Positions 1 to 64,000 of a DNA stretch of 64,000 nucleotides are shown here, in pieces (position 1 is the stretch's first letter; each line of letters begins with the position of its first letter). The stretch is from NCBI GenBank assembly GCA_027382625.1, contig JAJKFJ010021899.1, positions 1 to 64,000 on the forward strand. Reading direction: 5' to 3'. The position numbers and the translations under genes were made by a program. Origin of the DNA: Tetmemena sp. SeJ-2015 (Eukaryota; Ciliophora; Spirotrichea; Sporadotrichida; Oxytrichidae). The notes under the pieces are model-generated. The model had not been told where the DNA came from. It did not search any database and worked only from the letters and a program-made list of their open reading frames with translations.

Positions 1-145
1 GGCCTGTGGGGTGACTTAACTCGATCTCAAGTTTTTTAATTTGGTTAATTTCTTGGTTCTGAGTTTGTGGCATCAATATCTCTTGATTGCCGCTTTCTAT
101 CGTAATGGTGGAAGAGCAAACTCATCTTATAATTTGAAGAGTAAG
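1..145 (-). CDS. Possible partial gene at left edge
   Basis: On the minus strand the first ~110 bases stay open (reading TAA/TAG as Gln) with a coding-like composition including a QNQEINQIKKLEIEL stretch, suggesting a short coiled coil. An ATG lies at 73-71 in this frame and another (MSLLFHH...) lies upstream in a different frame. The piece is cut by the window edge. No family recognised; it could also be chance. Confidence 0.25.
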
Positions 146-2640
146 CCTTAAATAGGACAAGTTATCTCAAGATTTAAAAGCCAACATTTTATAACTCTTC
201 ATAAATTAATTTAATTCCGATTTTCTTTTAATTTTTTCTATAATTTAATTTCACGAATAATTTTTCTGTTACTTTTTTATTATATTATTTATATATTTAA
301 AAAATAATCTCTATATTTATTTTTTCTCTCCAAAAATTAGTTATTTCTTAATTAATTTAGCCTTTTTATCAAAACCTTCAATGATATATAATATATCATC
401 ATATTCCTAGGTTATTATTGAATTAGTTTTTAGTTGAGTTTAAAATATTGAATACATCTTTTATTTAGTATAATAGGTGATACCTAAGTTTGCAAATATA
501 AAAGAATAATAATTTAGTTAATCAAAAATAAAAGGAAATAAAAATTTATAATTAATTTTAAATAATAAATTTATAATTATTTTTTTATTAAATTTTTAAA
601 ATTAAATTTTAAGTTTTACATTTGTTTTTTAAATTTAATTATTAATTAGTTATTTATTGTTTATATTTTAGAGATTGATTAAATAGTTATATATAAAAAA
701 ATAAACGTTTCTTATTTTATAGAATAGAATAGAATTTTAGGGAATTAATTAATAATCATTTTTAACTTTACAGTACTAATTACTAAGCAGACTCATCCTC
801 ATGGTCTTATTTTTATAATATTTTTTTTTTAGTGAGGATTAATGATTGAGTATGGTTATATGATTTTCTTAATAAGCAGAGATTTTAGCAATGATTTATG
901 GGTAGTGATTTTAAATTTTGTATTAAATTTATGATTAATTTGAAGCAGATAGTCCACATCTACTAGCTCATAAATCAATTCAAATCAAATTAAATTTATT
1001 CAAAATGGAAAATAGTCTCAAGCAAACAACGAAAAATAAAGTTCTCAAATATAAAAAGACCAAAAATAGAAAGACTAAGGCTTTTAATATTTATATATTT
1101 GAATTAACTAATTCTATCTACTATTTTAATGCTTCAATAAATAAAGGTATGCTTAAATCTTTTTAGTACTTATATTATCTATTTAGCAAATTGAAGCATA
1201 TATATTTGTAAGCTTAAAGTTTATGAGAGATAATATCAAGTTTATAAATGTCAATCATAATTTTTTAAAAATATATATATATATATATATATATTAGATA
1301 AATCATGTCCAAATATAAAGAGGAGAAATTCTAAATGGGAATTTAGCAAGGTCCATCTCATCTAATAACTTTGTGGATTCATCTCAGAAATAGCCAGCAA
1401 AGAACCATGTCAGAAAAATAATTGAGGTAAAAGGCACAAACTAAAAATAAAATATAAAAAGAATTCAGTCTTCACTTTCAAAGCCATCTATTCGCTTATA
1501 AGATTTAAATAGTTACCGTTAATTTATTATAAGTTTTTAAATTATTATAAAATATATTAATTCCAATTTATTTTGCTTAATATTTTAATTAATAATTTCG
1601 AATTCATTGTAAATTTAAAAATAAAAATATAGTAGATAAAGATTATGATTTAATTAAATTGAGTGAAATTTTTTAAAGTATTGACAATTTTTAAATTAAA
1701 TTGTAAAAAAAAAATAAATTAATTTAAGAGAATTAAAATAATTTTTTTAATTTTAATTATTTTATACATTCATTTTATTAGAATTAAAAATATATATTAA
1801 AAAACAAATTGAATTTATTTTAAAATTAAAGTTAAGAATATTTAAATAATTATGAAAGATTGATAATATTGAGAAGAGAATAATAATAAATGAATGAATT
1901 GATAAATAATTTCAAAATTTTAAAAATTTACTTATTATTAATTTGTTTCTGTTTAAAAAATTAATCAATTTTAATTCAATTAAAGAAAATGATATTGGCA
2001 AGAAGATAATACAAATTTGCTCTTGCTTAAAATTAAAAATAAATATCTTTTACCAATTTTTTTATAAATAAAAATTAATTATAACTGTAAAATATAATCT
2101 GGAAGCGTTTTATAGCAAAGCTAAACTCGGATTTAATCTCCTAAATAATAAACTCCAATTCTAAAAATCTTAAACTCATCTCGCACATTTTACTTTCAAT
2201 TTTTATTTAATTCAATTAATTTATTATTCAAAAGCATTCAAACGCTCCAAAATCTTAATTTTAGGATGAAATACTTAAACAGACATCATAATATTGTCCA
2301 TACTAATATATTTTTAATAAATCTGATGAAATCATATTTAAACTAATAAAAATTTAGGATTATATGAAAAAATTATTCGATTGAGTATGGATAATTTAAG
2401 CCCTAATTTGTAAATGGAATCTGATTATAATAAAATTTAAAAAAATTAAATTTAACATAAATTTGAACAAATTTTAATGAAAAATTTAATTTTTTTTTAA
2501 TTTTAAATTTAATTTTTAAATAATGCCTTAGATTTAGAGGGAAAAAATTCATGATCTGGGAAAATTAAACCCGTTTTAAAGTAACCGAAAAATTTTAAGT
2601 TAAATGGGGAAGATTAAAAGGGTTTAAAAATTTGATTTTA
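146..2640. other. AT-rich non-genic stretch
   Basis: About 2.5 kb of strongly AT-rich sequence with many homopolymeric A/T runs. No frame shows sustained coding composition and I see no RNA gene. It is likely intergenic germline-limited DNA, eliminated during macronuclear development; that is inference from composition and context. Confidence 0.6.
1268..1294. repeat. (AT)n microsatellite
   Basis: An uninterrupted AT dinucleotide tract of about 25 bases inside the AT-rich non-genic stretch. Confidence 0.85.
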
Positions 2641-2647
2641 AAAATTT

Positions 2648-3428
2648 GGCAAAAATATAAATATAAATTCGTTAAAATATTTTCTGATCTGACTTTCTGA
2701 CTAATGTAAAGATACATAGAGTTGTATCTTCTGACTTTCTGACCAAGTGAAAGATATATTAGAGTTGATTAATGTAAGAATTAAAAATAAATACTAATAC
2801 AATTACTCTTTCAGAAATGGGATTGCTCTGATGCCACATCACCGCGACTTAAGCTCATGCATCTTCTCCAGGGAGATCCTAGAAATGCAAGTATTAGAAC
2901 TTCAAACATCTCTTCGAGTGTTCTAGACCGAAGATGGACCTGATGGGGCCAAGAGAAGCCGAAAATAGCCAACTGTTGCAAAATCAATATGGAACATGGA
3001 GATCGCAGTTGAGGAGGCTCCCCATTCAGCAACTCGACTTGCTGAATATTTACTGGCCCTAGTCAGCGCAGATTACAGAGAGATCGATAGCGCGGCAAGG
3101 AATGCGGATGGCAAGACGGATTGAACTCTGAGCCAAGGTGGAATATTGAACTCTCGCACGGAGTCTCCGCTGAGCAAGTGCGTTGCAACTCAGGCAGACT
3201 TTGATTGGATTGAGATCACTAGCTTCGATTTGGTAGTACGAATGAGCAGACATTAGAGTGCTTGTTTTATAGTATATCTTGTTAAATAATATACCTAGTA
3301 TTTTATATCTTCAACTCTCATATATCTTTCACTTGGTCAGAAAGTCAGAAGATACAACTCTACGTATCTTTATATTAGTCAGAAAGTCAGATCAGATATA
3401 TTTTAACGAATTTATATTTATATTTAGC
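2648..3428. mobile_element. Non-autonomous element with ~120 bp inverted repeats
   Basis: The arms at about 2648-2768 and 3311-3428 are near-perfect reverse complements (few mismatches). Each contains two copies of the word TGACTTTCTGAC. They bracket about 540 bp of clearly more GC-balanced DNA than the surroundings. This is the structure of a terminal-inverted-repeat (MITE-like) element or a deleted class II transposon. No transposase motif is visible inside. Target-site duplications could not be fixed because the flanks are AT-rich. Confidence 0.75.
2831..3124 (+). CDS. Small ORF inside the inverted-repeat element
   Basis: With TGA as only stop, an ATG-started 97-codon ORF reads through the GC-balanced core of the inverted-repeat element and has ordinary coding composition (ends ...ARNADGKTD). 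Beyond the TGA the same frame stays open for about 50 more codons to the right arm, so the present stop may be a degenerative change. No family recognised. The opposite strand also has open frames here, so strand choice is uncertain. Confidence 0.35.
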
Positions 3429-3502
3429 CTAAATGGGGTTTGAACATCATTTATTTCATATTTCTATCATCTTCGATTACTAATTAATATTCATCTTATA
3501 AT

Positions 3503-4018
3503 ATGTTTATCAATTTATTGAAGTATAAAGTAGCCGATTAAATGTAGATTATGATGGAGATTAGAAGCGCTCATTTGAGTAAGAAATATCTGATTAGATA
3601 AAATAGTAAAATTGCTTAAAAACTTCAAGAGACATCTCATTAGAATCAGATTTTGAAAACCCAAGCTTCTAAGATGGAGAACGAGAAGCGACTCCTTATT
3701 CAAACTATTATCAGCTAAATATAGATACTTAAACTACAACCCCTTAACTTGATCAATCCAAATCTAAATTCATTGACTAAATTATATCAGCATCCGCCAG
3801 ACATATTTCCTTAATCAAAAATTTTCCTGAAGATTTTACAGATATAATTAGATCCCTTACCAAAAATAATCATGCTCAAGAATTTCACAGATATTTCTAC
3901 TATTGCATTATATTTTCAAAGCGTATGCTTATTTATCTCATTTAAATGGATTAGTTTTTCTAAAAATATAACAGAAATATTTAGATTTAAAGGAAAAATT
4001 AATGAATTTTAAACTTGA
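3503..4018 (+). CDS. Hypothetical protein
   Basis: Continuous 171-codon ORF from ATG to TGA using TAA/TAG as Gln. The first half is rich in Lys/Gln and amphipathic, suggesting a short coiled coil; the second half is hydrophobic and Ile/Phe-rich. With a single stop codon, open frames of this length do arise by chance in AT-rich DNA. It lies just downstream of the inverted-repeat element and upstream of a peptidase gene in the same direction. Confidence 0.35.
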
Positions 4019-4054
4019 TTTATGGAGTGGTTTTTATTTTAATAATAGACTTTA

Positions 4055-5327
4055 ATGAAAAGGAAGAATTTTATTTTATAATCTGAAGTAGGCTAGGAAC
4101 ATTTACTCCTAAGGCATACCACTAATCCAAAATAAAACATAGAACAATCAAAAGCTTGTAAGCATTTTCCATTAGGCTAATAACAACCAGAAGTAAGATG
4201 AACACGGTTAGGTGTTAAAAAACTTGATAAAAGATATAAAAGTATTTGAGCCTTTTGAAATAGACTAAATAGTTGAGCAAGCTTAGAATACAACTTTTCC
4301 AATTGTATCTGCAAAAGCGTGGTGCATCAGTGATAGCAAGAAGGGGTTATTTATTGATGGAAAGGAGCACACAACTCAAAGAGAAATGGCTAGTTTAACA
4401 AAAATAATGACTGCTTATACTGTTTGCAGGCTAATCAGTGATTTAAATATAAGCAATCCCAAAAACGTGTACTTAAGAGTTTCTAAGAAAGCAGCTTATA
4501 TGAATGGCACTAGTGCTTTTCTTCAAGTTGATTAAAGGATAAGCATTTATGATTGCTTACATGCGCTGCTGCTGCCTTCTGGAAACGATGCAGCTGTTGT
4601 ATTGGCAACTTGCTTTGGCAAATGGATTTACTATTCTAATAGAAGTAAGACTAAAGTACTTATTTCAAATTAGCCTACTGAAGACAGAAGATAGTCTCAT
4701 CCTTAGTCAAATTCTTCTGGTAATTATACTCCCGATGTTGAAAATTTGCCACCTCTGGCATTTGAGACAGGCCACGATGATTACATACAATGCTTCGTTC
4801 AAGAAATGAATAGACAAGCTAAGAAAATGAAACTTGACAAGTTAAACTTTTCAAATCCTCATGGCCTGCAAGAGAAAGCTAATCACGCTAGTCCATAGGA
4901 CATCTGCATAATAACCACTCATGCAATAAAGTATGATCTATTCAAAGAAGTTGTAAACAAGAAGAAGCATGAATGCACTATAATCACAAAGAAAGGAGAG
5001 GCAATATAATATCAGTGGCATAATTCTAATAAACTTCTAAACAACTTTTTCCTGGGTGTAAAAACAGGTGTCACTCCAACAGCTGGGCCTTGCCTTTGCT
5101 GTGAATTCAAGTTTGAGGAATTTCATATAATAGTTTGCATTATGGATTCTAAGAATGTTGACATTCGGTGGAAGGAAATGTCAACTCTTGTTTTGTGGGC
5201 CTTAGATAAACATTATTTAATTTACAAATTATAAAATAATTTGAGTATAAAATAAAAATAATATAAGCTATATTATACCATTATTTTAATTTATAAAAGA
5301 ATTATTGTTAATATTTTGAACATCTGA
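4055..5327 (+). CDS. Serine DD-peptidase-like protein (peptidase S11 fold), copy A
   Basis: The three hallmark motifs of penicillin-binding, D-alanyl-D-alanine-carboxypeptidase-type enzymes occur in order: SLTK (SxxK nucleophile block, near 4390), PSGNDAA (SxN, near 4575) and VKTGVTPTAGPC (KTG, near 5060). Downstream of KTG the frame continues to a TGA at 5325-5327. The conserved frame extends upstream of SLTK without a Met, and the first good ATG (4055, MKRKNF) is in another frame, so an intron or IES lies near 4190. The gene is homologous to the minus-strand copy at 13.2-14.8 kb. In a eukaryote without peptidoglycan the substrate is unknown; a bacterial-type gene acquired by a protist ancestor is plausible. 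Catalytic residues look intact. Confidence 0.8.
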
Positions 5328-5527
5328 AAAAGAATCAGAGCAACTAACTTTTCTGTTAAACAAATTATATGATGAACACTATAAAACGCTAGGCTTCTAA
5401 AATATGAACAATAAGTTAGTTAAGATATTGGTTTATTATAAGGAAGAAATATGGGTGTTTAAGTTTTAATCAAATATAGTTATCTTCAAAATTAATTAAT
5501 CTTTAAAATTTCATTTAAGTTGAGCTC

Positions 5528-6659
5528 TCACTGATAGATTCTTTGCAAGTCCTAGTCAGAGTCAGTGTTCATTCTGTACTTGCCCATGTGATCTGCGAGA
5601 GACTTGAGCTTGTGGCTGAGAATCTAGAGAGCTCTAGAAACAATGTCCTCAGGGGGTAGCACTCCAGTAGACTCAACTGTGAAAATGAACTTGTCATCTC
5701 TCTCTGCGATCTTGACAGCTCTCTCAAGGTTGTTGGCCTGCGCATATCTCACACACTCGATGCAGAGAATGCATTTGTCAGCATCCTCAATCTCAACTGC
5801 TTGTCTCATTTCATTGAACTATTATAATCATTATCTACTACTATTTATTGTAGTATAACTTGTAGACCTTGCGAGGGCAAGTGGCAACAAACTCCTTTCT
5901 CTTGGTGGTCTCAAGTTCTCTGTTGATTTTATCTTGGTCGATCTCAACAATGGGCTCCTTCCTCATCTGGCAAGTTGCAACAGGTGACCACTTTGCGTGA
6001 ATCTTGCCAGTTCCCTTTCTGGCAACGAGGTTCATGTCAAGTTGCTGGTTCTTGCTGAGTCTCATGATCAAGATAGGGTCTTCCTCTTGGCCTCTGTCGT
6101 TCTCAAATCTGACTGGCAAGATACTAGTCTCAGAGAGAGGCTAGATGTGTTTGGAGTTGATCTCCAAGTGCTCTTCCAGACACACTTGATGCAACTTGAA
6201 AGTCACTGAGCAGTTGAGGCACTTTGAAGAGCAAGCGCATTTGTCACTGAAGTTGAATTTGTCCACGTCAAAGCTCTACAAAGGAACCAGTCCAAGTCTA
6301 TGAGCAATCTTCACAAAAGAAAAGATCTCTGATTTATTTTAAGATTTGAGAGAATGAACTCATCGTGAAGAGCGGAGGTGTTCTCAGATACTTCCACTAG
6401 GTCGATAGCCATAGTTGGCACTTCCGCAATGATGATTCTCCTGAGAGAGTTGGCCACAGACAAGTCAGTGTTCAGCAACTCAAACTTTATCACATACTTG
6501 CTTAGCTCTAGGATCTTGACTTCAGGCTCTTTGGGGAATCCACTCACTCCAAATGACTTAGATAATTAATATGCATTGTGGATTAGAGGGAACAGAGTTG
6601 GACCACTAGTTGGCGGTGAAGGCTGAAGTTTGGGTGTTGATTTGCTCGGAGCTGAACAT
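5528..6659 (-). CDS. RPB3: RNA polymerase II subunit RPB3
   Basis: Alpha-like core subunit that dimerises with RPB11 to nucleate RNA polymerase II assembly in the nucleus. The N-terminal dimerisation segment shows FELLNTDLSVANSLRRI and EVPTMAIDLVEV. After removing an IES (6306-6355) the conserved HDEFIAHRLGLVPL is restored. A cysteine-rich zinc loop (CACSSKCLNC) follows, then the alpha-insert region (GTGKIHAKWSPVA) and the C-terminal IEDADKCILCIEC...STGVLPPEDIVSRAL. It starts at ATG 6659 and ends at TGA 5528. A second frame change lies near 5830-5850 and a third near 6560-6580, both presumably IESs or introns I could not resolve. It is divergent from the ERGIC3-like gene, with only about 115 bp between starts. 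Confidence 0.92.
6306..6355 (-). other. IES in RPB3 (pointer ATT)
   Basis: Direct repeats (plus-strand AAT, minus-strand ATT) at 6306-6308 and 6353-6355. Deleting 47 bp joins HDEFI to AHRLGLVPL, the conserved RPB3 motif, and corrects the frame (47 is not a multiple of 3). Confidence 0.85.
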
Positions 6660-6775
6660 TTTGTCACTTAAAACTCAAATTTATAAATTATAATATTTAC
6701 CAAATTAGTTAATCTTATAATTATATATGGTATTTGAGAGAATGATATACTAAATTAATCGAATAGGATAATAAA

Positions 6776-7973
6776 ATGGGAAAGAGTAAAGACCTCCCTC
6801 TAGGAGAGAGAATAAAGATGCTTGACTTTTACAAAGACCTCCCTCAAGACTTAGCTGAGCCTTCATGGTCAGGAGCAACTGGTAAGCATTTATTATTCGT
6901 ACTATGATGTGATTTTAATATCAGTGTCTATGTTTGTACTTGGGTTGATGGGAGCATTGATGATTTCTCAAGCCTACAGCTTCATGCAGTTCCAGAGGTC
7001 GAGTGAAATACTCATCGATGTAAACACTGGAAACAGCAAGGTAGGTATCTTCAAACTAAATTCTTGCTAAAAGACTAATTAAACCATATAGCTCAACATC
7101 AACTTAAATATTACGATGCACAAGGCTCCTTGCCACGTGTTGAGTTTGGATATCGTGGATGTAACTGGAGTGCATGTTATGGATGTAGGGGGTAGGCTGC
7201 ACAAGCATAGACTAGACAAGGATGGACTCTACTTAGGTCATCATGACACCATGGAGGAGGGTCCTGAGTTCAAGCAAGTCAGCTCTGACTCAAATGAGAT
7301 CTACCAGCAGACCGTTGAAGCTATGAATGAATAAGAGGGTTGCCTCATTGAAGGTACTGTAATTATTAACAAAGTACCAGGAAACTTCCATCTCTCCACT
7401 CATTCGTTCGGCGAAGTAGTCCAGAAAATCTACATGAGTGGCAAACGTCTTGATTTCAGTCACACTATCCACCATCTTTCATTTTTATTCAAGATATTTG
7501 CTATTTCATTCGGAGATGATAAGCAAATGAAGCAGATTCAAAAGCAGTACAACGAAAAATACAACTTCGATTTGGATGGACAATAAATTTAGCAGTCAGA
7601 GCACATCTACTAAGGATAGCTACTCGCTAATTACTATCATTATTTGTTATCTTGACATAAACCAGGTAGACTTCTTGGATGTGACTGCAATTCCTTATAC
7701 CCAACTCCAAGGCTATAAATACAAGGCTTCAAAAATGATTATGGCACAAATGGGACTCCCCGCTATATTCTTCAGATACGAGCATTATAAATTATAAATT
7801 TGAAAGAGCTGTCTCCAGTGAAACTCTAGTATACTTTGTCGTACAAGCAGTGGAGTGAATTTTTCATAGAAATAAGTGCTATCATTGGAGGAATGTACGT
7901 CGTAGCTGGAATTGTGGAATCTTTCCTTAGAAACAGTTTGTCAGTATTCTCAAGCGATGATAAGAGAAAATGA
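6776..7973 (+). CDS. ERGIC3/Erv46-like ER-Golgi cargo receptor
   Basis: Membrane cargo receptor of COPII/COPI vesicles. The N-terminus FYKDLPQDLAEPSWSGAT followed by a hydrophobic segment is the family signature. The lumenal part shows NITMHKAPCHVLSLDIVDV, then HLSFGDD, a FLDV...PAIFFRYELSP stretch, and the C-terminal membrane anchor IEISAIIGGMYVVAGIVESF. Introns: 6882-6924 and 7041-7091 (GT..AG). Two IESs resolve cleanly (7477-7510 and 7780-7809); a third frame change near 7640-7650 may be a 13 bp excision between TATC repeats. It starts at ATG 6776, with the stop TGA at 7971-7973. Length and domain order match the family. Confidence 0.93.
7477..7510 (+). other. IES in ERGIC3 gene (pointer TTTCATT)
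   Basis: The 7 bp direct repeat TTTCATT occurs at 7477-7483 and 7504-7510 with an AT-rich 20 bp interior. Excising 27 bp converts a non-conserved insert into HLSFGDD, an ERGIC3-family motif. The frame is unaffected because 27 is a multiple of 3, so ORF callers would miss it. Confidence 0.88.
7780..7809 (+). other. IES in ERGIC3 gene (pointer GAGC)
   Basis: GAGC at 7780-7783 and 7806-7809. Removing 26 bp joins FFRYE to LSPVKLQY, matching the family and correcting the frame. Confidence 0.88.
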
Positions 7974-8094
7974 AATAGGGGATTAAACTTTATTCAAATA
8001 TTAAATATCTTCTTTATTTCAATAGAATATTGCTAGATGTACATCAAAGCTAAAGTTTGATTTAAACACAAAGTGAAGTATATATTTTCATAAA

Positions 8095-9970
8095 ATGAAA
8101 GGAGGCTTTAGAGAGTTCGCTAAGGAAATTGTAAGTCATTCTTTACCTTAATGATCACGAGTAGAACGAGAAATCTTCATTCCCAACTTTCGAAGAATAC
8201 AAAACTTAAGCCGAAAAGAATAATCCCCAATTGCTAGTCAAAGCTACAGATAAACTGAAGAGCTTATAAAAGAATTATAAAAGCAACGCTTAAGATAAAG
8301 TCCGTAGAGTTAATCTCAGTACTTCAAGCACAGGGGGAGGAGGTGATAATTTCTCATCACACCCTTAAGATGGCTAATAGTGGGAAAGATATTTTGAAGA
8401 GCTAAAAGAGAAAGTTAAAACTCAAAGAGAATAGATTAAATAAAAGGATGAAAAAAGAGCTCAGCAAAGAGAGCAATCTTACAATGTAAAATTCATAATT
8501 CAGTTATTTGAAATTAAGTAACTAATTTATTTCCATAGGATGAACTCCATCAAAGATTGCTTGATAAACTTAAACAGCAACGAATAGTGCAACTTTAAAG
8601 ATCGCTTGCTACTAATACGGTTGCAAAAACAGAGAGATTCTACTAGAAAGCCCAAATAGCCTCTTAATATTAGCAACAGAGGATGCAAAACTTACTTCCA
8701 AGTATTCAAAGAGATAGGAGTGTTTAGCCAAAGAAAAGATAGCTTAAAACTTCCTCCTCTCCTTAAAGAAACTAATTGATAAGCTAGCCAAGAATAGATG
8801 ATAGCTCTGAATCACCTAGTAGAACTCTTGATAATGAGACTTAAGAGGGAAGAAGTATTCAAAATAGAGGAGAAGACTAAGGAGGGTTCTTCCTAACTAG
8901 GGTTGCAGAAGGTCAAGGAGATTATCTATCAGTTAAATAACCAAATGAGCGTAGAAAGAATAGCATAAGCATCAAATAAGGTAAGATACAATTATCATTA
9001 TTTCACTAACTTAATATGTAGGGAGAGGCTTTGGTCTAGGATTTTCAGATGAACAGTCCAATGATATGTTTGAAAGCTTTAAACTTAAAGAGTTTCTAGC
9101 ATAGATTAACAAATTCAAAGAGAAAGAGCAAGCAATTGAAATTCCTGGCTTCGGCTACAACAGTTGTGCTTATGCTAAATTAGTTGAAGAAGAAAAGCAA
9201 GTTCAGAATATTAATTTTCATATTTAATAAAGCAAGTTTATCAGAAAAATAGGAAGAGCTCTTACTCGGATAAGTTATTTATAGAGCAGTAATTTTTGAA
9301 GTCTTCAACCCAAGCAAGGAAGACTGAGCATAAATTAGTAAGATCTAAATTACAAATGATATCTATTTAGTTTGAGAAACTGAAAGGAGAACTTGAGAAG
9401 TACAATAGATCAGATCTTGACCTGATAAATTAAGGAGATAACAGTTCAAGAGGAGCAGATTCTCCTGAGAGAAGTTTATAGGAGGATGGTGAGGATAGAG
9501 CTGCTCCTCAAGTAAAAGTAGAGGGCCCTCTGAAGAATGTTCTTAAGTCAATATCTAATTTGAATTAGAAGACTTTGATATAGAGTATGAACAAATAGAA
9601 ATAGAGATTTATGGCCACTACTCATAAATACTCTTGGAGTAATCTTCCTTCAAATCCTAAAAGTAAAGGGAATGTGGGATACGGAAACTTTAGCTAAATA
9701 GACGGAGCAAATGCAAATCAACACATTAGAAACATAAGCTAGTCCTAGGATGAAAGCTAATTGAATTATGAGAGTCAAAACATTCCTCACACTGCAAATA
9801 CAACCTAAGGGCCTAACTTATTTGGAGTGCAAAGAACAGTGAGAGAGAACAGACTGGCTACAGGAAGGGCATTTTTTAATTTCAACAAAAGCTTAATGAA
9901 AGAAGGACTCATTACAAAGCATCAGGGAACTGGTTCGCAGGCAGGGTAAAGAGGAGTTTCCACAAAATGA
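8095..9970 (+). CDS. Unrecognised basic/coiled-coil protein
   Basis: Reads from ATG 8095 to TGA 9968-9970 across GT..AG introns at about 8131-8164, 8487-8539, 8980-9020 and probably about 9201-9244, giving roughly 570 residues. The N-terminal third is charged and helical (repeated KLKxQRE-type segments, likely coiled coil). The middle has low-complexity Ser/Arg/Gln stretches, and around 9320-9420 there is another helical segment (FEKLKGELEKYNRS). The C-terminus is Asn/Gln-rich. No transmembrane segment or catalytic motif is visible. Composition resembles ciliate cytoskeletal or basal-body proteins, but I cannot name a family. No IES is needed to read it, only introns. Confidence 0.7.
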
Positions 9971-10170
9971 GTTTGAAATTATTATTTTGTAAAATATGCT
10001 AGCAATGAAAAGTAATTGAAGATTTATAAACTATAATTTATATATCAATAAGTTTTGTTTAAAAAAGAAAAATTAAAAAGAATTTATTTATTTAAAATCA
10101 TTTAGTAAATTTACTTCTGTCAAAATACTTTTTGAGCAATATTATTTTAAGGTTAAATTAATTAAAAAAA

Positions 10171-10674
10171 ATGCTAAATTTTTCAACATTTAGCGGAGAT
10201 GGATCTTACGCCTTCACTCCAAAGCAATAATAACCCCTTTATATAAAAGAACAGCATAAGCTGAAGAGAAACGATTTTGAGAAAGCAATAGATAGTATAA
10301 ATACGATGGCAATGAGGTTAACTGGAAACAAAGATTTGGTTGAGGCGTTAAACTTCTAGAATTCTCGTTACGATTAAATAGTCAGTTAAAAAAGAAGAAC
10401 AACAAGAAAGCAAGAAACCAGTTCTCATTTCAACAACAATTTCAGTCTAGTCATGCCACCAATAGATACTTACTACTTATTATTCAATAAATTAATTATC
10501 AATGAAAAACTTTAAACAATATTTGCTATCAATAAACTCGAATCGATCTTATTTGTATATTTATTGCTATTGTTTATAAATTAAAATTAGTCTTATTCAT
10601 TAGAGAGCAAAACTATTGATTTTTGTTTATGGCTATATTTGTTAGTTCAGTCTGTAAATGCAAGTCCATAGTGA
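10171..10674 (+). CDS. Hypothetical protein
   Basis: 167-codon ORF from ATG to TGA. The first ~95 residues have coding-like composition (FSTFSGDGSYAFTPKQQQP, then a helical FEKAIDSINTMAMRLTG segment). The tail is hydrophobic and AT-rich (SILFVYLLLLFI), which may be a membrane segment or read-through of an IES. The true C-terminus is therefore uncertain. No family recognised. Confidence 0.45.
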
Positions 10675-10899
10675 CTGTATTAGACTTATGACAAAAAGAG
10701 ACCCCAGAGGGATTTAATTAAAAACAATAAAATAAATTATAGATTCTATAATTGTTAACAAAGGAAAGACCTAACGACTGTCAATCCATAAACTAAAAGA
10801 AGACTTTCATAATCCTCCTTTATATTCTAAATATCATTTATAATTAAAAAATAAGCATAAAATAATTAATATATTTAAGCTCCTTCTACGAATAAAGAA

Positions 10900-13035
10900 A
10901 TGAAGTCGACTAACAATCAGGACCTAATTGATAAAGATATTTTAAAGCCCATGAAGCCAATCAAGTTAAATCCCAAGCTACTCACAACAAGAAAAAACTA
11001 ATTTATAACTTGTTTGTTCTAAGCCCCAAGGAAGACTCTTTACTCAAAAAAGAAAAGAAGCTGAGCACTCTCAGCAGACCAGCTTCTCTAATAACCAGGA
11101 AAAACATTTTTAACACTGATGGACGAGTGGACCTCAAAAAGCCATCGCTTCAAGAAAATAAGAGAAGGAAAATCAAAAGACATTTTATTCACGGAGTAGA
11201 CAGGCCTCGCAAACCAAAAAGTAGAAGTAGCTCAAAAAAGGACAAGAAGATACATTTAATTCATTTCTAATTTTAATCGAATCGGATAAGAATCAGACTT
11301 TATTTATCGACGGGGATGAAGAGTTGCAGAATATAGAATAGATTCAGACCAAAAAAATAAAAACAAGCTAGACTACAAAAGAACAAAATTAGAGATAAGA
11401 TCTGGCTGAAGAAAGTTTTCACTAGTTCTACGAAGGTTCAGAATATAAGTTACCATATAATATTCCAGATTAGTTAATATATTCAAGGTGATAATTTATT
11501 AGGAGATCTCATGTGAAGTTAAATTTACCATGGATGAGGATAGTAAAGATAATGGGGCTTCTCCATCATCTTTAAAAAAGAAAAGTAAGTCTAAGATAGT
11601 GAACTAGAAACTGTCAGGGCTTGGAGTAGGAACCAGTTTCACTCCTTTGAATTAAAGCTCTAGCTCTCTTGATGCAGAAAGACTCTAAAAATCTTCAGCA
11701 GACTTGGTAGGATCCAGTCAATTATAAATTCATTCAGCAGAGCTAAAATATTTTTCTCTTTTTAAATAGGACTTAGATGAAGAACAGAAAAATTAAGATG
11801 TAGAGATAACTAACGATTAAGTGTAACACGAGTTAACTTTAGGAAATGAGAATTCCCCAGAAATTTAAAACAATGAAAATATAAGTTCCTTTGAGAAGAA
11901 CTAACCTGTGAAATTGAAGAGAGCTATGACCGCAAAGAGACCTCAAAATGTGTATGAAGTATCAGCAAGGAGCTATAAATTTAATTTAAAGGCAACGCAA
12001 GTTTGTAATAGTTGATATTTAAGATTACTAGAATATGAGATTAGTTAAAGTCGACAGCTAGAAACACTTTTAAGACCAAGAGTCTAGAAAATCTTTGAGA
12101 GCTTTGTAGAAACAATAATCAGCCAAGAGTTTGAACAGGGATGGTGATATAGCTTTTCTTTCTCATGAAAATGAGGATAACTTAGTTAGTAGAAAAGATC
12201 TTGAATCTTTTTAAATTATTTAATTATAAGAATTATTAAAATAAATATGATAATTATAATGAAGCTATAATTTAACAGCTTTATTTTCCCTATAACAATA
12301 AAATTATAAGTAAGCATATTTTATAACTTTTTACATCTCCCTAATTAAAGACTAAATTGAGAAAGAAGAAAACTAAGAAGTCTTCTAAGAATAGGATATC
12401 AAATTCAAGATCTAAATCAAGGGGAAGCATTTTGATAGATGGAATTGATGAGAGTATATCTCCTCCCATTACCTCAAGTCTAACATTGAAAGATAAAATT
12501 GTTAGTAAAAAGTTTAGCAAAAAATAAAACAAGAATTAAACTTTATCCTCAAATCAAATATCTTAAAAAGATAATATAGAAAGAAATTCTAAGCAGTCAC
12601 CCACTGATATAATATATAAGAAAAGAGATACAAGACCTATTAGGAATTCAGTAAAAAGCATGACTCATTTATTTTAACATTTTAATTTTACTCAATCCTA
12701 GAAGCTAGAGAGATAGTTAGAAAATTTATTAGCATTATAGAGTTATTTGAAAGAGATTGAGTTAAAGTGTGAGAAATAAAAAAGAAATGAAAGAGCTTAA
12801 GATTCATAGGATTACTCCTATGATTCACGCCGATCACAATATTGTTCAAGAGGATGGATCTTCCCTTTAACTTATAATTGACTATAGCTAGTACGAAAAC
12901 TCTCAGAAAGCCATAGAGAGAAACATAGAGAAAAGAGCAAAGAGTTAGTACTCACTTGGTTTGATTCAAAAGTAGAAGGATATATACAATCAATATTGGA
13001 AGAACAAAGACAATTTTAATAAATATAAATTATGA
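10900..13035 (+). CDS. Unrecognised Lys/Ser-rich disordered protein
   Basis: Successive open segments in the same direction look like one interrupted gene: an N-terminal MKSTNNQDLIDKDILKPMKP block, a very basic SPKEDSLLKKEKKLSTL segment (11020-11270), an acidic FIDGDEELQNIEQIQ segment (11280-11490), Ser-rich low complexity (11530-12000) and a C-terminal helical block ending YWKNKDNFNKYKL at TGA 13033-13035. Frame changes near 11005, 11275, 11500, 12010, 12250 and 12780 imply several introns or IESs, not individually resolved. Overall composition predicts intrinsic disorder. It could be two adjacent genes. It is convergent with the DD-peptidase-like gene downstream. Confidence 0.5.
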
Positions 13036-13174
13036 TTTTGGAATTTTAATATCTAATTTTAATATCTAAACATATCTTACTTCTGTACCATTCTTAATGT
13101 TAATAGAGTTATATAAATTTAAATAGAATAACAGGATAGAGTTAAGTTTATCCTGCTTATAGTAATAGTATAAT

Positions 13175-14794
13175 TCACATTTAATTTGACTAATCTGCAA
13201 TAAGAGATTTATTTACAGTTCCTGCCTTCTAGGATTTTTATTCTACAATCATTTTATCTGCCCATAAAGTTAATCTTCTAGCATCTCTCCATCTATAGTC
13301 TATATTCTTGCAACCCAAGACCACTGTTATTAGTTTATGCTTATACTCGTCGTTCTCATATAGAATACATAAGCAAGGGCCAGCAGTTTGAGTGATTCCT
13401 GTTTTAACTCCTTTGAAGCCTTTAACTCCTAAGAGCTTATTAGAATTAAACCACGTCATTTTTTAGGGCATCTCTTAGGTTTGTTCTTATATTGGCATTT
13501 TAGTGTGATCTTGAATTTCAGAGACATCAGCTTTCTAACTCTATGTTTAATTTTGAACAAGAAGCCCTTCTTTTGTTGGAAGGAGAAGTGTTTTCTTAAT
13601 ATAAGTTACACATTCGTACTTCTATTTATTTACTATTTATGAGAAGATGGGGTTCTTAAGACAGCCAAACGCTAAGTGAGCAATATCTTAAGCAGTTGAT
13701 TAGTTCCCTTTGTCTGCCAAACCATGAGGATTTGAAAACTTTGTTTGCTTTAAATGAAAGTGGCGAGACATTTTGTTCATCTCTCTCACAAATAAGCTGA
13801 CTGGCTGTTTCATCCTTTACTAATCTGCATTAAACTCTATCTAAATGTAAATATATGTATCCTTGAGTCCCTTAATTTGTCTGGATTACTTGTGAAGAAA
13901 TTATCTCTTTGCTTCTTGTTAGGACTTTTTAGAGCATTTTGTTGGATAATCCTCTCTCCAAAATTTTCAGCCAAAGTCATAGCCGCATCATTTCCACTAG
14001 GCAGCATCATTCCATACAAAAGGTCATTTATTTTTAGTCTCTAGCCAGGCTTGAGATATGCTGTAGTGCCTGGCGTGGAAGCTGCATTAGCACTAACTGT
14101 GAAATAAGTCTTGTTTATATCTATTTTGAGTTCTTGAGCTAGATGAAGAGACACAATGCAAGTCATTATTTTAGTAAGAGAGGCTATCTCCCTTACTTCC
14201 TGATCGCCTTTATAGTAAAGCACTTTTCCTTTTAAAGCATCAAGGATGCAATAAGTTTTGCAGGAAACTTAGGGTAGCACGTAGAGCGCAGGGATGTAAT
14301 CATCTTCAATAAGATTTTCACGAGATTGGATATTCTAAATTCCAGTGCCAGCTATTTGACTTACATTAAGACTGAAATAAATAATAATTTGAAATTGCTG
14401 TACTTATTTTTAGCGTCTACAGTGGAATCTGATTTAAACTGGGTATATCTATCTGGAGACCCTAAAATGGATGAGTTATTTAGTAGCTCTTGCTTTGATA
14501 TCTCTGGAAACTTGACACCTAGAGTACTCTTTGATTATTTGTTGTTTTCGCACCCAGTACTGTTTCCCTTTCTTTAAGATTGGTGCAAAGAAGCTTATGA
14601 ACTGGCTATATTTTTAAGACTGATTCTATTTTGACTCTTCTTTTAGGAAGTGTCAAGTCTAGACTTAACTATTCTACTCTGCCTGAGAGAATTTGCGTCA
14701 GAAGACTATACTCTATTCTTTATAATATACTTAGCTTGATCTATCCTACTAGATTTATATTGGATAGTTGAAGCTGTTTGAGTTACTAACACAT
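13175..14794 (-). CDS. Serine DD-peptidase-like protein (peptidase S11 fold), copy B
   Basis: Minus-strand paralogue of the gene at 4.1-5.3 kb. It carries EIASLTKIMTC (SxxK), LLYGMMLPSGNDAAM (SxN) and KTGITQTAGPCLC (KTG), in that order and with family spacing. The C-terminus ends at TGA 13175-13177, after LTLWADKMIVE in the genomic reading. A GT..AG intron sits near 14331-14360. Frame changes near 13830-13860 and 13560-13620 imply further introns or IESs. The N-terminal ~150 residues (possible start ATG 14794) are not conserved with copy A and the frame there is ambiguous. All three catalytic motifs are intact, so an active serine hydrolase is plausible; substrate unknown. Confidence 0.75.
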
Positions 14795-14847
14795 TTCGAG
14801 TCACTCCTAAGTTTTATATACTCTTATCATTATCACTTAAAACACAA

Positions 14848-16192
14848 TCAAATCAACGAATTACACCAAATTATTTTTAAAATTACAATTAAAATTCTAA
14901 ATGTCAGTAAAATAAAGAAATAGAAATGCTAACATACAATTTGCAAACCTACCTTAAAATTTGAGACAATTTATATAGCTTTAGCTATAATTTATAATTA
15001 AAGTATATTGAGAAAAGATTGATCTAATTATTTTAGGGATTCCAAATCTGTTCTCAACTGATCCATTACTTCTTCATTCCTAGTTATGTTATCAACATTA
15101 TCAATAAATTAGAAACAAAATGATTTTTAAAGATCCAAATATTTATTTATTGTCTTTTATTTTAATTCATAATGCTTTAAAGTTAGAATTGAATTTAAAG
15201 GAATTACTTTTTTAAATATAAATAGTATTTAATTACAATTATTAAACTACTGATATCTTTTGGATCTTTGAAACTTGATAGATCTTCTTAAATTTGTGAT
15301 TAATTGTTTATGTTTTGGTCTTGATTTTTGGTTTAAGTGTCCATAAATTCTGAATCTTAAGCAGGAATAAAATATGATAGAAGTTTAATTGGTCTTTGAA
15401 TGTTAATATTATTGACTTATATATCTTCAAAATGAGCAATCTCTTCTGATTTAAGTTCATCTTTGACTGTTATATTTCTGGAGTCATTATTTGTCTTTAG
15501 TGACTCCTTATCTTAAAGATTGCTTTTTATTTTCATGTTTGAGTTAGAGTAAATGATTGAACTGTTTTAATTCTAGTCAGTGGTAATAATAGAGTAAATA
15601 TTGTTTGAATAACCTTTAATGTGAGGGTAATGCCCTTAAATAAAACATATCACATTTATTTACAAGTCCTATTGAGCTATTTAAAGCACTAACATTCTAT
15701 GAGTTGCTTTTATTTGCGTTTTAATAGATCAAAGGAGGTGGAATGTAAGATTAGTTCGTAATATTTGAGGATTTGTCGTCAACTTTTTGAGTGCAGAAAG
15801 CGCTGTTGTTTAATGAGTTGTGATAAGAACTGATATTTAAACTTTAACCATCCGTTGCTACAGTCTTAGATGATGAAAAATTGCGTAATTTAAGCAAATC
15901 TATTGGAGAGTTACTCGCACCGGTTGCAGATGACAGATTCAGATTTTTATTAAACCCTGGTCCCAGTTACTGATAATCAGTAACTCTCCTCTCGTAATTG
16001 TGGAAGCTACTTTTTATTGAAGGGAGACCATTAAGATAGAAAATATATTTAATTTTCTAGATTGCTAATATGAGTGAGATGCTGGAATTAGTCCAGTCCT
16101 TAGTTGATCGAAAAAGATCTAGCTTTTATTTCATACTAAGTTTTGGTGTTTTCGTTTTATAAATCAGCGATTGATGAGTTATTTGATTGCAT
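14848..16192 (-). CDS. Unrecognised Ser/Asn-rich protein
   Basis: Minus-strand coding segments run from ATG 16192 (MQSNNSSIADLQNENTK) through a Ser/Asn-rich low-complexity region (about 16020-15610), an acidic segment (KDELKSEEIAHFEDIQ, about 15460) and a C-terminal helical block (RNEEVMDQLRTDLESLKQLDQ, about 15080-15020). The TGA used is at 14848-14850. Frame changes near 16040 and 15600 and an intron-like GT..AG near 15160-15250 are present. No domain recognised. It is followed, same strand, by DD-peptidase-like copy B about 50 bp downstream. Confidence 0.5.
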
Positions 16193-16407
16193 ATTTCTAT
16201 GATATTATAAGCGACTCGACATTTTATTTTTATCAAACTAGGGATCTCCGCAGAGCATGGAATATATTGCAACGTTGTGTGGAATCTGTTCATACAGTGG
16301 CCCGTTCTTGCTCTTATTTTTGTTTACAAAATGCTAGTATTTTTTAAGATGAGATGGAACATAAGCATTTTGTGTGTTTACAAATTTAAAATATAATATT
16401 CAATGCA

Positions 16408-17805
16408 ATGAGTGATTACAAATTTGTTATCTGTATTGCAATCTAATTTAGTCTTCTAGCCCCTTGACATTTCTGCCTGGATGGTTTGATACGCCTTTAT
16501 TTTGTTAATAAAATTGGATCTTTATCTATATGCACTAAATAGATATTTAGAAGTGAGTTACATAACAGCAGGGGAGAGCCATGCAGCTGCAATCGATGAA
16601 AATGGAGAGCTTTTCCTTTGGGGTGACAACTAAAGAGGCTAGTGTGGGTCTGATCAATCAAAATAGATCAGACCATCGACAAATGATAAAACAGTTATAT
16701 TGCACTAACCATTCCAAACTTTAAAAGACCAGACAAGGATAACTATGGTTGCTTGTGGAAAGGAACATACTTTAGTGATAGCATCTGATAAATGCGTTTA
16801 TGGGTTCGGTTCTAATGAATATGGGTAGCTTGGAATATGCCATTATGATGATCCTTCACTAGAATTTTGTAGTGAGCCTTAAAAGTTGAAATACTTTAGT
16901 GACAAGATAATAACTTCAATTGCTTGTGGATCCTACCACTCAGCTGCAGTGACTATCGAGGGGTATTGCTATTCCTGGGGAAGAAATAATAATGGACAAC
17001 TTGGATAGGGCATAAGTGTACCTATTAAAAGTGAGTCTCGTCAAGGCCTGCCTAAATTAATTGAGAGTGTGCTAGGAAGAGGGGTAATAAGCATATCTTG
17101 CTAAGATGACTCTACTTACTTTTATTGCGCAGATACTGAAGCAACATCAAGGATGAATGATGACATTTTCAAAATGTGGAAACTGAAATTCATCAAACAT
17201 GAGGAAGCTCATACTGTCCACATTAACTATGAATACAGAAATGAGAAAAGGAATCTTAAAAATTAAATCAAAGAGCAGAGTAGGGATATTTTTGTTGACC
17301 AAGCCTATAAAATGAACTTCTTTTATAAATAATTTGATTTAAAATTGAGAGTTTAAAATATAAATTATATTAACTTTTAGTAGCAGAGCTTAAATGGCTC
17401 TTCTTCTAATGAGCCTAGTAGCAGCATGGCTCAAACTTAAAACTAGTCTTAAAAAGGATAATCTTTAAGAAATTCCGAGCTTTAAAATAAGCCTTAAAAT
17501 CCTAAAGACTACTAGTCAGATTTGCCATTGTCAAAGGAATAAGACCCTGTATAACAGATAAAAGGAGACACTTCGATAAGGAATAACTTTAAAACTAAGT
17601 AGAAAAAATAAATTAACTTTGAGTACAAGGCTTTTGAGGGAGAAAATAAATATGCAAGGCTTTTTTATTTTAAAGAGATAATTGCGAGATTTCAGCTTTT
17701 AGGCAACAAAATAGAGTTGAATTAGAATTAAATTTGCAAAGCTACAATTTAAAAACTGTAAAAAAGCATAAAAATTAATTCGAAATATTTATTAAAAAAA
17801 ACATG
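16408..17805 (+). CDS. RCC1-repeat protein
   Basis: Contains successive RCC1 (seven-bladed beta-propeller) repeat signatures: SYITAGESHAAAIDENGELFLWGDNQRGQCG, then VACGKEHTLVI...VYGFGSNEYGQLG, then SIACGSYHSAAVT...CYSWGRNNNGQLG. Only about three to four repeats are visible, so either the propeller is incomplete or missing repeats lie in unresolved N-terminal segments. After the repeats comes a charged helical stretch and a Gln/Asn/Ser-rich tail ending at TGA 17803-17805. The start is uncertain: ATG 16408 (MSDYKF, then a possible intron) is the best candidate, with a frame change near 16545. RCC1 domains serve as guanine-exchange or interaction modules; the specific role here is unknown. Confidence 0.8.
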
Positions 17806-17945
17806 AAGCTAAAATGTAAAACTTGATCATTTTAGAAATTATAAATATATAAAACTCTGTTTATACTACCTTTCAAAATATAAATAAAATAGGCTTTGCA
17901 TATATTTTTGTTGAAATGTTTATAAAATAAAATTAAGAAGTACTT

Positions 17946-20818
17946 ATGGACTTAAATTTTAAGGCAATCTTTGATTAATTCAAGTTTTAATGAACATCTT
18001 ATTTGAATTATATTGAAACAAAAAGAAGCCATTATAAGTACGTTACTTAGTTTGCCTTTCAAGGATTTGAAGAAAGCATTCGGATTAAGTCTTCTTAAGA
18101 TTCTCATGAATCCTTAATCAAAGAAATCTAAACAAAGAATACAGACAAATAGAAATTAAATGAGTAGACTGTTCAAAATGATTCACATCTTCTAAATAAT
18201 TTAACAAAAGAGCAGCTAATGGCTTTAAATCCTTTTGTTTTCAATCTTAATCCTGTAAAATATGACAAGTATCTTCACAAAGATACATAAATAACTCAAA
18301 CTGATGGATAAGAAAATTCTTAATAAATTTTAGGAATAGAAAAAGGCTTCAGTTTATTTAATAAAAGAATATAGCACCCTTATGAAGCTATTACAAATCC
18401 TATTAAAACTATTTACTGACAGTCTTTAATTTTCGAAACAAATACTGAATTTTATAAGATACATGAAATTGAATAAAATGAAATAAATCTTGTTGTAAAG
18501 GAAATCGTCTACTTAAAACTGGTATCCAATTTTTAGAAATTGAAGGCTTTAGACTTAAATTAGGCAGAGAAAATATAATTTAGTACAATGATTAAAGATC
18601 AAAATTCTAAAAATGAGGCTTTCATGAGCCATGCAAATGATCACAAAATTAAGTAGGATAAATGCGAGAATCAAGATTAAACTGGCTTAAACGTTGAGAA
18701 AAAAAAATATACATTGATTTATTGTTTTGACTGTGATGAAAGATCTTAAGACTTTTTGGATTAATTCAACAGACCAAAGCTTAATTTATAGACAACGAAT
18801 TCACAGTTTGTTTCTCCTTAAGTGAGTGAAAAATTTACATCAGACTCTCAGCTATTTTTATCTGCTGCCATACTCAAACAAAAGCGCTTAGAAAAGTTTA
18901 ATCTCAAATCTAGAATCTAAAGTCTTCAGAAATTCAAATACGAATCTGCTGACAATGATAATCACTAACAAGATTAATTCCTTTAACAGTCAGCAAATTA
19001 GAAGTAAAACATTTGTAGTAAAGCTGAAGAATAAACTAATCCAAGTATCGTTGCGGAATTCGATTAATTTTATCATGATTATATAAATAAGATTAGTAAA
19101 GTAGAGGGCCAATTATATAGAGTAAGATAGAATAAGTAGAATAAAAAAGGTAGTAGATCTAAGAAAATAGCCAATAAGGTTGGAGATTTAAAGGAATCTT
19201 ATTAAAATGAATAAAGTTAAAGTTAAAATGACTCTATAGTTTTCGTATCTCAAAATACTTTAATGAGGGCTATGAACTTAGATGATAGTAATCCAGATAT
19301 GCAATCATAATAAATCAATTCAACAGACAAACACTACTTATCGCAGTAGCAAATTACTTAAAACAATCTTAACAGAAATTAGAGCTCTAAGATTCATGAT
19401 TAAAATCAGCAGTAATAAGTGGCAGAATCTATAATTGTAGGGAATTTAGATTATGCACTATTTTTTTTATAAGATTGCTAGAAAAATGAATAAGATCATA
19501 GCAGTAATCTTAGTGTATAAATGATTATTCCAGATTAAGCAAAGAATAAGTAAAATCGGCCTGTGAAAGATTCTATAAATACTTAGTAAGAAAATTCTAA
19601 ATCTTTCTCAAGGGAAATTTTTGACGATATGAGAGTAAGATATTCAAAACTAAAACGGAGATACAGGTATTATGAAAATGTAAGTTTAAATTTTAAGATA
19701 TTTATATTTACTATGTAATATATATGCAAGAGTAGTATTGTTCCCTTCTTGAGTCATGGGAGGAATAAACAAGTGAAATGAAAAACTTGATGGGTGAGCG
19801 ATGATTAATGCGTAGGAAATTAGAAAAATACATTAGAAAGCAATTAGATGCTGCGGAAAAGAAAATACTCATGCAAAATTCGATCTAAAACTCTTAAACG
19901 GAGTATTATGAAAATATAAATTTATTGCATAAAAATTAAGAAAATAAAAATTGTTACAAATAATTTTAAATTTCTTAATTTTTATGCAATAAATTTATAT
20001 TTTCATAAGATTAAAATAATCTTGTATCAATAATTTATAATAATTTCTTATCCATTTTACTAAATAAGTTCTTTTAAAGAGTAATAGCAAAGCATCTTGA
20101 AATCTATTAGCCAGATAAAGCCTTATGTTTCTAATAATTGTAATTGGTAAACAAGCAATCGAGAGCAAGAAGATATTTTTTATCTTAATTAAATATATTA
20201 AGTTATTTCTATGAATGGAACTTAAGCTATTAAAACGAAGTAAGATCTCTAGATGAAACCTCAGAATGATCTTCGATATCAAAATTTTAAAGATCAGGCA
20301 CAAAGATAGCTAGAATTTAACTTTCTACCTTAGAATTTTAGATCCAATCAAATAAAGCAAAGAGTGGAGTAAGATCAACATCCTAGCAACTTCCAATACT
20401 ATTCAAATATATTATGATTTCATATAAGTTAAATTTAAACTGTATTAGGGCAATATCAGCAGATTAGCAGAGAGTCGAACTTCTAAAATCAAGAGTCAAG
20501 AGAATCCTAAATGAGTTTAAATACCTCCAAGTTTAATGGAATGTAAAATTATCGAAACTACTGAAAAATGTATCTTAAATTTTTAAACTTAAATTATTTT
20601 TCCATTTTATTTTTTTCTCTAAATATAGTGATTTTGTTTCATTCATTTAGAAAGATAGGTCGCACTATGCATACATCTATTAACTACGAAGAAAATTAAA
20701 GATATCCTTAAATTATTCTAAACAGGTCGATGCATTCCATTTAATGGGAAAATATTTAAATTTATTTACATTTATATTATAATAAAAATTAAATCTGAAA
20801 GCATATCTCTTAAAATGA
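17946..20818 (+). CDS. Long Gln/Lys-rich unrecognised protein
   Basis: An almost continuous reading frame of about 600 codons (about 17995-19680), then an intron at about 19680-19732, then further open segments to about 20564 and probably 20818. Gln codons are nearly all TAA/TAG. A basic block RVRQNKQNKKGSRSKK (near 19130) looks nuclear-localisation-like. The segment DMRVRYSKLKRRYRYYEN (about 19630-19680) is strongly basic and helical, and two SHY(K/A)Y(V/I) motifs occur near each end. The downstream frame runs across a 38 bp palindrome at about 19910-20007. A frame change near 20275 is unresolved. No family identified. Confidence 0.55.
19909..20007. repeat. Perfect 38 bp inverted repeat with short loop
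   Basis: Two 38 bp arms (TTATGAAAATATAAATTTAT... and its exact reverse complement ending TTTTCATAA) separated by about 23 bp. It lies within the long Gln-rich gene; the frame stays open through it only because TAA/TAG are sense. It could form a hairpin, or mark a germline-limited insert or a segmental inversion. Confidence 0.85.
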
Positions 20819-21515
20819 ATGATAGAAATAAACCTAAATGATAATGAAATAATTGATTTAAATATTAGCCTTCATCTGCTGTTTTATCTAAGTTAGAATA
20901 TAGCTGATTTCTTAAGTTTAAAGTCTTTAGTTTGAGCAATTTGTTTCAAGAATTATTAATGGCTAAATTAAACAGATGTTTAGACATCAATGATAATGAC
21001 ACTATCAAAGAATAAATGTTTTAAAATGAGATAAAATTATTTTTTATTTTAAAAATATGGTCAGTTATCTTTTACCTTAAATTAATCTACAGACCGGTTA
21101 TTGGAGAAATTGTTACTTGATAGAAGTCGGATGCATTTTCATTAAGAATAATGATGTTCTTTTTAGAAAATTAGAACACTGATTTCCTCAAATATTTTAT
21201 TTCTTGAAAACTACTTTATTCCATTGATTCTTTATTTAATTTTCTTAATTTTCCATTTTCGAATGTAAGAGAATTATTTTACTTCTAAATTAAATTTGTG
21301 ATGTATTCGAAAACTTACTGTTTGGAAATTTGAGGGCTGTTCCAGATAACTATTTAAATCCATCATCCGAGGCAAGAGAACTACCACAAATTTTATAATA
21401 TAATTTTGATGTCGCCATGGCCCCAAACTCTCCCAAACTAATCAAGAGCAAGACTGAAATTTTGTCCACATGTTACTTGTTTGAAAATTATCTCATATTG
21501 GAATTACTTAATTGA
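20815..21515 (+). CDS. Interrupted hypothetical gene
   Basis: Several short coding-like segments in the plus direction: ISLHLLFYLSQNIADFLSLKSLV (about 20855-20930), QELLMAKLNRCLDINDNDTIKEQM (about 20945-21020), FPFSNVRELFYFQIKF (about 21250-21300) and FENLLFGNLRAVPDNYLNPS...KLIKSKTEIL (about 21306-21470), with a TGA at 21513-21515. The hydrophobic/leucine pattern at the start is reminiscent of F-box or leucine-rich proteins but is not decisive. The segments are in different frames with AT-rich filler, as expected for IES interruption, or for a decayed gene. Confidence 0.35.
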
Positions 21516-22064
21516 ATTAGAGAAGTTAATGACCTGGCATTAAGTCATTCTATAAACCTAACTAAATTTTGTAGAGGTCCCCTTTCTATGATACTAAAAC
21601 GAAACAAATATTGTCTAAATTATTCATGTATTATAAGATTATTTAGATAAATAATTAATTTAATGAGGAATATATTGATATTCTTTATTTAAATTATATT
21701 TTTATTTTTGATTTGGACTTTTGAATAATTAAAGAACTGCTAGCATGCCAGTAGAACTTTTTTTAATATAATAAAATATAATTAATTTGAATAAATATAT
21801 TATTTTTAAATTTTAAATTAAAAATTTAATTTATTTTTAATAATTTTTTAAATGAAAAACTTTATAAAAAATTTAAGAAGTTAATAAATTAAGAATTGAG
21901 TATTGAATAAGTTGATGGAGTTTGGATCTATTATAAACTTAGTTTATTATCTTCTTAGCCTTCATATAATGAATTTAAATTAGCTGATTTTCAGAATTGA
22001 GAGCTAGTATTAAGTCTTTGAATTAAAATTTAATGGCTCTCTTCTTTTTGAGTTTGCTATTGTT
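21516..22064. other. AT-rich intergenic stretch
   Basis: About 550 bp of AT-rich DNA with no sustained coding composition on either strand and no recognised RNA. It separates convergent gene ends. Confidence 0.6.
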
Positions 22065-22560
22065 TCAAAAATGCAATCTTTTGTATTTGAGAGGGCTGGC
22101 TCTTAAGTTTATGGGTTGGCTGTTGTATTCTTCCGCATGTTAGACTATAGGGTATTGAAAGAGTATATTTTACATTTCTTGGCATTGAAATCCTAGTTTA
22201 TAAAGTTTGAGTGTAACTTGCTGCTTATCAAACTGATCGCTACTATAAATCATTTTTATCAACGGAAATGTTATCTTACTTCGAAGAAATGAAATGTTTA
22301 AGCTAAAATACTTGGTCTATACTTAATTAGATTAAGAATAAGTTGTTTACCTTGCTCTATCTATTTATATAAGCTAGATTAAGTTTGGATTTCAGAAGCT
22401 ACTAATTTTCTAACTCTTATTGTTTGTTTTTGGTCACTGTTAGTCTTATCAAACCTAACTTGATTGGGCCATACTTCAATTTAACTTGCACTAATCCCCT
22501 CGCTTTGTGCTTCCACATCAATGATAACAATCAATATATTTAAACTCAAATTTAAGAGAT
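22065..22560 (-). CDS. Small protein or C-terminal fragment, possible MSP/ASH-like fold
   Basis: Minus-strand frame VIIDVEAQSEGISASQIEVW then PNQVRFDKTNSDQKQTIRVRKL, a GT..AG intron (about 22352-22324), then KYFSLNISFLRS...DQFDKQQVTLKLYKLGFQCQEM, ending at TGA 22065-22067. The spacing of a beta-strand-rich 'PxxVxFDKTxxxQxxxIxVRK' segment resembles the start of major-sperm-protein/ASH-type domains in flagellar proteins, but this is weak. No Met start is visible in frame, so the 5' MDS may be elsewhere. It is divergent from the PAP2 gene. Confidence 0.4.
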
Positions 22561-22680
22561 ATTTCAAGTTAAATATAAGAAACGACTAAAAATTTTTAAT
22601 ACAAATAAAAATGTTTCTTTATTGAAACAATTAAATCAAGAATAATAACAAGCAGTTAATTTTTAATAAAAGTCATATAG

Positions 22681-24199
22681 ATGGATCAAAAGTAATTTGC
22701 TAGTAAAAATTTGAAATTAAAAATGGGAATCAATCCTTAAAGGAAACTGCTTTTAATAATTGCGACAGCTGTACTATTCTGTTTGATAGCAATAGAGCCT
22801 CTGTATCGCCAGAATATGTTCGATATGACCTTGGCAGATGTACCTCATATGCAATAGAAGAAAAGACTAAAAGGATTTTTCTAGGGAATTACATTCTTTG
22901 GGGAGTCATACTGGCCTCTAGCAGCTATAGTACTTATTTTCAATCTGTCTCATAAGATAAGTGCCATGTATATTTGGGCTGCCTTCGGTTTCATCTGCTA
23001 CTTAAACTCAATGATGAAGATTATCTATCACGAGCCCCGTCCTTTTTGGGTTTCTTAAGACATAAAACCAGAATATATTTATTTATTTATTCAGAAAAAT
23101 GCAGGTCTGAATTTGGAAATCCTTCGGGACATTCGATGCTGACTTCATTCTTTTGGGTGACTGTTTACCTGCACTATTACTTTGAAGTTGGTTAAAAGAA
23201 GTAGTTTAATACTGTATTCTGTACAGCTTATATTATTAAAATGGGAATTTCAGCTTCCTTGATAATCTTCCTTATGTTTATGGCTTTAAGCCGAGTGTAC
23301 TTGGGAGAGCACAGCTACAACTAAGTGTTTTTTGGGACTCAGTTAGGCGTGTTCTTTGCCTTTTCTCTTCACTTCATAGTCAAGCCAATTCTCAAGAAAC
23401 TTCCCAAGACTCTAAGAAATTCTCAAATCAGCTCTAATAATAGAAATATCTTCGAAATCAACTGGAAATTAATAGCAATTGCTATATTATCCCTCCTGGT
23501 CATACCTCTTCTACTTGCATATGGACTATGGGTTTATTCTTAATCACTTAACATTATTGTTGAATCAATAAGGAATTTAAATAGTAAAATTAAGGTGATT
23601 TTTAAAGTGACACCTCAGCCTGGGACTAAAGAATTAAAATATTCTGTGGAGATAACCAGTATCATGAAACAGACTCAAAGTTCAACAGACTTTATATCTA
23701 CACAGGAACCATCGGTCTTTCGGTGGGGAGTGTTCTAGGGCAACTAGTAGAAATGAAATACTTGAATCTTAATCTTTCTTATGCAGGTTGGAATAAGACC
23801 AGCCTAGTTGTGACAATCATAAGAACTCTTTTGAGCTTTGTGGTTTACAGCTTGTTCAGTGCACTACACTATGTAACTAGTGCTAAAGTTCCAATTGAGT
23901 AAATTCACTAGGTACTGGCCCTGAAGTAATTCATTCCTACATTTGTGCCTGCCTTTCTTTTATTTGCATTTGGGAGATTAGTTTTTTACAAATTAAAGCT
24001 CGTTAATGAACAATCAGTAGGCAGAATGCTGGAATTCAACGATGAGGAAGAGATTGGCGATTTCACATCTGCCAGCAAACACGGAAGCAACTCTTTGGAA
24101 TTTATGGACTACTAAAATAAAAACATGATTATATTTTATTTATAATATAAAATATCATTAAATATATTGCTCATAAATGATTGCATAAAATTGAATTGA
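22681..24199 (+). CDS. PAP2-superfamily lipid phosphatase
   Basis: Multi-pass membrane enzyme of the type 2 phosphatidic acid phosphatase / sphingosine-1-phosphate phosphatase superfamily. All three catalytic blocks are present in order: KIIYHEPRP (KxxxxxxRP), NPSGHS (PSGH) and SRVYLGEHSYNQ (SRxxxxxH). There are about seven to eight hydrophobic segments and an acidic C-terminus (EFNDEEEIGDF). It starts at ATG 22681 and the stop TGA is at 24197-24199. Two IESs split it (23072-23100, just before the PSGH block, and 23583-23608); both have pointers and both restore frame. The histidine nucleophile and arginines are intact, so activity is likely. Substrate not predictable beyond a phosphorylated lipid. 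Confidence 0.88.
23072..23100 (+). other. IES in PAP2 gene (pointer AAT)
   Basis: AAT at 23072-23074 and 23098-23100. Excising 26 bp gives KPECRSEFGNPSGHS in one frame, restoring the catalytic PSGH block to the upstream reading frame. Confidence 0.85.
23583..23608 (+). other. IES in PAP2 gene (pointer AGT)
   Basis: AGT at 23583-23585 and 23606-23608. Removing 23 bp joins RNLNS to DTSAWDQRIK in frame. Reading it as a GT..AG intron (24 nt) would not fix the frame, which favours an IES. Confidence 0.8.
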
Positions 24200-24222
24200 A
24201 TTAAATTATGGAGATAGAAATG

Positions 24223-26573
24223 TCATAGAAAATAGATTAGAAGTTTTGATAATACTTTAAAGATAAGTTTAATTTTATTGCACATTTAAATTTCAAAATG
24301 CAAACTTTGCTTTCTTCTCTAAAAGTCCTGGCTTTTATATATTCCTCTGAATAGAAACTCTCCCTTGATTTTTCCTCGTCTCTATATCCTTGGATGATTT
24401 GTTCGCTTTAGTGATTTGATTCATGTTATTGTAACTTGAAATTGTAGAGGCTACCGATAAACAAGGACCTTGATTTTGACCTTTTGAGTTGAAGGCCAAA
24501 TCAGTTGTTGAGCGAGCAGCTTAGCACAATTCGAGAGCTTTTAGAGCTGCTTAATTAAGATTTGAGAAAGACTAAGTATTGCAATTTGAAAGAGGTTACT
24601 TGTTATTTTTATGACCGTTGACAGATGTCTGCAAAAATGATGCAGATTTAAGTTGCTGACTTATCATTTGGTTAATATGATTATCAAAGTTTATCTTCTT
24701 CAATACTTCCTTCTTACTGATTTAGGTATGACTCATATTCTCTCTTCCTCTGATATAGTTTTCATCTAGGTTTTGTCTCTCTCTTTTCTAATTTAGGTGA
24801 TCTCTCACAGCTATCTAGCTCTTACATACCTTATAGTTATCCTTAAACTCATTCATTTCCTTTCTGCATGCTTCTATAAACATTTGCCTTTATTGCAATT
24901 GCAACTCTGCATTTTCAACCTAACTTTAAGTAACTAAGTTTAAATGAGGATAAGTTTTCCTGCCTCAGCTTGGCATCTTTTTCTCTTTAATAACTGAGCT
25001 TTGACTCAGCTCTTTGCTGCAACTAAGTTGCTTGTACTTTTAATTTCTCTTTCCTAATTGAATAAAAACTGATAGATTAATTTGGTCTTGTCTTTACTAC
25101 TGATTCTGATTTATTTTCATAAGGACTCCTGAATCTCCTGTATCTTAATCTTGAAGGAGATCAAAATATATTTAAGATCCTTTTTCAGCTTCAAGTTAGC
25201 TTGATCTTTACTTAAAATAATTATACTTCCAATCAATGTCTGAAAAATCTTCTTGTTTCTCTTTTCTATTTCAGCTGTGCGGCTATTTTATCTATGCTTT
25301 AATGTGTCTCCTTGAATAGTCTGCATTAATTAATCCCCTACTTGGTTTATGAGTACTGATTTCTTGAGTTAATTACTAATTTCTTACTAAATTAGTGAAT
25401 TTGCTCTTTCAGCTACTTAATCTGGAGAGAGGTTTCTCTCTAGTGTCTTCTTATCATGGACTAACTTAGAGTTATCCTGCTAAGGACTAAAGAATCCCCA
25501 GTCAGGAGGTCTTATATCATACTTTAATAATGTAAAAATATATTATAAATTTGATTTAGGGGAAGTGAATGCATTTACAAAGGATTGCGAACTTTTTCTT
25601 TATTCAAGTTTTGTTTTATATTTTTCAATTAGAGGATATGAAGTAAGTTCTTCTTCACAGTCTTAAGGAGGTGCTTCAGGTTCGTCATAGGGAGCTTTGA
25701 GAAGTCTTTGGCCGGCAAATGAGCCGCTTAATTAAAAGTTCATCTTGGTACTTTGGCGATGCTTTGATTAGATAAAGCTTTTAGATTTAGGGATGATTAG
25801 ATTATCTTAGCTGGACTCTTAAGCAATTATCGAGTTCCTTTGGAATTTTTAAGAGAACTGTTTTCTCTAGGAAAGAAAATAAATTCATAAGGAATGAAAT
25901 GAGCAGGATCTCTCTAGATTCTAATTCTCTCTTATAAATAACTAAAAGTACTTGAGGTGTGATCGTTGATTGTAGTTTTAAATATCTCACTTTCATATTC
26001 ATTCATAAAAGAGTCTTTGCTTGCTTTGAATCCAAATTAATTTGTTTGGCTAGGAGAATTACTCAATTTTGGCTGATTCAAGCCCTATACTTTAAGCTTT
26101 TTAGCTGACAGTTGCTCCTTGTAAACTTGCTGTATATTAAAACATTAAAAAAAGATTAGAGTTGTGGCCTATTGCAATTTGGCTGAAATTTTTATAGTTG
26201 AGGTTGCCTTTTTCTTTGACTATGGTGGGTTCAAACTCTGGCATGTAAAGTCTTTGGTTTTTGTGCACCAAGTTCTTAGTATAAGTTTGCAAAGTTTTTA
26301 ACATCTGCTTTCCAGTCAAACATTTTTGCGCCCTTGATATAAAAAGGAACTTATTATTTTCATTAGTTATGATGGTATATTCTGGTTTGAAGAGCTATCT
26401 TCAAAGCAAGTGCTCTTGTAAGTTGGAGATAGATACCTCTCGTTTTTAATTCCATAGGCGCTTGGAGTACTTGGATTAAGTTTGAAATCGGCTTTAGAAA
26501 AGGTTTTGAGTGCTCTATGTGAGGCAAAATCATCCTCATAGCCTCTTCTCCATGTTTTCTCACAATCCTGCAT
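24223..26573 (-). CDS. Coiled-coil protein, unrecognised
   Basis: Starts at ATG 26573 (MQDCEKTWRRGYEDDF) and reads leftward in segments: LTGKQMLKTLQTYTKNLVHK (about 26310), ITNENNKFLFISRAQ, FMNEYESEIFKTTIND (about 26000), RENSSLKNSKGTRQLLKSPAK, APYDEPEAPPQDCEEELTS (about 25690), a RPPDWGFFSP motif (about 25510) and a long helical stretch (about 25430-24780: AERANSLIQQEI, AEIEKRNKKIFQTLI, KLKKDLKYILI). The helical part predicts extended coiled coil, as in basal-body or ciliary proteins. Frame changes near 26400, 26010, 25740, 25540 and in the coiled-coil part imply several IESs or introns. The terminal TGA is tentatively 24223-24225. Confidence 0.55.
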
Positions 26574-26812
26574 TACTTCTGCTTTTACAAATAAACTTTA
26601 AATGCTATTCATAAAAAATTTTTTGGGAAAATTTTAAAAAAATTGTAAAGGGTTTTTGTTTCGCAAGTTTGTGAAAGGAAAAAATTTCGAATTTTAAAAT
26701 TTAGAAAAATTTTTTAAATTTTTTAAATTTTAAAAATATTTTTGATTTATTTAAGCGTAAACTTTGAAATTTTTTATAAATATTATTTTACTTTTTCCAA
26801 TTTAAAGATTTT
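26574..26812. other. AT-rich spacer
   Basis: Short A/T-homopolymer-rich stretch between the coiled-coil gene start and the GC-rich transposon-derived zone. Nothing recognised. Confidence 0.5.
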
Positions 26813-27019
26813 GGGTTTGAGCAGAGGAGTGGATGGACCTGATAGCTTCCCCACCCAAAGGAGAATCACTTCTCGGGGCCCATCCCGTTCCTTAAATCCG
26901 GGAACATTCGTAGTGCGAAAAGCACTATTTTCCTCCACACCCATGTGGGGACGGGGAAAGGGCCTTTCCAGAGAGCCCCGAAAGAGCTTTCATGGGTTCA
27001 TCTCAACCCAGGAAGGGCG

Positions 27020-27480
27020 CTGGATGAATTGGGATGTGAAGAGACATCCGAGAGAGCATGCAGATGAAGAGCATGGACAGGGAGGCAGAGCGCAGATCCG
27101 CATCATAAGTTTCATGCCTGCTGAAAGTAGAGGGAGAAAGCATTTACCCTTGCGCTCCAAATGCAGATCAATTCCTACAGCAAGCAGAGGGAACCTCAAC
27201 ACAAACTGACTCTTGAAGGCTTAGATTCACCTGCAAGCTCAATAAGATGCTCAGATCCTCGAGCAGAGCTGCCTTTAACCTATTCTTAAACTGAGGGCAT
27301 GAAGTCAGGGTGCCTCATCCTGGAGCCGAGGCGAGCTGTAGAAGAAGAGAACAGCATACAAATATAGAAGGCCAGATGCAACTTCTTGAGCTCCACAATG
27401 AAGCAAAGAGGTGGAAGAACTCAAGTAAGAAGTTTTATAATAACCCCCAAATCTCAAAATAGAGCGCAATTTAGAAAATT
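27020..27480 (+). pseudogene. Decayed accessory ORF of the transposon
   Basis: In successive plus-strand frames there are coding-like stretches: RDIRESMQMKSMDREAERRS (about 27040), VSCLLKVEGESIYPCAPNAD (about 27110), then after a TGA and frame change LDSPASSIRCSDPRAELPLTYS...EEENSIQIQ (about 27225-27380) and MKQRGGRTQVRSF (about 27400). TBE elements carry two accessory ORFs (about 22 and 57 kDa) besides the transposase, and this could be one of them. No zinc finger or kinase motif could be confirmed. Confidence 0.3.
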
Positions 27481-28239
27481 AAGTAAAAGTTACAACCAGA
27501 TAAAATCAAATCCGTTCAACTTTGAGATCGCAGTTGGGAAATGAAAATCTAAGTTGGAGGAGTGTCCGAACGATTTCACTTCACCCTATGAGAAGTAGAA
27601 GAGGGCTCATCAACTTACATGATGAGTAGAGCCATTCCCTTTCCAGGGCTTATCTCAACTTGTGTGAGACCTCCTATGAAACTCTTCGTTCTAATCAAGG
27701 TTCACAGCTGCACGAGAAGAAGAAAGCCTTGATCGCGCAGACCTTCAGTATTAAAGAGAAGTTGAGCGCCTTCCAGGCTTCTTGTATTTGCACGAGAAGA
27801 GTGTGCCTACAAATTCTAGAAGTTAGAGCAGAGAGGAGTGAAGGAATGCATAACTAGCAACCAATATAAAGAGAACAAACTCTTTTCAATAGAGCACCTT
27901 TTGTCTTCTGGGCTTGCTTCACCTCTGTATTCGAGGATCTCCTATCCTACTATGAGTGAATAGCTGCGATGAGCATCACAGGCATATGGAATTACACTGG
28001 GAATACCTTCAAAGGATTCGAATCGATAACAAGCAATATCAGAAGACCTCTCCGAGCAGGGGAAGCTTCTCCCACACACGCGTAAGGAGTTTCTATGACG
28101 AGAGCGCAAGGAGGTAGGACCTTTTCACTTCTCCTCAACAGTATGAAGAGTACTCAGAGCTCAGAAGAAGGCAGGAGGCACACAAGATAGGTCACAGCAA
28201 AGAACAGTCGGACATGGCAGACCGGGGTCAAAAGCTTAC

Positions 28240-29290
28240 TCAAATCTTTCGCATCTCGAGAGCATCAAGAGCATAAGGTATGCAGCTGATGAAACTGGCC
28301 TTAACCCAATGCCACTGCAGAGCTGAAATGTGAGTCTGAAGCCAGCCTACGAACTCACTCCGAGACCGAGGTGGAAGGCGGTTCTCGTGGTCCCTCTTGA
28401 TGGCAGCGAAGACTTTTTCTACTGGTGCCAGCTAGAACTGATATGGCCCGAGGAAGATCACAGACAGCTGAAGAAGACGCATGGATTTCAATATCTCGGC
28501 GCTGCGGTGGTAAGTGGCGTTGTCGAACAAGATGCTTGACCTTGCTCTCCAGTCAAGATTCTCCTTGTCCATGTACTCAGTGAGCTCCAAAGGAGAAAAC
28601 TCTTTACTGTCAGAGAGTTGTTTCGGCCAGAATGAAGAGCGTATACCAGGCGTCCGTCGCTGAATGAAGCCGCTACCACACTCAAGCCATACACTCTCTG
28701 AAGGTTATCTACATATGACCTGCTTCCAGACACGCCCCATCCCTTACGCTGATATGATTAGGTCTGTATCGAGCTCTCATCGATGTTGATGATGAGGCGA
28801 TCCTCACTAAGCGCCTTTATATAGTGCGAGGCAGCCAGCTGCCTTTGCCAGAGGCAGGTTTCCATATTGGTCCTGACATCGAGAGTGTAGACTTTTTTGT
28901 AGGACATCCCTAGCTTGCTTTTCAGAATTCTCCTCAGCTTCCATTTCGAGATTTCTGCCCCAAGCACATTTTGCAGCTCTTCTTAAAGGATCTTCACTGA
29001 ACCTATTGGCTCATTTCTCTTCAATCTCCTGTCAACAACTCAAGAAAGCACCGCATCTTAACCTTTAAGAGTGAACGATCGCTTAAGGAGATCTGCTAGG
29101 CTTTGTCCTTAGCACTTTCCTAGTAGCTTATTGAGAGCATCGCGCTTGAGGCCGAAGCGGGTCTGAAGTGCCTTCTTTGAGCATCCAGCTTTTAGATGCA
29201 ATTGCACTACACGCTTTCACTGCCTCTCCTTTGTAACATCGGATAAAAGCTTCTACTCTTGAGCGCGCTTATTCTAAAAGTAAGAAGTAA
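28240..29290 (-). pseudogene. TBE-like DD34E transposase, degenerate
   Basis: Minus-strand Tc1/mariner/TBE-type transposase. The N-terminal part has a helix-turn-helix look (HLKAGCSKKALQTRFGLKRD, about 29200). The catalytic triad is readable: RLIINIDESS (first Asp, about 28790), SILFDNATYH (second Asp, about 28535) and LAPVEKVFAAIK (Glu), with exactly 34 residues between the second Asp and the Glu. It ends at TGA 28240-28242. Breaks: in-frame TGA codons near 29220 and 29040 and a one-base frameshift near 28600. The catalytic core is intact in sequence, so decay is recent. It uses few TAA/TAG Gln codons compared with neighbouring genes. Confidence 0.85.
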
Positions 29291-29346
29291 ACTTCAGATT
29301 TCAAGGTTTGAAGTACTTACTCTCTTTGAGACTATCTTCGGAACAT

Positions 29347-29670
29347 ATGGAGACCTTAAATTCGGACTTTCTTTCAAATTCTCCTCGAATAGAGTCTATT
29401 AGAAATGAGACGTCTCCTGCTCTGAATGAGGAGAAGGTCGCAACTTCGTTGCAAGCTCTCGAAGAGCGACAATCTCTGGCTTTGTTAAGACTCCTTCAAC
29501 TCCCGATGATCCCTCTAGATTACCAATCTAACGCCTTGGATCGAGGATCTGTACTGGAAAGACTCGCCCTTCTAAGCGTGTCAGTGCTTTAGCCTCCATT
29601 TCATCGAGCGATCGCTAAGTCAACGGGAATAGTGGCTTTGGAGCATTATCCTAAGAGAGCACGATGATAA
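29347..29670 (+). CDS. Transposon-zone ORF, unrecognised
   Basis: An ATG-started open frame just beyond the transposase 5' end, in the opposite direction: METLNSDFLSNSPRIESI..., then EEKVATSLQALEERQSLALLRLLQLP. Leucine-rich and helical, about 107 codons to a TGA at 29668-29670. Coding-like composition and a head-to-head position suggest a TBE accessory ORF, but no homology motif is visible and the opposite strand is partly open too. Confidence 0.3.
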
Positions 29671-32600
29671 GACCAGTAGTCTAGCAGATCTCTTCTTCAC
29701 GATCTCTTTCACGGATCTCCTCCTATTCGGCATATTACATTTCCTGAACTTCCTGCGTCTGGCTGATGCGATGCCTTATTCCTGGTAAGTATTGCTCAAG
29801 AGTTGTCTGCAGGTACGACAAATTTTATTGGAAATTTCCCCCCAAAAGGGTAGAAAGTTTTTCTTTCTTTTTTGAGGGGGGGGGAAAAATAAAGGTAGGA
29901 TTCGGTAGAACTAGCTACTTACATTTTATATTAAGATTAATTATCTGTAATTGGGCCCCAGGGAAAATAATTTAAATTTAAACCCAATTGGGGAAAGGGT
30001 CCTCGATCAAGAGTTTGGTTTGGGAAAATATTGGCGGGGATGGAAAGACCCTGACCCAATTTAAAGTAAAAGAGGTGAAGCAAAAATCGGGAGCAAGAAG
30101 GGGGCTCTACGATTTCCCCATCAAGAATGTGGAGCGTAACCGCCGAAATGAACTGCCGAACATCTACTTTTTCCCGAAGGGATCCTCACAGGAGAGAAAA
30201 AGGTAATTTAAAATACTTTAAAATTCCCAGCATTTGAAGCCAGGGATGGGCATAATGGGAGCGGTTTCCACAGATAGAGGGTTTTAACAGTGAAAGGGCT
30301 TTTCCTTTATTACGCCCCGGGCAGACCTTTTTCTGATACCCATACCTCCCAGCTAGTGCGAGGGTTCATTTGGGTAAGAAGTGGATCCCCTGATATGCTT
30401 TTTTTCACTCGACACTGAAGGGATTTAACGCGATAATTTTAGAAGGCTAAAATTGCGAGGCGAGAGAAAACTCGAAAGGGGTTAGAACTCTTTTAGTCCA
30501 CAAAGAAGCCAAAAGTTCGCCCAGTGCTCTTCGAGGTCCCATACATTAAACGGTAAACATCCCCTTTGGGAGTCTTACATTCGAACAGTATAGAAGGGTC
30601 GATCAGCATTCCTGATTAAGCAGAGCGCAAAACGAAAAGAGCGACCAGGGCAGATAACAGAAGAGGTCAAAGAGCCTCTTGGTACATCGAAGCGCAAGAC
30701 TTAGTATATGCAAGAGAATAAGCGAGTCCGGGATGAGATTGGGTAGCTGAAGGATCAAGTTGACGATCTCCTTGGCTACAAGCAGCTGGTCTTTGATCTC
30801 CACGAAGGTGGGGTGATCGACCATGAGGGAAAGCCTCAGATAATCGCAGCTACCTAATAGTAGAATGATTTGATGGAGTGAACTTATTAATTTTTAATCC
30901 CTTAATTAAACTAACTAGCCGGTAACTTATTAATTTTATTTCGGATGCTCCAATCCCACAAATATGGAGCCGAAGAAATGGATTCCCATCTGTCTCAACT
31001 CGAGATATCATTCACACCAGCGGGGCGACGCCATACATCCCGCCGAAGCAAGCAGGGAGATCAAAACCCCCCAGTCATGGTCTGGGCCCCAGTGGGTGGT
31101 ATCATCGACTCTGATTTAAACCCCCGAATGGGCTAAGTTCAAATGCCCTAAAACCCTCTCTTTTCCCAAAAACCCCCGGGGGGGACCAGCGGGGAGTTTA
31201 TGCCAAATGGGCCCAAAAAGTCGTTTTGATATGCCCCGCACCACATCCATGCGCTTAGCTTCCCACATGGGCGGGTTTATCCCTGATGGCGGGATGCGAT
31301 GACTGGAAAATCGGACGGGGGATGAAATAGAATCGCCATGACAAGGTGAGGCTTTGGGTCGACCCGCTTGATTGGAGTGATCTTTCGGGGAAGTTTAGAG
31401 ATGGCCCTTTATAGGCTCTAATGCCAAAAGTCATAGGCAACTTGAGGATGTTGGGGGAAGGGGGAAAGCCTGTCTGGGGATTTGGCGACCCGACAAACTC
31501 CCCCCCTCTAGGGGATGGCTCTCAGTGCACAAGGAAGATGCGCAGCACCCTCCCCTTTCCCCATCCAGTCGGGGGGCCTTTAATACTTTTGCGAACTGCC
31601 GGACCATTTGGGAAGGGTGGACCAAGGGGGCAGCGAAATTTAGCCCCGGGGGGCCCCGAGATCAGCAAAAGCTTAACTATCGCTGATAGCTCGAAGATAG
31701 GTGGCCGCTTCGGCTCCCCGTACATATGCCCCCGTTATTCCCGAAAGCTCTCTAAAAGCTTAATTGAAAATCATAGCAAACCCGAAGCAGAACGGGGTGA
31801 GTCGAGGGGGGAGGGCCTAGGGGATTCTTTACCACTCATTTGCGGGGTAAAGCCCGCCTTTAAGGGAGAGGAGATTCGACAGCCGCAAACTTTTGGGGTC
31901 CCCCCGATAGGTCTCTTAGTTGAGCTGGTAGAGTTGTGTTTAACTCATGGGCAGAGCAAAGCCTTGTCCAATTTTAGATGATAGAGGAAAATGGGGAAAC
32001 TTGTTCTTACTTTCTCTTCAAAGGAGATAGCTTGAGTATCTAGATAACCGTAGGAAATTTCCACTCTCTACTGTATGGCTTTGACATATGCTTCAGCAAG
32101 ATTGCGCTGAGCATAAGTTCAGGCCTCATATCAAAGGCAAGGATCTCTTAAAGTTGTGATTGGCAGGCTCGCTTTACCCCGGCACTGGAGCTTTAAATCC
32201 GGGGGATGAGGGAGAAAAAGCTTTTTTCCGGGAAAAAAACAACCGCCCGTTAGAAGGAGGCCCTTTGGAGAAGTGACCGCGCCATTGGTTTAAACCCCAA
32301 ACACGCGCTTTGGGAGCCCGGGGGTGCTTTGAAGAAAGGAGGGATTCTGCCGAGGATCACTTCATACAACCCAGGAGAAACTTAGGGCTCGGAAATTGTG
32401 AGGAGGGAGGGGATGCTGCAAATCTGGCCCCAGATCCCAAAAAGGCCCCGTCAACGGGAAGTGGGACCGGAGACTTTTTGAGGGGAGGTTTTTTGCGCAT
32501 TCTGGCTTTTAGGGGGCAGATAAGTGGGGAGGGCGGGCCCTGTCCTCTGCGAGTGGAAAGGAAATGCGTTCATGCTTTTTTGAGAAAGCGGGGTCTCCTT

Positions 32601-33194
32601 TGGGGTGGAGGAGAGATGAGTTGGAAGGGGAAAAGAGGGAAACCATCGATTTGGGGTTGGGTTTGACTTTTCATTTTTCTATATCCTCAAAAAACCCCAG
32701 AATCTTTAATGTTGCGAGCTCTTAAGATGAAGACCTACTTGCATCTCTTATTCATGGTTTTCTCTGCTTTCTTTCCTCCCTGTTTTATTTAGACCCTTTT
32801 TAAATTTTATAAGTTAAATAAATAAGGGGAGGCTCGTAAACATGGCTATCGTAAATTTACGAAATAAGGGGGCTGTGTACTATCTGGGACGCATTTAACT
32901 TCCTTTAAAATCAGGAAGGGGGTCCTGGGAGTAGGGAATGCGTGACTTTAGGAAGAAAATGAGGGGCTATGCATTATCGGGGATGGGCAAAAGCCCCGAC
33001 AAAAATAGAGGGGGGACTTTTTTTTAGATAAACGGTGGGGGGCAAAAATTTTTATTCTGAATGCGGGCCCCGCCATTTTTTAAAATCTGACCAGGATATA
33101 GAGGTCAGGTCTAACGACTCTATTGAGTCTTGTCACGTGCAATTAAATCTGCACATTTCTCATCCCTTAACTCTATCTCTCACCTTGGGTAATT
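29671..33194. other. GC-rich sequence without coherent genes
   Basis: About 3.5 kb with many G/C homopolymers and long chance ORFs on both strands but no conserved domain that holds up. One fragment near 31040-31110 (PPVMVWAPVGG...DSDLNP) faintly resembles the VMVW block of Tc1-type transposases. No RNA gene recognised. Confidence 0.5.
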
Positions 33195-33217
33195 GGGGTT
33201 TTGGGGTTTTGGGGTTT
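33195..33217 (+). repeat. Internal telomere-type G4T4 repeats
   Basis: Almost three units of GGGGTTTT in tandem, embedded in non-telomeric DNA at the AT/GC composition border. Hypotrich macronuclear telomeres are C4A4/G4T4, and TBE transposons end in 17 bp of this repeat facing outward as here. The best reading is the right terminus of a TBE-like element. Confidence 0.85.
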
Positions 33218-33425
33218 ACAAAAATAAAACAATTATTTATGCTCTTATCTATTTTACCAATAGTTGTTAAATTTTATTTTAAACTTCACTATTACATCCA
33301 AAATCGTATAAAAAATTAATTATTTTAAAAAGTCAGAGGAGCTGAGAATCACAAAAATTATTTGTAGATAGGACAAGTCAGGAGTATGAATTTGATGTGT
33401 AGTGTTTGCCTTCTTTGCAGAAAGA

Positions 33426-33596
33426 ATGGTTGCCAAAGTAGATTATGTGATAATTTTACAACAATACATTTTGCAATATGGCGTAAAGAACTTATATTCT
33501 GAAACCAAGGACATAAGTGTGCTCAGAAAGGAATTGGTAAGATATTTACAGTCTGTTTATATTGAATACATACAGTTTAAAATATACTTTGATTGA
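33426..33596 (+). CDS. Small ORF upstream of the TBC gene
   Basis: MVAKVDYVIILQQYILQYG...SVLRKEL is read from ATG 33426; a GT..AG intron at 33537-33575 leads to a short end and a TGA at 33594-33596. About 43 residues, too short to classify. It might be a separate MDS of the neighbouring scrambled TBC gene rather than a gene of its own. Confidence 0.35.
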   Translation: MVAKVDYVIILQQYILQYGVKNLYSETKDISVLRKELVRYLQSVYIEYIQFKIYFD

Positions 33597-33623
33597 CAAG
33601 AAAGGGTTGTTTGAGTTATAATC

Positions 33624-36365
33624 CAAGAGAAAAAGATTAGAGCTAAACTTGAAAAGGCTTTTAATGCTCTTGAAACAGGATATACCATGAGTATCTGAAA
33701 TATATAGATAACAAGCTCTACCAACATTTAATGGATAACTAAGTATCCCCGGAGCTATAACTAATGAGATGGAGAGAACTAATTTCTATAGAGAGTTCAA
33801 AATAGAGTACACTCTCATGTATTGGGATTTCATATTTGGAGGAATCGAATCTAAGCATAAGGCAGAACCAAAATCTAAGTCCTAAGAATTTCTGGCAATT
33901 GATGATGACCCTCTAGCTTTCCACGACTATCTTTGTTGGAATTTAAAAATTAAACATAAAAAATGACTTGCTAGAGAGTGATTTCAGTATGTGCTTCGCA
34001 CTTATGCTTAATTATCCCGAACCTAATGTACCAGAGAATTTAATGAAGTATGCGCTTAAGATAAGAGAGAAGATTTATTAAAAACTAGTGAGATAGAGTT
34101 CCAAAGACAAAAGTACTTTGATCTCATTTTATTTGAATCCTCTCACAGACAACAATTACTAAAAAAGAATTGAAAGGTATCTATAACTTTTATTGGAAAA
34201 TTATTAAAATTTGGAATAAACATAATGGAAACATCAGACTTTATTGAGTATCTATACTATCAAATGTCTTTATCATATCTTTAGCATCATTTATAATGTG
34301 ATATCTCTTATTTATAATTAATACTAATCATTTAGAACCCTCTTGGATTCTCGACTCTGAATAGAGACCGTTTCAAGTTGAACTTTATCGAGCAGTTTCA
34401 TGTGGATCAATACAAGGACTTGAGTTTTAAAGGAGACTTACTGAGAGCAGGTAGCAGGACGTTTTGCTGGAGACTATTCTTGGGCATCATTCCCGAAGAG
34501 AAGAATTTTGTAAAGTGGGTATAGAGTATAAGGAGTGAGAGACAAACTTTCTATAAAAAGTCAGATTTTTCTTTAACACAAAAAATAAAGACCTTGATCC
34601 TAAGATCTTCAATCCTTTAGAAGAAAGAAATAATAAGGAGAACAACCCTTGGAATAACATGTTTAAGGATAAGGAAATGAGAGAGCTAATTACACAAGAT
34701 ATTGATAGGACAATCTCTCATGTAAATTTGTGAGAGGTATGAATTTTTCTAGGAAAAGAAAGTTAAAGACATACTCATTGGCATCCTATTTGTTATACCT
34801 TATTTTTTTGTATTTCTGTGGGCGAAAGAAAATGAGATTATTTGAGGGATGAATGAACTGCTGGCAATAGTTGTGTTTGCCTATTTAAAAGTAGATTACG
34901 ATTACATGGATGCATAATTGTGATTAAAATTCAGATGACTTGATAGGATTTATTTTTGACTCAAGGCACACTTTTGCAGACATTTACTATACTTTCGATT
35001 GCATTTTGCAATATCAAAGTTGTTATACAAAGTTCAAAGACCATGACGAGCCCAAGAACCTAGACAAGAAACTAATTTTTGAGTGGAAGCAAAGAAGAGA
35101 CTACGAAGAGAATAATGTTAAAAAGGCTTATGAGCAAGAGAAGTCTAAGGTATTTATTTTAATGTGTGAATCTTCAATTATATTTTAGTCAGTGATTATG
35201 AAGAAGTGCAACAGAATATGCTAATATAATTTATAAGATGGCTCAGGTGTGTGTTAAGTAGAGAGTTCTTAATTATACTCATAAATTTAATATTGAAGAC
35301 TCAATACATAGGGATCTCTGAACGGAGGCTTAAACTCTGGTGCCAAATTAGTTTTTAGATAAAATTCCTTAAAGCAGTAAAGCACTACAAGTTTGAACTA
35401 GGAAGAGATGCTTCGGAAATAAAGGGATCAGACTAAAGCAGCAGCAAATAAATGGCTATTGCAATTATAGCACAAAGTAGACAATAAAGAGTTATCTAAA
35501 GCTATAACTGATCTGAGAGATGCAATAAATCTACTCAATCAAAATTGAAACATTGATATTTATAGATATGAAAGTTTTAATTTCCTAATATCTTCTTATC
35601 AATATTAAAATAGCAATCCTTTAGCAGCGCACGTTGAGAACAACACATAATTCAAGAAAATCCAGAGACAGCTTATAAGCAAGGGATGAGTCAATAAAGG
35701 TTATTCAGATTGATGCAGAGACAATTGCTTAAAATTCATTTGATCTACATTATCCTAATTATCTTTGTGTTGCTATGATTCTGAACATAAAAACTATCCA
35801 TAATTAGAGAAGATTAAAGAAATGTAAAACTATAACCCTAGTAAGAATAGCAATACGAAAAAAGTAGCAGATGTAATAGCAATCACAAACTTAAGATTAA
35901 TAATCAGCTTAGAATTAAAATTCCTCGAACAAAGGTGGACAAGGAAGCTCAATAAATCAACAATACTTGAATCCTCTCACTTATACATGCTATTTAATAA
36001 TTTCATCTCAGCAATTACTAAAACCTCAACTCAGGAATTGGAAACGGTCTTAGTTCAGCTCAAAATGCGGGCTTGAATAATCCTTATATGGTAGATTAGG
36101 TGGAAGGTGTCTAAAATCCCTACATAAATAAACAAGAGGAGGAGAAGACTTCCAAGTCAAAGTTTCCTTTCATCTCTCCATTGTCTAATTTTGTACAAAG
36201 AGATATTCTAGGATAGAAAAGTAAGGACGACAAAAAGAGGAATTCTTAACTCAATTATAATTATGGCTATGATGGTGCCATAGATCCCCTCAGATAATAT
36301 ATAAACAATTTATAAAGCAGCAGTCAGGAAACTAACGAATGTGGATAATTTCCTAGATGAGTTAT
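33624..36365 (+). CDS. Scrambled TBC-domain RabGAP (TBC1D5-like)
   Basis: Encodes a TBC Rab GTPase-activating domain, closest in pattern to TBC1D5. The germline order is not the coding order. The N-terminus starts at ATG 34225 (METSDFIEYL), passing LRAGSRTFCWRLFLGIIPEE, FNPLEERNNKENNPWNNMF...DKEMRELITQDIDRT, EKKVKDILIGILFVY and GMNELLAIVVFAY to about 35142. It continues at 33624-33772 (KLYQHLMDNQVSPELQLMRW), jumps to 35236-35268 (RWLRCVLSREF), returns to 33789-about 34200 (EFKIEYTLMYWDFIFGGIES, NDLLESDFSMCFALMLNYPE) and ends with a low-complexity/helical C-terminus from about 35310 to about 36365. Pointers: CAAGAGAA, AGATGG and TAGAGAGTTC. The last junction, one in-frame TGA near 34850, and smaller interruptions are unresolved. 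Confidence 0.85.
33773..33788 (+). other. 16 bp spacer between non-consecutive MDSs of the TBC gene
   Basis: Lies between MDS 2 (ending in pointer AGATGG at 33767-33772) and MDS 4 (starting with pointer TAGAGAGTTC at 33789-33798). The coding MDS 3 that belongs here is 1.46 kb downstream. Confidence 0.85.
35236..35268 (+). other. 33 bp MDS 3 of the scrambled TBC gene
   Basis: Bounded by AGATGG (35236-35241) and TAGAGAGTTC (35259-35268). It encodes RWLRCVLSREF, matching the RW(V/I)RxLFxREF core of the TBC domain. Both boundary words recur at the partners, 33767-33772 and 33789-33798. Confidence 0.88.
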
Positions 36366-36532
36366 GGCACAAAGAACTAACCTTATGCAATATTAAAATT
36401 TAATATTAAAGCATTTATGATGATCTGAGAGAAAATTTGTAGGCTTTTTTCAATTATGAAATAATAGTAAAAGATTTCTGACTTAATTATATCTATTAGC
36501 TTTGCAAAATTTAAATAAAACTCACACTACAA

Positions 36533-37985
36533 ATGGAAAGCCTCCCATCTAAAGTGAATGCAAATTTCTTAGTCTCTGGTGAAAAGAACGAAGAAAGCGC
36601 CGAAATCATCACTGTTTCCAGCGAAGATACTTTGGTAAAAAAGCTAAAGACTCATTTGGCAGTATTCAGTGGTTTGTTGCTAGTCAAGCTGGGATCTGAA
36701 GTGGGTGCACTTGAACAAGATGAAGTATGGTTTGACTTAAGAGATCTCAAGAAGAGCTTGGAAGAAGTCAAGGACGAAGCTGAAAGAGTTAAAGATGTTG
36801 AGTAAGAATTGGAAATTACAGCTAATGCAGTTGTGAACTAAATAGTTTAATCTATAATTTTAACTTCATCAAGGGATACGACATAGCTGTAGTAGAACAA
36901 TCAAAAGCTTTTTCAGGAGTGAAAGCCTTCCATTGCTTCTCAAGGTTGTTGCAACTTAAAAGAATGGATGACCTATTTGATCTTAAAGCTCTCAAGAACT
37001 TAGTTTTTGAGAACCACCCGATTCTCATTTTGCATTTTATTACAATAAGAGTTAAATTGATGCATGATATTGGTGGCTCTGTTCTCTATAGAACTGATGC
37101 GAAAGTAGATGGAGACAGAAAAGTTGACTTTTAAGTGAGGAAGCATATCCACTATTTCAGACCTAGCAAAGACGTCTACCTCAAGTTCATTTGTGTCGTA
37201 GTTTACTTGTGTTTTAAATTTGCGAGCACCCCAGAGTGAAATTTGCCTTTTACACAAGCATCATGAGAAAGAATGTGCTTCCTCTCCTCATCAAATTATT
37301 TGAGTCTCCAGAGCTGCGCCACAGCAAATCAAAAGTATTTGAAATCCTTGACTAGGAGTATAACATCCCCGACCTCACTCCTGAAAGAGAGTCTTGGGCC
37401 AGAAAGAGACATCTTCCTAAAGTGTTTGAGAATTAAGAATATTCATATTTTTAAATTATGAAGAATGAAAAGGTGAAGAAGCTTAACTTTGGTTACCACA
37501 ACACCATCATATCCACCAAATTAGCAATACCTAAATTATAAACTTAAGATGATTGTAATGATAGTTGATACTGAACCTTAAAACTGCCTTGATCACGTTG
37601 AAAATAGTTTGATCGTCCCCTCCTACACCAAAGAAGCTTTAAAAATGCATATTTATTTACAAGTAAGCTGTTGAGAGACCTGAAACTGACAACAGTTTGG
37701 AGTTGCTTGCAGAGATGAAGAGTTTCTTAGGCAAACTTTTAGAGGAGGCAGACGATGTGCAAGAGTATTTAGCTGCTCATCCCAAGTACAGAGTCCCAGA
37801 GATGTTTATCAAGCCCAGATCAGTTCCTATCAAAGAAAACTAGCAGGAGTACATTCTTCCTCAAGAAAATATTATTCTATTTCTTCTTTTTTAAGAGGAA
37901 AAAAATGAAGAGTCTAAGAAAAGCGAAGATAGTAAGATAGAGGAGCTCAACAAAGCACTTATGCACACTCAAATTAATAATGATT
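36533..37985 (+). CDS. Unrecognised protein; gene contains an inverted MDS
   Basis: Starts at ATG 36533 (MESLPSKVNANFLVSGEKNE); an acidic helical region (LRDLKKSLEEVKDEAERVKD) follows. An IES (36836-36865) is removed to give VVNFIKGYDIAVVEQSK, then RLLQLKRMDDLFDLKA. The next coding piece is on the minus strand (37227 down to 37073: TQVNYDTNELEVDVFARSEIVDMLPHL, then a SIENRATNIM end). Plus-strand coding resumes at 37260 with MRKNVLPLLIKLFESPELR. Further segments: IVMIVDTEPQNCLDHVENSLIVPS, SLELLAEMKSFLGKLLEEADDVQEYL and a Lys/Glu-rich tail (EESKKSEDSKIEELNKAL) ending at TGA 37983-37985. Frame changes near 37530, 37660 and 37845 are unresolved. Function unknown. Confidence 0.6.
36836..36865 (+). 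other. IES (pointer AACT) in the inverted-MDS gene
   Basis: AACT at 36836-36839 and 36862-36865. Excising 26 bp gives ...NAVVNFIKGYDI... in one frame. Confidence 0.8.
37073..37227 (-). other. Inverted MDS
   Basis: A 155 bp coding piece in opposite orientation to the gene around it. One end: ATCATG read on the minus strand (CATGAT at 37073-37078) matches ATCATG at 37260-37265, where plus-strand coding resumes in phase (NIM|RKNV). Other end: GCTC on the minus strand (GAGC at 37224-37227) matches GCTC at 36988-36991 in phase. The ATCATG junction is well supported; the 4 bp GCTC pointer is tentative. Confidence 0.7.
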
Positions 37986-38116
37986 GACCCACAATGCAAC
38001 AAAATTTCTGCATAAATAACTTTTGATTGTATAGTTAAATTTATTGGCAAACTATCTAGGCTTTCATTTTATAAGTTAGAGCCAGCATTTTGTAATTTAT
38101 AATTAAAATCTAAGAA

Positions 38117-40179
38117 ATGACAGCAAATGAATGTGATTAAAAAATCCTGTGCGATAATTTAGAATTGACAAAGAGCATGTAGAGCAACATTAGCAACTTC
38201 TTTAAATAGCATTAAGTGTTTGAGCTTTTCCCTGATAATGCAAAGGTAATTTAATGATGGTTGTTTAAGTTGGTGTTTAGATTTTGATAATGAGTCATGA
38301 GTCAACTATTTAGCACTGCAAATGATCAATTTAACCTTTAAATTGATAATTTTTACTGCATTAACGCTATGGTGATTGAATAGAATGTGCATAGTTTTGG
38401 GGCTTGGGATTCAGATAACAAGCAACTTCTGGGAATGATTTCAATAAGAGATATGCTAGAAGTTGTAGTCTACCTCGCTTAAACTTTAAAAGAGGCTCTC
38501 TTGAAAGAACTACCAATATGGAATTAAACCCACACTGAATCAGCTGATAATTTGGGACAGTCTAGTTTAACAGAGAAGCAATTTATTCAGATCTACTTTG
38601 AAAAATACTTACAAATAAACCAGAGTACTTAGCAGCGAGGTATATACCCAATCACAGAGAGAAGAACTTTTAAAAGGATGGATAGTGGAATTCATCTCAG
38701 GCCTACAGGAGAGGCTGGATCTTAAGAAGGAGTCTCTAGTTCTAATTAAGTCGATTTTTCGATCCTGCCTAAAGTTCTTAGTAATTTGACCATACAAGAT
38801 TGGTTTTTAAAAATGCCTGAAGCAGTTCGTTTTAAGAAGATCAATGATTATAATGTTATTATATGAAGAGCTAACTGATCGCTTTTTCTATTGAGGACTC
38901 TATTTTTGACTTGGTGAATTTGATGAATAAGAAGGGGTTCAATCATGTAGGAATAATGAACAATTACGAGAGCCAGATCTAAGGATTCGTGACTTTCAAC
39001 GACATCATTCGATTCTTAGTGGATAACTATAATGGAGATTTAAGTTTCTTTGAGCAACCTCTTACTAGTTTAAATCAACTTTTATTTTTAAGTTTTACCC
39101 TGAACGTAAACGTGTTCCCATAGATTCCTAAACTTGTTTATGCGAAGGAGTCTGAGTCTCTGTTGAGTGTACTACTAAAAATGAGAGATAACAGGATATC
39201 ATGTTTACCGATAGAGAGGACTGTTTAACACTAAGTTGGTAAAGCAGGCACCTCAAATGAAGGTAGCCAAGGAAACTCCCCAAGCTTAGTGAGTGGGACT
39301 CGCACGATTGGAATTGCGTATCTGACGGACTTGATGTTTTTGTTTAGAGTTCCTGGCTGGTACAAGTATTTAAATGAACCAGTGCTGACTTTCATTACAG
39401 ACCTCAACGCTCTAGAGGAACCATAAACTGTTTACTTAAACTTTAATAAGTATTGGAAGACAATTTGATAGGAGGCCAAGGCCCAGATGCGCATATGTCT
39501 TTCTAAGAAGAAATTAAGGTGCAGGATTTCGATCTCTCATTAAATGATCAACATTCCAAAAAGTAGAAAAATAGCTCACCTCACAGAGACGGACTAGAAA
39601 AGAAAAATCAAAAGAGTCTACTTATAGATGATGATTAAAATTCTTATTCGAATTAGTTGCTAGTTATTAAAATGATTTCAATTCTGAGGAAGACAAAGAA
39701 GACTCGGATGAAGAGGACTACGAGGATGATGAGGAATACAAATTAGAAAAACAGAAACTCAAAGAAATGGCTCAGAAGATCAAACAACAAAATGTATCAT
39801 CTATCTCTTTACTATATTTATAAATGCTTAACTGCAGGCAGAGTAGAGACAAGATTCGAATATAAACTCTAACTAAATTGAAGGCGCGCCATCTTAACAC
39901 TTAAACCCAAGCTAGCATGTAAGCGACAGTGTGAATAGACTACAGAATTTAAGTAACTAGGATGTGGATATGGACCACTTGTTTGGACGAGTACTTGGAA
40001 TAGAGAGGGTGTTGCTAATGAAAAGGAATGACACTTTGAAAGATGTTATTGAGAAGATTTCTCTAATTCCCGAGAGTAAGTTAGTTTACATTGACGTGGA
40101 GGGAGATGGTTATCCTAAACTAAAGAACATCCTTTCTCTTACTGATTTGTTCAGGTACCTCGCCTCCCAACCTTAGTGA
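38117..40179 (+). CDS. AMPK gamma / SNF4-like CBS-domain protein
   Basis: Regulatory gamma-type subunit binding adenine nucleotides in CBS pairs and controlling a SNF1/AMPK kinase. Segments: ISNFFKQHQVFELFPDNAK (family-like N-terminus), a GT..AG intron at about 38246-38280, MVIEQNVHSFGAWDSDNKQLLGMISIRDMLEVVVYL (CBS1, 'aPLWD..GmlTitDfi'), SIEDSIFDLVNLMNKKGFNHVGIMNN...FVTFNDIIRFLV (CBS2), VLLKMRDNRISCLPIERTV with GIAYLTDLMFLF (CBS3), an acidic EEDKEDSDEEDYEDDEE insert, and VIEKISLIPESKLVYIDVE...LKNILSLTDLFRYL (CBS4). Stop TGA 40177-40179. It is longer than typical gamma subunits because of linkers. Several frame changes (about 38300, 38350, 38865, 39465, 39650) imply IESs. Confidence 0.82.
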
Positions 40180-40266
40180 TATATTTTTAATTTGTTGTTT
40201 TATTAACTTGTACTTTATAAATTGAATGGTTAGTTGAGAAATAGAAGATTTTAGATTATTTACAAA

Positions 40267-41632
40267 ATGGATAAAGAATAATTAGTGAGCTAATAAAATC
40301 ACAGGAAAAACTCAGCACTTCCAGAGTTAAAGGGCAGAGAACTCAAGCTAAACTCAGTCAAAAAGACTTCTAGGGTTAAGGCCTCTACAATAAAGAACAG
40401 GAAAGCCACTGCTACTACTTTTAAGAAAGTTATTTTGAATAGTTAAATTGATTGCTATAAAATAATTATAGAAAGTTACTGAAAAGTAAAAAGAGCAATC
40501 ATCTAAAGCCCACACTCTCAACCTTTCCGTAGATCCAGATGAACCCTTGCTAGATGAGTATTAAACTTATAGAATATTGCTGATAGGTGCAGAAAAAGCT
40601 GGAAAGTTAAACCATTTATTTATAAAATAGATTTAATTATCCTATAAAAGTCACAGATAATATCTGACTATACTCATCAGGCTGAGCCAGTACTTTTAAA
40701 TATAAAGAATCTGGATGATCCTCTGGATGGAATTTATGCCAAAGAAAAAGATGAATAGGATGAAGAGCATGACCCAAAATTTGACATCTTCATGACAACT
40801 ATGAACCTAGAGCTTGACCAAGAGATGAGTGAAATGCAAATCTTTGAAATGGCAGATTCGCAGATAGAAAACGTTAAGACAGTTTTAAAGCAAGTCGTAA
40901 ACGACAACAAATTTGATGGGGTGCTCTTTGTAGCAGCCAATAAAGAGTCTAATGGAGCATTTTTAAAGACATCAATTGAGTTCATCTCTGAGATATCTCA
41001 GTTTTAATAGTCATAGATTCTATATCTTGCTTTATTGTTTGCGTACTTGTAATTTCTTAAAATGCCTCCTTGTCATCTCAATATATAAGCCAAAATTTTA
41101 AAATTGATAGATCTCGCCATTCTTAATTACGAGGATCCATCAAATCATTAAAAATCATAGAGGGGCACAAGGATCTTCAACAAGTAAACTGATCCTATCA
41201 AAATATCTTTTTAATTATCCCCATATCCAAAATGCAGTCAAATTCGGACAAAACAATTTAAGATGGCCTACTCTAGAACAATTTATTTTTTTATCCTACC
41301 ACAGAAGTACAGTACTACAATCCAGAAAATATCTGGAATGATCAAATTGACTTCATCTTTCATCATTTAGTGCACCTGATTATAAAGAAAAGAGAAAAGG
41401 AATCTGAGACCTACTCTAAAACAGACAAATTAAAAAGATTGTTTCAAAGTGTGATAGAGTACTTCACTTAAATGGACAGACTGGACCGATATAACTTCTT
41501 CTTTTAGATACTTGTGGTTATCTAATTTGTAAGAAACTTATTCACAAGAGGTTGATGTATTTTATAGTTAGTGAGTTTAGTATAAGCTTTCTTGGGAATA
41601 AAGCTGACATTTATTATGAAAATAATAAATGA
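40267..41632 (+). CDS. P-loop NTPase (GTPase-like), Walker A split by an IES
   Basis: Starts at ATG 40267 with a basic N-terminus; intron about 40430-40472. YRILLIGAEKAGK is followed by an IES (40603-40651); removal gives a complete Walker A, GAEKAGKS. Then comes FDIFMTTMNLELDQEMSEMQIFEMADSQIENVKTVLKQVVNDNKFDGVLFVAANKES, compatible with the switch/NKxD part of a TRAFAC GTPase, although the NKES is a guess for the G4 motif. Downstream: LFFYPTTEVQYYNPENIWNDQIDFIFHHL and a C-terminus with a hydrophobic segment (FFFQILVVIQF); TGA 41630-41632. A frame change near 41020-41150 is unresolved. The family is not certain; AIG1/GIMAP-like or septin-like GTPases are possibilities. Confidence 0.6.
40603..40651 (+). 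other. IES inside a Walker A motif (pointer AAAGT)
   Basis: AAAGT at 40603-40607 and 40647-40651. Excising 44 bp turns GAEKAGKL... into GAEKAGKSQIISD and merges two open frames into one. Confidence 0.88.
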
Positions 41633-41641
41633 GTGATTGCT

Positions 41642-42297
41642 ATGGATTATTTGAGATTGCACATCCATTCTTAGGTTGAACTTTGGCTTTGCAACATCAA
41701 CAACTTCAATGGTTTCTTTTGCTTTTTCTCAGGCATCTTGGCCTACTATGCCTCCAAGTATAAAAACAAGGAGTATCTGGGAACTGTAAGCTAAATTGTA
41801 TATAATATTTGAAGTACCAACTGGGAGTTGTGATAAACTTACTGAGTAGTCTTTTCGCTCTTGGAGTAATGATATATATCAGATTGGATGTAGGTGATAT
41901 TCACTGCTTTAACCCTCTTTTAGAACAGTGAATAATACTTTGACGACGATGAGTCATTTATCTGGATAAATACAGCTCAGATCATAGTGAGTATTGGCTC
42001 TATTCTACTGTCTGTTCCTATAAGAAGGGACATGAAGAAACAATCGAGAGAGCAAATTTAAAAGTCAGTGGCCTAGAGTGCTTATGACGAGGGAGACGAA
42101 AGCGTGTTAGCTGTAGCGCCACTTAGCAGTTAAACACCCACTAATCTTAATAAGAATTAGCTAGAAACCAATGACCAGTAACATACGACTCAAGGAGGTT
42201 TCAAGGATAGTTTAGACATGAATGATCTATTCACTAACAGTATCAAATTAGAAAACAACTTCATTTTCAAAAGAAGAAGCCAACAAATTCAATAGTG
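41642..42297 (+). CDS. Multi-pass membrane protein, unrecognised
   Basis: From ATG 41642: MDYLRLHIHSQVELWLCNIN, then hydrophobic GFFCFFSGILAYYASKYKN, VVINLLSSLFALGVMIYIRLDVG, an acidic EQYFDDDESF loop, another hydrophobic AQIIVSIGSILLSVPI, and a polar, Gln/Asn-rich cytosolic tail. Ends at TGA 42295-42297. Three or four membrane spans. Two IESs are required (41777-41826 and 41911-41926). Family not recognised; about 190 residues after excision. Confidence 0.65.
41777..41826 (+). other. IES (pointer CTGGGA)
   Basis: CTGGGA at 41777-41782 and 41821-41826. Excising 44 bp joins KNKEYLG to VVINLL in frame. Confidence 0.88.
41911..41926 (+). other. Very short IES (pointer AAC, 13 bp)
   Basis: AAC at 41911-41913 and 41924-41926. 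Removing 13 bp joins GDIHCFN to SEQYFDDDE and corrects the frame. This is among the shortest inserts inferred here. Confidence 0.7.
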
Positions 42298-42402
42298 AAC
42301 GCTCTTATAATATTGAATCTTGCTATATATTTGATTATATTGAGTCTTATTTAGATGGAGGATGAAATGATTTTCTTAATTTTGAAATTAAATTAATCTA
42401 AA

Positions 42403-45400
42403 ATGAGTGGAATGAGCAATTCCTCGGTAAACAGTCGCCCAATTATCAAGAAGCCACTGCCTGACCCTTCCAACCGTCCAATATCTTCTTCGTCTTCGAA
42501 GTCAGGTGCTAGCAGCAGCACTTTAAATGACCTATAGCAATATCAGCAAGCAGGGTTTTCATTCTAAGACTATATGAATACTAAGGGACAAGCAGCTCCA
42601 ACCACAAATACTCAATCAGCATTAAAGTAACAATCTTCAAATCAGCCTCAGTAAAATGCAAGCTCTAACTACACTGGTTCCCTTGCCAGCTAAAAGTTCT
42701 TCACTCCTAAGGAGCTCAACTCTTTGAACTTCAGTGCTAAAGGAAATGTAAACACAGGTACTAGGCCTGACTCAACTAAAAAGGTTGTAAGAGAGGAACT
42801 TAAAAAGACCAATGGACCTGTCAAAGCCATCTAAAGTAGCTCAAACTAAAGCTAGATAAGAGGTTTTATATATTTAATAGATTATGAATAACTCACAGAT
42901 AAGTAATTAGGAATTCTATGGGAGTGGCAAAAATCAGCAACTTGACTAAGAGCAACAAAGAAAACTGGAAAATCTAAACAGGAGGCCCTTCAGTACTAAA
43001 TCATCTAGGTAAGGAAGCAGACCAACGACAGCCACTGGGTAGAAGGAGCTAGACATGAGCCAGTCTAGCTCAGGACCTAATTAGTCGCAACAACAATTTG
43101 AAAGTAGTGAAGACAAGTACTAGTTCTCTTTAGAGAACGATGTGTATGAGGAGATACAAGTAACTGATGAAGATCTTATATAGAAAAGAGATTTAATGCG
43201 AAAGTTAGATCAGAGAGAAAAAGAACGAGACTCACTTGCTTTAGAAGAAATATTCAACAACTTGAAGTAGCATATGAATCCTGCAGATGAAGACAGTATT
43301 GAAACTATGAGCATGCATTCCATGAAGGAACTCAAGGAAGATAAGTAGATCAATATATACAAGCCTTCCCTCAAATCCCTGGGTCAGAAGAATGGAGCCT
43401 AAAAGCAAGCTCAAGAAAAGGTTGACTATGTTATTAACGAGTATCCATCTCCTATGATCACCAGCGCAAAGGCTCTCTTAAAAGAGCAAGAGAAAGTTGA
43501 CTTCTATCCAAAGACTCTTGTGGCTCTACCCTCAGGAGATCCTTTGAACAGACTGAGCCAAATGCAACTCCAGTTACTTGAATTGCAGAAGTTCAAAGAT
43601 GATATTATGGGAGACTTAGGAGAATTCATGGATGAGGTTGAATCTTAATCCTTGGTGACTATTCCTGAGCAGTTCGATGATGTGGTAGACCTTGTAGTAG
43701 AAGAGAACAGAGAGAGGGCAGAGATGCTTGTAAACGATTAGATGTAAAACAATGGACGAAATGTGGAGGAAATCCTTGATGAGTCTGGCAAACCAATGTG
43801 GATGAAGTTCTTGAAGGAGGACTACCTGGGAGAGAGCATGCCTTCAGCTACTATAGGAGGCAAGGGAGTAAGAGACCAAGGCCAAGAAATGGCGAAAAAG
43901 TTGAATGAGTTAACTGATAAAGAGTAGAAGCTGCAAAGGGAGCTAGAAAAGATTAAGAAGTTGGATATGCAGCTGGCTTAGTCTTCAAAGATGCAAAGAG
44001 ATTATAAAAATGCCTTGTTTGCAAGGAAGCAAGAAGAAGAGAGCAAGGCTCAAAACAGTATTTACCAATAGCAAAAGGAAAACTTTTAAAATCTGTTTTC
44101 ACTAAAAATTCAATTTAAAAGTATGAATTTAAAACTCATTAGATTAAAGTAAGATAAGTAAATCAAGTCAGTAGCAATAAGCAAGCACAGCCTAAAAGCC
44201 AAAGGCAGGTGGAACTAGAGCTCAATCTAAAGGAGGAAAGCCTCCCAGTTAGGGAGCATCTCAAAGGACTACTGCTAAGAAGGGTTCTCAAGCTTCAAGC
44301 ACTCAAGCCAATGCTGAGGAAGATGACACAGATACTTTCTTGACAAAAGCTTTGTTCAAAGGAAAGAAAAGTTCCAAGCCAGTCTCAGATACTTCAAGCG
44401 TCAAGGGAGGGAAGAGAGTAGATCAAGATGACAGCGATGATGAAGATGAGCTCAACGATGTAGTCTATGACTACGAAAACCAACAAGACCTGTTGCAAAG
44501 GGCAGCTGATTATCTAGACAAGCCTAATCTGCTTGCACTTCCTATGATGGAGAGTGATAAATAATCCAGACTAAACCAGTCATAAACTGTAATAATTTAT
44601 AACTAGCTTCAACAGCAACTAGACACAAGGTAGAGACTTCCTGTCCATGAACAGAGATCAAGCTAAGAGTTTCAATCCTTATAAGAAAGCGATGAAGTGC
44701 GATCAGTTAGATGAAGAGAGCAAAGCAAGACTAGACACACTGATGCAAGATATCGATGAGAATCTAGAGTAGATAAAGCAAGAGAAAGAGGAGTTCTACT
44801 CTGCTGACATTAACAAGTCAAGCTACACTCAGAAGATTAACGATGGCAAGAGAGCGTATATGTATTCGATTGAGGATGGAGATAGACTTGAAAAGATCAA
44901 CAATAACCTTTTGAAAATCGCTCCGATGTTACCTGCTGCAGACACTTCGATCATGGACTAAAGTAAGTGCTCAATCAAGTTTATATTAATAGGGTCTGAA
45001 TTCCAATCTAACTATGACCGGTCTAAGTTCCTGGACGATAATCAATCGATGCGTTCTCAGGCTATGAGTGTTGCCACTAGAAAGTCAGGGCTGACTATGC
45101 TCACTCATAACACCTTCCACACCTAGGCTTAGTCTTTGCCAGGAGAGCACAACTTGAAGAAGCAAGCAGAGAAAAGACTGCTGGATATCCAACTCAAGAA
45201 AATAGACTAGAATCTTTTTAATTAAATAAATATAATCTGAGGAGAATAAATGAGACAGATGATCTATCTTATGCTGCATAATATTATATGATACTTTAGA
45301 TATAATTTGGTTATGCGAATTAAAATCCTAGTGGATAGACTCTGGCCCTTGGGAATCAGAAAATGACTGCTGAGTAAATGCTGGATGAGCTCTAACCTCC

Positions 45401-46303
45401 TAAGAAATTGATAGATCAAGATACTCTAATGCGACTAATAGAAGAGTGCCAAGAAGAGGAAGAACGGTAGTCAGTGATGAGTGAAATGAATCACTCTTCT
45501 CTCGATAAATAGTTGTTATTTTAAAAGATAACGATGGCCAACTTTCAGTAGTTAGCCAAACAAGGTCAGCTTTCCATGAGAAGTCAATCGCACAGTTGGC
45601 TCAGCTTGAGAAGCAAAGTCAGAGATTCGACGATGCAGAAGAAGCTTTCAGAGGACTGGCTGGAGTTAAGGAATAGTACTACAAGGCACTAGAAACTGTG
45701 CAAGAGAGACAAAACGCCATACTTTAAATTGTGATGATCATTATGGGAATATTTAAACTAACTTTAGATTGAAGATAAAGTAAACAAGTTGTTCAAGAAA
45801 AGTGAAGCAGCTGACAAGATAGTGCAGAGGAAGTCAGTGCTCAAAGACTAACTCAGAATTCAACAAGAAGAGTTAAATCAGATAATTAGCAATTTAGAGA
45901 GCAAGGAGCAGCTTATTGCCAATCTCATTCAAAAAATAAGCTATTGATATGGCTTTATTATAATCTCTAAGAAAGGGAGAGCAGAGACTTTGAGCTTTAT
46001 GGACAGCAGATCCAAGTAAGCTTAACTCTAAACTAGGAACTTTACAAAGACTTGGAAGAGGAAGATGGAAGACTGGCTTAGATATTGCAGGATGTGCAGC
46101 AGTTCCACCAGTACGAAAAGGAAATAGAGGATGAAGCTATTTAAGAGGCAAATAGAAATTAACTTCTGTTAGAAGATATCGAAAGAAAACAGGTTAACAG
46201 AAATGACGAAATGGAGGATGAGTTGCTAGAGTTTACAAGGCAACAATTGGACATCAGGGATCAATAGTTGTTACAAGAGGAGGAGTCAAAGGCTCAAGAT
46301 TGA
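42403..46303 (+). CDS. Large coiled-coil protein, unrecognised
   Basis: One gene of about 1,150 residues. ATG 42403 (MSGMSNSSVNSRP) opens a disordered Ser/Gln-rich N-terminus, then LFNFKDDIMGDLGEF-type helices and a coil (KLNELTDKEQKLQRELEKIKKLDMQL, about 43900). A Lys/Ser-rich acidic linker (44200-44460) is followed by AADYLDKPNLLALPM, LDEESKARLDTLMQDIDENLEQIKQEKEEF (44720-44800), QQEELNQIISNLESKEQ (45870) and a C-terminal coil LLEDIERKQVNRNDEMEDELLEF, ending at TGA 46301-46303. Introns near 44963-44992 and 45730-45766; an IES at 45504-45531; further frame changes near 42860, 44130, 44610, 45215 and 45940. The pattern suits a basal-body or ciliary scaffold protein; no family name is justified. 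Confidence 0.7.
45504..45531 (+). other. IES (pointer GATAA)
   Basis: GATAA at 45504-45508 and 45527-45531. Excising 23 bp gives SSLDNDGQLSVVSQTRSAF in one frame. Confidence 0.82.
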
Positions 46304-46349
46304 TATTGACCGCTTATCCTATTCAAATTACTCATTCCTTGTTTATTGC

Positions 46350-47965
46350 TCTATTACATTAAAATTGATAATAAACTCAGGTGCAATAAAATAAGATATA
46401 GCTGAGAATCTTTAGTCAATATGTAAATGTACTGCCCATCAATTTCAATCTGCTGCAAGTTAGGCTTATAGAAAAATTCATAGAGTGGATACTACCTATA
46501 AAGGATCAAGTCTCCTGTGTCTTAATTTAAATTAATTTTAAGTTATGAATTTAAAATTGATGGTAAGCTCATCGGTTAGGATTTGAGTTTGAGTTTGATC
46601 TTAGGTATAAAAGATAAGGATCTTCTTTTGACTAAGCATTTTGAAACTAAGGACTCTTCCAAACTGAGTGATATTGATGGCTTAAGTTAGATCTTCATAA
46701 GTGCTGCTCTCATTAAAGTTTTATGTGTCTAAAATTGCTAAGGAGCCTGATTTATCGGTATAATAGATTTTTTTGGTTGCTGCATGATGATAGTATTTTG
46801 AGTCCAACGGAATAAAATCAATTGTTCCATTTTATTATCCTTAATCTACTTTATTGAAAAATTTGTAATTAAATACTAAAGTTATTGGTGGGCAGATCGA
46901 ACAAGTTAATAAATAGATCTTTGCTAAGCTTGTTCCCATCAAGACCTTGCATCATATAAATATATAATTCATCCTTTATTTAATAAAATATTCTAAGGGG
47001 AGAGCTAGCCGCGGTGTTGATTTATAAAGTCAGCAAGAGTGGATAAGTAGGTGAAGCTTAAAATTTTGGTATCCGAGTAGAGATTAGTATAGTCTTCTTA
47101 AAGCTCTTTTTGGAAAACATATAGCCCTCCTTCTGCATCTTCAGCCATGAAATAGTCAGAGCTGTGGTCATTGATATCTTATAATACAAATAAAATAGCT
47201 TATCAGTGTACTGAGAGTGCAAGTTATGTAGTTTGACGAAGACTGACCGCTTATTGAAAACATTATTTCCGTTGAACTGATAGCTGTTATGCTCAGATGC
47301 CTCAATTGTGATATTGAGAGAGTCTGTGGTGTTCTACTGCAATTAGAGAACTTGGAAAAGAGGTTGCCTCTCTACAATGTTGATCAGGAAATTGTCTAAG
47401 CTAATTATAGTTTAGTCGGGCTTGTTCAAAAGCATCTCATTTATGTTGATCTAAAATTCCTCTGGCACTTAAAGAGAAAGAATTAAAATGAGCTATGCTC
47501 TTAATAAATCGTTCAGCATTTATTTTGAATGTCAGTAGCATTAATGGCAGCAGTTTGGTTGAGGAGCTGAGGCTAAATTTTGCAAAATATAGGAGGAGTT
47601 AGCTTGACTCCCTCCTCAGCACTTGATTTGAGACTGACTATTTAGTTAAGTTAGATATTTGAATTGCTTAGTCTGGGAATGTTAACGTCGATCGAGAGGT
47701 CGATTGAAGTGTAGTTTATGGTCATGTTTAGGTATTTAGTGGAAGCAAGAGAGGGACTACCACCTGTCCCAGATGAATCACTTTGATAAATTGATTGAGA
47801 ATACTTGTTGGAGTTGCTCATTAATTCTTCATTCAGAGAACTCAACTGAAATTAAGAGAGACTTGGGTTATAATCAACAGTTTTTTCCTCCTGTCTCGCA
47901 AGCTTAATCAACAAGCAAAGTGCAATAACTTGAGATACTGTCCTTTTCTGGAAATGTCTTTTCAT
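46350..47965 (-). CDS. Secreted or membrane-lumenal protein, unrecognised
   Basis: ATG 47965: MKRHFQKRTVSQVIALCLLIKLA is a basic-then-hydrophobic signal peptide. The mature part is rich in N-glycosylation sequons (NMTINYTS, NQTAAINATD, NTTDSLNITIE). Later segments LYVFQKEL, LADFINQHRG, KIYYTDKSGSLAILD, FGRVLSFKML and IDGQYIYILTKDSQLYLI alternate short beta strands, suggesting a beta-propeller-like ectodomain. Frame changes near 47500, 47185, 46985 and 46800 imply IESs. The 3' end is tentative; it runs up against the convergent coiled-coil gene (its TGA may be as low as 46294). It is divergent from the type I membrane protein gene, with only about 100 bp between starts. Confidence 0.6.
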
Positions 47966-48062
47966 TTTGAATTTAAATCTAATTAACTCTGCAAAATATT
48001 TGAGTGAGTAATTCAGCTATATGCAATTGAACACAATACGAGCATCTTATTTTCTCCTCAGA

Positions 48063-48790
48063 TGTTTCAGTTTAACTTGAACAAGGCCTCTATGGTTCTG
48101 CCTCTGCCTTATCTTTTTCAGAAAATGTAGAGCACAGTTGCTCTAGCTTAAATTCATCCCAGCACTTCAACAGTGAGTTTTCACTATCCTCTTAACCACT
48201 CATCCGATACACTTTCTTGCACTGCCTTTCCTAAACCAAATATCTACAATATTTAGATTCGCTCTTTTACAGACTCATGCGATTTAAAGAAGTTCTCAGA
48301 ATCATATGATACATTCCCATTTTTTATAGGAATGTAATTACTTAATACAGAGAGCGACAGCTATCTCCAAAAGCCTTCCTACTGCTTAGCTGATTAGTTC
48401 TTGGTGATAAATGCTTCCTACCCAGTCAAGGAATCTATCTTCACTTCAAAGACTACGAAGAATTTGGCGGTCATCATTTCAGTCAGTGTGATCTTAGGAA
48501 GTCTGTTCTTCGGCTCAGTTGCCTACACTATATATTGGAAAACTAAGCATGGTTGGTATGATGAGAATAACAATGAGATCTCAGATTAAAACAAGAGAAG
48601 AGAAAACGCAGAGAGACAACAGCAGATGAGAGGCTATGGCAGAAACTGGGAGGATGACAGCGAACTGGAGTAAGAAGATATTTAAATCTCAGTTAGCTAA
48701 CCTGCTGGAAGTGCCACAAGATTAAACAGCAACCGAATTTCTGGATTCAATCGATTAAGTCAGCATGATATGATTGCCAATCATTATTGA
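48063..48790 (+). CDS. Type I single-pass membrane protein, unrecognised
   Basis: A clean 242-codon ORF from ATG 48063 to TGA 48788-48790 without IES or intron. A mildly hydrophobic N-terminus (MVLPLPYLF...) may be a signal sequence. The ectodomain contains Cys residues (about 5) and NHSSD/NASY sequons. A single strong transmembrane helix (LAVIISVSVILGSLFFGSVAYTIYW) lies at residues ~145-170, followed by a polar cytosolic tail with Gln/Arg-rich and acidic stretches. Standard-code callers would see only the last third, because of TAG/TAA codons. Function unknown. Confidence 0.75.
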
Positions 48791-48930
48791 TTTTAATTTA
48801 CGCAACTTCTTAATTTCATCAGTAGTTTTCTTAAGGATGTTGGAATTAGATCTTCACTTATATGCTTAAAAATATGATTCGATGTAATTCTACTATAATA
48901 TCTTAGATAAATCAATCACATTAGTTTCAA

Positions 48931-51900
48931 ATGGCAGAATCTCATAACCAAGATCACCCAATGACTATTACTGAAGAACAAAAAGCAGTTGCGACAGATA
49001 ATTAAACAAGACTCGTAAAGATTAAGCAAATAGACGGCTCAGTCATTGAAGTCAATGTTGATCCGAATGTAAGTAATGAGAATTCTTACTCTTAAAGTAA
49101 AAGCATTTATGGTATCTTACAACCAATATTTTGAGGCTGATGGATTTTTCTAGATCACTGTAGCTGACTTTAGAGTAGTTCTAGAGCAGAAGACTTAAGT
49201 TCCTCCTGATAGTTAGAGACTTATCTACAAGGCTAAGCTTCTAGTAAATGAGCAGCCACTCTCAACTTACAGTAAGTTATCTTATTTGTAGCTTATCTGT
49301 TTATAGTTAAGGAGGATGGAGAAACTATTCACTTAGTTAAGAAACCTCCTGGTGCCCCAGCTTCCTCAACTTCAGCAAGTGGTCAGACTAGCATTCCCAC
49401 AGGCACTGCACCTACCAATTCTTTAATGAAATAAATTTAAGAATTTAATAATTCATCGAATCAAGGACAGAATTAGCAGCAGCATAATCCTCACAACTAA
49501 AGTCCAGCAGCAGATCCCTTACAAGGTTTACTTATAATATAATCATTCAAAATTTAAAATGCTTGATAGTTATAACAACATACTCGGAAACGTCGGAGGT
49601 CTCTTTGGGCTTCCTCCTCAGCAGCCAAATCAGTAGCAAAGACCTCAAGCTGGGTAATAACCACAAATGAATCCACTTGCAGGTGGGCAACCCATGATGG
49701 GCGGTTTCCCATTCCCCTTTCCTTTCCAATTCGGATAAGTACCTCCTGCTGGAAGCCATCATGTCCACATTTCCCAATAAGCTCGTCCAAACCCATAAGC
49801 TTAACCAAATGTTGCTCCTGCTCACTCTACAGTTCCATAAAACATTTAACAACTTGGATAAGCAGCACAAGCTGCTCATGCTTCAACAAGTTCCAGTGGA
49901 AACCCTCCATCAAGCGGACCAGCTGGCCAAGGTCCTCAGCTTATTTAGCTTCCTCATTAGAACGTATTCATGATAGGAAACTACTGCAACAACTTGATGG
50001 GAGCTGGTTCTACTTTCCCTGGTCCAATAATGCCCCAACTACCTTTTGAGAGAAACATGTGCGTCATGCTAGGTTCATACCTGTGCAATCTTTCTCTAAA
50101 CTTGCAAAGACTCGCTCCTTTCATGCAGAGGTGCGGAGATCTTCTGCAAAGAGAGAGCCTTTTAGTTCAGGCAAGAGATAGACACTCTGTTCAAGAAATG
50201 GCTAACACAATAGGCAGAGCTTTAGAAGAGGTGGCTAGATCAAGTGCTTCTGTTGCGCATTTTTACAGATAAATGACTCTTGGGGAAAGTGTAGGCCAGT
50301 TCCAAGTGCCAACAGAGGGACATAGAGTTGAGTTCTAACCCATTTTGCAATCATCAGGCACTCTATCAAGAATCTAATCTCAGCCACAGCCTCACTAGCA
50401 CCCAGTCTAGACTTAGATCATAATTAAATTAATAAAGAAAATAAATTAAATAGTTAAGAATTCAAGACTTTCTTTATTATTTTATAAATTATCCTCTCAT
50501 AAATTTATTTAACTTCTTTTAGACTTTTTAAAGAATAAAGATATATTTTAAAACTGAAGCCGCGATTACTTCTCAAATAGAAATTGCTTGATATCTTAAT
50601 TTCATATAAAATATAAATCATAATGCAGTTTGATTAGCATGTACAGCCAAATCCTCAGCAGTAATAGGACTAGATCAATAATCAATTTGTGAACGCTTTG
50701 AGAAATCTCAACCAAGAAATTCATGGCTCCGCTCATCACCCAGAAAACCAAGCTTAGTAAAACTAAACCTAACCACCAACCTAGACTCAATAAGTTCCCA
50801 CTCCACAGTAGCAGCCTGTTCCAACAACTTAAACTTAACAACAACCAGCAACCTAACAAGTTTAAACATCAAACTAATAGCCTACCTCTTTATTTAATTC
50901 CTAATTTCTATGGTTATAACCTCTTCAGCAGGACCATCTTTGCAAGCTTAGCAACCATAACCAAATCCCTTATAGAGCTTGTTCTAAATGTCAAGTCCCC
51001 TAATAAATAACTTACTAGGCAACTTAAACTTCAACTAGTCCCTTGGCTAAGTGGCTAATTTTCCCATGGAAGAAGATGCTGCAGAAATTGAAGAAGAACT
51101 CACTCTCTTTAACTTAGTGCTATCTCAACTAAGTCTATAAGAAGTGCTGGCTTTAATGCAAGGAAATTATGGCATTATTCAAGGACTAAGTGGAAAGATC
51201 AAAAGTTAAATTGAGTTCTGGTTATTCATTATGTTTATCAAGAATGTGTTCCTGAGAAGAATGCCTCAACAGACTGACACTGCTGAGAACAGAAGGTTGA
51301 TGGCATTAAAGGAGACTGAAAAGTATAAGAGTTATCTTATCATCCCTGGAGAGCTTAGCGAAAACATTTATGAGGGCTTTGAACCATTGACTGCCTCTTC
51401 TGATATCATAGACAAGCACTTTGAGCTCATAATAAACGCTGTTCTTGACTATGATTCTAACAATCGCTCTGATACTGAGTTTATTGAAATGATGCAAGAT
51501 AGAATGGCTGAGTTCATTGGAGAACTGACTGAAGAGTTGCAAGATGGATTCCATAATGGACTCTCAGATGTAATCGCTTTTTACAGAGCTAATGTTAGAA
51601 TTCTTAATTAAAATAATATGCGAATATTTATTATTCAACTTGAGGTGGCTGGAGGTCTAGAAATGGGAGGCCTGTTGAGTTCAATGGGTCTTGAAAAAGC
51701 TATGGGTCTCATCACTCAAGCATAGAATAGATATCAGGCAAATAAGGCTCTTAAGAAATAAGAGGCTTTGGCAAATAAAGCCACAAGTGAAAAGCAGAAT
51801 CCTTCTTCTGATGTGAAGATGGCAGAGCCAGAAGTGGCTAATTAATCTAATGCTGATAACGAAGAAGAAAAGAACGAGACTCCTGAGCAAAAGAGAGAAC

Positions 51901-52438
51901 GCTTCTTGGCTAACTACTCTCACATAATAGAGAGAGATGTGAAAAGAATTGAGGAAAAGAAAGGAGAGAAACAGAGACCGTTTGGAAGAGCATATCAGTC
52001 GCTTGACCCTTTCAACAAGAGCAACAACATTTTGGTAGACGAGGAAAAGAAGAGTCTATGAATTATCTTATTGTGTCTTTATTGTTTAGAGCTAAGACGC
52101 TACTTATTTAGTAGATAGAAATGCGAAGGCAAAGACCCCGAGTGACTATCTAAGAGCATCGATTAGAAGAAACGTCATTTAATAAAAATTTAATCTAAAA
52201 TATGGATTTTATAATATAAAAGATTGAGCATGGATACTCTACTTAGAAAGTGGATGAAGTCTTTTAAGATGTTCAAGAAATGCCAGAATCTTTGGTTAAA
52301 GCATTTTACGATATGAATCGGTAGGACATCAAAGATAGAATCGAGAACGACCCAGACTATCAAGATTTAGTTAAAAGAAAAGCGCAGAACGGAGATAGTA
52401 GCTATCTCGAAGATTTGGAAAAATTATCTAGATTATGA
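48931..52438 (+). CDS. BAG6/Scythe-like ubiquitin-like-domain chaperone
   Basis: Quality-control factor family acting in tail-anchored protein handling and proteasomal targeting. The N-terminal ubiquitin-like domain is encoded over three exons: VKIKQIDGSVIEVNVDPN | ITVADFRVVLEQKTQVPPDSQRLIYKAKLLVNEQPLSTY | IKEDGETIHLVKKP (introns 49069-49153 and about 49275-49308). A Gln/Pro/Gly-rich linker, a conserved central helical region (LSLNLQRLAPFMQRCGDLLQRE...EMANTIGRALEEVARSS), a second Gln/Pro-rich linker, NFPMEEDAAEIEEELTLFNLVLSQLSLQEVL, and a C-terminal helical DIIDKHFELIINAV...MAEFIGELTEEL follow. TGA 52436-52438. Three IESs resolved (CTT, ATCATAAT, ACCTCTT). Domain order fits BAG6; the BAG-like C-terminus is weakly conserved. 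Confidence 0.82.
49531..49564 (+). other. IES in BAG6-like gene (pointer CTT)
   Basis: CTT at 49531-49533 and 49562-49564. Excising 31 bp joins PLQGLL to DSYNNILGNVGG in frame. Confidence 0.78.
50417..50624 (+). other. 200 bp IES in BAG6-like gene (pointer ATCATAAT)
   Basis: The 8 bp word ATCATAAT occurs at 50417-50424 and 50617-50624, in the same codon phase. Excising 200 bp of AT-rich DNA joins HPVQTQII to MQFDQHVQPNPQ, keeping the Gln/Pro-rich linker in one frame. Confidence 0.88.
50884..50925 (+). other. IES in BAG6-like gene (pointer ACCTCTT)
   Basis: ACCTCTT at 50884-50890 and 50919-50925. Removing 35 bp gives QQPTSSAGPSLQAQQPQ in a single frame. Confidence 0.88.
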
Positions 52439-52523
52439 GGACCAGGATTTATTTACAAAATGATGAGTAGTTTATCAGTTTAAGTTAATTATTAAACCTT
52501 ATGAGTATAGTATGATTAATCTT

Positions 52524-53145
52524 ATCATCTTCCCTCGTAGTATACTGACTTGGGATTTCTTCTTTCTAACTCCATAAACTTGCCCTGCTTTTCTAATTCA
52601 TTTATAGCTGGAATTTTAATTAAAATCGGTGATTGGTTAAAATAATAAATGGAGAGTTGCAAAATGGTGGCAGTTTAAATCATAGATTCAGCCCCTGATC
52701 TGCAGCTTGTTCGATAGCTTATTAAAAATTAATATGAGTTTCTTCTTTAATCATCTTCCTAGCACCTCTCAGCAGCAAGATACGATGTTCGCATTCTTCC
52801 TCTTCTCCATATTCATTTTAATTTAAACTAGTGTCACTTATAACTCTCGACTGAGCGCTCCCAGACAAAAGTTACAAGGATAAAAAGTTCTTAGATTTTA
52901 TGCTGAATCGAATGGTCTAATAATTATTCAAATTGGACACACTTCAACTGCCCACTCATTTATTCCATTTTAATTTAATATCTAATTTAATTCTCTTTTT
53001 TATTAAATTCTCAGCTATATTAAGCTCTCATATTCCTCGAATGTTATCTTGGGAATCTGCTATTCTTCTTGTGCCCCATCTTGAGTCTATTCAGAAGCAG
53101 ATTAAGAAGGTATTTGGGATCCTTAACTTTATAATTGCCTCTATT
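52524..53145 (-). CDS. Hypothetical interrupted gene
   Basis: Coding-like minus-strand segments: VKDPKYLLNLLLNRLKMGHKKNSRFP (about 53130-53060), EEEECEHRILLLRGARKMIKEETHINFQQAIEQAAD (about 52810-52700) and PILIKIPAINELEKQGKFMELERRNP (about 52625-52545), with a TGA near 52524. The segments are in different frames with AT-rich fillers. No family recognised. It may belong to the same transcription unit as the small ORF immediately upstream, or be two small genes. Confidence 0.35.
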
Positions 53146-53151
53146 TTACGT

Positions 53152-53565
53152 TCATAATTTACTTAACAAATGAATTTATAAATTCAGAAGTATCTGGGAA
53201 TACTTGTCTGCTTTTGCTGGATCCTCTTTTGGAAGTTCTTTATATTAAAAGTGAATATATTTGATTTGTTCTTTGGGAGGAAAGTATATTGCTTTGACTG
53301 TTGGCCCAATTAGAACGAAGAACATGATGAGTGATACTCCCATATCTTTGATATATCCTCCTATCTCATCAGATTATCTATATTTAAATATAGTTTAATT
53401 ATCAGTGCTGAGAGCCATCTTAGGGTCTTTATTATGGAGGTATATTCTGAATTTCAAGTGAGGACGAATAAATGCGTTTGCAATCGTCAAGTATATTTAA
53501 TGATGCACCATTTGAGGGATCATGATACCCGCGCATAGTCCTACTCCTATCTATATGAAAACCAT
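53152..53565 (-). CDS. Small membrane protein, unrecognised
   Basis: Uninterrupted 137-codon ORF from ATG 53565 to TGA 53152-53154. A short hydrophobic N-terminus (IGVGLCAGIMIPQM) and one clear membrane helix (VSLIMFFVLIGPTVKAIYF) are followed by a charged tail (KELPKEDPAKADKYSQ). It lies about 100 bp downstream of the eIF3e stop on the same strand. Size and topology resemble small accessory subunits of membrane complexes, but there is no decisive motif. Confidence 0.55.
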
Positions 53566-53666
53566 ACTTCTCTACACTTAATTATATATTTATGGTTATA
53601 AATTTAAAGTATTAAAGTTTATCAATTAAACTAGAAACTAATTTCAAAGCTTTGAAAATGTAGCGT

Positions 53667-55078
53667 TCAAGCCTGCTGCTTATTGGCTGCTGGTTAAGCC
53701 CCTGTCTTGAGATACTGGACCTGCTAAGCATAGTGAGTGTTGATTTAAATCGTTCTGTGAACCATCTCCTCCGTTTCATTTACAATCCTTTGCTTTATAT
53801 CCGCATCCTGTCCTAGAATAGTCAGAGTCTTTGCGTCGAGGTTATATTCAACTTAGAAGCCCTCTCCTTTGATGTGTTCCTCCATAGCTTAGCAAACTGA
53901 GGCTAAGTCTCTTCCACTTTCCTCGGCAAGAGGAGTCAAATCGATTGTCCACAAAGCTTTAAACTAAACCTATTTTTCTAAAAATATAATGAGAAGATTG
54001 TCTTGTAGACCTGTGCCTTAACTTCATTGACGAGAAGAGTGGCTTGGAATTGGATCTCAACTGCGTAGTTCTTCAGAAGGAGATCTCCTTGTGCCTCTGC
54101 AACCATTTACTTTACGAGTCCTTGTGCTCTTTCAAAATCGTAGTCCTCATAAAGAGCCTCAATAAACTGAGAGAAGGAGTCAGAATAGCTATCTTTCTCT
54201 GCCAAAACGATAGGCAACACAACACTGCTGAACTCATCTTCTTTTCTGTTGATGAACAGAGATACTATGAAGTATGAATACCAAGAAATTTAATCATTCA
54301 TTTAATTCAAAAGTATCTCAAAAGATGCTGGCACTTCATTTGGACCACATTCAAATAGGAGGCGCCAAAGAAGTTTCTCTCAGCAAGCATGTTTTGGAAA
54401 AGATCGGTGCATCTGTTAGTGAAGCTATAGACCAAGATTTGATGCAAGAACCAGGCCTTCTGGTTGTTGGCATCGAGAGATGAAAGAGTGCCGTCGTGTT
54501 AAAGCTTGTCAATAACTTCCTTCAATTTTCTCTGGGTTGTTCTTTCCACAGTTGCTCTTTCTCTTTGCAAAAGGATCTCGCAAGAAAGGAGTCCCCAAAA
54601 GATTTGAAGTTAAAGGTCAGTGTTGTGCTGCTCTTGGTTCAAAATTTCCTTAAGAGGGAAAAGATATTTCTCAGCGGCTAAATAAGATGTTATTTCAAGA
54701 ACAATTTTGCTATAATTGCTTACATTTGTACTCTCCCATTTCGTATTGGAGCTTTGCGTATTAGAATAACTTCTTGCAATCCTCGATTGTGATGCCTCTA
54801 TCCTTTTAAAGCTGCTCAAGAGTGAATTGTCTATCAATTCTAAGCTGCTTTTGCTCTTAGTTGTTGATGAGTGTCAATAGCTTAGATGCTTCTTCTCTAA
54901 GAGGGACCTCCATTTCCTTTGCTTGCTCTTTATTGGAGAGAAGTAGTTGAGAACTCAGCTGTTGTTGAAGTTTCTCTGAGTTAGCAACTTGATTTCTCAA
55001 GAATTAAAGGAGAATATGAGGGTCCAAAAAGGGAGCAATTCTCTTGAGTTGGGCAACTTGTGAATCTGTGGTTTGCAT
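53667..55078 (-). CDS. EIF3E: Translation initiation factor eIF3 subunit E
   Basis: Component of the eIF3 complex on the 40S ribosome. N-terminus at ATG 55078: LKRIAPFLDPHILLQFLRNQ, matching the 'ahFLDrHLvfPLLeFL' eIF3e start. Then DCKKLFQYAKLQYEMGEYK, a GT..AG intron (about 54723-54678), SAEKYLFPLKEIL, the central FIEALYEDYDFERAQGLVKQM, and a C-terminal PCI part ending RTIQINTHYAQQVQYLKTGA, TGA 53667-53669. The family-specific 'FVeaLyvnfDFdgAQkkL' block is very clear. Frame changes near 54480, 54260 and 53970 imply further introns or IESs, not fully resolved. It is head-to-tail with eIF6, both translation factors on the same strand. Confidence 0.88.
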
Positions 55079-55214
55079 ATTTATTAATGAATAACTATTT
55101 TATGCCTCCTATTTATGTACGACTCAATAAAATTGCAAATTCACATTGAAAATGACTTGTCTTAATTACTTATATAGAGAATACACATGCTTCTTTATTT
55201 ATTTAAATTCATGC

Positions 55215-55952
55215 TCATGAGAGTTGATCGATGAGAGTTCCCTTATATTCTGAGCTGAAAATACTCTTAGATGCTTCTGTTAGCTTGAATACTGCATCAA
55301 CAACTGAAAGCTCAGTGGCAGTGGTGTCGAGACCACAGAAAGCACTCCAGTCATTAGCAACGAGACCACTTGCAATAACATCGCTACCTCTGTTGACGGT
55401 ACCAGCGCAGAGAGGGATTTATAGGAGAGTGGATAGCTCATCAATTTCAGCGACGCTGCACATGGGATGAACAAGGCCTCCTCTGTTTGTAAGGACTGAA
55501 TATGAACCGACCAGAGCATTTCCAGCGATGGTAGTTCTGAATACCTCAACTCCCAAAACGTCTGCAATAATTTCTTCAGTGTTCTTGTCAAGTTCGGGGT
55601 GAACTAGGGCAACATAGTCATTGCATGCAACAACGTTGCCCAAAGCTGAGAGTCTCTCTTCGACTCTTTGGATTCTGACTGAGTCTGGGAGCATGTTTCT
55701 AATTGCCATCAGCTCTCCATCGGTAGTTCCCATGGGTACGATCAAACCATTCTTGTTTCCTGCGCACATTCTTCCTACGATCTTGGTTCCTGCAAGTGAA
55801 GCATGTACAACTGGAATGTGTACTCCAAGTTCACTCTCAAACACTGAGTAGAAGTTTTCTGATCCTCCTGATGAGACAAGGCAGTAGGTGTTGGTCAGCT
55901 TTGCGAAGCATCCGATTTCGTTGGAGTTCTCAAATTGTACTCTGGATGTCAT
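55215..55952 (-). CDS. EIF6: Ribosome anti-association factor eIF6
   Basis: 60S-binding factor needed for ribosome biogenesis and subunit anti-association. A single uninterrupted 245-codon ORF (ATG 55952 to TGA 55215-55217) at family length. The whole pentein fold is recognisable: [26 protein letters not shown], then [63 protein letters not shown] and [16 protein letters not shown]. Only Gln codons prevent a standard-code call from covering the C-terminus. No intron and no IES, in contrast to its neighbours. Confidence 0.97.
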
Positions 55953-56094
55953 GTTGATTTGCTAATTAATAGATGAAAAGGGAAATTATAATTTCATCTA
56001 TAAACACAATTATGCAATTTATACTTTCTAAAGCCATCAATCCGTCTTCACATAATGAATTAAATTTGAAAAGACTTTCATATAAAATTGATAT

Positions 56095-58410
56095 TCAAGA
56101 CCTATCTACTCTCTTCTTTAATCCGAGTAAAATTTGTGCGGACTCAGCGGAATATTCATACAGTTTGAATTCTTCAATTAGCTTGGAGACATTTTCCCTC
56201 GTTAGCCCTTCTTCTCCTTCTATAGAGTCCAAAAATTAGTCCTTCTATCTGATTACCTCTCTTACTAAATCTAGCCCCTTGCGAACTTAATTCTATTCGA
56301 TGTGTATCTAAGTTCCATGAGCAGCCACCGAGTCAAAATATTATTCAACTTCAAATGGTATTCTCTCAGTAAGTTTGTGGATTATTTCAACATGCCCTTG
56401 TGTTTAAAATCCTAGATCTGTATACTCCATGACTTTAAGAAACCTTCTGTTCCCTCTCTCAAATAAGAATTTACACTTTTCTTCTAGCATACTGGCATCT
56501 ATATCGTCTTTCCTAAGATTTTTATTCTGAAGATTGATTATGTAGATGCTAAGAGGAAGGTTAATTACTTTAGTAAGCTACTAAATTGTGTCGTTTATAT
56601 CATCTATGATTCCAGTATTTAAGATATAGAGAACAAAGTATGTCAGTCCATGCTTAAAGTCAGGGTTATTAAAACCTTACTCGCCTTACAGAAAATGTCT
56701 TTCAGAGTTTGAGGCAAATTCAATTGATTTCTCTATAACTTTTGAGAAATGCACGGGTAGATTTAGTTCTACTCTTTTTAAGCAACTATAATAAGCTTGT
56801 TCGAGGTGATCAGTCATCACTACTGGATTTAATAGATCCCCTGTGCCCACAAAAAGATCTGACACTTCAGTTTTTCTCATTACAGAATTTGCGCCAAATC
56901 CGTAGAAGAGAGAGGAAGGTGATATTTATCTGAATGCTTTGCTAATAGTTACAATTAAATCTCTATACTCATTTTAGTTGTCTTCATTTACAGTATGAAT
57001 GCACTTTCTTTCATCAAAGGTTAGATTAGACATTGAAAAATCTATTGCCACAATTGGAACGATTTCTAGCATCTAATTAGCCACGAGATCTAGAAAGGAA
57101 GTTCGTTTCCTGCATTATATGTTCTTGAGTGTCATTAATCCTATCTATTGGCTCCTACTAGGATTGAATAATGGCAACTTATATTCAGGGGTTTGATCCT
57201 CATCGAAATCTGATGGTCCCACTTTATTACCAGCTTCAGTCCCTTTCCTTGATCTCTGCTTTCTTTACTGCGTATTTTAGCTTTAGTTATTTTAAGATGG
57301 TTCAAGTTCTAAGAAGTCCTATTGGTATACACTATTTTCAATTAAATCGTTAGCTGTGAACTCTCCGAAAGCTATTAGATCATTCTACAGTCTCTCTCCA
57401 AGTAAATCATATTCGGTGTACATCTCACTCATTGGCATCAGAATATTTGACTTGGATTAATTTAGTATCTATATTTTAGAGTAGTCTTTAGAGTCCTTGA
57501 GGAAATAAACCTTGAATGACTAGGTCATAAAAAGTTAAGGTGAGTAGTTGTTAACTCCTATCTCTATTCTCTTGAACAGACCATCAGGTCCTTAAATCAA
57601 AGGTAGATCTTTTGGTATCTCAGTAACTATGGTATTATTTTGACCCTCTACCACAACAACAGAAAGTTCTGGGTTTTCAATAAAATCGCCACCTTTCGTA
57701 TCAAAGGCATTTAATGTTATGCAGCGATACCCTCCAAATTTGTATTTCTCTTTAAGTCCTACTTGAACATCAATATATAATTATTTGAGTAGTTTAAAAT
57801 ACATCAATGTATTCAGAGAACCTTAGTCCAACTTAATGAGGTTAAATCATGACTCCTGCTTTCCTTACACAGCGTGCGAAATTAAAGAATCCAATAACTA
57901 AACACAAATTAAGAACAAAAATATGGATCGTACAAATTGATTTCTGTGATATCTCATTCTTGTTCTGTCTACTGATATAACTTCCCTGTATTTCCACTTT
58001 AATCTATAACAAGTTTTAAGTCTCTATTTTCTTACAACTTGCTTAATGTGATTCATTTTGAATCCGAACTCGAGTTTCTTGCGTTTTACTCCCTCAAAAT
58101 CCTGTCTCTCAGTCCACTTGAATTTGTCACGTTCGTATAATTCACCAATCTCAACCGAGAAGTAGAGCGTGTCTAGGTCATCTAGTACATCCTCATCTTC
58201 TATTTTAGTTTGTACTACCATCTCCATCTCTATCTTCTAATCCTGAATCTGATTCTTCGTTAGTTAAATAAATTTATAAAGATACTTCTAGAAATATTGT
58301 TTCTTCTTGCAGAGTTGGAATTCATTGATGCGGATGAGCGTAGAGTCTGCTCTCTCCATAAGATAAGCAGAATCAGTTGAGTAGTATTCATCTTCAGACC
58401 AGCAGCGCAT
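56095..58410 (-). CDS. Copine-family protein
   Basis: Calcium-dependent phospholipid-binding protein with C2 and vWA-like (copine) domains. The copine domain is clear: SFLDLVANQMLEIVPIVAIDFSMSN, YGFGANS, LNLPVHFSKVIEKSIEFA, LTYFVLYILNTGIIDDINDTIQQLTKVINLPLSIYII. Upstream are FIENPELSVVVVEG... and GEFTANDLIEN, compatible with C2B. Farther upstream an acidic/basic region (VQTKIEDEDVLDDLDTLYFSVEIGELYERDKFKW) leads to ATG 58410. A 39 nt GT..AG intron (about 57863-57825) removes an in-frame TGA. The segment SIFLFLICVQLLDSLI (about 57930) is hydrophobic and could instead be a signal peptide of a shorter gene starting at about 57965. TGA 56095-56097. Nearly the entire copine part reads in one frame. 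Confidence 0.8.
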
Positions 58411-58510
58411 ATGAGCTTAACCCATGTTTGATTATTAAATTATTGCAATAAATTATTTTAAGACTCAGGGAAGCAATAATTATTTTGAATATAATTTAAT
58501 CAATTATTTC

Positions 58511-59122
58511 ATGGCATCGTAAACTACAAAGAGTAGTAAAACCATTTATGGTATGGGTTATTAGGTTTAAAAATTAGGGAGCTTGATTCCCTATAACTAC
58601 TCACTGGTACACTAGTCCCCAGGTATACCACTAGTATCTAACAAATAGCCTATTTATGCACTCGCTTCAGACTCTCCTCTGGCTCTTTAAAGAGGTCCTT
58701 AGGGAGGAGCTACTGGAGGCGCTGGAGGCACCAATGAGACTTTAGTAACTGAAGAATTACTTCTGCAACTAACGGATTGTGACACCTTGGATGAAATAAG
58801 AGTAATCTCTCTCAGAAACAAAGAGCTCTCCACTTGCTTGAAAGTGCTCTCCAACTGTGATAATCTTACCATTTCTTATCTGCAGGGAAACACGATCAAC
58901 CTGCAAGACTTGATGTACTTACAGCTATTTAAGAACCTCAAGAAAATTGATCTCTCCAAGAACAATATCAAGAACCTGCCTGGGCCTGCTGTTTTCTCTG
59001 GGTTAATCAACTTGAGGTTTCTCTATCTGCATGAGAATAGAATTGGCAACTGGGCTGATCTTGAAGCCCTAACTGCACTCCCGACAATCATGCATTTTAC
59101 ATTTAGGAAGAAATTGATTGGA
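58511..59122 (+). CDS. Leucine-rich-repeat protein
   Basis: From ATG 58511: polar N-terminus with a Gly-rich GGATGGAGGTN patch, then consecutive LRRs: LDEIRVISLRNKELST, CDNLTISYLQGNTINL, FKNLKKIDLSKNNIKNLP, LINLRFLYLHENRIGNWADLEALTAL. The repeat layout matches SDS22-like or LRRIQ-type ciliary LRR proteins. The reading ends at TGA 59120-59122 just after PTIMHFTF, where a capping segment would be expected, so an IES or intron probably leads on to the next segment (59173 onward). Confidence 0.75.
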
Positions 59123-59172
59123 TGATATAATTATGAAAATAAGAGATTGGCTGTCATTTTATAATCATAAAA

Positions 59173-59621
59173 ATGAAGCAGGCAATTAATGACTAGCTGG
59201 ATAAGTTCCATGAGGATTTGTGCAAATGGGACTTGCATTAAGATATCCTCTCTCATCAAGATACTTTTATTTATAAATTTAATTATACTTTTGTGATAAA
59301 GTCTTCGTACTACTCGTCAGATGACTATATTTAAACCCAAAGGGAGTAACTTTACAAGGACTTGAGGACATAGCTCAACAAGAATGCACAAAGAATTTTG
59401 CCTTATCTAAGCAGGAGATTCGTGGGTGATAATAGAGAACCCAAGGATATTAAGGATGAGAAGAACTATGGCAACTTCTATCAGCTCAAGCACTGCGAGA
59501 TGGTCAAGAAGTTCGTAATTTAAGAGTTTCAACAAGTACCAGGCGACAAGAAAAAGATGAACCTCTTTCTTAACTATAAATTAATCTTCACATTTTAATA
59601 TATTGAATCACTAGAATGATG
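59173..59621 (+). CDS. Continuation of the LRR gene or separate hypothetical protein
   Basis: A continuous frame starting MKQAINDQLDKFHEDLCKWDLHQDI, then YKDLRTQLNKNAQRILPYLSRRFVGDN and HCEMVKKFVIQEFQQVPGDKKK, to a TGA at 59619-59621. Helical and charged. Its position immediately after the abruptly ended LRR frame suggests it is the C-terminal part of that protein. No family motif. Confidence 0.5.
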
Positions 59622-59642
59622 TGGTTATTGTATTCAGACAAG

Positions 59643-61637
59643 ATGTAAGAACAAGATGATTAGCTTATTATACTTTAGGCTCCTTTCTTGGAAAGGAACC
59701 ACTTGATTGGAGTAGTGGATAGTGCAGTAGAAGGTCTGGTACTTTTGAAGTCTTTCATAAAAATGGATGCCCCAGACGACAGAGATCAAAACCTTGGACG
59801 CCAGCTCATTCAAAACAGTTTTTGGATCATTGAAAAGATAGGAACTCTAATCAATTTCAACAAGTACTACTTTCAAAATTTTAACACACATACATTATCT
59901 ATTTTACTTAGCTTTGCAATCATATCAAGATATTGAGATATAAGATTACATGAATGACCCTCTGCAGGACATAGTGAGCAATCAATCCTACTTCAAACTG
60001 TCTCTAAATCAATAAAAGTAGCTTTAGCAGTTGATTCCTTACAACCAAGCACAGCAAAATGCAATTTCATTGGCGCTGAAGAAGAAAGGCCTTACTATAG
60101 TTGAAGGTGACTATCTATCTGGTAAAACTTCACTTATTCCTGGAATCATATTTGCTATGCAAGCTCTGAGTAACTAAGAAAAGGAAAGAGAAGAGAAAGC
60201 AAAGCTTGAAAAGAAAGCCAAGAAATACTCCATCAAAGAGCTTATTAACTATTTATATATAGTCATAATAGAATACTAGAGTTGCTTGAGAATGAATCGT
60301 CTGAAGATGAGTTTTACTCTGATGACCCAAAGGTCTAAGCTAAAGCAATAAAGACACAGTTCCCTTGGCTTTAAAAGGGTTACAAGCACATCTATGATGA
60401 GATTGATTACGGCAGTTAGCAAGGAGTAGGAATGAAAGAGATGTACCCCACATCAGAGTAGACAGATAAGAAGATTCTACTAAAGCCTAAGGTTTAAAAT
60501 GAAGTCAAACCTCCTTCAAGGATTCTTATCGTTTCTCCTAACTCTTTAACTGTTGACCATCATCTCAGGCTTCTGGAGAAATATGGAATAGACACCTAGT
60601 AAAGAATTCTCAGAATAGGCCATTCTAATCATGACGATAGACTGAATAAGAAATACTCTATGGAGTATCTCAGTGGAGGAATTAATAAGAAGACTTAGAA
60701 AGATGAAGCATTAGATCAAGTTAAGGAGGACTTAGTGAGGTAGTCCCAAATAATTCTGATCCCTTCTCATTCCCTAAACCAATAAGCAATTGATAGGACT
60801 TAGTAAAAGATAGACACAATCATCATAGATGATGCTAGTGTAATTCCAGAGGTAGATGTTATTTAAACTCTCAAAAAAGGAGGCATCAGGCTTATTCTTA
60901 TAGGAAACAGCAAGATATAGCCCAATATGTACCAACTTAATCCAAAGATTGGAGATCGAACACTTTTCAGTAGGATAATTAGAGGACTAGAGGCAGCATA
61001 GCAACTTAAATCACTACCAGTGCTTAAGAAAATAGAAATCGAAGAGACCAAATAAGAACAGCCTGTATAGTCCCCGCCTAAAGCTTCTGCCAAAGGTAAG
61101 AGAGGAAAATAATAGAAGGCAGAGGAAATTCAATAGATACAAATGCCTAAATCTGGATAGGCATCTATCTATTTCATGGACGTACTCTCTGGAGAGGAGA
61201 AAGATTAAAAGGAGTCTTTCATAAATGAAGATGAGGCACAGTCAATCGCTGATTACTTGATGTCCAATCCCCATAATGTAGACTTGAATGACCTGGCGAT
61301 TATGACCCCCTTTAGAACTTAAGTCTTGGCTATCAGAAATATCTTTTAAACTAGAGAGGATTTCCCAGCTGATTTAAAGAAGTTCTATTAGTTTGGTTCT
61401 TTTGATGAGTATGTTAGTCAAACTTTCAAGACAGTGATAGTGTCAATTTGCAAAACCAAGAATATCGAAAAGAATGGAGGACCACTCCTCAATAGTCACT
61501 TAAATGTTGATTTCCTTAAGTCAAGAGCTCTCGAGAAAGTTATTGTATTTGGAAGAGCTGATGCCCTTAATTAACTATGGAAGAAAGAGTTTTATGAGCC
61601 TGCAGTTGCTGAGAATAACCTTACTGAATTAGGATGA
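59643..61637 (+). CDS. SF1 (UPF1/SEN1-type) helicase-like protein with altered motifs
   Basis: Domain order is that of SF1B RNA/DNA helicases: a Q-like IPYNQAQQNAISLAL, motif I GDYLSGKTS (usual GPPGTGKT), motif II IIIDDAS (usual DEAxQ), motif III LILIGNSKIQP (usual LVGDxxQLPP), AIMTPFRTQVLAIRNIF (motif IV region), then TFKTVIVSICKTK and LNVDFLKSRALEKVIVFG (usual LNVALTRA). The Lys-Ser/Thr of motif I and the motif VI Arg survive, but the GTG, the motif II Glu and Gln and the motif III Gly-Asp are changed, so ATPase activity is doubtful. An IES is at 60240-60287; another interruption at about 59880-59940. ATG 59643, TGA 61635-61637. Confidence 0.72.
60240..60287 (+). other. IES in helicase-like gene (pointer GCTT)
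   Basis: GCTT at 60240-60243 and 60284-60287. Removing 44 bp joins KYSIKEL to ENESSEDEFYSDDP in frame. Confidence 0.75.
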
Positions 61638-61745
61638 CTATCTTTTTTCTTTGGTTTAATTAATAATTTTTCTTAATTTAATTAGATATGCATTGTTAAT
61701 TATGAAAAAGTTCTTAAATCTTTATAAGTTAGAATTTAAATTGAA

Positions 61746-64000
61746 TCAGAGTTTTAAGCTTGATCTTTAGCCATTGTATTTGCCATAGCTATTTTTCCTT
61801 TGCATACTCATACCTCCCTTAATGAATTTTGAATGATCTAGAAGTTGCTTAATTTTCACCTCTCCATTCATTATCTTGCCTTATTAACTTATTCCATAAT
61901 CAAAGCTCTCGTACTAGTAAATAAAAAAATAACTTCAATATTTTACTAAGCTTAGTCAGTGGTTAGATTGTTTTTCATCATAGGGAAGGTTTCTTCTGCG
62001 AATACAGCTCGCTTGTAGCTATTTTTAACAAAAGACCTATTCTACATAGTCTACTTGTAAATACTGGCGATATCTCTGGACAAATCAGCGTCATAATTTG
62101 GCAGTGAAAACGTCTAGTTATTGATGAATTATATTTACAGTTAAAATGATAAATCATTCTAATATTTTATATAATGTCCTAGTTGAGTTGCTAATACTAT
62201 CTTTATGATGTGAGATTTTGATCTATGGAGCTGTCACCAAGAGGAGGCAAGAAGTAAGAACGGTTTATTGACCTACCAGCTGACTGAACGTTATCTCTAC
62301 TATATGATCTAACACTGTCTCCTGCCATGGTAGGCGCAGTTTGATAATTGTTTGCACCAGTCAAGTAAATTGTTTTCTTAGAACTCTTGATGTCATGATT
62401 CATCATAGCTGCTGCATTTGCTGCTACTTGTGCTCTTGAGGGCTCTTAAGGCATGTAGATAGTGTTATCGTAAACTACGCTCCTCAGCACTTGCTTGAAC
62501 TCACTTCTGTCCTCAGAGGCCTTTTCTTTGAGACCTCTCATCTCTTTCACTCTATCTTAATTAACTCTCCTCAATTACTGAGTGTCCTTAATCTTCTTTC
62601 CAATCTTCATCTGCTTCTCTATCAGATTTTTGGCTTATGCGAACGAGTTCACGAATTTTTCTTGCTCCTCCTTCTTTAGTTGCCGATGCTTATGTTACTA
62701 TATGACATGCATCTTTTTCAAGTACTTCTCTTTAAATTCTACCTCCTCTTACTTATCAACTAACTCTCTCCTCAGCAACCTCTCTTCCTTATTTTAGATT
62801 TTAAAATGACTATAGTAAAGCAGCAAATTTCAAATATTGAGGTTAAGGAAGATAGCAAGATTCTTTTACAGCTCAGTCTTCTACTCCTACTGGATGATCT
62901 TAGTGATTTCCCTCACTTTGTTTACCTCTTCTCTCTTCTCCTCTATGTATCTGTCGAAGGTCTCCTTTGCAAAAGTCTTATGGCCCATCTTTAGATCCTT
63001 GAACTCTTTTATACCTTGCTTTAAATACAATAGCATGCTAAATGGCTAGGTCTCTTCGCTCCTTGAGAATCTGGTAGGCTTCTTTTTAAATTTTCTTAGA
63101 TTGAAAGAGAGTGATCTCCTGCTCTTTATTGGCCTCGTTAACTACTCTTTAATCTCTATTCACTAGTTAATAAAAAGAAAGAAATATAAAAAGTATTAAA
63201 ATGAGTTCAGCATCCATGCGTTGAGATTCAAACTGATCTTTGCAGTTGACTAGGATGTCTCTGCTCTTGCCACTTGAAGTCACCTCTACTTTTTTAAAAG
63301 CGAAAGCGAACCTAGCGAGTCTAGAGTCTTTTTCACTCAAAATCAAGCCCTAATGATTCTATCTCAACTAATCGTAGAAATTCCCCTTCACATCTTAACT
63401 AGCATAATTAACACTCAAATTATGTAAAATAATGAATTAGTTTGGTAGGAAGTAGTCGAAGAAGTGAAGCCAAAGTCATTGGTGGTATTCATAATCCCCA
63501 GCCCAAATCTCTGTTTGACTTGATAAATGTTTTGAACCATGAATGGGTCCTAGAGCATGTCAGCAGTATGAAGCTGCAAGAATAGATGTCTATGAATATC
63601 ATAAGTCAGAAGAGCAACTGCTAAAGCCCTTCTCTTTGCTTCCTCTATTGAGTGGCATTTCATTTGCAAGAAGTAAAGATAACTGTTACATCTTTAGGTT
63701 TTAATTTTTATAAAGATTTCTGTCTATGTCCAGCTGGCATTTCTCATAATTGATGACATAATTAGCTGGCAAGATTTAGCAGTCTCCCTCGTTGAAATGA
63801 AAGAATGCCAGTAAGTTGTTGAAAAAGTTGGATTAATTACTAAAGTCTGTGACTTTGAATGCCAAGTTGAACCATCTTGGAATTGCCTGATAGAGATATC
63901 TGTCTCTTTATCGCTCTCTGTTCACCTAAGATATGGTAATGGTGTGAGTCTAAGGCACGAAGTCAAAGCAAATGTACTGCTCTTCAAACCTCATTTGAGT
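61746..64000 (-). CDS. Coiled-coil protein, partial at right edge
   Basis: Minus-strand gene entering from beyond the window. N-terminal visible part: EEQYICFDFVPQTHTITISQVNRERQRYLYQAIPRWFNLAFKVTDFSNQSNFFNN (about 63990-63800), beta-rich and perhaps an ASH/MSP-like fold. Then KCHSIEEAKRRALAVALLTYDIHRHLF (about 63660-63580), a long coil (about 63200-62500: LKKEEQEKFVNSFAQAKNLIEKQMKIGKKIKDTQ), a disordered Ser/Arg region, and a C-terminal YESFDYGISQQGKIMNGEVKIKQLLDHS, ending at TGA 61746-61748. An intron of about 20 nt lies near 61916-61935. Frame changes near 63690 and 63440-63350 imply IESs. A flagellar function is plausible from architecture; family not assigned. Confidence 0.55.

What the first reader, a model, noticed from the sequence alone, without database searches (positions are those of the whole stretch)
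33624..35268. Odd/even scrambled TBC (RabGAP) gene with three matching pointer pairs
The TBC-domain coding order is not the DNA order. Coding order: MDS1 (34225-35142), MDS2 (33624-33772), MDS3 (35236-35268), MDS4 (33789-about 34200), MDS5 (about 35310 on). Germline order is 2-4-1-3-5. Each jump is marked by an identical word at both ends in the same codon phase: CAAGAGAA (35135-35142 and 33624-33631), AGATGG (33767-33772 and 35236-35241), TAGAGAGTTC (35259-35268 and 33789-33798). Joining through them gives MRWLRCVLSREFKIEYTLMY, which fits the TBC core pattern RWxRxLFxREF. Seen directly in sequence; the MDS/pointer interpretation is established hypotrich biology. This particular scrambled locus is, as far as I know, undescribed.
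Basis: partly seen in the sequence, partly recalled or inferred. Interest (0 to 1): 0.92.

Follow-up and report, generated by a model that had tools for sequence, protein, structure and literature searches.

The report
Three-way scrambled ciliate RabGAP germline gene
A gene for a Rab-regulating protein lies in this ciliate's germline DNA as about 27 tiny out-of-order pieces in three interleaved rows, with short repeated words at the joints; the phenomenon is known, but this gene is far more fragmented than first thought.

Summary
The core of the finding holds: a TBC (RabGAP) gene is scrambled in germline-type ciliate DNA and can be reordered through repeated pointer words. The details change. 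Homologues and a pointer-constrained alignment point to about 27 segments over 33326-36374, not five. Joined without changing a base, skipping two putative 39-nt introns and an unexplained 87 nt, they read 620 codons from ATG to TGA in code 6; raw order has 18-27 TGAs per frame. True pointers beat 20 of 20 displaced controls for each of five homologues. The segments form three same-strand rows, each in coding order (6.3e-15 against random order): a three-way weave, not odd/even. Mechanism: unscrambling at pointers during macronuclear development (inferred). Origin by tandem copies with complementary decay is likely, but no leftover similarity was found. Four joints rest on frame, eye or very short words. 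No macronuclear copy was available. New member of a known kind.

The parts
33326..34164 (+). Row A of segments, in coding order: M2 33326-33357, M6 33367-33393, M11 33402-33445, M15 33467-33577, M17 33625-33660, M19 33674-33772, M21 33789-33936, M23 33953-34164
   Evidence: pointer-constrained alignment to homologues; assembled open frame; order
34225..35548 (+). Row B of segments: putative start 34225-34248, M1 34336-34565, M3 34577-34620, M5 34638-34713, M7 34737-34791, M8 34811-34833, M10 34845-34882, M12 34888-34914, M14 34924-35014, M16 35031-35112, M18 35121-35214, M20 35236-35268, M25 35357-35444, M27 35470-35548 (TGA stop 35546-35548)
35614..36374 (+). Row C of segments: M4 35614-35644, M9 35654-35689, M13 35712-35738, M22 35760-35793, M24 36012-36297, M26 36313-36374
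34554..34565 (+). Pointer M1/M2 TAAAAAGTCAGA (partner 33326-33337); next pointer M2/M3 CACAAAAA 33350-33357 / 34577-34584
   Evidence: found with P0001, P0003, P0014, P0017; not with P0002 or P0018
34610..34620 (+). Pointer M3/M4 CAATCCTTTAG (partner 35614-35624); M4/M5 GAGAACAAC 35636-35644 / 34638-34646
   Evidence: found with P0001 only; P0003, P0014, P0017, P0018 and the wider P0001 run read straight along row B here with a gap
34704..34713 (+). Pointer M5/M6 GATAGGACAA (partner 33367-33376); M6/M7 GTATGAATTT 33384-33393 / 34737-34746
   Evidence: P0001, P0002, P0003; P0014, P0017, P0018
34787..34815 (+). Conventional 24-nt IES between M7 and M8, pointer TATTT 34787-34791 / 34811-34815
   Evidence: taken as a jump; homologues lack these 8 codons
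34826..34833 (+). Pointer M8/M9 AAGAAAAT (partner 35654-35661); M9/M10 AGGGATGA 35682-35689 / 34845-34852. M9 carries the YKQ motif
   Evidence: P0001, P0002, P0003, P0008; P0014, P0017, P0018; motif
34873..34882 (+). Pointer M10/M11 GTGTTTGCCT (partner 33402-33411); M11/M12 AAAGTAGATTA 33435-33445 / 34888-34898
   Evidence: M10/M11 with P0001, P0003 and P0014; M11/M12 with P0003 only; P0017 and P0018 did not take the detour
34909..34914 (+). Pointer M12/M13 GATGCA (partner 35712-35717); M13/M14 TTAAAATTCA 35729-35738 / 34924-34933
   Evidence: P0003, P0017; M13/M14 also with P0014
35002..35014 (+). Pointer M14/M15 CATTTTGCAATAT (partner 33467-33479)
   Evidence: 5 of 6 homologues and 4 of 5 (P0006 does not cover it); 7 of 8 with the pointer bonus switched off
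33574..33577 (+). Pointer M15/M16 AGTT (partner 35031-35034), weakest joint; position uncertain
   Evidence: chosen by eye and frame, not by the alignment program
35106..35112 (+).
   Evidence: M16/M17 with P0014 only; M17/M18 with P0002, P0004, P0008, P0014, P0017; P0018 read straight
35210..35214 (+). Pointer M18/M19 AACAG (partner 33674-33678; similarity extends as AACAG[A/G]ATAT)
   Evidence: P0002, P0004, P0008; 4 of 8 homologues with the pointer bonus off
33767..33772 (+).
33928..33936 (+). Pointer M21/M22 TATCTTTGT (partner 35760-35768); M22/M23 AACATAAAAA 35784-35793 / 33953-33962
   Evidence: P0002, P0004, P0006; P0014, P0017, P0018
34153..34164 (+). Pointer M23/M24 CAATTACTAAAA (partner 36012-36023)
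   Evidence: P0006
36292..36297 (+). Pointer M24/M25 AGATAA (partner 35357-35362); M25/M26 TAAAGCAGCAG 35434-35444 / 36313-36323; M26/M27 GCACAAAG 36367-36374 / 35470-35477
   Evidence: words; M26/M27 by alignment with P0006; the M25 step by eye and frame (P0006 alignments made spurious jumps there)
33537..33575 (+). Putative 39-nt intron GTAAG..CAG inside M15
   Evidence: P0001 and P0003 predicted proteins both end within a few codons of this site; frame
35150..35188 (+). Putative 39-nt intron GTATTT..TTTTAG inside M18
   Evidence: 13-codon gap exactly here against P0002, P0004, P0008, P0014, P0018
35806..35980 (+). Alternative segment in row C (pointers AGAGAAGATT 34066/35806 and TTGAATCCTCTCAC 34133/35967) that could replace 34076-34132; its frame is off by one base as assembled

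Best explanation
This is a micronuclear (germline) locus of a spirotrich-type ciliate holding one scrambled single-copy gene for a TBC-domain RabGAP. About 27 macronuclear-destined segments lie on one strand in three consecutive rows (A 33326-34164, B 34225-35548, C 35614-36374), each row in coding order; the gene is read by hopping between rows. Shown here: the pointer words, the ATG-to-TGA frame restored without changing a base, the match of the joined product to ciliate-type homologues, the three-row order. Inferred from established spirotrich biology: during development of a new macronucleus, RNA-guided recombination at the pointers removes the intervening DNA and joins the segments, leaving one pointer copy per joint, on a gene-sized chromosome. 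Inferred, weaker: the rows arose by two local tandem duplications followed by piecemeal complementary loss.
For: Joined chain (27 segments plus the putative start; two putative introns and an 87-nt stretch skipped; no base changed) reads 620 codons ATG to TGA; raw order 33326-36374 has 18, 27 and 23 TGAs in its three frames and none of three frames over 33301-36902 gives a TBC hit; the joined 651-aa version scores 71.9 bits for RabGAP-TBC, cut-off 25.2. Identity of that version: P0001 60% over 241, P0003 58% over 231, P0006 42% over 320 with the same C-terminal NQN. Pointer-constrained alignment scores 634/647/493 (P0001/P0002/P0006) against 12 shuffles with maxima 85/134/84. With the allowed jumps displaced by 15-33 nt, 20 of 20 controls score lower for each of five homologues (634 vs at most 539; 548 vs 438; 644 vs 544; 487 vs 469; 617 vs 524). 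Germline order has only two descents, P = 6.3e-15 for 26 units in random order. In-frame TAA and TAG occur inside many of the genome's 100 listed TBC matches, TGA in few.
Against: No macronuclear DNA or RNA was seen: the only match of the locus found in the assembly is itself. The homologues that guided the joins are also those that the product is compared with, so the identities are not independent; the open frame and the displaced control are better evidence. Two joints rest on short words (AGTT 4, AACAG 5); M15/M16, M24/M25 and M25/M26 were chosen by eye and frame; several detours came with only one homologue (M3-M4-M5 with P0001, M11/M12 with P0003, M16/M17 with P0014) while others read straight along row B. 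The start (34225-34248 joined to 34336) skips 87 nt without a clean intron or pointer. The linker has two possible routes. Between-row similarity expected after recent duplication is absent: 25 gaps, summed z -0.03. With the pointer bonus off only four accepted words are recovered among 41 jump diagonals.
Confidence: 0.93

Rival explanations
1. A dead, shuffled pseudogene copy in the germline, with the working gene elsewhere.
For: Many frame breaks in raw order; 34225-34248 to 34336 and 35806-35980 are not clean.
Against: No second copy found in 146 Mb (one DNA match, itself; of 13 protein matches 10 are this locus, the next a TBC gene 37% identical on C2934). The joined frame is open over 620 codons without a base change.
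Confidence: 0.03
2. Assembly or sequencing artefact (chimeric or collapsed repeats).
For: No reads available; one possible extra A at 35859-35864 on one route.
Against: 25 scrambled joints in three ordered rows within 3 kb, with repeated words, in frame, matching homologues are hard to get from misassembly.
Confidence: 0.02
3. One reading: five segments in a simple odd/even order, joined through CAAGAGAA, AGATGG and TAGAGAGTTC.
For: Words present; two of the three joins are right; CAAGAGAA was used once, with P0002.
Against: 13 in-frame TGAs in that chain read from ATG 34225; its MDS2 changes frame inside; it omits SVIMKKCNRI and the row C pieces.
Confidence: 0.01
4. Same scrambled locus, but with 29 segments: 35806-35980 is used between 34066-34075 and 34133-34164, giving a 651-aa product. 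This is a variant of the best explanation, not an exclusive alternative to it.
For: 10- and 14-nt words at both ends; KIKE resembles KMKE of P0006; local scores favour it with P0006 (564 vs 550), P0002 (837 vs 828), P0017 (790 vs 785).
Against: Frame off by one base as assembled, needing a miscounted A or a hidden 10- or 34-nt IES; P0004 (557 vs 562) and P0014 (878 vs 881) favour the other route, P0018 is equal.
Confidence: 0.45

Closest known systems
Odd/even scrambled genes of Oxytricha trifallax, Tetmemena and Euplotes woodruffi (Feng et al. 2022, PMC9797194; passages seen)
   Same: Permuted segments, direct-repeat pointers, separate germline clusters merged into one gene
   Different: Three rows instead of two; no residual similarity between segments and the DNA they replace, unlike many E. 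woodruffi pairs as the paper reports
Highly scrambled and nested loci of O. trifallax (PMC5940158; passages seen)
   Same: Pointer list of repeated blocks; ours, in its 29-segment form, clears in one step of my own block-removal rule modelled on it
   Different: So not of the irreducible kind; interleaving with other genes was not examined here
Scrambled chromosomes of Halteria, Strombidium, Oxytricha and E. vannus (PMC10901763; passages seen)
   Same: Short scrambled segments
   Different: About 14 segments per kb here against a reported 6.4 per kb for scrambled O. trifallax chromosomes
TBC-domain RabGAPs (Pfam PF00566); TBC1D5-like by recollection and by the database name of hit P0022
   Same: Domain score, IxxDxxR and YxQ motifs (motif definitions recalled), ciliate and apicomplexan TBC proteins among the named hits
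   Different: Subfamily not established; solved-structure hits only to yeast Gyp1, with the draft query

Membership tests
Scrambled micronuclear gene of spirotrich ciliates | Coding segments out of order in germline DNA | tested here: met
   that the DNA is germline is inferred
Scrambled micronuclear gene of spirotrich ciliates | Direct-repeat pointers at consecutive segment ends, in matching phase | tested here: met
   25 scrambled joints, mean word 8.9 nt; displaced controls lower in 20 of 20 shifts for five homologues
Scrambled micronuclear gene of spirotrich ciliates | Ciliate code (TAA/TAG as Gln) and G4T4-type repeat | tested here: met
   In-frame TAA/TAG in many TBC matches, joined frame open with TAA/TAG read as Gln; G4T4 repeat 33195-33214 at a repeat-element end; chromosome telomeres not examined
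Scrambled micronuclear gene of spirotrich ciliates | Macronuclear chromosome carrying the joined segments with one pointer copy each | not testable with these tools
   No such sequence found
Strict odd/even pattern | Exactly two alternating rows | tested here: not met
   Three rows; joints AB 13, BC 9, AC 3, plus one conventional
Duplication-and-decay origin | DNA between segments n-1 and n+1 resembles or matches the length of segment n | tested here: not met
   25 gaps: summed z -0.03; length correlation 0.10, p 0.71, 18 pairs (29-segment form). Compatible with an old event, so the model is not excluded
TBC/RabGAP | PF00566 above cut-off | tested here: met
   71.9 bits against 25.2
TBC/RabGAP | Arg and Gln finger motifs IxxDxxR and YxQ (recalled) | tested here: met
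   ITQDIDR in M5, YKQ in M9
TBC1D5 subfamily | Closest kinship to TBC1D5 among TBC proteins | tested here: inconclusive
   One hit bears that name (P0022, 28%); no tree made

The most novel reading that the evidence does not exclude
The locus is a true three-way weave: three collinear tandem copies of one gene, each piece kept in only one copy and all three pairs of copies exchanging directly (AB 13, BC 9, AC 3 joints). That would extend the two-copy odd/even duplication-and-decay model to repeated local duplication, and would make this gene a worked example of its late, fully decayed end state.
Probability: 0.4. Interest if true: 0.58.

Novelty: new member of a known kind. Interest (0 to 1): 0.42.

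Why it matters
It shows that a heavily scrambled gene can largely be solved from germline sequence using distant homologues and pointer words, without macronuclear data. An ordinary domain search misses it: the profile search of this genome listed 100 TBC matches, none on this contig. A three-row weave, if common, is a sharper test of how scrambled genomes grow than two-row odd/even loci.

Tried and rejected
First alignment settings made jumps too cheap and over-fitted; raised. At the stricter settings weak regions still drew spurious jumps, including to the minus strand; I did not use those. Pointer-blind alignment recovered four of the accepted words among 41 diagonals, so it is weak support. 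Flank similarity: ungapped tests null (p 0.51, 0.40); gapped tests p 0.016 and 0.039 are confounded by neighbouring pointers. A TGGTGCCA..AGATAA pair (36273 and 35338, same 19-nt spacing; words) and a GACAAGAAA..TTTGAGT match between 33596 and about 35063 (seen by eye's alignment, z 2.0, p 0.03, one of 25 gaps) look like relics; I made no formal multiple-testing correction but do not count them as evidence. Species identification by 18S failed because the tool did not complete. Seven paper searches listed no paper that I recognised as describing this locus or a three-row gene; I read passages of three papers only, and Burns 2016 and Gao 2015 were seen only as citations in those passages.
Full report
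Setting. The window is the first 64 kb of an 86-kb contig (C2922) in an unnamed 146.2-Mb assembly of 5213 contigs. Many of the 100 listed TBC matches elsewhere in it contain in-frame TAA and TAG, few contain TGA, as in the ciliate code where only TGA stops. The species was not identified; the 18S search did not complete.

Observation. In raw order no frame of 33301-36902 gives a TBC hit, and the frames of 33326-36374 hold 18, 27 and 23 TGAs.

Finding the real order. A rough protein drew 13 homologues, including P0001, P0003 and P0006 (51, 46 and 57% over 54, 52 and 22% of that query); tblastn of these against the locus placed their fragments in jumbled order. I wrote a local alignment that lets the path jump between two genome positions at a cost that falls with the length of the identical word shared there, on both strands. 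At the stricter settings (33200-36700) it scored 634, 647, 548, 427, 493 and 291 for P0001, P0002, P0003, P0004, P0006 and P0008, against 296, 235, 211, 191, 163 and 106 without jumps; 12 dinucleotide shuffles reached at most 85, 134 and 84 for P0001, P0002 and P0006, the three tried. Wider runs (32000-38500, both strands) with P0014, P0017, P0018, P0001 and P0006 repeated many joints but not all: P0014, P0017, P0018 and P0001 read straight over M3-M5, P0017 and P0018 over M10-M12, P0018 over M16-M18, and weakly conserved parts drew spurious jumps.

Control on the pointers. If the allowed jumps are displaced by 15-33 nt (plus strand only, a few lost at the edges), 20 of 20 displacements give lower scores for each of five homologues: 634 against at most 539 (P0001), 548 against 438 (P0003), 644 against 544 (P0002), 487 against 469 (P0006), 617 against 524 (P0014). 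A pointer-blind run recovered CATTTTGCAATAT (7 of 8 homologues), AACAG (4 of 8), TAGAGAGTTC and AGATGG (one each) among 41 jump diagonals; most segments are too short to be placed by protein alone. The locus has 50 pairs of identical 10-mers against a mean of 24.1 in 30 shuffles (maximum 39) and 10 against 1.6 (maximum 6) for 12-mers, but 3 against 0.6 (maximum 5) for 13-mers, which is not outside the shuffles.

The joined gene. Twenty-seven segments joined at 26 joints (25 scrambled, one conventional 24-nt IES at 34787-34815), with two putative 39-nt GT-AG introns and an 87-nt stretch at 34249-34335 skipped and no base changed, read 620 codons from ATG 34225 to TGA 35546-35548. A 29-segment variant using 35806-35980 gives 651 aa but only if one A is dropped or a hidden IES assumed; homologues do not decide (P0006 564 against 550, P0002 837 against 828 and P0017 790 against 785 favour 29 segments; P0004 557 against 562 and P0014 878 against 881 favour 27; P0018 equal). 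The 651-aa version is 60% identical to P0001 over 241 residues and 58% to P0003 over 231, scores 71.9 bits for RabGAP-TBC and finds 50 proteins, the two best from Moneuplotes crassus (39 and 38%). These identities are not independent of the joins, since P0001, P0003 and P0006 helped to choose them. The IxxDxxR motif lies in M5 and YxQ in the 36-nt M9 of row C, so the Gln finger appears only after joining (motif definitions recalled).

CAAGAGAA was chosen in one alignment (P0002), followed by AAAAGGCTT back to 35123, so that 35123-35134 would be used twice. P0014 gave AAGAGAA 35106/33625 instead. In the joined chain AAGAGAA keeps the frame and gives DYEEKKIRAKLEKAYEQEKSKSVIMKKCNRIYHE. Support for that exact word is one homologue plus the frame.

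Weak points. Joints M15/M16 (AGTT), M24/M25 (AGATAA) and M25/M26 (TAAAGCAGCAG) were set by eye and frame. M18/M19 has a 5-nt word with one mismatch in a longer match. M3-M4-M5 came with P0001 only and M11/M12 with P0003 only. The N-terminal eight residues rest on weak similarity to P0001 alone.

Three rows. In germline order the segments read 2 6 11 15 17 19 21 23 | 1 3 5 7 8 10 12 14 16 18 20 25 27 | 4 9 13 22 24 26: two descents, P = 6.3e-15 for 26 units in random order; all lie on the plus strand. Joints are AB 13, BC 9, AC 3 and one conventional BB. The pointer list of the 29-segment version clears in one step of a block-removal rule that I modelled on PMC5940158, so it behaves as a compound of odd/even pairs and not as an irreducible locus. 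Density is about 14 segments per kb, median 55 nt, against a reported 6.4 per kb for scrambled O. trifallax chromosomes (PMC10901763, passage).

Origin. Feng et al. (PMC9797194, passages) support duplication and decay: the DNA between segments n-1 and n+1 should resemble segment n. Here 25 gaps show no overall similarity (summed z -0.03; 8 gaps of similar length 0.78) and lengths do not correlate (rho 0.10, p 0.71, 18 pairs). So either the duplications are old, or short-repeat recombination built the pattern; the collinear three rows favour the first by inference only.

Copies and neighbours. The DNA search found no second copy; of 13 protein matches 10 are this locus, the next is a TBC gene 37% identical on C2934. 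The genome-wide TBC profile search listed 100 matches and none on C2922. Immediately to the left (26.8-33.22 kb) is a dispersed element with 59 listed matching stretches including this copy, only 40 of 153 candidates having been scored, with DDE_3 transposase matches below Pfam's cut-off (19.5 and 24.9 bits against 28.6), ending in G4T4 repeats at 33195-33214, in the manner of telomere-bearing elements (recalled).

Verdict. Known kind, striking member.

Noticed in passing
26823-33218: About 6.4-kb GC-rich dispersed element, 59 listed matching stretches in the genome including itself (40 of 153 candidates scored), with DDE_3 matches on the minus strand within 28240-29039 (sub-threshold) and a right end of GGGGTTTTGGGGTTTTGGGG at 33195-33214; resembles telomere-bearing elements, but no exact C4A4C4 left end in the window (one 1-mismatch site at 31165-31176).
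   Followed up: partly
36273-36297 and 35338-35362: TGGTGCCA and AGATAA occur in both places with the same 19-nt spacing, directly upstream of and into segment M25: possible relic of the end of M24 in row B.
   Followed up: partly
33596-33617 and about 35063-35084: GACAAGAAA and TTTGAGT shared at equal spacing in the row A gap between M15 and M17 and in M16: possible decayed copy of M16 (gap alignment z 2.0, p 0.03, one of 25 gaps).
   Followed up: partly
38860-39021: CBS-domain coding stretch (48.3 bits) in a neighbouring gene; its order was not examined.
   Followed up: no
36533-36840: Open coding stretch beginning MESLPSKVNANFLVSGEKNEES; the one frame of 36541-38040 that I scanned gave no Pfam match, but that was not the frame of this stretch.
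   Followed up: no
34249-34335: 87-nt stretch between METSDFIE and NPLGF ending TACTAATCATTTAG like an intron, but I found no in-phase GT donor by eye; intron or IES unresolved.
   Followed up: partly
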